The notes under the pieces: model-generated
Told to the model about the DNA's origin: nothing
The model's database searches: none
What the model saw: the letters and a program-made list of their open reading frames with translations, nothing else
NCBI GenBank assembly: GCA_947624345.1
Contig: CANQJW010000007.1
Span: forward strand, 1 to 35,154
Source: an uncultured Clostridia bacterium
Lineage (GTDB): Bacteria; Bacillota; Clostridia; Oscillospirales; Ruminococcaceae
Reading direction: 5' to 3'
Length of the DNA: 35,154 bases
Part shown: one piece after another, positions 1 through 35,154 of the stretch
Position numbering within the stretch: the stretch's first letter is position 1
Layout of the letters: every line of letters begins with the position of its first letter
Program-made: the position numbers and the translations under genes

Positions 1-71
1 GGGTGATGGGATTCGAACCCACGATCTTCAGGACCACAATCTGACGCGTTAACCAACTACGCTACACCCAC
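1..71 (-). tRNA. tRNA-His (GTG anticodon), 3' end cut by window edge
   Basis: Read on the minus strand, the gene starts at 71 with acceptor arm GTGGGTG, preceded by an encoded G at 72 that would be the histidine-specific G-1. The anticodon loop is TTGTGGT, giving anticodon GTG. The T arm is GTGGG/CCCAT with loop TTCGAAT. The 3' acceptor strand runs off the window after CACCC, so two paired bases, the discriminator and CCA are missing. One A-C mismatch closes the anticodon stem. Confidence 0.9.
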
Positions 72-140
72 CATATTGAATTTTAGTAAATAACATTAAC
101 AATCATGCAAAAACGACAGAAACTGCAACGTCAGCAATAA

Positions 141-217
<77 letters not shown>

Positions 218-221
218 ATAC

Positions 222-246
222 AAAAAAATTGCACCTGATGGTGCAT
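222..246 (-). terminator. Hairpin with U-tract between tRNA-Gly and tRNA-Arg
   Basis: Minus strand: TGCACC-ATCA-GGTGCA followed by A and seven T residues. This has the form of an intrinsic terminator immediately behind the tRNA-Gly CCA end. The next tRNA begins only 4 bases after the T-run, so it may be leaky or act as a processing signal. Confidence 0.6.
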
Positions 247-320
247 TGGAGCGGGTGATGGGAATCGAACCCACACGACCAGCTTGGAAGGCTGGGATTC
301 TACCATTGAACTACACCCGC
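247..320 (-). tRNA. tRNA-Gly (TCC anticodon)
   Basis: On the minus strand the gene starts at 320 with GCGGGTG, pairs with CACCCGC at the 3' side, and ends T-CCA at 250-247, so CCA is encoded. The anticodon stem is CCAGC/GCTGG with loop CTTCCAA, giving TCC, which reads GGA/GGG. It is the first gene behind the promoter at 355-383. Confidence 0.95.
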
Positions 321-354
321 ATAGAAAACCTATTCCTATCAATTGACGAAACAT

Positions 355-383
355 ATTATAGCATTAAAAAAATCAGTTGTCAA
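355..383 (-). promoter_or_regulatory. SigA promoter of the tRNA cluster
   Basis: The minus strand carries TTGACA at 383-378 and TATAAT at 360-355 with a 17-base spacer, matching the housekeeping consensus at all 12 positions. The predicted start is near 348, about 28 bases ahead of tRNA-Gly. Confidence 0.85.
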
Positions 384-483
384 CCCCTTTTTATAAAAAA
401 TTCAGAAATAGCAAAATTACCATTTCTGAATTTGAAAATTAGCTTTTTTTGTGAGTTTTTATTGTTTTAGAAATTTTATATTT

Positions 484-1464
484 TTATTTTTTCTTTTTTA
501 TTTTTATCGAAACTAAAAATGCCACGATTCCGATAACAGCGACCGAGATAAACCAGTATAATCCATAATTCGTAATGAAATAAATTATCTGATTTTTGCT
601 ACCAAGATTATAATACTGTAAAAATTCAACTCTGCATTTGCTGAAATAGTCAGTTGCCATAAAGATCAAATCAATGATTGTCAGAATTACTGATGAGATC
701 AAAAGTATCAGACCGGTCTTTTTCATATTCTGATTAGACTTTAATTCATCTCGTTGCACCGACTGCTTCTTAGACTTTGTTTTCTTCTCAAAGTAGTCTA
801 TAACCTTATCTCTGAATATAAAGCCTATAATTCCTATGTCTATCATTATGATACTTAGTATAACCGCAAGACTATAATTTCCGTCAATTATTGATGCACC
901 AAAAGCTACAGATAATACCACCAGCGGCAGTCGGGCAGGAAGAACATATAGAAAATATGTTTTCTTATCCATTGAAGTCAAAGGTGCTAAAAACGACATA
1001 GCATCTTTTGGCATTGCAGGTATAAGATATATGACGAAAAATATCAAAGCAACCTTATCAGGCTCCCGAAGAAATTTAAACCTCTTGAGATCCTTTTTGT
1101 TTACAAATGCCTCGACAAATGGATATCCTAAAATTCTAACAAGCCCAAAAACAATACCCATTCCGACATATAAACCGATACAAGAAAAAACACTTCCCCA
1201 GAATGTGCCAAACAAAGCACCGCCTATTATCTGAATGGGAGGAATAACCGGAATAATAACCTGAAACGCCTGAAGACCTATGAAAATTAGTATTCCTACT
1301 GCTTTTTTAGATTCAATAAAGCGTTCAAGATCTTCTCTGCCCTGAGTAGTGTTAAGACTGTTTACCCACGGCAATATAGCAATCGTCACACCAATCATAA
1401 TTGTAAGAACTATGATAAGAGCGGATAGCTTTATTATAATATTTTTGTTAAACCTTTTTCTCAT
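484..1464 (-). CDS. TVP38/TMEM64 (VTT, SNARE-associated Golgi) family membrane protein with C-terminal extension
   Basis: About 326 residues from ATG at 1464 (MRKRFNKN). The open frame extends further upstream, but that part lies inside the preceding gene, and AAGGAT sits just ahead of this ATG. A TM helix comes first, then the VTT core: a proline-rich segment (QVIIPVIPPIQIIGGALFG), a glycine-rich re-entrant stretch and LIPAMPKDAMSFLAPL. The family is implicated in lipid scrambling or membrane homeostasis; the substrate cannot be read here. After the core comes a charged linker and then two to three extra TM segments ending in a KKKK tail, which ordinary DedA/TVP38 proteins lack. The upstream gene's stop overlaps this gene's ribosome binding site, so the two are probably co-transcribed and coupled. 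Confidence 0.8.
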   Translation of the reverse strand: MRKRFNKNIIIKLSALIIVLTIMIGVTIAILPWVNSLNTTQGREDLERFIESKKAVGILIFIGLQAFQVIIPVIPPIQIIGGALFGTFWGSVFSCIGLYVGMGIVFGLVRILGYPFVEAFVNKKDLKRFKFLREPDKVALIFFVIYLIPAMPKDAMSFLAPLTSMDKKTYFLYVLPARLPLVVLSVAFGASIIDGNYSLAVILSIIMIDIGIIGFIFRDKVIDYFEKKTKSKKQSVQRDELKSNQNMKKTGLILLISSVILTIIDLIFMATDYFSKCRVEFLQYYNLGSKNQIIYFITNYGLYWFISVAVIGIVAFLVSIKIKKKK

Positions 1465-1474
1465 TGCTGTATCC

Positions 1475-2014
1475 TTAAATCTTCTGTAAAATTTTCTTTC
1501 TGAACCATTTGACGTATAAATCTTTAAGTCTCGAAACAGCAACGTCGTATATGATAAATACAACGTTTGTCAGAGCCAAGAATATAAAAGCTCCGTACTT
1601 ACCCCACTCGCCTGTTTCTTCTGCCAAATCAGAACCGGTAACTACTCTAATAATAATTTGATAATATATAACTATCAGTGTATTGTAAATAACTAGCTTT
1701 ATTATCCATTCGATAACTTTGTTTTTTGATTTTTCGATAAACATTTTAAGCAAAGGGTAATATCCCAAAAGCATTATATATAAAAGTCCGGCTTCCTTAT
1801 CAGGCGTTATAAATAAGCACAAAACCGCAACAGAAACATATGTGAAAAATGCCCACTTTGCATTTATTTCAACATTCACAATAATCAGCATTGCTCCTGC
1901 AAGCGCAGGTATCAGATATACCAAAAAAGGCATAAAGCCCGTCAAAAACATAAGAGAAAGAGAAAGTGCAGAAATAATTCCGCCAAGAGATACCTTATAG
2001 CTTACCTTCTTCAC
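1475..2014 (-). CDS. Predicted multi-pass membrane protein, unassigned
   Basis: About 179 residues starting at GTG 2014 (VKKVSYKVSLGG). The longer frame back to 2077 is rejected because a promoter (-35 at 2065-2070, -10 at 2042-2047) overlaps it, and GGAG lies 9 bases before the GTG. It has about five hydrophobic segments with short loops. The N-terminal pattern (LGGIISALSLSLMFLTG followed by PALAGAM) resembles ECF-transporter S components or related small membrane proteins, but no ligand-specific motif is visible, so the function is left open. It is the first gene of a two-gene operon with the TVP38/TMEM64 protein. Confidence 0.7.
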   Translation of the reverse strand: MKKVSYKVSLGGIISALSLSLMFLTGFMPFLVYLIPALAGAMLIIVNVEINAKWAFFTYVSVAVLCLFITPDKEAGLLYIMLLGYYPLLKMFIEKSKNKVIEWIIKLVIYNTLIVIYYQIIIRVVTGSDLAEETGEWGKYGAFIFLALTNVVFIIYDVAVSRLKDLYVKWFRKKILQKI

Positions 2015-2041
2015 TTTCCTCAACTCCGTTAATTTTACTAT

Positions 2042-2070
2042 AGTATAACATATATTACAATTTACTGCAA
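2042..2070 (-). promoter_or_regulatory. SigA promoter for the two-gene membrane protein operon
   Basis: Minus strand: TTGCAG (2070-2065), 17-base spacer, TATACT (2047-2042). The predicted start near 2035 gives a short leader of about 20 bases to the GTG start at 2014 and supports that start over the upstream one. Confidence 0.7.
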
Positions 2071-2219
2071 CCGGCAAACCGGCAACGGTGACGTTGCATC
2101 CTCTTCCGTCTATGAATAGGTTGATAAATGTTATAGCTTGTACAACGGCAGACTTTACTTTATAAAAAATATACTATATTCTATAAAAGAAATTCTTGTT
2201 TCTTGCCTCTGGCTTCTTT
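2071..2219. repeat. Intergenic repeat: GTGA-loop hairpin plus TTCTTGCCTCT motif
   Basis: The gap between uvrA and the membrane gene holds a perfect hairpin GCAACG-GTGA-CGTTGC at 2082-2097, preceded by CCGG repeats at 2071-2082, and a TTCTTG/TTCTTGCCTCTGGCTTC motif at 2193-2219. The same modules recur at 5084-5236, 11502-11551, 13122-13184, 15533-15552, 16295-16321 and 18991-19017. No gene is seen between the modules. Confidence 0.6.
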
Positions 2220-2222
2220 CAT

Positions 2223-5054
2223 CTATAAGCTCAAGCATTTCTTTAAGTACATTCCCGTATAGGATTTTTCATTCTCAGCAATCTGCTCGGGAGTTCCGCA
2301 GGCAACTACCGTTCCGCCGCCTTCTCCACCCTCAGGACCTAGATCAATAATATGATCGGCAGTCTTGATAACGTCAAGGTTATGCTCGATTATCAAAACA
2401 GTATTGCCCGAATCTACCAGCTTTTGTAAAACCTCGATCAGCTTATGAACGTCGGCTGTATGAAGTCCCGTTGTAGGTTCGTCAAGAATGTAAATGGTCT
2501 TTCCCGTTGAACGCTTAGAGAGCTCGGTTGCAAGCTTTACCCTCTGTGCCTCTCCTCCCGAAAGAGTGGTTGCAGGCTGACCAATCTTTACATATCCCAA
2601 GCCTACGTCAAAGAGAGTCTGAAGCTTTCTCTGTATCTTGGGTATGTTTTTGAAAAACTCTACTCCCTCTTCAACAGTCATCTCCAAAACGTCGTAAATG
2701 CTCTTGCCCTTATATTTTATTTCCAGCGTTTCTCGATTATATCTCCTGCCCTTGCATACTTCGCACGGAACATAAACATCAGGAAGAAAATGCATTTCAA
2801 TTTTCAGTATTCCGTCTCCCTCGCAGGCTTCGCATCTTCCGCCCCTGACGTTAAAAGAAAACCTTCCTGCATTATATCCCTTCATCTTTGCGTCGTTGGT
2901 GTTTGCGAATAATTCACGAATATCGGTAAATACGCCTGTATATGTCGCAGGGTTTGAACGCGGCGTTCTGCCTATAGGAGACTGGTCAATGTTTATAACC
3001 TTGTCGAGATTTTCAAGCCCTCTCATCTCTCCGAACTTGCCCGACCTTATCCTTGCTCTGTTCAGCTTTCCTGCAAGCTCCTTGTAGATAACCTCATTGA
3101 CAAGTGAGCTTTTTCCGCTGCCCGATACTCCCGTAACGCAAGTGAAAGTACCCAGTGGTATGCTAACATTGATTTTTTTCAGATTATTCTGTTCTGCGCC
3201 GATAATATCAAGAGTAAAACCGTTTCCCTTTCTACGTTTTTCAGGAACAGGAATCTTTTTAGCACCGCATAAATACTGACCTGTTATTGACTTTTTGCAC
3301 TTCTTTATCTTGTCAACCGTTCCTGCGCAGACGATCTCACCGCCGTGTATCCCAGCTCCGGGACCAATATCGACAATATAATCTGCATTATACATGGTGT
3401 CCTCATCATGCTCAACAACTATGAGAGTGTTTCCTAAATCGCGAAGTCTTTTCAGTGTTGCAATAAGCTTGTCATTATCCCTTTGATGCAAGCCTATAGA
3501 TGGCTCATCAAGAATATAAAGCACTCCCACTAAAGACGAACCTATCTGGGTCGCAAGTCTGATCCTCTGGCTTTCTCCGCCCGAAAGCGTACCGCTGGAA
3601 CGTGATAACGTCAGATATTCAAGACCTACGCTCTGCAAAAATCCCAATCGCTCATTTATCTCTTTAATAATTCGCCCGCCTATTAGCTCCTCACGCTCGG
3701 TAAGCTTTAGATTTTTAAAAAATTCCAAAGCCTTTGTAACCGACATATGCGTAAGCTCGCTTATATTTATTCCACCTATCGTCACGCTCAGACTTTCTTT
3801 TTTAAGCCTTTCACCGTGACAAACAGGACATTCCTCGTCACTCATACACGCCTCTATGTCGTGCTTTGAATAGTCGCTTGTGCTTTCCTTGTATCTGCGC
3901 TCAAGATTGTTTATAATGCCCTCAAACTCACCGCTATACTTTCCACTCCAACCTGTTTTGGAAATTCTCTCATATTCGAGTACCTGTCCCATAGTTCCGT
4001 ACAGAAATATATCTATTGCGTCCTTGTCAAGCTCCTTAACAGGCACATCAAGCGGAATACCGTACTTCTTCGAGATAGCACGGTATGTCGTCATAGCAAA
4101 TGACGATTCGTCAAGAGAGTTCCAGCCGCTTGCCTTTATAGCACCCTGCAAAATTGACAGATCCTTATTCGGTATAATCAGCTCGGGGTCAATTTTCTGA
4201 AACACACCCAGTCCGGTGCAATTTTCGCAAGCGCCGAACGGATTGTTAAACGAAAACATTCTCGGTGTAAGTTCTTCAATGGAGATATTATGCTCAGGGC
4301 AGGAATAATTCTGCGAGAACATCATTTCCTCACCATCGATAACGTCAACGGTAACTATTCCGCCCGTAAGCTGTGAAACTGTTTCGATACTGTCAGTCAG
4401 CCTTGACTTTATTGACGGCTTAACAACAAGTCTGTCGACAACTATTTCAATAGTATGCTTTTTATTCTTTTCAATGCTTATTTTTTCAGAAAGATCATAA
4501 GTTATTCCGTCTATTCTCACCCTAACATAGCCAGATTTCTTTGCACTTTCCAGCTCTTTAACGTGTTCGCCCTTTCTGCCCCTTACAATAGGCGCAAGAA
4601 GCTGAATCTTAGTACCCTCCTCAAGCTCGAGAATTTTATCAACTATCTGGTCTACTGTCTGCTGTCTTATTTCCTTACCGCATACCGGACAATGAGGAAT
4701 ACCAATCCTTGCGTATAAAAGACGCAGATAATCGTACACCTCTGTTACGGTTCCGACTGTTGAACGTGGGTTTTTCGAGGTAGTTTTCTGGTCTATAGAT
4801 ATAGCAGGCGAAAGCCCTGTGATTGAATCCACATCGGGCTTTTCCATCTGACCCAAAAACTGTCTTGCATAAGACGAAAGAGATTCCATATACCGTCTCT
4901 GACCGTCGGCAAATATGGTATCAAAAGCAAGCGACGACTTTCCCGAACCGGATAGCCCCGTCATAACAATAAGTTTATCTCTGGGCAGAGTAACGTCGAT
5001 ATTTTTAAGATTATGTTCTCTTGCACCCTTAATTACAATTTGATTTTTTTGCAT
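2223..5054 (-). CDS. uvrA: Excinuclease ABC subunit A (UvrA)
   Basis: 943 residues, normal length. UvrA is the damage-sensing ATPase of nucleotide excision repair; it loads UvrB onto lesions. Two ABC modules are visible: Walker [13 protein letters not shown] near residue 33 and [14 protein letters not shown] in the second half, with signatures [12 protein letters not shown] and [12 protein letters not shown]. Zinc-binding CxxC pairs are present (CPVCGKE, CENCTG, CPVCHGE, and CEACEGDG...CEVCKGR in the second half). Start ATG 5054 has AAGGAAG upstream. It lies downstream of uvrB in the same direction, separated by about 170 bases of repeat sequence, and is probably in the SOS-controlled radC-uvrB-uvrA unit. 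No internal promoter was identified in the gap. Confidence 0.98.
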
Positions 5055-5083
5055 AATTTTTTTACTTCCTTTTCCCTATTTTA

Positions 5084-5236
5084 GATGCCGGACATCAGAG
5101 ACAAGATGCAAGAATTTATTTATACAGCCAAGTTATCAGCTGCAGAACCTCCGCCGGCTCGGCGGTGCAACATCACCGTTGCTCTTGTTTCTTGCCTCTA
5201 AGCTTCTTGCCTCTAACAGGTAACGTCACCGTTGCC
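5084..5236. repeat. Composite repeat element between uvrB and uvrA
   Basis: The whole intergenic space is repeat-like. At 5084-5116 there is an AGAGACAAGATGCAAGAA motif. At 5151-5165 there is a perfect GC hairpin CCGCCG-GCT-CGGCGG. At 5167-5182 GCAAC and GTTGC flank ATCACC. At 5183-5213 there are two TTCTTGCCTCT copies, the inverse of the first motif. At 5219-5236 GGTAACG-TCAC-CGTTGCC runs into the end of uvrB. The outer motifs form inverted ends, as in a MITE-like element. Confidence 0.65.
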
Positions 5237-7193
5237 CCTTAAGCTCCGCAATCTTATCCCTCAGAAATGCCGCATGTTCAAACTCAAGAAGCTTAGCAGA
5301 CTCTTTCATCTGTCTCGTCAAATCGTCGATAAGCTTGTTCATCTCCTGCTTTGACATCTTATTTCTCTGCCGCGCGGAGTATTCAACCTCCTCCTTAGTA
5401 GAGATCTCTATAACGTCACGAACATCTTTAACGATAGTCTTAGGAACAATACCGCGCTTTTTGTTGTATTCCATCTGAATTGAGCGGCGTCTCTCTGTCT
5501 CGGTTATCGCCATCTCCATTGAGCGCGTAACCTGATCAGCGTACATTATTACCATACCCTCAGCGTTTCTTGCGGCACGCCCTATCGTCTGAATAAGAGA
5601 GCTTTCAGACCTAAGAAAGCCTTCCTTGTCAGCGTCTAAAATCGCTACGAGCGAAACTTCGGGAATGTCTAACCCCTCACGCAAAAGATTGATTCCCACA
5701 AGTACGTCAAACTCTCCTAAACGCAAATCACGAATGATTTCCATTCTCTCTATAGCGTCAATGTCGTGATGCATATACCGAACGGCTATCCCGTAGCCCT
5801 TTAAGAACTCGGTCAGGTCCTCAGCCATTTTCTTTGTCAGCGTTGTTACCAGAACCCTCTGCTTCTTTTCAATGCGAATGTTTATCTCTGACAACAGATC
5901 CTCGATCTGCCCCTCAACAGGACGGACAGAAATTTCAGGATCAAGAAGTCCCGTAGGTCTGATAACCTGCTCGACGATTTGAGCTGAGTGTTCCTTTTCA
6001 AAATCACCCGGCGTTGCCGAAACAAACACTGCCTGATTGATGTGATTATAAAATTCATCAAACTGCAAAGGTCGGTTATCAAGCGCCGACGGAAGTCTGA
6101 AACCGTAGTCTATAAGCGTTGTCTTTCTAGCTCTGTCGCCAGCATACATACCCCTAACCTGCGGAAGACTGACATGAGATTCGTCCACCATCAGCAGAAA
6201 ATCGTCGGGAAAATGATCAAGCAAAGTGTATGGGGTCGAGCCGGCAGGACGTCTCGCTAAGACTCTGGAATAGTTTTCTATACCACTGCAAAAACCGATT
6301 TCCTGAAGCATTTCTATGTCGTAATTCGTTCTCTGAGCAATTCTCTGAGCCTCTATCAGCTTGTTGTTGTCAGTAAAAAACTTAACCCGCTCGTCAAGCT
6401 CCTCTCTCAGCTCATCAATAGCCTGAGACATCTTATCCCTTGCAACTATATAGTGAGATGCAGGAAAAATCGCAACGTGATTGAGCGTCGAGATAAGCTC
6501 GCCGGTTATGACGTTGATTTCCGAAATTTTATCTATCTCGTCTCCGAAAAATTCAATTCTGTAAGCTGTATCCGTATGGCTCGACGGAAATATCTCTACA
6601 ACATCTCCCCTGACCCTAAACCTGTTTCTTTCAAATGCAATATCGTTTCTCTCATACTGAATACCGACAAGCTCTGCTAACAGCTTGTCACGAGATTTTT
6701 CCATACCCTTTCTTATTGACACCACCATAGAACGGTACTCCTCAGGGTCGCCTAGCGAATATATGCAAGACACCGATGCCACTACAATAACGTCACGCCT
6801 TTCGGCAATTGCCGTTGTAGCCGAGTGCCTAAGCTTATCTATTTCAGAATTTATTGACGCATCCTTTTCTATATAAACGTCTGTACTAGGGACATAAGCC
6901 TCAGGCTGGTAATAGTCATAGTAGGACACAAAATATTCAACAGCATTATTCGGGAAGAACTCCTTAAACTCGCTGCAAAGCTGCGCTGCCAGAATTTTAT
7001 TATGTGCCAAAACCAGCGTTGGCTTATTTACTTTTTCAATAACATTAGCCATAGTAAAGGTTTTTCCCGAACCTGTAACGCCAAGCAAGGTCTGCTCTTT
7101 ATAGCCGTTTTTTATGCCCTCTACAAGCTTTTCAATAGCCTCAGGCTGATCCCCAGTCGGCTTATATTCTGATACCAGTTGAAACTTATCCAT
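5226..7193 (-). CDS. uvrB: Excinuclease ABC subunit B (UvrB)
   Basis: 655 residues, full length. UvrB is the helicase-like core of nucleotide excision repair that clamps the damaged strand and recruits UvrC. Visible are Walker A GVTGSGKT at 38-45, the beta-hairpin region [12 protein letters not shown] near 90-101, the DExx-type motif DESH near 335, the helicase C-terminal motif QTIGRAARN, and a C-terminal UVR domain ([15 protein letters not shown]). ATG 7193 is preceded by GGGAG. The last codons CAA CGG TGA are part of a repeat hairpin (5219-5236), so the C-terminal QR and stop come from a repeat. It lies 20 bases behind radC. Confidence 0.98.
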
Positions 7194-7213
7194 AAAAACT
7201 CCCGAACTTTTTT

Positions 7214-7897
7214 CTAATTTAAAAATGGCATAAGGCCTGTTTCTTTAAATGAAAATACACCGTCATTGCCAACTATCACATGATCAAGAATATCAATGTC
7301 GAGTTCTTTCAGGCAGTTTCTTAATTTCCTTGTCATTAATTTATCTGCATCAGAAGGTCTGCTTGTTGTATCCGGGTGATTGTGAGAAATTATTATGTTT
7401 GTACTGTTCGCCTTAATTGCTGCCTCAGCAACAATTCTTGGTGAAATAATTGCAGACTTATTTGTCCCCTTTGCAACAGTTGAACAGGATATAACATTCA
7501 ACCCGTTATCAAGACAGCATACCTTGAACTCTTCCTTTTTAAGCCCGATAAATGCAATAGAAAAATAGTTGCTCACTCTTTCAATTGTGTTAAGACATTT
7601 TGTGTTATCCGCTCCGATAGAATATAACCTCAATAGCTGAGGAATCATCTTTATCAGCGTTGCAGAGTTATCTGTTATACCATCAATACTTTTCAAGCCC
7701 TCGAAGGTCGCATCAAAAACGCCCGATAATGAGCCGAATGTATCAATTAGCTTATGTGCAATTAAATTTGTATTTTTTCTCGGAATACTGTATGTCAATA
7801 ATAGTTCAAGCACCTCGTGGGGTTCAAAGCTTTCTAAGCCCGAATTAAGAAATCTTTCTTTCATTCTGAGTCTGTGACCTGCGTGTGGTGCGTCCAT
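7214..7897 (-). CDS. radC: RadC/JAMM (MPN+) domain protein
   Basis: About 227 residues from ATG 7897 ([17 protein letters not shown]), preceded by GGAAGGGAAG. A TTG 14 codons earlier is possible but less likely. The N-terminal part carries the RadC helix-hairpin-helix region. The C-terminal JAMM/MPN+ metal site is clear in [15 protein letters not shown] (HxHP, then S and D). The biochemical role of RadC is unsettled; the historical DNA-repair assignment is doubtful. Here it is the first gene of an apparent radC-uvrB-uvrA unit with an SOS box at its start, which places it in the DNA-damage regulon of this organism. Confidence 0.93.
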
Positions 7898-7953
7898 GAT
7901 CTTGTCAACTTCCCTTCCGTCCGTATAAAAGGTTATCAAATAATAAAAAATGT

Positions 7954-7965
7954 GAACCTATGTTC
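7954..7965 (-). promoter_or_regulatory. LexA/DinR (SOS) operator
   Basis: GAACCTATGTTC is a perfect GAAC-N4-GTTC palindrome, the Gram-positive LexA box core. It sits just downstream of the predicted -10 (7974-7979), over the expected start site, where a repressor would block initiation of radC-uvrB-uvrA. Confidence 0.75.
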
Positions 7966-7973
7966 TTTTTAAT

Positions 7974-8002
7974 ATTATACAACATTATTTTGTAAAAGTA
8001 AA
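7974..8002 (-). promoter_or_regulatory. Predicted promoter for radC-uvrB-uvrA
   Basis: Minus strand: consensus -10 TATAAT at 7979-7974 with a partial -35 TTTACT at 8002-7997 and a 17-base spacer. The LexA box lies 8 bases downstream of the -10. Confidence 0.55.
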
Positions 8003-8022
8003 GTGCAATTTATTAAAAAGTA

Positions 8023-8031
8023 TGTTATACT
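8023..8031 (+). promoter_or_regulatory. Extended -10 promoter for the pseudouridine synthase gene
   Basis: TG-T-TATACT at 8023-8031 is an extended -10 element; no good -35 is seen. It lies about 92 bases ahead of the ATG at 8124 and back-to-back with the radC promoter. The leader shows no recognised riboswitch. Confidence 0.45.
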
Positions 8032-8123
8032 AGAAGTAATAGGTTAGCAGCAAAAGGCAAGAGCAGCCAGCAAAACCTTGTGTTAAATAGTTACAGTCAC
8101 AAGCCCTGTGAAAGGAATAGCTT

Positions 8124-9071
8124 ATGAGAACATTTATTATAAACGAAAATGATTCGGGACAGAGACTTGACAAATTTATTTCTAAATCGGTTAAAAATCT
8201 TCCTAAAAACCTGATGTATAAATATATCCGCCTTAAGCGAATTAAGATAAACAATAAACGCTGTGAGATTTCGACAAGGCTTAATGTTAACGATGAAGTT
8301 CAGCTATATATAAATGACGAGTTTTTTGAGTTGCCAAAAGATAATAGCTTTATGAATGTTTCACCTAAAATTGATGTTATCTATGAGGACGAGAATATTA
8401 TTCTTGTTGACAAGCCGTGCGGGCTTGTTGTCCACGAAGACGACAATAACAGCATTGATACTCTTATAAACCGCATAAAACGATATCTTTACGACAAAAA
8501 GGAATATAACCCAGAGAACGAACTATCCTTTGCACCTGCGCTTTGCAACAGACTTGACAGAAACACCTCAGGGATTGTTATATGTGCAAAAAACGCTGAA
8601 AGCTTAAGGATCCTCAATCAAAAAATAAAAAATCGTGAGCTGAATAAATACTACCTATGTGTTTGTGTTGGAACATTTGATAAAAAAGAGGATACTCTCA
8701 AAAACTACTTATTCAAGGACGAAAAAAACAACACCGTATATATAGAAAAGACAAAAAAACCTAATAACAAACAGATACTGACAAAGTATAAAGTTATTAA
8801 GGAAAAGAATAATTTATCACTTCTGGAAATAGATTTATTAACAGGACGAACTCACCAGATAAGAGCGCATCTAGCTTATACAGGTCACCCATTACTCGGT
8901 GACGGTAAATACGGATTAAATCACATAAATAAAAAATACTCGGTTAAAACTCAGGCACTTTGCTCATATCGGCTTGATTTCAACTTTAAGACTGATGCCG
9001 GAATACTTGAATATCTGAATAAAAAGTCTTTTAAAACAAATATGCCTTGGTTTTATGATCAATTCTTTTAA
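8124..9071 (+). CDS. RluA-family 23S/tRNA pseudouridine synthase
   Basis: 315 residues, standard for RluC/RluD-type enzymes that isomerise uridine in rRNA. An N-terminal S4 RNA-binding domain (about residues 10-65, GQRLDKFISK) is followed by the catalytic domain with the RluA motif NRLDRNTSGIVICAKN, whose Asp is the nucleophile, and later LLTGRTHQIRAHLAYTGHPLLGD. The target uridine cannot be told from sequence. ATG 8124 is preceded by AAAGGA. The gene is transcribed divergently from radC. Confidence 0.92.
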   Translation: MRTFIINENDSGQRLDKFISKSVKNLPKNLMYKYIRLKRIKINNKRCEISTRLNVNDEVQLYINDEFFELPKDNSFMNVSPKIDVIYEDENIILVDKPCGLVVHEDDNNSIDTLINRIKRYLYDKKEYNPENELSFAPALCNRLDRNTSGIVICAKNAESLRILNQKIKNRELNKYYLCVCVGTFDKKEDTLKNYLFKDEKNNTVYIEKTKKPNNKQILTKYKVIKEKNNLSLLEIDLLTGRTHQIRAHLAYTGHPLLGDGKYGLNHINKKYSVKTQALCSYRLDFNFKTDAGILEYLNKKSFKTNMPWFYDQFF

Positions 9072-9098
9072 AAAATATGAATATATAAATCAGATTAC

Positions 9099-9127
9099 TT
9101 GATTTTTTGTATAATTATTGATACAAT
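9099..9127 (+). promoter_or_regulatory. Predicted SigA promoter for the PHP gene
   Basis: TTGATT at 9099-9104, 17-base spacer, TACAAT at 9122-9127. The start near 9134 leaves a short leader with GGAGG at 9149-9153 before ATG 9160. A weak hairpin with T-tail (AAATCA/TGATTT) overlaps the -35 and could end the upstream gene. Confidence 0.6.
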
Positions 9128-9159
9128 ATATATGATAGATTTAGAATGGAGGTCAATGT

Positions 9160-10005
9160 ATGAAGGGAGATTTACACTGTCATACAACCTTATCAGATGG
9201 TTCTCTAGGTATTGAGGAAATTATCGTTCAGGCTAAAAGAACAGGAATTGATGTTCTGTCTATAACAGATCACGACACCCTTTCTTCCTATAACAGAGCT
9301 GCTGTTTTGGGAGAAAGATACGGGGTTAAAATCATTTCGGGTGTTGAGCTTTCTGCCTGGGACGAGGAAAGAAACTGCAAGGTACATATTCTTTGCTATG
9401 CCCCTCAGAAGCCGGACAGACTTGAAGGACTTTGTCTTAAATCTTGTGAGATAAGAAAATCCTGCTCAAAGGATATGATAGAAAAGGTCAAAAAGCTTTA
9501 CCCTATCACGACCGAATCTGTTACAAAGTATGCCAAGAGTAGTAAGAGTATCTATAAGCAGCATATTATGAGGGCATTAGTCAACTATGGATATGCCGTT
9601 GACCTTTATGGTGAATTATCAGACAAATTGTTCAAGAAAAACGGCGAGGGCTCTATTCTAGTTACTCGAAGATATCCTAGTGTAAACTTCGTTCTGGATT
9701 TAATACACTCAGCACGAGGCGTAGCTGTTCTCGCTCACCCGTGTATGTTTAACAACATAGAGCTTTGCAAGGAATTGGCTGAAAAGAAAAAGCTGGACGG
9801 TATTGAAGTATATCACCACTCTGCTGATGAAGAGGCTGAGAAAGAGCTATTGGAAATAGCAAAGAAATATGATCTTATTGTTACTGGCGGTTCAGACTTC
9901 CACGGATTATATAATGCTGTTCCAACGCATATCGGCAGCAAAACAACCGACGAGGAAAACATAGAAAAGCTTAACGCACTGATTTTAAAAAACTCAAGTC
10001 GTTAG
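9160..10005 (+). CDS. PHP-domain metal-dependent phosphoesterase (TrpH/YciV-like)
   Basis: 281 residues. The N-terminus MKGDLHCHTTLSDG and ITDHDTLSS are the first two PHP metal-binding motifs; AHPCMF and GGSDFHG near the C-terminus supply the remaining ligands. Length and layout fit the stand-alone PHP family that includes RNase AM/YciV, which act on 5'-ends of small RNAs or on nucleoside 3',5'-bisphosphates. Activity in this organism is inferred from family only. A GGAGG lies 6 bases before ATG 9160. Malic enzyme follows after a 48-base gap without a clear promoter, so the two may be co-transcribed. Confidence 0.87.
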   Translation: MKGDLHCHTTLSDGSLGIEEIIVQAKRTGIDVLSITDHDTLSSYNRAAVLGERYGVKIISGVELSAWDEERNCKVHILCYAPQKPDRLEGLCLKSCEIRKSCSKDMIEKVKKLYPITTESVTKYAKSSKSIYKQHIMRALVNYGYAVDLYGELSDKLFKKNGEGSILVTRRYPSVNFVLDLIHSARGVAVLAHPCMFNNIELCKELAEKKKLDGIEVYHHSADEEAEKELLEIAKKYDLIVTGGSDFHGLYNAVPTHIGSKTTDEENIEKLNALILKNSSR

Positions 10006-10053
10006 AGGCAATTGCTAATAAGTTAATTCATAAAAACTGGAGATAATTTATAA

Positions 10054-11229
10054 ATGGACATAATGGAATCATCTTTAAAAAAGCATAAGGAATGGAATGG
10101 CAAGATTGAGATCGTATCGAGGGTTAAGGTAGAAAACTCTGACGATCTGTCTCACGCATACACACCAGGAGTTGCAAGGTCATGCCTTGAAATTCAAAAG
10201 GATCCCGAGCTTTCATATGAGCTTACAAGGCGTTCAAATCTGGTAGCTGTTATTACAGACGGAACTGCCGTTTTGGGGCTTGGCGATATAGGCGGACTTG
10301 CCGGTATGCCTGTTATGGAGGGAAAATGTGCTCTTTTTAAGGAGTTTGCTGATGTAGATGCATTCCCTATCTGCGTAAAGTCAAAGGATACTGATGAGAT
10401 AGTCAGAACTATTGAACTTATTTCAGACAGCTTTGGCGGTATAAATCTTGAGGACATTTCTGCTCCCAGATGCTTTGAAATAGAAAAAAAGCTGAAAGAA
10501 AGAATAGATATTCCTGTTTTTCACGACGATCAGCACGGAACTGCCATAGTTGTGGGTGCTGCACTTATGAACGCCTGCAAGGTAGCTGATAAAAAAATTG
10601 AAGATCTCACTCTTGTAATCAACGGAGCAGGTGCTGCCGGAACGGCTATAGCAAAACTGTTATTATCGCTCGGAGTGGGCAACATAATAATGGTTGATAT
10701 AAACGGTACAATCTCAAGAACAGATGACACGCTCAGTGATGCACACAAAGAGCTTGCAAAGATAACTAATAAAAATAATCTGACAGGCAGTCTTACTGAC
10801 GCAATGAAAGGTGCGGACGCATTCATAGGCGTTTCAAAGCCAAATCTTGTGACTGAGGAAATGATCAAATCTATGAGTGACAAGCCTATCATTTTCGCTA
10901 TGGCTAATCCAACACCAGAAATAATGCCTGATAAGGCAAAAGAAGCAGGTGCGTTCATTGTAGGGACAGGCAGGAGCGACTTCCCTAATCAAATAAACAA
11001 TGTTGTTGCCTTTCCCGGAATTTTCAAAGGAGCGTTAGCTGTCAGAGCAAGCGACATAAATGAGGAAATGAAAATGGCTGCTGCTAAGGCAATAGCTGAA
11101 TGTGTTAATGAAAAAGAACTTTGTGCAGACTTTATTCTGCCTAATGCTTTTGATAGAAAAATACCGATAGCTGTTGCTGAGGCCGTTGCACAGGCGGCGA
11201 TAAACAGCGGAGTTGCAAAAATAAAATAG
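10054..11229 (+). CDS. NAD(P)-dependent malic enzyme (oxaloacetate-decarboxylating malate dehydrogenase)
   Basis: 391 residues, the short bacterial form without a phosphotransacetylase domain. It converts malate to pyruvate and CO2 with reduction of NAD(P). Motifs in order: YTPGVA near 37, VITDGTAVLGLGDIG with the adjacent EGKCALFKEFADVDAFPICV, HDDQHGTAIVV with metal-binding aspartates, and a Rossmann NGAGAAGTAIAKLL. Coenzyme preference cannot be read. GGAG lies about 10 bases before ATG 10054. The TSCPD gene follows after 12 bases, so those two form a unit. Pyruvate metabolism links it to the convergent carboxyltransferase operon. Confidence 0.95.
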   Translation: MDIMESSLKKHKEWNGKIEIVSRVKVENSDDLSHAYTPGVARSCLEIQKDPELSYELTRRSNLVAVITDGTAVLGLGDIGGLAGMPVMEGKCALFKEFADVDAFPICVKSKDTDEIVRTIELISDSFGGINLEDISAPRCFEIEKKLKERIDIPVFHDDQHGTAIVVGAALMNACKVADKKIEDLTLVINGAGAAGTAIAKLLLSLGVGNIIMVDINGTISRTDDTLSDAHKELAKITNKNNLTGSLTDAMKGADAFIGVSKPNLVTEEMIKSMSDKPIIFAMANPTPEIMPDKAKEAGAFIVGTGRSDFPNQINNVVAFPGIFKGALAVRASDINEEMKMAAAKAIAECVNEKELCADFILPNAFDRKIPIAVAEAVAQAAINSGVAKIK

Positions 11230-11241
11230 GAGGTTTATATT

Positions 11242-11487
11242 ATGACTATCAATTACAAAACTAAAGGAGTTTGTGCTAGACAAATAAATATTGAGGTTGA
11301 GGACGGCATCGTCAAAGATGTTGAGTTTATAGGCGGTTGTTCTGGCAACACTCAGGGCGTTGCAAGGCTTGCAAAGGGAATGAAGGCTAAAGACTTAATT
11401 GCTCTTTTAAAAGATGTTGACTGCAACGGCAGAGGAACATCATGTCCTGCACAGTTAGCAATGGCATTAGAGGAGAGTTTAAGTTAG
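11242..11487 (+). CDS. TSCPD domain-containing protein (TIGR03905-type)
   Basis: 81 residues. The sequence is a stand-alone TSCPD domain: VCARQINIEV near the start, FIGGCSGNTQGVARL in the middle, and a C-terminal GTSCPAQLAMALEESL giving the domain name. The conserved cysteines could bind metal, and related domains occur at the C-termini of ribonucleotide reductases. No biochemical role is established for the stand-alone form. GGAGG precedes ATG 11242, 12 bases behind malic enzyme. Confidence 0.85.
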   Translation: MTINYKTKGVCARQINIEVEDGIVKDVEFIGGCSGNTQGVARLAKGMKAKDLIALLKDVDCNGRGTSCPAQLAMALEESLS

Positions 11488-11501
11488 AATTTAGCTACTA
11501 A

Positions 11502-11551
11502 AGGCTGGAAGCCAGAAGCAAGACCGGCGAGCCGCCGGTGGCTCTGCCGCC
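11502..11551. repeat. Intergenic repeat copy with two GC-rich hairpins
   Basis: A GGAAGCCAGAAGCAAGA motif (11506-11522) is followed by CCGGCG-AGC-CGCCGG (11524-11538) and GGTGGC-TCT-GCCGCC (11537-11551). It is the same module family as in the uvrB-uvrA gap. The rest of 11488-11690 holds only the terminator at 11608-11644. Confidence 0.6.
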
Positions 11552-11607
11552 TATTATGATTTCTATAAATGTGTATACGTCGATAAACGGCGGACTTAAA
11601 CAAAGAT

Positions 11608-11644
11608 AAAAGCGTTCAGGATTTTATTTTTCCTGAACGCTTTT
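11608..11644. terminator. Bidirectional intrinsic terminator
   Basis: A near-perfect stem AAAAGCGTTCAGGA / TCCTGAACGCTTTT around a 9-base T-rich loop, with A-run and T-run on both flanks. It sits between the convergent TSCPD gene and the carboxyltransferase operon and can end both transcripts. Confidence 0.9.
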
Positions 11645-11690
11645 GTTTAATACTAAATGAATAAAATTTCTTTGTTAACACTATTATCCA

Positions 11691-13088
11691 TTAAACCGGA
11701 TGAACTTTAGTCTCGGTATTAGAATGAGCCATATCTATCCCCAACTTCTTATCCCGTCTCTCCTCAAAGAACTTAGGTGCAACCTTTGGGAACTGAGCAT
11801 AGCTAAGAACATCCTCATCCTGCTCAATCCATTCAGCACATTCCTGTCTAAGCTTATCAAGCTCAGGCTCGATTAAGTCGGCAGGACGACAGGTTATAGG
11901 CTTTTCATCGCCCAGTATCTTCTTCTGGAACTCAGGAGAAATTGCCACAGGCGTCTTTCCGTATTCGCCCTTAACAAGGCCTTTGAATTCCTTGGTAACA
12001 GTTTTATATCTCTCGCCCATAATTACGTTGAACACTGCCTGGGTTCCCACAATCTGAGAAGTTGGCGTAACAAGCGGTGGATATCCCGAATCCTTTCTCA
12101 CACGAGGAACTTCCTTAAGAACCTCTGTTAACTGATCCTCCTTGCCTGCCTGCTTAAGCTGTGAAAGCAGATTTGAAAGCATTCCGCCAGGAACCTGATA
12201 GATGAGTGCATTAGCGTCGGTAGCAAGCATCTTAGGGTCAAGCAGACCGCTGTCAAGATACTTCTGACGAAGGATCATAAAGTAATCTCTGACTTCATTC
12301 AGCTTAACAAGGTCAAGTTCTGTGTCATATTCACTTCCCTGCAAAGCTGCAACCATAGACTCAGTAGGCGCATGAGAAGTTCCCAACGCAAGTGGTGACA
12401 TTGCTGTGTCAATAGCGTCAACACCAGCCTCAACGCCCTTTAAAAGACACATTGAAGCCAATCCTGAAGTATAGTGGGTATGAAGCTGCAGTGGAATTTT
12501 AACTGCTGATTTTATAGCCTTTACAAGCTTTTCAGTAGCATATGGAGTAAGCAATGCAGCCATATCCTTTATGCATATTGAGTCAGCACCGATAGCTTCA
12601 ATTCTCTTTGCATAATCTACATAATACTCGTCTGTAAAAACATCGCCCAGAGTATAGGAAATTGCTATCTGTGCGTGAGCTCCCTCTTTCTTGGCTGCCT
12701 TAACAGCAGTTTCCAGATTTCTTATATCATTTAAAGCGTCAAAAATTCTTATAATGTCAATGCCGTTTGCAACAGTCTTCTGAACAAAATATTCAAGAAC
12801 ATCATCAGCATAATGGCGATAGCCAAGCATATTCTGTCCTCTGAAAAGCATCTGAAGCTTTGTGTTAGGCATTTCTTTTCTTATGGTTCTTAGTCTGTCC
12901 CAAGGATCCTCGTGCAGAAATCTCAGGCAGGAATCAAATGTAGCTCCTCCCCATACCTCGCACGAGTAAAAGCCTATCTTATCCATTGTCGACAAAATAG
13001 GAAACATTTCATCAAGTGACATTCTTGTTGCAATAAGTGACTGATGAGCGTCTCTTAAGACTGTTTCAGTAATATTAACCTTAGCCAT
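11691..13088 (-). CDS. OadA/PycB-family carboxyltransferase subunit (transcarboxylase 5S-like)
   Basis: 465 residues. It has the pyruvate/oxaloacetate carboxyltransferase TIM barrel: ITETVLRDAHQSLIATRM with metal-binding Asp, EVWGGATFDSCLRFLHEDPW, and QLHTHYTSG with the His pair. The C-terminal PYC_OADA-type region follows (PGGMLSNL...LKEVPRVRKDSGYPPLVTPTSQIVG). There is no biotin carrier domain at its end, unlike classical OadA; the carrier is the separate upstream gene. The enzyme would move CO2 between oxaloacetate/pyruvate and carrier biotin. ATG 13088 has AAAGGA upstream. It is the last gene of a three-gene operon and ends at the bidirectional terminator. Confidence 0.9.
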   Translation of the reverse strand: MAKVNITETVLRDAHQSLIATRMSLDEMFPILSTMDKIGFYSCEVWGGATFDSCLRFLHEDPWDRLRTIRKEMPNTKLQMLFRGQNMLGYRHYADDVLEYFVQKTVANGIDIIRIFDALNDIRNLETAVKAAKKEGAHAQIAISYTLGDVFTDEYYVDYAKRIEAIGADSICIKDMAALLTPYATEKLVKAIKSAVKIPLQLHTHYTSGLASMCLLKGVEAGVDAIDTAMSPLALGTSHAPTESMVAALQGSEYDTELDLVKLNEVRDYFMILRQKYLDSGLLDPKMLATDANALIYQVPGGMLSNLLSQLKQAGKEDQLTEVLKEVPRVRKDSGYPPLVTPTSQIVGTQAVFNVIMGERYKTVTKEFKGLVKGEYGKTPVAISPEFQKKILGDEKPITCRPADLIEPELDKLRQECAEWIEQDEDVLSYAQFPKVAPKFFEERRDKKLGIDMAHSNTETKVHPV

Positions 13089-13121
13089 TTATCTAATCCT
13101 TTCCGTTTAAGAATTATAAAG

Positions 13122-13184
13122 AAACCAGAGGCAAGAGATAGAATCTTTTTTATAAAGTCCAACTAACTTCTTGCATCTGGAAGT
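13122..13184. repeat. Miniature inverted-repeat copy inside the carboxyltransferase operon
   Basis: CCAGAGGCAAGA at 13124-13135 and TCTTGCATCTGG at 13169-13180 are inverted copies with one mismatch, about 33 bases apart. They contain the TTCTTGC(C/A)TCT motif of the intergenic repeat family. The copy fills the gap between the carrier gene and the OadA-like gene. Confidence 0.55.
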
Positions 13185-13187
13185 AAT

Positions 13188-13541
13188 CTACTGGATAACT
13201 GCTAAAACCGTTCCTGTTTCAACAGACGAACCCTTCGTTGTGTTAACGCTTGCAATCTTTCCAGAACAAGGAGCATTAACGTCGTTTTCCATTTTCATTG
13301 CTTCAAGAACAAATAATGGCGCACCCTCTGACACTGTGTCGCCTACTGACACCTTGATATCGAGAATAGTTCCAGGCATTGGAGCTGAAACCTTTGTTCC
13401 CTCTGCTACAGTGGCAGCTGGAGCAGGAGTTGCAGCAGGTGTAGCCTGAACAGGTGCTGCCGATACAACAGAATCAGTTTCTGCCTCCTCAACGGCAACA
13501 TCATATGTTTTTCCATTTACAGTTATGTTATATCTCTTCAT
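13188..13541 (-). CDS. Biotin carboxyl carrier protein (1.3S-like)
   Basis: About 117 residues from ATG 13541 (MKRYNITVNGKTYDV); AGGTGG lies about 9 bases upstream, while the GTG at 13553 overlaps that site and is rejected. An N-terminal strand pair is followed by an Ala/Pro-rich mobile linker (residues about 30-47) and a C-terminal biotinyl domain of about 70 residues with LEAMKMENDV, whose lysine between the two methionines is the biotinylation site. It shuttles carboxybiotin between the flanking carboxyltransferase subunits. The stop is TAG. Confidence 0.93.
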   Translation of the reverse strand: MKRYNITVNGKTYDVAVEEAETDSVVSAAPVQATPAATPAPAATVAEGTKVSAPMPGTILDIKVSVGDTVSEGAPLFVLEAMKMENDVNAPCSGKIASVNTTKGSSVETGTVLAVIQ

Positions 13542-13569
13542 ATTAAAAACCACCTATCTGTTTATTTAT

Positions 13570-14919
13570 TTAAAATGGGCTGTTACTGTGCTTCTTAGGA
13601 AGCCTTGAAACTCTCTTGCCTGCCATAATTTCAATAGCGTTAATAAGAGTTTGTCTGATTTCTCCATTAGAAATAACTCCATCAACGCACATCTTTTCAG
13701 CGGCAACATAAGCCGACGCTTCCTTTTCAATGTATTCCTTAACAAGAGCTTCTCTCGACTTAGTCAGATCATCAGTTCCTTTTAGCTTATCGTGACTTAA
13801 AAATTCAACTGCGGCTAAAGGTTCCAGTGCGGAAATCACAGAATTATCAGTCGCAAAAACCAAATCTGCATTTGAGCCTTTTCCTGCAATAGTAAGAAAT
13901 GCAGGTCCGTAAGCCTTTCCTATAACAACAGAAATCTTAATTGTCGTAGCCTCAGCGTAAGCAGAGGCCAGCTTTGACATCTGCAAAACTGCTCCCGACT
14001 TGTTTGCACATTCGCTATTGTCAAAGCCCTCTGTGTCAACAAATGTGATTATCGGAATAGCATATGCATCGCAGGTTCTCACAAATCTTGCAAGCTTTGA
14101 GCAGTCAGATGATGTCAGCTTATCGCTTGTCTTATTTGTCGAGCAAATACCGACCGTCGCACCGCCGATCGAAGCTAAAGCAGTGTAGCATGCTTTTCCA
14201 AAGTCCTTGGAAAGCTCGATAACGCTTCCTGCATCACAAACAGCATTTACAATACCCTCCGCGTCATCTGTCAAAGCCCCATCAGGCTCATCATATTCAA
14301 ACATCGGAACAGGTGATAAATTGTTCTGGGGAAGCTTAAGCAATATTTCCTTAGCCTTTTCTATAGCGTCTGAATCATCTTCAGCAATAAGTGATGCTGT
14401 TCCATTTTGTGATGCATTCTGTGCTAGATCTTTAACCTCCGTATTCGGAGTAATGAATAATTCAGCTTTTTTTGACATTACCACAAAATCAGCAGATACT
14501 GCTAAAATCGCACTTGCTCCTGCACAAGTTCCTGCGATAACTGATATCTGAGGAACAACTCCAGAAAGGTTTGAAGCTTTGAGTATTAGTTCCCCATATG
14601 AAGTCATTGCAGAAATCCCGTCGTTTAAATCAGCACCGAAGGAATCATAAACTCCTACAACAGGAAGTCCTGTTTTTGCGGCCATATCGTAAATCTTAGA
14701 AATCTTATCAGCCTGAACCTTTGTTAAAGCCCCGTCGTTGACAGATATGTCCTGAGCAAAAGCATAAACAGGGTTTGAGTCAACATATCCGTAAGCTGTT
14801 ATTACTCCTGACAGATTATCACGCACCTTTGCATAAGCGTCAAGCTCGGTAAACTCACCGCCGTCAAACAAACCTGCCAGCCTATCTCTTGCTGAAAGTG
14901 AGATAGAATCCTTAGTCAT
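13570..14919 (-). CDS. Acyl-CoA carboxyltransferase subunit (MmdA/PccB/12S-like), divergent and short
   Basis: 449 residues from ATG 14919 (MTKDSIS), 6 bases behind GGAGG. The crotonase-type carboxyltransferase fold is visible: LSARDRLAGLFDGGEFTELD, then IAGTCAGASAILAVSADFVVM as the first acyl-CoA/biotin site region, and in the second half FVDTEGFDN...GKAYGPAFLTIAGKG. MmdA/PccB relatives are usually about 510-530 residues, so this copy is shortened and diverged. It is the first gene of the operon with the biotin carrier and OadA-like subunit. A transcarboxylase or sodium-pump decarboxylase role is plausible; the acyl-CoA substrate cannot be read. Confidence 0.82.
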   Translation of the reverse strand: MTKDSISLSARDRLAGLFDGGEFTELDAYAKVRDNLSGVITAYGYVDSNPVYAFAQDISVNDGALTKVQADKISKIYDMAAKTGLPVVGVYDSFGADLNDGISAMTSYGELILKASNLSGVVPQISVIAGTCAGASAILAVSADFVVMSKKAELFITPNTEVKDLAQNASQNGTASLIAEDDSDAIEKAKEILLKLPQNNLSPVPMFEYDEPDGALTDDAEGIVNAVCDAGSVIELSKDFGKACYTALASIGGATVGICSTNKTSDKLTSSDCSKLARFVRTCDAYAIPIITFVDTEGFDNSECANKSGAVLQMSKLASAYAEATTIKISVVIGKAYGPAFLTIAGKGSNADLVFATDNSVISALEPLAAVEFLSHDKLKGTDDLTKSREALVKEYIEKEASAYVAAEKMCVDGVISNGEIRQTLINAIEIMAGKRVSRLPKKHSNSPF

Positions 14920-14981
14920 TGTATTTCCTCCAATCATATTAAAACAGAAAATGGCATGCTTTTTTAAAACATCATATATTT

Positions 14982-15010
14982 ATTGTACTACAAAATTACT
15001 TATTTGACAA
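14982..15010 (-). promoter_or_regulatory. SigA promoter of the carboxyltransferase operon
   Basis: Minus strand: TTGTCA at 15010-15005, 17-base spacer, TACAAT at 14987-14982. The start near 14975 leaves a leader of about 55 bases before ATG 14919. The -35 lies just beyond the 3' end of the neighbouring gene (15022). Confidence 0.7.
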
Positions 15011-15021
15011 GAATTTATAAA

Positions 15022-15405
15022 TTAGTTTTTGCAACTTTTACATTTAGACATAAATTTGGTAATAGAGTTCAGATAATTATAATTATTTTGAACAAAACCA
15101 AGCTTCATCAGCTTGTCAGTTTGGGTGATATTAAACTTCGCCTTATCTATTCCTTTCATCATTGAAAGAAACAAAACTGATCGAATGATGCCATCAAACA
15201 GCATAATATCCGAATTATCTGATACAAAATCTATCTCAACTATCGGATTATACTCATCATCAATGCCGAAATGATATATGCCATATCCTAGCGAACTTCC
15301 CTCGTCAGTCGCATCAACAACATAGGAAGTGTCAAAATCCAGGCCGAGCTCGGTGATTTTATTTATGTAGTTTTCTTTGTTTTTTGTCTGTAAAATTTCC
15401 AGCAT
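15022..15405 (-). CDS. Small protein of unknown function, possibly GNAT-fold
   Basis: 127 residues. No signature motif is recognised. Alternating hydrophobic strands, a YGIYHFG segment, a central EIDFVSDNSDI stretch, a helix (LFDGIIRSVLFLSMMKG) and an end of the type KLMKLGFVQ resemble a reduced acetyltransferase (GNAT) fold, but the acetyl-CoA loop is not evident, so this is weak inference. The C-terminus ends CKSCKN with two cysteines. ATG 15405 is preceded by AAGGA. It appears to be a single-gene unit between rluB and the carboxyltransferase operon. Confidence 0.55.
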   Translation of the reverse strand: MLEILQTKNKENYINKITELGLDFDTSYVVDATDEGSSLGYGIYHFGIDDEYNPIVEIDFVSDNSDIMLFDGIIRSVLFLSMMKGIDKAKFNITQTDKLMKLGFVQNNYNYLNSITKFMSKCKSCKN

Positions 15406-15425
15406 TTTATTTATTCCTTATAATA

Positions 15426-15503
15426 TCAATTATCATTTTCAATAGCTTCATCAATGATACGCATAACAAAGCTATTGATACTTTCATTATGCAAAGTTAT
15501 ATA
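15426..15503 (-). pseudogene. C-terminal remnant of a ribbon-helix-helix (Arc/CopG-like) protein
   Basis: The minus-strand frame ending at TGA 15428-15426 reads ESINSFVMRIIDEAIENDN, which matches the way short Arc-type antitoxin or regulator proteins end. An in-frame TAA at about 15504-15506 cuts it off and no start is seen, so only about 25 codons remain. A 9-base inverted repeat (CAATAGCTT/AAGCTATTG, 15440-15477) overlaps it. Confidence 0.4.
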
Positions 15504-15532
15504 TTAAATAAACTTATAATAAGCGGCAAAGG

Positions 15533-15552
15533 ATACAACGTCACCGTTGTAT
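15533..15552. repeat. GTGA-loop hairpin overlapping the rluB stop codon
   Basis: ATACAACG-TCAC-CGTTGTAT is a perfect 8-base-pair palindrome. On the coding (minus) strand the loop is GTGA, and the CAA CGG TGA of this element encodes the last two residues and the stop of rluB. The same arrangement occurs at the uvrB end (5219-5236). Confidence 0.65.
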
Positions 15553-16269
15553 GGCTGTTCTAATAGCCCTCAGTTCATCGGGCTCAAGCTCTCTGTAAGC
15601 ACCAGGCTTTAACATTCCAAGCTTTAGCGGGCCTATCGACGTCCTTTTAAGTCTTGCAACTTCCAAGCCGACAGCATCACACATCTTTCTTATCTGCCTG
15701 TTTCTACCCTCACGGATAACCATTTGAATAACTACTCTGCCCGGCTCTTTTGTGAGAACATTAACAGTGCAAGGAAGTGTCTTCTGCCCGTCAATTTCAA
15801 CACCCTCCGAAAGCCTTACTAACTGCTCATCGGTTATATCTGGACGTACTGTTACACGATAGGTCTTTGTAACGTGCTTTGAGGGGTGCATAATATCATT
15901 AGCAAAAGCACCGTCGTTTGTAAACAACAACATACCCTCAGAATTACGGTCAAGCCTTCCGATGGGATAAACACGCTCAGGAATTCCCACCAATAAATCA
16001 GAAACATTTTTTCCGTTTAACTCGTCACTCATTGTGGTAACATACCCTCTGGGCTTATTGAGCATTATATAGTATAGTTTTCTTTTCCTCGGAGTGTACA
16101 GCTTTTCACCATCTACTGTTATTAGATCCTTGCCTAAAAAAGCCTTATCGCCGAGTTTGCAAGGTCTTCCGTTGACCTTTACCCTGCCTTGTGAGATAAG
16201 CTCCTCCGCTTTTCTTCTTGAACAGTATCCTGCATCTGCAATGATTTTTTGTATTCTTGTCTTTTCCAT
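15541..16269 (-). CDS. rluB: RsuA/RluB-family 23S rRNA pseudouridine synthase
   Basis: 242 residues. An N-terminal S4 domain (RIQKIIADAGYCSRRKAEEL) is followed by the RsuA-type catalytic motif GRLDRNSEGMLLFTNDG, with the Asp nucleophile, and the family C-terminal EGRNRQIRKMCDAVG. It would modify helix 89/90-region uridines in 23S rRNA, by family. It belongs to the conserved scpAB-ytfJ-carboxypeptidase-rluB neighbourhood, though a 208-base gap with a repeat separates it from the carboxypeptidase gene. The terminal QR-stop is contributed by a repeat hairpin. The start is ATG 16269; the immediate upstream AAGGAT is moderately placed. Confidence 0.93.
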   Translation of the reverse strand: MEKTRIQKIIADAGYCSRRKAEELISQGRVKVNGRPCKLGDKAFLGKDLITVDGEKLYTPRKRKLYYIMLNKPRGYVTTMSDELNGKNVSDLLVGIPERVYPIGRLDRNSEGMLLFTNDGAFANDIMHPSKHVTKTYRVTVRPDITDEQLVRLSEGVEIDGQKTLPCTVNVLTKEPGRVVIQMVIREGRNRQIRKMCDAVGLEVARLKRTSIGPLKLGMLKPGAYRELEPDELRAIRTAIQR

Positions 16270-16294
16270 TTATATATTATCCTTACTTATGTAG

Positions 16295-16321
16295 CGGCGA
16301 GCCGCCGGCAGCGTGACGCTG
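16295..16321. repeat. Paired GC-rich and GTGA-type hairpins upstream of rluB
   Basis: CGGCG-AGC-CGCCGG (16295-16308) is followed directly by CAGCG-TGA-CGCTG (16309-16321). It has the same two-hairpin order as 5151-5182. The rest of 16270-16477 shows nothing recognisable. Confidence 0.6.
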
Positions 16322-16477
16322 CGCTCAGTTCGCGTTTTATATTTTTATAAATAATAAAAGTTTGTATCTCGCGTTAATATTTTCATAAAAACCCAGTCAT
16401 CGTTTTTCAAACTATGCCTTTGTCTTTTACAAGGATCTCCAAACCTTTATAAAAACCTAATCAAACGACGTTATTTC

Positions 16478-17560
16478 TTAACCTTTTGCCTTGACATTTT
16501 CATCAGCTTTTATTTCCGTCTGACCTAAAAATATATTGCCGATATAGTATTTCACACATCCCAGCTTTTCGCCCTCTGCAATAGGTGCATAGTTTATCTT
16601 ATTTAAAACAATCTTCTGCGTGATTTTTGCCTCGTCGTCTTTATGAACGCTTATCTTAATCTCATCTGTACAACTTGCCGAGATAGTATCCTTATCAGCA
16701 CCCACCAACGGTGCCTTAAAGGAATTAACCTCCGGCGAAAGAGTAACGCTCTTATACTGAGAAAAGCCAAAATCATATAGATTTGAGTGATCCGCCCAGT
16801 CGTTTCTATCGTTAAGAGTTACACATATAAGCGTTGTACCGTTACGCCTGCAAGCTGAAACAAGACATCTTTTAGCCTTATCTGTAAAGCCCGTTTTAAC
16901 TCCTATTACTCCTTCGCAGGTTGCCATAAGCTTATTAGTGTTTGCCAGCCACCTCTCAAAAGGAGGATTCCCGAACTTCAGCTTAGCACTCCTTGTAGAG
17001 CAAATCTCTGCAAAGACTTTGTTTTTAAGAGCATACTGAGTTAGCTTTGCCATATCGGAAGCCGTTGAATAGTGATCGTCGGTATAATCGTCAAGACCGG
17101 ACGGCGTTACAAAGTGAGTAGATTTAAGCCCCAGCTCACCCGCTCTTTTGTTCATCATGGCAACAAACTTCTCAACGCTTCCTGCAATCCTGACAGCAGT
17201 TGCATTGGCAGCATCATTTCCACTTGGAAGCATCATACCAAAGCACAGATCCCTCATAGTGACAATATCACCGCTTTTCAATCCCATAGACGAACCCTCG
17301 ACCTTTATCGCGCTTTCGTCTACCTTAAACTGCTCGTCCAAATTGCTGTTTTCGATAGTCAACAGTGTTGTCATTATCTTTGTAGTGCTTGCCATAGGAA
17401 GCTTCATTTTTGCGTTATGCTTATAAAGTACCCTTCCGCTGTCAGCATCTATTAAAATAGCTGCTTTTGCTGAATCGGTTACTGATTCTCCCGCAACAGA
17501 AAACCCTGAACAGCTTATTGTTAAAATAAATATAGTAAACAGACTAAGTATTTTTTTCAT
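16478..17560 (-). CDS. D-alanyl-D-alanine carboxypeptidase (S11, DacF/PBP5-like)
   Basis: 360 residues. It trims the terminal D-Ala from peptidoglycan stem peptides outside the membrane. A signal peptide covers about residues 1-24 (MKKILSLFTIFILTISCSG). The serine penicillin-binding motifs are complete: S58-T-T-K61, S113-G-N115 and K222-T-G224. A C-terminal beta domain of about 90 residues follows (SFKAPLVGADKD...LGCVKYYIGN). No clear C-terminal amphipathic anchor is visible. AGGTGG precedes ATG 17560. It lies behind ytfJ with a 120-base gap containing a TATAAT but only a weak -35. Confidence 0.95.
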   Translation of the reverse strand: MKKILSLFTIFILTISCSGFSVAGESVTDSAKAAILIDADSGRVLYKHNAKMKLPMASTTKIMTTLLTIENSNLDEQFKVDESAIKVEGSSMGLKSGDIVTMRDLCFGMMLPSGNDAANATAVRIAGSVEKFVAMMNKRAGELGLKSTHFVTPSGLDDYTDDHYSTASDMAKLTQYALKNKVFAEICSTRSAKLKFGNPPFERWLANTNKLMATCEGVIGVKTGFTDKAKRCLVSACRRNGTTLICVTLNDRNDWADHSNLYDFGFSQYKSVTLSPEVNSFKAPLVGADKDTISASCTDEIKISVHKDDEAKITQKIVLNKINYAPIAEGEKLGCVKYYIGNIFLGQTEIKADENVKAKG

Positions 17561-17680
17561 TTAAGTATAAACCACCTTTTAGAAATTAGACAATCAGATG
17601 TCAGATATTATAATCCAACTCTAATCCCTAATAGTATGCTCACTTAACATAAAAAATACACTATATCTGAAAATCTACAA

Positions 17681-18055
17681 TTATTCGTCGCTTTTTTTGC
17701 TTTTGATAAAATCAGTGATCTTGTCTATAACATCAGGAATCATATTTATAATTGCATTTTCAGTGTTTGCATTTACTGACATCTGTAACAGCTTAACCTC
17801 GCCATTTGTAATTGCGATAAAGGCGAGAGGCTGTAATGTAATTCCCCCTGCTGTTCCACCGCCGAATAAGTCCTTTGCTCCCTTTGTAGGAAGATCAGAG
17901 CCGCCTGATGTAAAACCTAACGAAACCTTTGAAATAGGAATTATCGTCGTACCGTCTGCAACTATGGGCTTGCCCACAACTGTCTCACAGTCTGCAAGCT
18001 CGTGAATTTTCTCCATTGCAGTTTCAACAAGTTTTTCCAAGCCATTATCATTCAT
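17681..18055 (-). CDS. ytfJ: GerW/YtfJ-family sporulation protein
   Basis: 124 residues. The family core is clear: VVGKPIVADGTTIIPISKVSLGF, then a glycine-rich segment (GSDLPTKGAKDLFGGGTAGG) and LQPLAFIAITNGEVKLLQ. In Bacillus the relative GerW is needed for germination; in other Firmicutes the role is unknown. It overlaps the DUF2953 gene by 8 bases, so the two are translationally coupled, an arrangement widely conserved in Clostridia. A spore-forming ancestry is suggested, though this gene alone does not prove sporulation. Confidence 0.92.
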   Translation of the reverse strand: MNDNGLEKLVETAMEKIHELADCETVVGKPIVADGTTIIPISKVSLGFTSGGSDLPTKGAKDLFGGGTAGGITLQPLAFIAITNGEVKLLQMSVNANTENAIINMIPDVIDKITDFIKSKKSDE

Positions 18056-19010
18056 TTTCTAACAACTCCCTTTTATTTAACATTAATTTTTTCTTTAATT
18101 TATATTGTTTCTTTGCTTTATGACGCTTTTTCAAAAACAAGCATAAAAACTTTGTTCCGAAGCTTAGTCCTATTCCTAATACTGTGCTAAGTCTTAGCTT
18201 TATTTTGCCCGAAAGCTCATACTCAAATACCTTTTTATCAAATACGCATTTAACTTCTGCCTTTTTTGGCTTGTAAAGCGTGAAAATCAGACCAACCATT
18301 CCAAGACCGTTAAATAGCAAGGCATTCATCCTGCCATAATTCATTGCCGCATCATAAGCGTCGTCCTTGCCTGCTGTTATCTCAATCTCAGTATCATAAA
18401 ATCTTATCTGCTTCAACAGTTTTCCGAACGATTTCCGTGTCATCGGAATAAAATCTTTGTATCTGTTCCACGATACCTTTGCCCTGTTTAGCTTTGCTTT
18501 AAGTCCGCTGTCATCAGGCTTATCATTGGCGGACTTATCTAAGCGCTTGTCCTTTTTTATGTTTTTGTGTGCTTTCTCAGAAGCGTTTTTTTTGTCACAA
18601 TCAGAGATTTCACTGCTCTGATTAAGGCTCTGTTTCTGATTTTCAAGCTCCTTTTCAAGGCTCTCTATCCTCTCGTCAAGCTCGTCCTCAGAGAGCTCAA
18701 CAAATTCTTCTTCTATTTCAGAAATATCATCCTTAATCGTTTGAACAGAATCGCTTGATTTCTTTGACTTTTTCTTTTTCTTAGCTTTTATCTTTATCGG
18801 TTTTTTGGGTTTATCCGGTCGGGGGTAAATGTTAAGCCACAGCCATTTTGCTGACAGCTTAACCTCATTCGTTATACTGCTTGCATGATAGGATATCGTC
18901 AATGATATTCGCAGGATAAAATATAATGCTAATATAATACCTAAAATTATAAATAAAGCAATAATATTATCAGCCCCTCCCAGAAGTAAGATTCCGGATG
19001 CAAGATGCAA
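18048..19010 (-). CDS. DUF2953 domain-containing membrane protein
   Basis: Up to 320 residues. An N-terminal TM segment (IIALFIILGIILALYFIL) is followed by a lysine-rich stretch, an acidic coiled-coil-like linker (residues about 80-165) and the C-terminal DUF2953 region (YDTEIEITAGKDDAYDAAMNYGRM). Its partner ytfJ overlaps its 3' end. The start is problematic: the only TTG/GTG/ATG before the TM is TTG 19010, which lies in an intergenic repeat and lacks a ribosome binding site, whereas GGGAGGGG at 18974-18981 points to an ATT at 18965 just before the TM. The true start may therefore be non-canonical. Confidence 0.82.
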   Translation of the reverse strand: MHLASGILLLGGADNIIALFIILGIILALYFILRISLTISYHASSITNEVKLSAKWLWLNIYPRPDKPKKPIKIKAKKKKKSKKSSDSVQTIKDDISEIEEEFVELSEDELDERIESLEKELENQKQSLNQSSEISDCDKKNASEKAHKNIKKDKRLDKSANDKPDDSGLKAKLNRAKVSWNRYKDFIPMTRKSFGKLLKQIRFYDTEIEITAGKDDAYDAAMNYGRMNALLFNGLGMVGLIFTLYKPKKAEVKCVFDKKVFEYELSGKIKLRLSTVLGIGLSFGTKFLCLFLKKRHKAKKQYKLKKKLMLNKRELLENE

Positions 19011-19017
19011 GAAATTA
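18991..19017. repeat. Intergenic repeat motif between scpB and DUF2953
   Basis: CCGGATGCAAGATGCAAGAA matches the AGACAAGATGCAAGAA motif at 5098-5114 and the inverse of the TTCTTGCCTCT copies. It overlaps the annotated TTG start of the DUF2953 gene. Confidence 0.5.
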
Positions 19018-19033
19018 TTTTATTCGTAAAGTT

Positions 19034-19606
19034 CTACTCGTTAATCTCCTGCTTATCGTTTATTTCATCTATATCATCTAAAGTTATTTGCGTTTCCTGA
19101 TTAGGTAGCGGCGGCAGCTCATCAAGCGATTTTAGCTTAAAGCTACGCAGAAAATTTGCCGTTGTCTTAAAGGCTATCGGACGGCCGGGAACATCTATTC
19201 TGCCTGCCTCTTCAAGCAAACCCTTTTCAACAAGTGAGTTCACAACGCTTGAGCTGTCAACTCCCCTGACATGTTCAACAAAGCCCTTTGTAACAGGCTG
19301 ATTATAAGCGATAATTGTCAAAACCTCAAGCGCCGCCTGTAAAAGCTTAGAGTTATTTTTTGTCTCCATAGCCTTTTTTATGTATGGTGCATATTCCTCT
19401 CTTGTTCCAAGCTGGAATGAATCATCAAGCCGATAAATCACCAATGCACTGTTGCTGTTTGAATACCTGTCGTTTAATAGGTTTATCAGCTTATCAAGCG
19501 TCACCTTGTCGACTTCAATTGCTTCCTGAAGCCTTTCAGTATCAATAGGCTCTCCGCTTGAAAAAAGTATAGCTTCCACAACTGAAATTTTCTCATCTAT
19601 ATTCAT
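19034..19606 (-). CDS. scpB: Segregation and condensation protein B (ScpB)
   Basis: 190 residues. ScpB is the kleite subunit dimer that works with ScpA and SMC in chromosome condensation. Tandem winged-helix domains are recognisable: EAILFSSGEPI at the N-terminus, ALEVLTIIAYNQPVTKGFVEHVRGVDSSSVV in the middle, and GRPIAFKTTANFLRSFKL at the end. AGGATA precedes ATG 19606. It lies 51 bases behind scpA in the same direction. Confidence 0.96.
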   Translation of the reverse strand: MNIDEKISVVEAILFSSGEPIDTERLQEAIEVDKVTLDKLINLLNDRYSNSNSALVIYRLDDSFQLGTREEYAPYIKKAMETKNNSKLLQAALEVLTIIAYNQPVTKGFVEHVRGVDSSSVVNSLVEKGLLEEAGRIDVPGRPIAFKTTANFLRSFKLKSLDELPPLPNQETQITLDDIDEINDKQEINE

Positions 19607-19657
19607 TTATCCTAAGAATTCCTTTCTCTCATTTAAGCTCAAAAAAAACAATTAAAC

Positions 19658-20371
19658 TTAAGATTCCTTCTTGTCCCGTCCTTTGAAATAAAGCTCAGAA
19701 TTATCATCACTAAGCATAATTCTGCCCGACTTTGTAAGCTCCAGAATTGCTAAGAATGTGGCAACACGCTCTGATCTGTCAGTAACTCCCTGATACAGCT
19801 TGTCCATATTGCAGGAGCCAGTTGTATATAGCTTTTTCAAAACGAAAATTATCTTTGATGTAACAGACACTATTTTGTGAGAAACTATCGGCTTGAATAT
19901 TGAAGCATCCAGCGGAGGGGCTTTTTTTGCCCTTATTGATATGCCCATATAAGCTTCAAGAAGCGTGATAGGCTCGTGCTCTCTTGTATAAGTTTTATCA
20001 ATTTCAATTGGTGCAGGCAAACGAACGAAGATTTCACCGCCTACATAATTTTTCTTAAGTATCTCTGCTGTCTGCTTACAAAGAGAATACTCAATAAGTC
20101 TGCCCTCAAGCTCTTTTTTTAGCTCCTTAGCTTCATCAAATTTAGGAAGCAGCGACACTGTTTTGATATATATGAGCCTTGCCGCCATCTCTAAAAACTC
20201 GCCTGCAATTTCAAAATCCTGTTCTTTCAGACCGTCGATATAGTCGAGGTACTGCTCAAGCAAGAGCGAAATTTCAATATCGTTTATATTCAGTTTGTGC
20301 TTTGAAATCAAATGCAGAAGCAGATCAAGAGGACCCTCAAACGCTTCGAGTTTAAATTGAAGTTTATTCAT
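19658..20371 (-). CDS. scpA: Segregation and condensation protein A (ScpA)
   Basis: About 237 residues from ATG 20371 (MNKLQFKLEAFEGPLDLLL), preceded by AAAGG. The longer frame to 20437 runs into the upstream protease gene and is rejected. ScpA is the kleisin that bridges SMC heads and binds ScpB. The N-terminal FEGPLDLLLHLISKHKLNI and the helix EFLEMAARLIYIKTVSLLPK are diagnostic, and a C-terminal winged helix follows (VATFLAILELTKSGRIMLSD). It lies 29 bases behind the M50 protease gene. Confidence 0.96.
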   Translation of the reverse strand: MNKLQFKLEAFEGPLDLLLHLISKHKLNINDIEISLLLEQYLDYIDGLKEQDFEIAGEFLEMAARLIYIKTVSLLPKFDEAKELKKELEGRLIEYSLCKQTAEILKKNYVGGEIFVRLPAPIEIDKTYTREHEPITLLEAYMGISIRAKKAPPLDASIFKPIVSHKIVSVTSKIIFVLKKLYTTGSCNMDKLYQGVTDRSERVATFLAILELTKSGRIMLSDDNSELYFKGRDKKES

Positions 20372-20400
20372 TAAAACTAATACCTTTCGGTTTCTCAAAA

Positions 20401-21078
20401 TTAAAGCATTATTGCTTTCATTATTATATCTACCCATCTGGTCATAAAGTCGAAAAGAACAAAAATCTTATCACCTATCCATGACATAGGTCCGTTCAGA
20501 ACATTAAAAAACAAAACAAAAACAATAAACACAATGTAAATTATATACTCATACTGAGCCAACTTATACTCAAAGCTATCAGGTAGGAAATAACATAAAA
20601 TTCTTGAACCGTCCAAAGGTGGAATTGGAATAAGGTTGAACACTGCCAAGAAAATATTTATAGTTATGAAATATTGGAAAATAAGATTGATGTACCAAAA
20701 TGTATTCGAGTGATTAAAATACTCTGCACCAAAAGAAATCCACATTACGATTTTCAGAATAATCATTGCTATATATGCAACAATAAGGTTCGACAAAGGT
20801 CCTGCAAGTGCAGTTAAAGCCGTACCAGCCTTTCTGTTTTTAAAGTTCAACGGATTTATAGGAACAGGCTTTGCCCAGCCGAATCCTGTAAGAAGCAGAC
20901 ATATCGAACCCAGAAGATCAACATGAGAAAAAGGGTTCATAGTTAGTCTTCCCTGATAACGTGCTGTATTATCGCCGAGCTTGTATGCTACAAAAGCATG
21001 AGCAAACTCGTGAATAGGCAAAATCATAAATATAATGAGTATCCTTACACCGTATTTTAAAATATTTTCTATAGTCAT
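20401..21078 (-). CDS. Site-2 protease family (M50) membrane metalloprotease
   Basis: 225 residues from ATG 21078 (MTIENILKYG), with AGGTG 6 bases upstream; a GTG three codons earlier overlaps that site. Zinc motif HEFAH is at 23-27 in the first TM segment and the third ligand is in IPPLDGSR in a later one. About five to six TM segments are seen. Members cleave substrates inside the membrane; this short YwhC-like subgroup has no PDZ domain, and its substrate is unknown. It is first in the operon with scpA-scpB, behind a near-consensus promoter. Confidence 0.93.
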   Translation of the reverse strand: MTIENILKYGVRILIIFMILPIHEFAHAFVAYKLGDNTARYQGRLTMNPFSHVDLLGSICLLLTGFGWAKPVPINPLNFKNRKAGTALTALAGPLSNLIVAYIAMIILKIVMWISFGAEYFNHSNTFWYINLIFQYFITINIFLAVFNLIPIPPLDGSRILCYFLPDSFEYKLAQYEYIIYIVFIVFVLFFNVLNGPMSWIGDKIFVLFDFMTRWVDIIMKAIML

Positions 21079-21117
21079 TGTATACACCTACAGTAAACAA
21101 GATAATATATATATTTC

Positions 21118-21146
21118 ATTATACTATATTCTTATATAAAATTCAA
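21118..21146 (-). promoter_or_regulatory. SigA promoter of the M50-scpAB-DUF2953-ytfJ unit
   Basis: Minus strand: TTGAAT at 21146-21141, 17-base spacer, TATAAT at 21123-21118. The start near 21111 is about 33 bases ahead of ATG 21078. Confidence 0.75.
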
Positions 21147-21174
21147 GATAAATTATGGGAAAATATGAGGTCTG

Positions 21175-21207
21175 AACAAAAAAGCCAAGCAAATTTTTGC
21201 CTGACTT
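21175..21207 (-). terminator. Intrinsic terminator at the end of the tubulin cluster
   Basis: Minus strand: AAGTCAGGCAAA / TTTGCTTGGCTT stem of 12 pairs (two G-T wobbles), 2-base central gap, then a T-run. It lies just upstream of the M50 promoter, insulating the two transcription units. Confidence 0.65.
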
Positions 21208-21267
21208 AAAGTAAGTGAGTATAGATTTAGAGATACATTCTTTTATTACATAAGTAATAATGAAAAG

Positions 21268-21301
21268 TAAAAACGACATTCCTCATTTGAAGAATGACGT
21301 T
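21268..21301 (-). terminator. Second terminator candidate
   Basis: Minus strand: AACGTCATTC / GAATGTCGTT stem (one mismatch) with a 10-base loop, followed by TTTACTTTTC. It would be the first terminator met by transcripts from the cluster. Confidence 0.5.
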
Positions 21302-21377
21302 ATTTATAAATACTTGGTATAAAAATGTTAAATATGCATTGAGATACTTGCCCTAACTCATAGTAGGCAAATTGGAT

Positions 21378-21515
21378 TTATTCGTTCGAAGGATACAATG
21401 TATTCTTATCAATCAAAACAATCTGCTCAGGCACCTCATAAACAATATTATTACTTTGCTTTACAGAGTCATTATAATCGTTATTTTCTTGAAGAATTCC
21501 CCAAATGAAGATCAC
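21378..21515 (-). CDS. Short ORF of about 45 residues, possible gene end or remnant
   Basis: GTG 21515 to TAA 21378. The product reads IFIWGILQENNDYND, then VYEVPEQIVLIDKNTLYPSNE at its end: a short hydrophobic start and a polar, protein-like tail. The GTG overlaps the TGA of the preceding Cys-rich frame as GTGA, a typical coupling arrangement, but no ribosome binding site is visible. It may be a real small gene or the 3' end of a lost larger gene. The remainder of 21208-21750 holds only the terminators and the next ORF. Confidence 0.3.
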   Translation of the reverse strand: MIFIWGILQENNDYNDSVKQSNNIVYEVPEQIVLIDKNTLYPSNE

Positions 21516-21673
21516 ATATCTAACTTGTTATGATGATATGGACAATCATCATAATGGTAGCCCTAACAATATCTATGAACCCAATCCGAATCAAGCACAT
21601 ACTTCCTGTCGTTATTTTTCAACAAGCGGCAGCAATAATCCCTATAATAATAAAACTCGCATTCTTCCGCCAT
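21512..21673 (-). pseudogene. Cysteine-rich small protein gene broken by an in-frame TAG
   Basis: ATG 21673 follows AGGAAAG at good spacing. The first 36 residues begin MAEECEFYYYRDYCCRLL and end WVHRYC. TAG at 21565-21563 stops the frame, which then continues GYHYDDCPYHHNKLDM to TGA 21514-21512. The C...CC...YC...CPY spacing continues across the stop, so the TAG looks like a recent nonsense change, for example from AAG. Other genes in the window (malic enzyme, TSCPD, PHP, biotin carrier) end in TAG, so recoding is unlikely. It is the last-but-one ORF of the tubulin cluster; function unknown, possibly metal binding. Confidence 0.45.
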
Positions 21674-21750
21674 TTTTCTTTCCTACTTTAAAATTGAATA
21701 GTTAATATAAGGCCCGAATTTCCCACCGAGTAAGAAATCGTCCCCTTCAT

Positions 21751-23847
21751 TTAATGATTACTGAACACAATTAGTTTATCGTTCTCTTCTATGCAAACAT
21801 CGATATTTGCCTGGTCTCCTTCAAACAGTATCATACGCCCACCTGGTTTAACATAGCCAAGAGCAATGGTAGGATTCTGCTGTTTCATCGGCAATGAGGC
21901 ATCTACTGACGCATTGTATACCGCTCGTATTAACTCTTGTGCCGTGCAAGATTTCGGACATTCATTGAACAGTCTATTTACCTTCTTGGTGTATATTTCC
22001 TTGCTTTGATAGCCCTCTGAATCTTCTGTGTCATAGGTCAGGATATCAGTATAGAAATCAAACAGCGCTTCCTTCTCCCCTATTTGCGTAATCATCTTGC
22101 TGATATACCGATTGCTGATGACGACATTATTCACGCTATAACTGTTGACAATATCGTGATGCTTAGGGTCGATGATCTCAACAATAACATCCACACTCTT
22201 CGTATCAAAATTGGGATTAGCTGCTTTCTTGGTATTGATAATGTCCTGCACATAAACCAGGTTGGCTAAGGCATTTGCATCTATATCCTCGTTCAATGCC
22301 ATATCATCTGACAAAATCAGGACACTCGTATCTTCGTCATTTAATTCCACGAACTGGCTAATTGTAGAACATATAATATCCTTGTCGTAAATACTTGCTG
22401 CGACGGTCTCAATGACGAATGGATACTCCTTGTAGTAGTTCATCTTTTCCAAGTTCTTTTTATCGTCAATAACAACAATCCTAAGAATCTCCCGGTCATA
22501 CTTGTAATTCCATTCACTGCGGAATGCGGCAAATCCTTGCATAATATCCCGACATTTACTGTTGTGACCGAGGATGATAACGTTTTTGCTTTCTATCCAG
22601 TAGTTCCTGTTTAGAGAAACTGTGTAAGAAGATGAAGCTATGCTGCTTGTCTCACGCATGTCTTTTTTACTAGCTGCAGAAAAATAATGATACGCCTTTC
22701 CGTCGTTCATCATGTATGTCAAGGGGAGGGCGTGCCGATGGTTTTTCATATAAGTTAGAACAAAATCGTTTCCTTCATCCACCTCATAAGGTTCAGTGAA
22801 GAACGTAGCTCCTTTGTTGGAAAACATCTCTTTGTAAACAAGATTCAATTCCGGCATAATAGAAAACTGAGACAGAATTTGCCCCAATATCTTGTTGACT
22901 CTCACCGGAATAATATTGCATTTGCCCTTGACTTCTTTACATTTGATAATCTTATCAACAAGTTCATATGTCCACTCATCTGTTATCTCTACAATAATTT
23001 TCTGATCGTCACTGGAGTATGCAGCGGCAGTAATATCAGCAACCTGCATGAGCGTTTTTATCGTTTGTGAATTGCCTCGCTCATGCTCTCCAATACGCTC
23101 CCGGGTCTCAAACTTACAAATCGTATTATTGATATCGCTTCCCAAAATAATAATCGATTTTGCATGCTCAAGCGAAATATCATGAAGCTGTTTTGAAGAA
23201 AACACGTCACCTTCCCGTACAACTACCGTCAGATGATTATGAAATTTCATTCTTTGGGCATTTAGGATACGCCGGAAAAATCCCAAATTCATGTACTCTA
23301 CATTTTCTCTTGCCACCGTGTCCGAAAGGCGCTCGTCGATCTCTTTTTCTATCTCTTTTTTCTTGTTGCTGACCAAGACGACTACTTTCTGCTTTTTATC
23401 ACAATATAGAAGATCGTTTACAATCTCCGATGCCCTGGTATTCCAGTTTAAAATAACAATATGATTGGAAATATGAAGCTTTCTGGTTCCAGAATTCGAA
23501 TCCTCTATAAAATTGGAAATATAGTTGGTTATGTAACCAATCACAGCACCTGTAAATGATATCATTCCGATAAAAATGATAGCTAAACAGACAAAAACAA
23601 TCGTTACTCCGGCTTGTCCGATATCGGAAACAACAAATTGTATACAGCCGGCGTCAAGGATCATTGTCACCGTACAGAAAGCAGCCTCGATAAACGACAT
23701 GTGTTCTGTTCCTGACAAGGACATGTTGCTGATTATAATTGCCGATACAAAGAAAAAAACAATGTTGAATAACAGTATGGCTGCAAGGACCATCTTTCCC
23801 GGATTTTTTACAAGTTGAACGCTTAAACATTCCCTTATCTTTTTCAT
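21751..23847 (-). CDS. CASTOR/POLLUX-like ion channel with tandem RCK (TrkA-N-type) domains
   Basis: 698 residues. TM1 at about 18-40, a pore-helix region at 50-75 (FIEAAFCTVTMILDAGCIQ) and TM2 at 80-113 form a two-TM channel. A first nucleotide-binding-like RCK domain starts at about 126 (NHIVILNWNTRASEIVNDLL) and a second at about 421 (KNVIILGHNSKCRDIMQGF). This layout matches the plant CASTOR/POLLUX/SYM8 nuclear cation channels and their bacterial relatives; ion selectivity is unknown, since the TVTMILDAG stretch lacks the potassium-channel GYG. ATG 23847 is preceded by AGGAGG. It is downstream of the 1493-residue protein with a 157-base gap without evident structure, and is the last full-length gene of the cluster. 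Confidence 0.8.
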   Translation of the reverse strand: MKKIRECLSVQLVKNPGKMVLAAILLFNIVFFFVSAIIISNMSLSGTEHMSFIEAAFCTVTMILDAGCIQFVVSDIGQAGVTIVFVCLAIIFIGMISFTGAVIGYITNYISNFIEDSNSGTRKLHISNHIVILNWNTRASEIVNDLLYCDKKQKVVVLVSNKKKEIEKEIDERLSDTVARENVEYMNLGFFRRILNAQRMKFHNHLTVVVREGDVFSSKQLHDISLEHAKSIIILGSDINNTICKFETRERIGEHERGNSQTIKTLMQVADITAAAYSSDDQKIIVEITDEWTYELVDKIIKCKEVKGKCNIIPVRVNKILGQILSQFSIMPELNLVYKEMFSNKGATFFTEPYEVDEGNDFVLTYMKNHRHALPLTYMMNDGKAYHYFSAASKKDMRETSSIASSSYTVSLNRNYWIESKNVIILGHNSKCRDIMQGFAAFRSEWNYKYDREILRIVVIDDKKNLEKMNYYKEYPFVIETVAASIYDKDIICSTISQFVELNDEDTSVLILSDDMALNEDIDANALANLVYVQDIINTKKAANPNFDTKSVDVIVEIIDPKHHDIVNSYSVNNVVISNRYISKMITQIGEKEALFDFYTDILTYDTEDSEGYQSKEIYTKKVNRLFNECPKSCTAQELIRAVYNASVDASLPMKQQNPTIALGYVKPGGRMILFEGDQANIDVCIEENDKLIVFSNH

Positions 23848-24004
23848 GTTATCCTCCTAAAATACGCAATTTTTTTCAAAGCCAGCATAAAACCTAGGAT
23901 ACAAAATTAAAATATATAGACCTATAGACACCATCTCTGATATTAAAGCTCTATATCCGAACATTTTGGAAAAACGCCTATTGCTACAAGGACAAGCACT
24001 TTTC

Positions 24005-27000
24005 CTACATTTTGAATGACTGCTCTGAACCGTCGCCCGAATTCACGCCATCCGTCGGCATAATAACAGTAAACGGACCACAGAATTCGGGATCCAACGG
24101 GGTTTCCACATTCATAAACGGAGTCGCCTTTGTAATAACGGTGCCCAAAGAGAAAGGATAGTTTGCACGATAACGAAGAAATCCGTGTCCATACTCATCA
24201 TTGCGATAAGCAGTAATGATCTCTTCCCTTTTCGCGGTCGCAGGCTCATTGATCAGGTAAGCATATTGGATTTCTACCCATTTTGCCATACCTTCGTAAA
24301 TTTCCAACCGCATATTCTTGCCGTATTTTTTGCTAATCGCTTTATCATTCCAGTTAATATACTGCCAAATGTGGGTAAGTTCATGAGCCATCGTCAGCAT
24401 AGATGCCATACGCGGCGAACCATTTTCCACCAATAAAGTATAACCATTACGGTCGCTGATAGCAACTCCCAGAACGCGTCCATCACTCTTTGGCGTAGGA
24501 ATAAATGCCTTACCAAGACGCTTATGGAGCATTTTAGAATTCACCATTTCGACTTTTATACCCGCATTGATTCGAATGCCGAAGAAAGATTCCATGTTCC
24601 TCTTGACATCTTCGAATATCCTGCGGAACTCTTCGCCGGTTTTGATTGCGGTTCTACCGCAATTAAAACATCTATCGCGGCCGTCCGCGAGAGTTTCATA
24701 CTCTACGCCAAAGATCTCTGTACCGCAGAAATCACAATATCTTGCATCGGGTTTTCCTGGCTTATAGGTCGCTTCAATAAATTCGGCAATCTTCTTGCCC
24801 TCTCTGGCCTGCTTCAAGGCATTTCTCTGCAAACCCATTTCAGATAAATAATCAAGCGTTCCGGAAAGTTCAATATAAACAGGCTCGCACTCTCTGCCGT
24901 AAAGCATGTAATAACGCTCGTGATAAGGTCTGCGATCTGTGGAAAATCCGACTTTCGCGGTCTGATCGTTTTCCGCAGAAGGAAGGATCTCATCGGAAAC
25001 CTCAATTTCTTTATCTGAATCGTCTTCGACGGGCTGTGCCTTTTTCTTGTGCTTTCTCAGCCCTAAGATGCCTTTCTTCTTGCTGTCTTGCTTGTCTTCC
25101 TCATTGGGATTGGAGAATTTTGTTCCGTCTTCAACAGGACTTTCTGCCTGCGGCTTTTTCTCAGGAATGGAAGGCGTATCAACGGGGACTTCGTCACCCG
25201 GCACTTCTTGGTCAGAGGGTTTCTCGCCATCCTTAGGTTTTCTCTTAAACCATCCCTTGATTTTATTGATGATTTTCTTGACCCCACAACCGATCTTTGC
25301 GAAAAATCCCTTTTTATTGGGCTTATTATCGTTTTCGGAATCCGTGAACACGATTGGCGGTTTTGGATCCACCAGCGGATTGAGACTCGCCTCAAGCGTT
25401 TCCAGATGCCAATTCAAATAATCATAAATAATACTGAAAATTCTCTGGAGATTCCTTTCCACCGCGATCGTCAAGCCAAGATCCAGCTGACTGTCCTCGA
25501 TGATATAGATCGCGTTTTGATGGAGCTCGCAGCCTTCGCCTCGCACCGAATAGGTCAGGGGCTTGTCCCCCTCGACCTCCGCGAGGAACGAATCATCGGT
25601 CACCGCGCAGATATACGCTTGATTCTCAGCGAAAATAGTCTTGAATATCTCGTTGAACAACAGCGCGACGGTGTAACGGATATTATCGTTTAATTTTCCG
25701 TCAAACTCGGGCAGCTCGATGCGAAGAATTTCTTTATTGTGATAAACACGCTGAGGAATACCGTTTGTTTCTCCCTCAAACGAAATGCGTTTTGCGGTGG
25801 TGAAATCGTTGTATTTCTCCATTCGGTAGTAGCCGGGAGTGTTGACGATGATATCGGCAAATTCTTTGACTACCTTCATGCCCGCGATATCCTTCTGCGC
25901 GCCGATCTTTTCGGACGACCTGACTCCGCAGACGACGTACTCGCGAATCTGTCTATACGTAGGACGGCCGGTGATGTGATCGGCCGCGCGTCTCACTAAG
26001 ACCTGCCCATCTGCGGTCAAATACTGCATTTCATAATATTTTCCACCGAATGTAAAGAACTGACCCGGTAAATATTTTTGATAAATATGACCGCCAAGCT
26101 CTGCTCCGAGATAGTAGCTTTGACCCTTTTCATCCTCCGCAACATATTCGGCCGAACGAATTTCAGATACACACAAAGTCAGGAACTCCGAATCAGATAT
26201 GGAATACGTCGTCTCCATCATGCCGATCTTCAGGTTGAAGGATTCCTCAACTTTTATGATATCATGCGTCCATTCCGTATCCGCGAGCTTTAAGGATTTG
26301 GCATATACTTCATTGACCGCTTGCCGATAATTCTGCGGCAGCTCGTTCATCACGGACACTTCGGAGTAACAGTGGAACAGCTCATACCAAAGCTGCTTTT
26401 TGAGATCGAACACGGGAATGCCGAGCAAAGACAGCTCTTTTTCCAGTGTCTCGGAACAGACCGGAAACGTACTCATCATCAAAATCAGGCGAAGAATGAT
26501 ATTGCGGTTGCTTCTTGCGTAATCCGCGACAATAAACGGGATCGCCTTCGCGTCCGTCTCGAAGATAGAGGCGTTATCCGCCATATAATCCTTCAGGAGA
26601 TAGTCGGAAGAAATAATATTGATAAATCCCTGCTTCGTAGTCCGGGTAGAAAAGTCGCGCAAGATCTCAAACATATTAGACGCTTCATCTTCGACCGTAA
26701 AATAATTGTTCTTTTCTACCTCGGCGCTCCAGAAATTCGGCGTGGTAACAAAGCACTCATCCAGCGACTCCTGACTGGTGGGCAAGCTTGCATATTTTGT
26801 CAAATCATAATAATACTGCTTGTCGATCCAGCGAATATCCGTTACCGGAAAGGCTTCGCCGCCATACCACTTAGTTTTTGAAACTTGGTTCTTCAGAGCA
26901 GCAAAGGATAATTCGGTACCCATGCCAAGATATCTTGAAATATTGGGCACCAAGCGATGATGGAGATAGTCTTCATCCGCCTCCCAACACATATAAGAAG

Positions 27001-28486
27001 ACGTACCGAGATGCTTTTCCGTTGCCGACACCTCAGTAATGCTTTTCATAAGGATATGCGACATTGCATCTACCAATCCATCACAGTTCTTGTCACACAT
27101 ACAAAATACGATACTTTTATTTTCCTCTATTCTGCATTTCTTCGCCAGCAAATTCAACCCGATCTGCGCTGTGGAGATCAGTTTTGCGGGCTCAATAATC
27201 ACACAGAAACCGACACTTTCGAGAAATTCCGAATTAGCATTATGAAGCTTGATATTCAAAACATCCGATCTTGTGACAATACCAATATCGAGATCCTGCT
27301 CTTCAGATGTCAAGACGCCAACATTCCATAAGAATGGAATATTGGTGACAGCTTCTATTCCCTTTTCAATCCATTCTTTAATATCGTCTTCAATCGAATG
27401 TCTGCCAAGCACGACCAATACTTTTTGATGACTCAAAAGAACCCGGTTCATGGGATAAAAAGCATATGGTATTAAATCATGATAAAACGGATTATTGAAC
27501 AATATGCTCTTTCCATTCAGCATATCTAAAGAAGAATGAAGATAATTATGATCGATCTGAAATCCTGTTTTGTTCAGGGTATCTATATACGAAGCAAAAC
27601 AAACTACTTTCTGGTCCTCACTCTTTTCAAGTTCGCGAATGATTTCATCGGTAGTTACATCATAAGCCAAAGCGTTGTTGATGCTGGTGCTTTCCGCGAG
27701 CAACTTATCACCAAAAATAGAGCGCAAAAATTTTCTCAGCAAAGAATAGTTTACAATCTTATAGGCGTCTTCATCTTCACCTAAAATATGTTGGGAATAC
27801 TCTCGCTTGGTAGCACCGTCAAGATAAAAATACAATTCTCCAACAACAAGAATCCCAAAAACCGGGTAGAAAACTGATCTCATCAATCCATCATAGTAAA
27901 ATTTGCGGCTAATAATCATTAACAGAGCAGAAAGCGCAACCGCGCTGTAATAGAAAACCCGAAACATACTGCGGACTTGAACACAGTTTTCCTTAATGCA
28001 CCACTTGTTCTTCTCAGAGAAATATTCGTAAAAATTCCCCGAAATTTTTATGTGTAGCCCTCCGTCCGTTTTAACAGCCTTAGCCATGATTTGAATGAAA
28101 ATCCTCTTTATGAATATATAAGCCAAAATAATAACCGTATTAGCGATGAAGAAGACCCAGAAATTCAGATTAAGCTTTGCAAGTATAGAACTCAGAAAAC
28201 TTCCGATGTGTGTAAATGCAGTTCCAATCGGAGTAGGCATCCATGAATGGCCGGCTAATGCGGATATCCATTTAGGTAAATTATTAACAAGCTTTATAAG
28301 CCACTCATTGATAGAGTTCATTAAAATCATTGCAACGATTACATAAACCAGTGCAATAATGGGCATCAGAAACTGTTTGCTGCGATCAGGTTTGGGAAGA
28401 TTTACTTTCTTGCTGGCAAAGCAAAGAATTACAAAAGGAAGAATCGCCAATATCATCTTGGCTATATTAAGAATCGTCTCAATCAT
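24005..28486 (-). CDS. Giant membrane protein with C-terminal LIM-like zinc ribbon and DA1-like HExxH metallopeptidase
   Basis: 1493 residues. The first 225 or so contain about six hydrophobic segments. A long cytosolic-type alpha/beta region follows (residues about 230-1030, with KVLVVLGR, IGIVTRSD, CVIIEPAKL reminiscent of a P-loop/helicase-like fold without a Walker A), then a basic, proline/acid-rich linker (about 1045-1185). A treble-clef-like ribbon CDFC...CFNC lies at 1251-1276, and HELTH at 1368-1372 has a downstream EGMAKWVE Glu at 1398. Ribbon plus HExxH plus EG(x)n order is that of DA1-type peptidases. GGAGG lies 6 bases before ATG 28486, and the 680-residue gene overlaps it by 8 bases. 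The 25.4-26.9 kb part is visibly more GC-rich than the rest. Confidence 0.75.
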   Translation of the reverse strand: MIETILNIAKMILAILPFVILCFASKKVNLPKPDRSKQFLMPIIALVYVIVAMILMNSINEWLIKLVNNLPKWISALAGHSWMPTPIGTAFTHIGSFLSSILAKLNLNFWVFFIANTVIILAYIFIKRIFIQIMAKAVKTDGGLHIKISGNFYEYFSEKNKWCIKENCVQVRSMFRVFYYSAVALSALLMIISRKFYYDGLMRSVFYPVFGILVVGELYFYLDGATKREYSQHILGEDEDAYKIVNYSLLRKFLRSIFGDKLLAESTSINNALAYDVTTDEIIRELEKSEDQKVVCFASYIDTLNKTGFQIDHNYLHSSLDMLNGKSILFNNPFYHDLIPYAFYPMNRVLLSHQKVLVVLGRHSIEDDIKEWIEKGIEAVTNIPFLWNVGVLTSEEQDLDIGIVTRSDVLNIKLHNANSEFLESVGFCVIIEPAKLISTAQIGLNLLAKKCRIEENKSIVFCMCDKNCDGLVDAMSHILMKSITEVSATEKHLGTSSYMCWEADEDYLHHRLVPNISRYLGMGTELSFAALKNQVSKTKWYGGEAFPVTDIRWIDKQYYYDLTKYASLPTSQESLDECFVTTPNFWSAEVEKNNYFTVEDEASNMFEILRDFSTRTTKQGFINIISSDYLLKDYMADNASIFETDAKAIPFIVADYARSNRNIILRLILMMSTFPVCSETLEKELSLLGIPVFDLKKQLWYELFHCYSEVSVMNELPQNYRQAVNEVYAKSLKLADTEWTHDIIKVEESFNLKIGMMETTYSISDSEFLTLCVSEIRSAEYVAEDEKGQSYYLGAELGGHIYQKYLPGQFFTFGGKYYEMQYLTADGQVLVRRAADHITGRPTYRQIREYVVCGVRSSEKIGAQKDIAGMKVVKEFADIIVNTPGYYRMEKYNDFTTAKRISFEGETNGIPQRVYHNKEILRIELPEFDGKLNDNIRYTVALLFNEIFKTIFAENQAYICAVTDDSFLAEVEGDKPLTYSVRGEGCELHQNAIYIIEDSQLDLGLTIAVERNLQRIFSIIYDYLNWHLETLEASLNPLVDPKPPIVFTDSENDNKPNKKGFFAKIGCGVKKIINKIKGWFKRKPKDGEKPSDQEVPGDEVPVDTPSIPEKKPQAESPVEDGTKFSNPNEEDKQDSKKKGILGLRKHKKKAQPVEDDSDKEIEVSDEILPSAENDQTAKVGFSTDRRPYHERYYMLYGRECEPVYIELSGTLDYLSEMGLQRNALKQAREGKKIAEFIEATYKPGKPDARYCDFCGTEIFGVEYETLADGRDRCFNCGRTAIKTGEEFRRIFEDVKRNMESFFGIRINAGIKVEMVNSKMLHKRLGKAFIPTPKSDGRVLGVAISDRNGYTLLVENGSPRMASMLTMAHELTHIWQYINWNDKAISKKYGKNMRLEIYEGMAKWVEIQYAYLINEPATAKREEIITAYRNDEYGHGFLRYRANYPFSLGTVITKATPFMNVETPLDPEFCGPFTVIMPTDGVNSGDGSEQSFKM

Positions 28487-30521
28487 ATAATTCCTCCCTA
28501 ATAAGCGTAACAGATTCTACATAATCGATAGGAATAACAATCTTGTTTCCTTCTTGGAGAAAATCAATGTCTTTTCTAACATCAGAATATGGGATATCAT
28601 AATCATAATACTGAAGAACTGTAAAGTCATAGTTATACGGTTCTGCTTCAAAAGTAAGTTTAACATCATCAGGATCAATATACATTGAGAACAGCTCATT
28701 GACCTCACTAATCTTTTCGACAATTATTCGTTTATGATTTGACAGAATGTGTTGTTTCTTTTTATAAGAACTTTCAGAATAGTTCAAAACAGAAAACTCT
28801 CGCATCACATTGCATACATGGCTGAGATACCTTGAAAAAGAATCAACACCACTTTCTATCTCCTGCAATATTCCAGACATAACATAGTTAAAATGCTTAA
28901 ACCTATTAACCAATTTATGCCTCAACACAAAGAGATAAATAAGTCCTATTGCTAAGAAAATTCCAAGAACTATGGCAACAATAGTTAAAGAGAATAGGAA
29001 AGATTTTATGGTATTAAGATTTCCAAGGACCAGCGGAAGGAAGCCAACAAAGTAGGCTAAAACTGCAAACAATCCAACGAACATGGTCTTCTTCTTAGTC
29101 ATTCGCTGAGCTATCCCGCGTCTAATATTCTCATCCGCTTCCCTCATTTTCTTGTTGTAATGGTCTGTATTAAATAATTGAGTAGTTGAAGTAGACACCA
29201 TATTATGCTCCTCTTCTTCAAGAAGGTACATGACATCTTCCTTTTGATACTCATTTAACCTAATAGCTCTTTCATCTTTGATTTGATTCATCGTTCTAAA
29301 ATCTTCCTTCGTTGCAGATTTAACTGCACGTCTAGGTTCTCTTAAGAAACGAATGAAATACTTGTTAATCGTATAGAACTGATTATCCCAATACTCATAT
29401 TCATTACTGGGACAATCCTTTGATAAACCAATTTTGTTGAATTTAGATTTAAGATTATCTCTGCTTTCTTTGGTGACAACCTCTATTGGGATCGTGACAT
29501 TAGATTCAAAACACTTTTCTGCTGTATATTTATCTATCGGTTGATTCTCTTTATCTTTAATTTTTTTCGAAGTTTCATCAATTTTAGCTAAAGTAGAATA
29601 TAGTTTTGAATTGTATGCATTGCAAAGATTCTTAACACATTCTGTATCTATTTGCATATCAAGTTTATAAACTCGATTAGAACGCAGAATTCCATGCGGA
29701 CAATCATATGTAGCAAGTAGCATTATGGCTGTTAAAAAATTGAAATAAAGATTTTCATTTCTGCGTCCTTTGATATAAGAAACATCAAAAATTAAGTATC
29801 TTAATTTTTCAGGATAAAGATTATCAAAATAAAATTGAGAATAGTCAAACTCTGTATGATTGGTCCATGCCAATTCTGCTAATTCTGTGTCGACATTTTT
29901 CGCCCTTTCAGCTATTGTTATAACCGATTTGGGAAGATTAAAAAGTTCTCCATACAATTCAAAGCTTTCACTTAATTTTGAAAACTTGAGATTTTTGCTC
30001 CAATCAATTTCTACATCGGACGATTTAAGCTTTAGCTCTTCAAGTAGCTTATAGTATTCTACACTGCTATCAATATTATCAACCTCATCTTTTACTTTAT
30101 CATAACACAACTTTGGAGGGGTATTAAACGGAGTTCCACACAGCCAAATAGAAAGCTTTGTTAACGGATTGCTCAATGCTTTATCAATCAATTCGTTTTC
30201 AGACTTTCTAAAAACTTTAATCTGTTCAAAAGAAGAAAATTGATATTTTTTCTTTCTAGAATCCACAAAATCAAAAGGATTACGCTTATTTACACCATCA
30301 AAACCCCAAGTAGAACTATCATTTACAATAACCGCACGCCATTCCTTTTTATGGTGAATTATCGACTTTAGTTCTGGCAACGCCTCATCAAGAGTTTCAG
30401 CCTTTGTATTCCAAGCACAAAAGGCAAAATTATTCTTATCAAAAAAAGGTTTAAAATAAATATGATACTTATGATAACAATCTTTAACTATGTGTTCATC
30501 ACATATTATAACTGTAAACAT
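28479..30521 (-). CDS. Two-TM protein of unknown function in the tubulin cluster
   Basis: 680 residues; no family recognised. The N-terminus (MFTVIICDEHIVKDCY, then EWRAVIVNDSS at 60-70) has the strand-Asp pattern of a Rossmann-like or receiver-like fold. Residues 100-470 are polar and helical with no motif identified. Two TM helices at about 480-503 and 508-533 form a hairpin, followed by about 150 residues of helical cytosolic tail. Base composition is clearly AT-richer than the neighbours. Its stop overlaps the start of the 1493-residue gene by 8 bases, so the two are translationally coupled. A perfect 12-base-pair hairpin lies just upstream of its start; TAAGG and GTGAG are the nearest ribosome binding candidates. 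Confidence 0.7.
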   Translation of the reverse strand: MFTVIICDEHIVKDCYHKYHIYFKPFFDKNNFAFCAWNTKAETLDEALPELKSIIHHKKEWRAVIVNDSSTWGFDGVNKRNPFDFVDSRKKKYQFSSFEQIKVFRKSENELIDKALSNPLTKLSIWLCGTPFNTPPKLCYDKVKDEVDNIDSSVEYYKLLEELKLKSSDVEIDWSKNLKFSKLSESFELYGELFNLPKSVITIAERAKNVDTELAELAWTNHTEFDYSQFYFDNLYPEKLRYLIFDVSYIKGRRNENLYFNFLTAIMLLATYDCPHGILRSNRVYKLDMQIDTECVKNLCNAYNSKLYSTLAKIDETSKKIKDKENQPIDKYTAEKCFESNVTIPIEVVTKESRDNLKSKFNKIGLSKDCPSNEYEYWDNQFYTINKYFIRFLREPRRAVKSATKEDFRTMNQIKDERAIRLNEYQKEDVMYLLEEEEHNMVSTSTTQLFNTDHYNKKMREADENIRRGIAQRMTKKKTMFVGLFAVLAYFVGFLPLVLGNLNTIKSFLFSLTIVAIVLGIFLAIGLIYLFVLRHKLVNRFKHFNYVMSGILQEIESGVDSFSRYLSHVCNVMREFSVLNYSESSYKKKQHILSNHKRIIVEKISEVNELFSMYIDPDDVKLTFEAEPYNYDFTVLQYYDYDIPYSDVRKDIDFLQEGNKIVIPIDYVESVTLIREELYD

Positions 30522-30539
30522 TTTCTCACTGCCTTACAC

Positions 30540-30573
30540 TTCTCCCGCCGCTATATATATTGCGGCGGGAGAA
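30540..30573 (-). promoter_or_regulatory. Perfect 12-base-pair intercistronic hairpin
   Basis: TTCTCCCGCCGC and GCGGCGGGAGAA flank a 10-base AT loop. No T-run follows on either strand, so it is not a standard terminator. On the mRNA strand the second arm contains GGGAG about 20 bases before the 680-residue gene's ATG. It could set expression downstream of the tubulin gene or act as an RNA stability or processing element. Confidence 0.55.
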
Positions 30574-30594
30574 AATTAAATATTAAAAATTAGA

Positions 30595-33500
30595 TTAATC
30601 CTCTTCAATAGCTGCAAGCTTGTCTGTATAATTTTCAAGATCCTTATTAGTAAAATAGCCGCAAATTGTTCTGCGAATAGATCCACAAACTTGGTCGGAA
30701 AACATACCAAGGCGAATTATTTTTTCATACTTTTTATAGTTATCTATTAAGCAGTTGAATTGATCCGCTATGATATCCGCAACATTACCAAGTAAAGCAT
30801 CTTCATTAGCGGTGCAAATTCTCATCTCGCTATAAATCATTTCAATAATTGCTTCAACCATTATTTTCATTTCTGCCATATCCCTGTTCTGAACCGGAAG
30901 GGAATTGCAATACATCAAAACAATAGTAAAAAGCGAAACATGATCATCCACCTTGTTTAGCTCAGGATTATTAACAAACCTTCTGAATTTGAGTTCTTTC
31001 AGTTTCTTAAAGAACTCAATATCTTCATGAGAACGGAACCCGAACTCTTCATTCTTTCTTCTGAGTCTATTGACATGATCATGAATAGTAGCAACAGCCA
31101 ATCGATCAAAATAGAGAGAATCTAACACCTCATAAAGAACATCACATTTTGTCTTATTGGATACTACCAAATCAATTGTATCATTTTCAGCATTGAGATA
31201 CTTATAAATCTTTTCATTTGGGTTCTGATCAGAAGTCTTATAAAGACAGATACGACCATAAACAAAGCCATACAATAATGACTTATGAATTTTACGCATA
31301 AGGTGTTTTTGATAATCCATGTCCAATTCGGGCATAGTAGAAATAGCATTCCAACGCTTATCAATGTGAGGTGTGATAATAGCGGTAGTCTTACTATCAG
31401 GTCCAATCTTATCCATATAACTCTGATAAATTCTAAAATAATCACCTGCGGAAAGCTGTTCATATTCGTTTTCGCCGCTAATACTAAATTCATCAGTTTC
31501 ATCATCGTATATTGGAGAAGACATCTTAGCAAGCTGAGTGGGCATAATATTATAAACCGCACGATAGAAACGAAGCTCATACTTAGAAACAGTAGGAGTG
31601 GAAATTGCATTAGGAATGAAGGCTGCCACACGAATACCTTCACCGTCTTCTATGGAATCATTGCAAGAAACAATGTTTACTTCTCGTTCTTCTTCGTTAT
31701 CCTTCTTCTTGATACCGGGACTTGCAAGGTTTCTACAAGTTTCAATCAAGTCATTGATATACTTATTTACACTTGACTCCTTATAAAGTTCAGAAGCCTT
31801 TTCATCCTTCTTTTCAGGATTTACATTGTCAAGTTGGAGAGAAGCTTTTACTTCATATTCAAGTTTAATAGCATGGAGGATGCTCTTAACATTGATAATA
31901 TCGCAAGATTCGTCAACTCGGTCTTTATAATACTCGATAATAATATCGTCAAAGATATCCTTTTTACTCTCATAGTTGAACGGATTAACGCTACGGCGTG
32001 CTTCAATATATGCATTGTTTCTCAGCGATTCGAAAATCTTAGCAAATAGCTTAGATGCTTCCTCTCCACTATCAGAAGGTCTGCCAACGCTTGCAGTAAG
32101 CTTATCAAGACACTTCTTTTCACCAAGCACATAACGAATACAGTCGCCATTGTTGAAAGTAAGTTTGGTTACAATATCTTCCTTTCTTTTCTCAATACTT
32201 GGGATTTTACTATCGAAGGTAGCATAGAAATCCTCGTAAGCTTTGATAAGATTGTTAATGGTTGATCTTGAAATATCACAAACCTGCTTAGTAATAACCC
32301 ACTTGAAATAATTCTCAACGAGGCGATAATACTTTTTCAAATAATTATTGCAACGCTCTCCGGGGTTATCAACCACATTATCCATTTTCTTAAGTTTGTC
32401 ACATGCTTCGCACATTTCACGAAGATCATTTTCACGACCGCGAGCAAGCTTAACTTCAAATTTCTTATCGCCCTTCTTATTATCATCATCTGATGATTCA
32501 ACAATCTTAATTTTTTTATCTTCAAAGGATGCTAGAAACTCGTCTGCTTCTGTTTCTCTGGAATTAATAGTCTCCCGAAGCTTGTACAAGAGATAACGTG
32601 CAGCATTAGGATGAACAATCTTACCGCGTACAGAAAGGAATCTCTCCAACATGTACTCGCCAAGATCATCTTTAGTAGAAGATGCCTTACTATTAAATAC
32701 TTCTTTAGCAAAAGATTTTACAATTTCAACAAAGTGAGGGCTCGACGCAATATCTTCAATACTGTAAATAGCATTAAAGCGAGACTCATATTGCATATCG
32801 CCAGCAGATCGCTTTGCAATCTCAAAGGTTCTGTTTTCAGTTAAACCGTATTCATTTTCGATTTGACCATCGATAACACCAGCAACAAGTGCATCAATGT
32901 ACTTTTCTGCAACTCGTGCTATAGTTCTTTCTGTTTCTTCATCGCTGAGAGTTTTAATTTTTGCTTCGAGATATTTATCCCACAGCATCAATGAAAAGTC
33001 ATTACCGTTTTTTTGATCTCTTCCCGACTCAATACTGCTCATATAAACGCCAGAACGGGTAGGCTCGTTTTTGCTGCTGGAACTGGGGTTTTCTTCCCAC
33101 ATCTTATATTCTAACTTAAATTTCTCATCATACTGGAGCCAAGAACTCTCAAGTAATGCTTTTCTCTCCTCATCACTTAATCTATCATCAGCAGAAGACC
33201 CAATAATGCTCGCACGAGCCCAGTTAAGTGCAATATAATTTCTGATATCCTCATAAGGATATTTAAGAACAGATGCACCTGCACCCGCAAAACGGCAACG
33301 ACCTAGTTTATCCGGACTAATGCAAAGCTTCAAAATATTATCCTCGACGCTTGAGGCCTTTGTTTGCATAGGACCAATATTCTGCTCATATATGGACTGA
33401 GCGGCATAATCAATATACTGAGGTAATGTTGTCATATTGCCTGCATTTGAGTCTGTTCTGTCCATAAGAAAACAGAAATCAAAAGGAAGATTGCTGAGTT

Positions 33501-34269
33501 TTTCATCACCTGAAGAAGCATTAGGAATGGAAATATGTAAATCCTTATATCTTTGGAGCTCGGGAACAGTATCAAAGAAACCGCTACCCTTCATCATAAA
33601 TGCATTTATTTCCTTAATAGTTGCATATCCATTACAACGAAGGCTGTCTTTCTCACTTTGGGCTGCAATAACTGTATCCATTACTCCGGGCATAATCAAG
33701 AAACCACGAATCATAACAGCAGCTTCAGGATAATTCTTTTTCACATAATGACGAACCAACATACCTGTTTCCATAGCTACACCAGAACCTGTTCCACCGG
33801 CTGCTGTAGAAGCAATAACAACTCTAATGGCCTGTTTTAAACCGCCGCCATCTTTAAGAAATAAATCATCAATGGCCTTATAAAGCTTATAAATCTTACC
33901 ATTCTTAATAATATCATTTAAAGCGAGGCGGGAAATAGCACGTACCTGACCGGCTCCTTCAGAAACAGTCTTGTCATCCAACATTTTGTTTTCAGGAAAC
34001 CAATTGTTCTTAGCGTCTTTATCGTTATCAAGATAGCTTCCTACAGTCCTTGTAGAAGAAGTTTGAATAGCAACGATTTCTGCACCTTTATTAACAGTCA
34101 GCAGATCATTAACATCGGTATCCATTACAACAAAACGAATGTTGCTAGTGTCATCATTGATTGCTCGGTCGGCAACACCTTTAATAATTTCAGATCCCCT
34201 ACCTCCAAGACCAATGAAAAGAGTCGGTGCGTTCACTTTGTTTGATTGAATTTTCTCCTTGATGTACAT
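30595..34269 (-). CDS. Large tubulin/FtsZ-superfamily protein (Tubulin_2 / FtsZ-like)
   Basis: 1224 residues. The N-terminal GTPase part shows APTLFIGLGGRGSEII at 14-29 (glycine-rich T1 loop), FVVMDTD at 46-52, and the tubulin signature TAAGGTGSG at 155-163 for GTP phosphate binding. These match the prokaryotic tubulin-like (Tubulin_2, FtsZl-type) families rather than FtsZ itself, which is about 350-400 residues. The remaining 800 or so residues are long, charged and mainly helical, with no TM segment. It probably assembles at or near the membrane with the neighbouring membrane proteins. GGAG/GAGG precede ATG 34269; the upstream membrane gene ends 18 bases before. Confidence 0.82.
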   Translation of the reverse strand: MYIKEKIQSNKVNAPTLFIGLGGRGSEIIKGVADRAINDDTSNIRFVVMDTDVNDLLTVNKGAEIVAIQTSSTRTVGSYLDNDKDAKNNWFPENKMLDDKTVSEGAGQVRAISRLALNDIIKNGKIYKLYKAIDDLFLKDGGGLKQAIRVVIASTAAGGTGSGVAMETGMLVRHYVKKNYPEAAVMIRGFLIMPGVMDTVIAAQSEKDSLRCNGYATIKEINAFMMKGSGFFDTVPELQRYKDLHISIPNASSGDEKLSNLPFDFCFLMDRTDSNAGNMTTLPQYIDYAAQSIYEQNIGPMQTKASSVEDNILKLCISPDKLGRCRFAGAGASVLKYPYEDIRNYIALNWARASIIGSSADDRLSDEERKALLESSWLQYDEKFKLEYKMWEENPSSSSKNEPTRSGVYMSSIESGRDQKNGNDFSLMLWDKYLEAKIKTLSDEETERTIARVAEKYIDALVAGVIDGQIENEYGLTENRTFEIAKRSAGDMQYESRFNAIYSIEDIASSPHFVEIVKSFAKEVFNSKASSTKDDLGEYMLERFLSVRGKIVHPNAARYLLYKLRETINSRETEADEFLASFEDKKIKIVESSDDDNKKGDKKFEVKLARGRENDLREMCEACDKLKKMDNVVDNPGERCNNYLKKYYRLVENYFKWVITKQVCDISRSTINNLIKAYEDFYATFDSKIPSIEKRKEDIVTKLTFNNGDCIRYVLGEKKCLDKLTASVGRPSDSGEEASKLFAKIFESLRNNAYIEARRSVNPFNYESKKDIFDDIIIEYYKDRVDESCDIINVKSILHAIKLEYEVKASLQLDNVNPEKKDEKASELYKESSVNKYINDLIETCRNLASPGIKKKDNEEEREVNIVSCNDSIEDGEGIRVAAFIPNAISTPTVSKYELRFYRAVYNIMPTQLAKMSSPIYDDETDEFSISGENEYEQLSAGDYFRIYQSYMDKIGPDSKTTAIITPHIDKRWNAISTMPELDMDYQKHLMRKIHKSLLYGFVYGRICLYKTSDQNPNEKIYKYLNAENDTIDLVVSNKTKCDVLYEVLDSLYFDRLAVATIHDHVNRLRRKNEEFGFRSHEDIEFFKKLKELKFRRFVNNPELNKVDDHVSLFTIVLMYCNSLPVQNRDMAEMKIMVEAIIEMIYSEMRICTANEDALLGNVADIIADQFNCLIDNYKKYEKIIRLGMFSDQVCGSIRRTICGYFTNKDLENYTDKLAAIEED

Positions 34270-34287
34270 AATACCTCACTCCTATTT

Positions 34288-35154
34288 TTAATCGTTATGA
34301 TTAACATAAATTCTGCCAGTTATTGTGTGACGATTTGTATTCCACTTCAATTCCGTATCATCGCTTACACGAACTTTGGGTTTTAATTGTGAAATGGTCT
34401 CGCCTTCGTCATTTACATATTTTCCGTTAACCTTTTTAAACCTTGAACCATCAATTTCATACCAGTTAACGCTACCTATCGGTCGAATATCTTTAATTTC
34501 AAAACAAGCTGTCGGTTTTCCACGACTTTTCAATGGCGTACAAGCTTTTGCTTCACATCGTATCTCACCTGGATACAAATCTGTTGATAGTCCAACTGAT
34601 GCTCCATTTACCTTCATCGGCTGACATGTGTTTTTTATTTTTAAATAAACAGAAGATGGCAATGTTGGATGATTCAGAATCATAATAATAATGATGATAA
34701 TCGCAAGAATTATTAAAATCCACAATAACCAACGCCAGAACTTACTGTACCACTGAATTTCAAAAGATACGTCATCCTCGGCCGTTACTTCCTCACCGTA
34801 TTCATCCATATATGTAGCTGAAATGTTGGTGCGATATTTACCGGTTTTGGGTTCAATATATTTGCCGTCATCATCATTGGCAATGTAAATATTAAATGCC
34901 GATTCGCCTTGAACGGGTTCGTATCGATAATTCAATTCTCCCGCTCCGGAAGACGTAACAGACAGTGTTGTTTTTTCCAGCTGTTCGTCGGTCAACGGTT
35001 GACCGTCCAGCGTCATTGTAACTCGAATCGGTTTCCAATTCTCATAATCTTTCAACTTAAACCATGATTGTGATTGCATGCACAAGTCCAGTAAAAACGG
35101 ACAATAGAAAAAACACCCCCTATATGGTAGAATAAAAGAAACTACCGTAAAGGG
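34288..35154 (-). CDS. C-terminal part of a single-pass membrane protein, 5' end missing or truncated
   Basis: The frame ends at 34288 and stays open to the window edge; a TTG at 35085 or ATG at 35079 could serve as start but neither has a ribosome binding site. The visible part has a beta-rich Ig-like segment (WKPIRVTMTLDGQPLTDEQL, then TGKYRTNISATYMDEYGEEVTAEDD), one TM helix (FWRWLLWILIILAIIIIIIM), and a second beta-rich domain of about 115 residues. Such a layout is seen at the C-end of surface proteins with adhesion or vWA domains, but no vWA is visible here. Codons beyond about 35086 look like insertion-sequence DNA rather than gene. It is directly upstream of the tubulin gene and likely in its operon. 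Confidence 0.6.
   Translation of the reverse strand, partial: PFTVVSFILPYRGCFFYCPFLLDLCMQSQSWFKLKDYENWKPIRVTMTLDGQPLTDEQLEKTTLSVTSSGAGELNYRYEPVQGESAFNIYIANDDDGKYIEPKTGKYRTNISATYMDEYGEEVTAEDDVSFEIQWYSKFWRWLLWILIILAIIIIIIMILNHPTLPSSVYLKIKNTCQPMKVNGASVGLSTDLYPGEIRCEAKACTPLKSRGKPTACFEIKDIRPIGSVNWYEIDGSRFKKVNGKYVNDEGETISQLKPKVRVSDDTELKWNTNRHTITGRIYVNHND
35086..35154 (+). mobile_element. Possible insertion sequence end running off the window
   Basis: The sequence contains GTCC-N9-GGAC (35087-35103), a CACCCCC tract, an extended -10 TGG-TAGAAT at 35125-35133 directed to the right, a GGTAG/CTACC inverted repeat (35126-35146) and an AAGGG at the edge that could be a ribosome binding site. This is the organisation of an IS3-like left end ahead of a transposase gene, and it interrupts the neighbouring membrane gene. 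The exact boundary and the IS family are not established. Confidence 0.4.

Follow-up and report, generated by a model that had tools for sequence, protein, structure and literature searches.

A vWA/Tubulin_2-type operon with a predicted pseudo-helicase metallopeptidase and an accessory CASTOR/POLLUX-type channel in a Ruminococcaceae bacterium

A minus-strand gene set at a contig end

We analyzed contig CANQJW010000007.1 of an uncultured Clostridia bacterium of the Ruminococcaceae (assembly GCA_947624345.1), a stretch of 35,154 nucleotides that is referred to here in its entirety as the window. The original prediction had described five adjacent same-strand genes, joined by an 8-base overlap and short gaps, at its end. 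All five open reading frames (ORFs) were recovered on the minus strand (Table 1), and their spacing was also borne out: gaps of 18 nt between the vWA-type and tubulin-like genes, 73 nt between the tubulin-like gene and TM2, and 157 nt between PEP and the channel gene, with TM2 and PEP overlapping by 8 nt. In 43 of 68 relatives, an in-frame start, mostly ATGATTGA-like, would allow the same 8-nt overlap, which speaks for reading the genes as one cassette; the start nearest an 8-nt overlap was picked by script, so the count is of possible overlaps. A consensus scan for terminators, which returned 15 sites compared to 8.2 in shuffles, placed a weak hairpin 3' of the channel gene and found no minus-strand terminator-like site in the PEP-channel gap.

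Table 1 Positions of the gene set and its features in the window
Feature	Position	Strand	Basis
Five-gene set	21751-35154	-	ORF list
C-terminal part of secreted vWA-domain protein: ectodomain end, one transmembrane (TM) helix, cytoplasmic beta-rich tail	34288..35154	-	Homology to L047 and L010
Predicted Tubulin_2/FtsZl1-type GTPase, 1224 aa	30595..34269	-	PF13809, E 1.6e-51, residues 17-354
T1 nucleotide-binding loop GLGGRG, residues 20-25	34195..34212	-	GxGGxG in 60/60 relatives tested
T4 loop GGTGSG, residues 158-163	33781..33798	-	Present in 60/60 relatives tested
TM2, 680 aa: N-terminal alpha/beta domain, hydrophobic hairpin, ~105-residue helix, C-terminal beta segment	28479..30521	-	AlphaFold2
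8-nt overlap, TM2 stop/PEP start	28479..28486	-	In-frame start possible in 43/68 relatives
PEP, 1493 aa: multi-TM, pseudo-helicase, zinc ribbon, predicted metallopeptidase	24005..28486	-	Sequence and model
PEP residues 1-222: N-terminal membrane helices	27821..28486	-	AlphaFold2 helices; hydrophobic sequence
PEP residues ~247-1035: predicted MrfA/DUF1998-type helicase fold without catalytic motifs	25382..27748	-	Foldseek; range read off model
PEP zinc ribbon CxxC...CxxC, C1251-C1276	24659..24736	-	77/77 loci covering the region
PEP HELTHIW and EGMAKW motifs, H1368 to W1403: gluzincin-like predicted active site	24278..24385	-	Motif conservation
CASTOR/POLLUX/DMI1-family RCK channel (predicted), 698 aa, accessory	21751..23847	-	Profile A3 versus PDB
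Predicted selectivity filter LDAGCI, residues 64-69	23641..23658	-	D65 and G67 in at least 90% of 19 channels
Terminator-like hairpin 3' of channel gene	21713..21730	-	Consensus scan; weak

The first ORF is open at the contig end. Because the contig measures exactly 35,154 bp, this gene is a fragment, and what had been taken for a single-pass membrane protein is in fact the truncated C-terminal end of a vWA-type protein. The fragment is 44% identical to residues 467 to 637 of a 714-aa vWA protein at locus L047 (E = 9.5e-46) and 31% identical to an 887-aa vWA protein at L010, with the 25 codons nearest the contig end falling outside the alignment. The N-terminal portion, with the vWA domain, would be encoded past the end of the contig.

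Domain make-up of the encoded proteins

Relatives of the operon were collected by scanning genome contigs with the peptidase alignment; the best 80 of 99 matches were kept, which represent 79 distinct loci. A contig scan using the tubulin-like protein alone did not find relatives, whereas the peptidase alignment did. Among 55 vWA-type relatives, the vWA DxSxS motif is present in 50 by a strict pattern and in 54 by a looser one. Pfam VWA reached E <= 0.001 in just 3 of the 27 members of alignment A8 (26 of the 55 sequences plus the window fragment, where the domain is missing), and the whole-protein profile found no PDB chain at E 0.01; the vWA assignment therefore leans on motifs.

The 1,224-residue protein, originally placed in the tubulin superfamily, matched Pfam Tubulin_2 with 176.1 bits against a curated cut-off of 27, and the GTP-binding loop of the family, GGGTG(S/T)G, reads AGGTGSG in this protein. 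It is thus a predicted GTPase of the Tubulin_2/FtsZl1 type. The sequence profile of the family (alignment A9, 20 of 60 sequences plus the window) found no PDB chain at E <= 0.01.

TM2 was modeled by AlphaFold2 with a pLDDT of 90.7 and had no Pfam match above cut-off. A fold search against the PDB gave no match at E <= 0.001 (best E = 5e-3), and the sequence profile (alignment A6, 63 of 66 sequences plus the window) gave weak matches to helical stretches (best E = 0.0036). Coiled-coil pore proteins topped the fold search, with poor superposition and TM-scores of at most 0.28 among the top ten, and we rejected the idea that TM2 is a pore protein.

For the 1,493-residue PEP, the zinc ribbon and HExxH motif noted originally were upheld; the inactive helicase fold on which the protein is built had been missed. 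Foldseek aligned the AlphaFold2 model of the PEP core to the helicase MrfA (PDB code 6znp) with an E value of 7.4e-23 and a TM-score of 0.55 by target length over 832 alignment columns, and the top four PDB structure matches were all MrfA chains. The predicted core fold is thus like that of MrfA (6znp, 6znq, and 6zns); unlike MrfA, however, PEP carries membrane helices and a peptidase in the same polypeptide, and it shows neither Walker A (0/64) nor DExH/DEAD (0/64) in the stretches searched; a pattern resembling motif VI occurs in three of the 64 members. For alignment A5 of the PEP core, 69 loci were reduced to 64 by an 85%-identity filter and 63 were kept together with the window (L103, which has a large insertion, was left out). 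The core sequence profile found no PDB chain at E <= 1. Because hhalign also found no sequence alignment between PEP and two DUF1998-type helicases, the helicase assignment is based on the structural prediction: the core is modeled as an MrfA/DUF1998 helicase fold that is catalytically dead, and we do not class it as a helicase.

The C-terminal part of PEP has the features of a zinc-dependent, gluzincin-like HExxH peptidase, and its catalysis is predicted. HExxH is present in 77/77 loci that cover the region, and EGMA[KV]W, with the downstream Glu, in 76/77. This conservation is partly built in, because YEGMAKW was one of two search patterns and is carried by 75 of the 79 loci (best 80 of 99). 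Among the loci reachable via the other pattern, HExxHxW occurs in 11/11 and EGMAxW in 10/11; a profile search independent of the motif, run on 394 genomes of the order, gave 16 strong matches, all of which extend to the peptidase end of the profile. We rejected the proposed DA1-like membership: Pfam DA1-like matched just 11 of 39 members of the peptidase alignment (A7, 38 of 77 sequences plus the window) at E <= 1, with a best E of 0.017, and was not among the matches of the window protein. DUF6782 matched 39/39 (best E = 1.6e-5).

The CASTOR/POLLUX-like channel of the original prediction held up. The family profile (alignment A3, built from 18 of the 22 channel genes and the window protein) matched CASTOR in the PDB at 2.5e-17, DMI1 at 6e-15, and MthK at 1.5e-3, and the channel of L108 matched Castor_Poll_mid (E = 1.8e-9); the window protein alone scored below every Pfam cut-off. 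In the accessible text of PMC6697748, the CASTOR filter reads AD265S(A)GNHA, and the D265N mutation abolishes activity. Homology in the RCK region and the filter Asp together place the window protein in the CASTOR/POLLUX family, with predicted permeation. Like the plant nuclear Ca2+ channels CASTOR, POLLUX, and DMI1 as described there, it combines a pore with an RCK-type soluble part and has Asp-(Ala/Ser)-Gly in the filter; unlike plant CASTOR, this bacterial channel has Cys-Ile rather than Asn-His after Asp-Ala-Gly, and its selectivity is predicted.

Conservation of four genes and occurrence of the channel

The order vWA-tubulin-TM2-PEP is found in 55 of the 56 loci (best 80 of 99) whose sequence extends 8 kb or more upstream of the PEP gene, L100 being the exception, and TM2 precedes PEP in 66/66 loci (best 80 of 99) with at least 2 kb upstream. 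Divergence is correlated between the tubulin-like protein and TM2 (r = 0.91) and between TM2 and PEP (r = 0.87), with shared species history included in both values. Spread is patchy: 24 of 394 order genomes are PEP positive, and one of 15 genus members has a full-length match to the window tubulin. The operon also occurs in the records of Faecalicatena contorta ET51 (L072), with the channel upstream, and Pseudoflavonifractor sp. An44 (L057), where the channel is absent from the stretch covered. A search for a mobile carrier among 72,556 plasmid and 50,697 phage records turned up no match, and PADLOC models gave no convincing match to a known anti-phage system (best E = 0.0023). RyR-type membrane proteins (alignment A4, 15 of 20 sequences) lie in 20 of the 79 loci (best 80 of 99) and were matched in 17 of the 24 PEP-positive genomes versus 30 of the 370 other order genomes, many of these matches being partial. 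TIR-LRR clusters occur in 8/79 loci (best 80 of 99), a raw count for which one member was checked in each of two clusters.

Co-occurrence, suggested originally for all five genes, thus holds for four, with the channel as an optional partner. A channel gene adjoins the operon in 22 of the 79 loci (best 80 of 99), 13 times within 0.81 kb downstream and 4 times upstream of the vWA gene, and was not seen in the other 57, some of which are cut short. Full-length channels are present in 5 of the 394 order genomes, and all five are among the 24 PEP-positive ones (Fisher P = 5.5e-7), on the same contig as the operon and within about 8.6 kb of it; the four partial matches in this sample are all in PEP-negative genomes. 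In a phylum sample of 299 genomes, the sole full-length channel is that of the window genome. On the PEP tree the channel label is unclustered (14 changes, with 136 to 143 of 500 shuffles equally low), and the 14 changes are an overcount because "absent" includes loci that are cut short. The channel is a recurrent accessory of the operon and not part of its core. Since most operons have none, the core does not depend on it, a point against the explanation favored below.

Possible workings and relation to known systems

We give roughly even odds to the reading that these genes form one cassette for a membrane-embedded sensing-and-response complex and belong, as a subtype, to the vWA/FtsZl1 (Tubulin_2) operons. 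The interactions, direction of signaling, substrate, ion, and biological role that we infer for it are as follows. The vWA ectodomain, secreted and bearing a divalent-metal (MIDAS) site, would bind something at the cell surface, from where a signal would pass through the one TM helix and the tail in the cytoplasm to the cytosolic tubulin-like GTPase. The GTPase would then assemble or switch on the inner membrane face, tethered to the membrane by the hairpin and long helix of TM2, and this step may free or position PEP. In PEP, the dead MrfA/DUF1998 fold could act as a regulated scaffold for the zinc-ribbon metallopeptidase, the putative executor, which would cut a cellular or membrane substrate. 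In the subset of operons that includes the window, the CASTOR-type channel might add or report Ca2+ flux. The biological role would most likely be a response to attack or envelope threat, that is, conflict or defense. The patchy spread, the RyR-type and TIR-LRR neighbors, and the conflict reading given to vWA-tubulin-GTPase sister operons (PMC7159879) count in favor of this best explanation. Counting against it, the PADLOC, plasmid, and phage searches gave no convincing match, a vWA domain was found neither in the window nor elsewhere in the 84.6%-complete assembly, and no defense gene was found among ten scanned window neighbors. More tentatively, the genes could encode an unrecognized immune-like complex in which a vWA receptor acts through the tubulin GTPase on the dead-helicase peptidase and the opening of a CASTOR-family Ca2+ channel, or of an RyR-type protein elsewhere. 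If so, the plant symbiosis Ca2+ channel family would gain a prokaryotic functional setting, and bacterial cytoskeletal GTPases would be tied to Ca2+-coupled cell death or defense.

The same neighbor scan bears on a rival that we consider doubtful, a housekeeping signaling system for envelope stress or Ca2+ homeostasis in which the MIDAS site would sense cations or wall damage, the peptidase would release a regulator, and the channel would tune Ca2+. Nine of the ten neighbors match housekeeping-type families and one matches none, and the setting is chromosomal; the divalent-metal motif in 50/55 vWA proteins, the CASTOR-type filter, and the RyR-type accessory also fit. However, patchy presence in the genus and order is unlike a housekeeping system, and most operons lack the channel. 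We likewise find it unlikely that tubulin filaments bend or cut the cytoplasmic membrane in a remodeling or vesicle machine that TM2 and PEP would anchor and in which the peptidase would see to turnover. This was predicted in 2010 for vWA/FtsZl1 operons (PMC2875224, in the text accessible to us) and would suit Tubulin_2 membership, the several membrane partners, and the hydrophobic hairpin and very long helix of TM2, but it does not account for the RCK channel, for the conservation of the peptidase active site, or for a scaffold made of a dead helicase. The same text describes FtsZl1 as having no recognizable T6-H7 elements and records a reviewer's doubt about remodeling, given that several vWA parts lie outside and the tubulin inside. 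It is quite improbable that a four-gene system merely has an unrelated channel gene beside it by chance in the window. The 57 loci in which no channel was seen, the 157-nt gap without overlap, and the unclustered label speak for chance; the 22 loci with an adjoining channel, the confinement of full-length order channels to PEP-positive genomes, and the phylum sample argue otherwise.

The system had been called undescribed, which fits the subtype alone, because the kind was described in 2010 by Makarova and Koonin as vWA/FtsZl1 operons (PMC2875224) and a sister kind, vWA-tubulin-GTPase operons interpreted as conflict systems, by Kaur et al. in 2020 (PMC7159879). The GTPase-centric (DO-GTPase, GAP1-N2) systems of the latter, per its accessible text, likewise contain, in Firmicutes, tubulin-domain proteins with a C-terminal coiled coil and a vWA protein whose vWA domain is outside the membrane. 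The main text of PMC7159879 does not contain "DUF1998," "ion channel," or "RyR." Relatives of the window genome carry two DO-GTPase loci (L014 and L015; DO-GTPase2 by Pfam). Eight proteins of these two loci were compared with the 79 loci and gave no homolog at E 1e-3, and neither TM2 nor PEP has a GTPase Pfam match; a DO-GTPase component thus appears to be lacking here.

The other close likeness is to the vWA/FtsZl1 operons, known since 2010, for which the literature searched, as far as its accessible text goes, yielded no tested function. Per the accessible text of PMC2875224, these share a Tubulin_2 GTPase whose C-terminal part is long, adjoining vWA proteins (some with a signal peptide or TM segment, most with an intact MIDAS), extra membrane proteins, and patchy spread. 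Their frequent but not universal partners are a P-loop GTPase, a kinase, and OmpA, none of which was recognized, at cluster level, in six neighbor clusters present in at least 4 of the 79 loci. The main text of that paper makes no use of the words "peptidase," "channel," "metallo," or "potassium"; its supplements may list one of the present loci. Unlike in the operons described there, the partners here are TM2 and the pseudo-helicase metallopeptidase, with the CASTOR-type channel as an option. The subtype offers a conserved four-gene definition, an optional putative Ca2+ channel, and, as a concrete candidate executor, the HExxH peptidase carried by a pseudo-helicase. Protease, ion-flux, and remodeling models thereby become directly testable, and bacterial relatives of plant CASTOR/POLLUX channels are placed in a defined operon.

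Gene order of the operon and its conservation

Five minus-strand genes fill the last 13.4 kb of the window and encode, in reading order, a vWA-type fragment, a tubulin-like protein, a two-transmembrane (TM) protein (TM2), a large multi-TM peptidase-bearing protein (PEP), and a CASTOR/POLLUX-type channel (CHAN). Rereading of the open reading frames (ORFs) returned the same coordinates, lengths, and 8-base overlap as the original prediction. The neighboring genes are ordinary. A scan of species genomes with a PEP alignment yielded 99 relatives; 79 distinct loci among them were retained for analysis, each with flanks of up to 10 kb. By record title, these belong mostly to Oscillospiraceae, Lachnospiraceae, and other Clostridia metagenome-assembled genomes, with single loci from Treponema, Eggerthellaceae, Ancillula, and Myxococcales.

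Where at least 8 kb was available upstream of PEP (56 loci), the same-strand order vWA-tubulin-TM2 was kept in 55 (the exception being locus L100); TM2 preceded PEP in all 66 loci with at least 2 kb upstream, and a start codon allowing the 8-nt TM2/PEP overlap was available in 43/68. Thus, the objection that homologs are scattered independently is answered for these four core genes. The original prediction had grouped five families; co-occurrence holds for the four, and the channel, present in 22/79 loci, is an accessory. Overall, conservation of the operon as a system is robust and its make-up is partly new, and its anatomy is firm except for the unseen end of the vWA-type gene.

Coordinates of the operon, its surroundings, and related features in other loci
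Feature	Locus	Coordinates	Remark
vWA-type fragment	window	34288-35154	minus strand
Tubulin-like protein	window	30595-34269	minus strand
TM2	window	28479-30521	minus strand
PEP	window	24005-28486	minus strand
CHAN	window	21751-23847	minus strand
Neighboring genes	window	141-21087	Pfam scan: UvrA, UvrB, carboxylase subunits, pseudouridine synthase, D-Ala-D-Ala carboxypeptidase, ScpB, ScpA, M50 peptidase
Two tRNA genes	window	141-320	
RyR-type protein	L111	15887-17719	
RyR-type protein	L048	15444-17216	
RyR-type protein	L106	2502-4427	
TIR-LRR protein	L047	17119-19107	
TIR-LRR protein	L074	17227-18909	
Extra C-terminal PEP region	L062	9980-15688	
Extra C-terminal PEP region	L072	14148-15359	
Second large HExxH ORF	L011	6833-11476	genome G049
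Distant sister type	L013	544-16109	genome G052
Different vWA-tubulin operon type	L015	1302-14795	genome G012, window's genus
Different vWA-tubulin operon type	L014	6409-20000	genome G033, window's family

Features of the core proteins

The window spans one whole contig of 35,154 bp, and the end of this contig truncates the vWA-type gene, which comes first in the operon and whose ORF runs open to the edge. Where the fragment can be compared, it aligns with the C-terminal portion of proteins of 714 and 887 residues in relatives (44% identity to the protein of locus L047 and 31% to that of L010). From N to C terminus, full-length relatives contain a signal-peptide-like stretch and a vWA-like domain, then an ectodomain rich in beta structure, and finally a single TM helix followed by a tail. 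The DxSxS metal-binding motif of the vWA-like domain was found in 50 of 55 proteins with a strict pattern and in 54 with a looser one, and a TDG motif is also there. Pfam VWA was matched by 3/27 members at an E value of ≤0.001 (best, 8e-6), a thin Pfam backing for this predicted domain. Since the first 25 codons at the edge (35080 to 35154) did not align with relatives, though the frame is open, an assembly error at the very end and a rearranged copy are each possible. No second match to the vWA-type protein was found elsewhere in the assembly, which is 84.6% complete.

Judged by its sequence, the 1,224-residue protein is clearly a member of the Tubulin_2 family (PF13809; E = 1.6e-51), and the T1 (GxGGxG) and T4 (GGTGSG) nucleotide loops were both kept in all 60 relatives examined. 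TM2 (680 residues) had no Pfam family over the cutoff and no significant fold match in the PDB; its confident structure model (pLDDT, 90.7) combines an N-terminal domain of alpha/beta type with a hydrophobic hairpin and a single helix of ~105 residues.

PEP is the most informative part of the operon. A model of residues 1 to 1045 was built from 64 sequences (pLDDT, 87.3), and chains of MrfA, a DUF1998 helicase, took the first four places among its Foldseek matches in the PDB (E = 7.4e-23 to 1.9e-11; TM-score by target length, 0.53 to 0.60), followed by other SF2 helicases. Neither Walker A nor DExH/DEAD occurred in any of the 64 sequences in the stretches where they are expected, and a motif-VI-like pattern occurred in 3. 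As read off the model strands, the P-loop position appears to be N/D-P-F-Y and the DExH position E-P-S, with P433 invariant. Thus, the modeled PEP core resembles a helicase fold that has lost its helicase site.

The core is followed by a variable linker, a four-cysteine zinc ribbon, and the motif HExxHxW...EGMAxW. The zinc ribbon and HExxH were found in all 77 loci covering this region and EGMA[KV]W in 76, counts to be read with care because the search used two patterns, one of them YEGMAKW, which 75/79 loci carry. Thirteen loci bear the other pattern; among the 11 that cover the region, HExxHxW was found in all and EGMAxW in 10. In a profile search of 394 genomes of the window's order, independent of YEGMAKW, all 16 strong matches extended to the peptidase end of the profile, some of them through a separate second piece or one lying on a different contig. 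The peptidase had been labeled DA1-like; Pfam instead places it nearest DUF6782 (39/39 members; best E = 1.6e-5, versus 11/39 and 0.017 for DA1). In some relatives (e.g., loci L088, L089, and L101), the zinc-ribbon peptidase part is a separate ORF. A further C-terminal region, fused or as its own ORF, is present in 27/79 loci and matched Pfam transglutaminase in both members examined (L062, 1.3e-8; L072, 2e-5). The genome of locus L011 also has a second large HExxH ORF (1,547 amino acids [aa]) ~19 kb from the peptidase gene of its operon.

The channel and other accessory genes

A profile of 19 channels matched Lotus CASTOR (2.5e-17), DMI1 (6e-15), and, weakly, MthK (1.5e-3) in the PDB. The predicted filter of CHAN is LDAGCI, whose Asp and Gly are shared by no fewer than 90% of the channels in that profile. 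CASTOR, whose filter is AD265S(A)GNHA, is reported to be a Ca2+-selective channel, and D265N to abolish its activity (PMC6697748). Given this likeness, a Ca2+ channel is our best guess for CHAN.

Beside the operon, the channel gene lies downstream in 18 loci (within 0.81 kb in 13) and upstream of the vWA gene in 4. Among the 394 order genomes, PEP matched 24 (16 strongly) and CHAN matched 9. All five full-length CHAN matches were in PEP-positive genomes, on the same contig and within ~8.6 kb, and none of the four partial ones was in a PEP-positive genome (Fisher's P = 5.5e-7 for full-length matches and 5.9e-5 for all nine). A sample of 299 genomes of the phylum gave two PEP matches and five CHAN matches, four of them partial and the sole full-length one being the window's own. 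Mapped onto the PEP tree, presence of the channel requires 14 changes, at least 10 of them forced by well-supported branches, and clusters no more than in shuffles; the channel thus comes and goes among operons. Its adjacency, its co-occurrence with PEP, and this unclustered distribution make it a genuine accessory.

A membrane protein of ~610 residues was found in 20/79 loci, in 15 of them on the same strand and within 1.5 kb downstream of PEP. Of two members compared with Pfam, one has RyR (E = 1.5e-5, just below the cutoff) and TrkA_N, and that of locus L106 has neither; the family profile matched RyR-domain chains in the PDB (4.3e-12). This RyR-type protein was detected in 17 of the 24 PEP-positive order genomes versus 30 of the 370 others, with many matches partial. 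TIR-LRR proteins near the operon fell into two clusters, one with five loci and one with four; L111 belongs to both, which leaves 8 distinct loci of 79. Their identity was checked on one member per cluster. Genomes of this kind often carry such LRR proteins.

Proposed role and relation to known operons

From the observed parts, gene order, conserved motifs, and co-inheritance, we infer a signaling scheme, hypothetical as to function, in which an external vWA sensor would pass a signal across the membrane to the tubulin-type GTPase. TM2 would anchor the assembly, the dead helicase fold of PEP may restrain the peptidase or build the complex, the peptidase would be the executor, and the channel could contribute Ca2+ flux. 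A role in conflict is the reading we favor, on three grounds: the operon is patchily distributed (PEP in 24 of 394 order genomes; one of 15 genus members with a full-length match to the window tubulin), its accessories vary, and sister vWA-tubulin-GTPase operons have been read as serving conflict (PMC7159879). Counting against such a role, PADLOC models gave no convincing match to the operon, plasmid and phage records held no copies of it, and the ten window neighbors scanned included no defense genes.

Operons of this kind are already known, though still poorly understood: vWA/FtsZl1 operons are predicted to remodel membranes (PMC2875224), and GTPase-tubulin-vWA operons are the conflict systems just cited. 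Locus L013 holds a distant sister type, with a 1,376-aa vWA-like protein, a tubulin, a TM2-sized protein, and a 1,761-aa HExxH protein with a transglutaminase-like part. The vWA-tubulin operons of loci L014 and L015 are of another type: they encode DO-GTPase2-like proteins and come close to the GTPase-tubulin conflict systems of 2020 (PMC7159879). Eight proteins of L014 and L015 had no homolog in the 79 loci at an E value of 1e-3; thus, the present operon is a separate subtype. It is not described in the available portions of PMC9871819 (FtsZ/tubulin evolution) or PMC11090510 (CoCoNuT systems), and among open-access PMC titles and abstracts we found none on a vWA-tubulin-TM2-PEP operon or on an operon of this kind with a bacterial CASTOR-type channel. 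What is new is therefore a partly novel and striking gene make-up within a known kind of operon.
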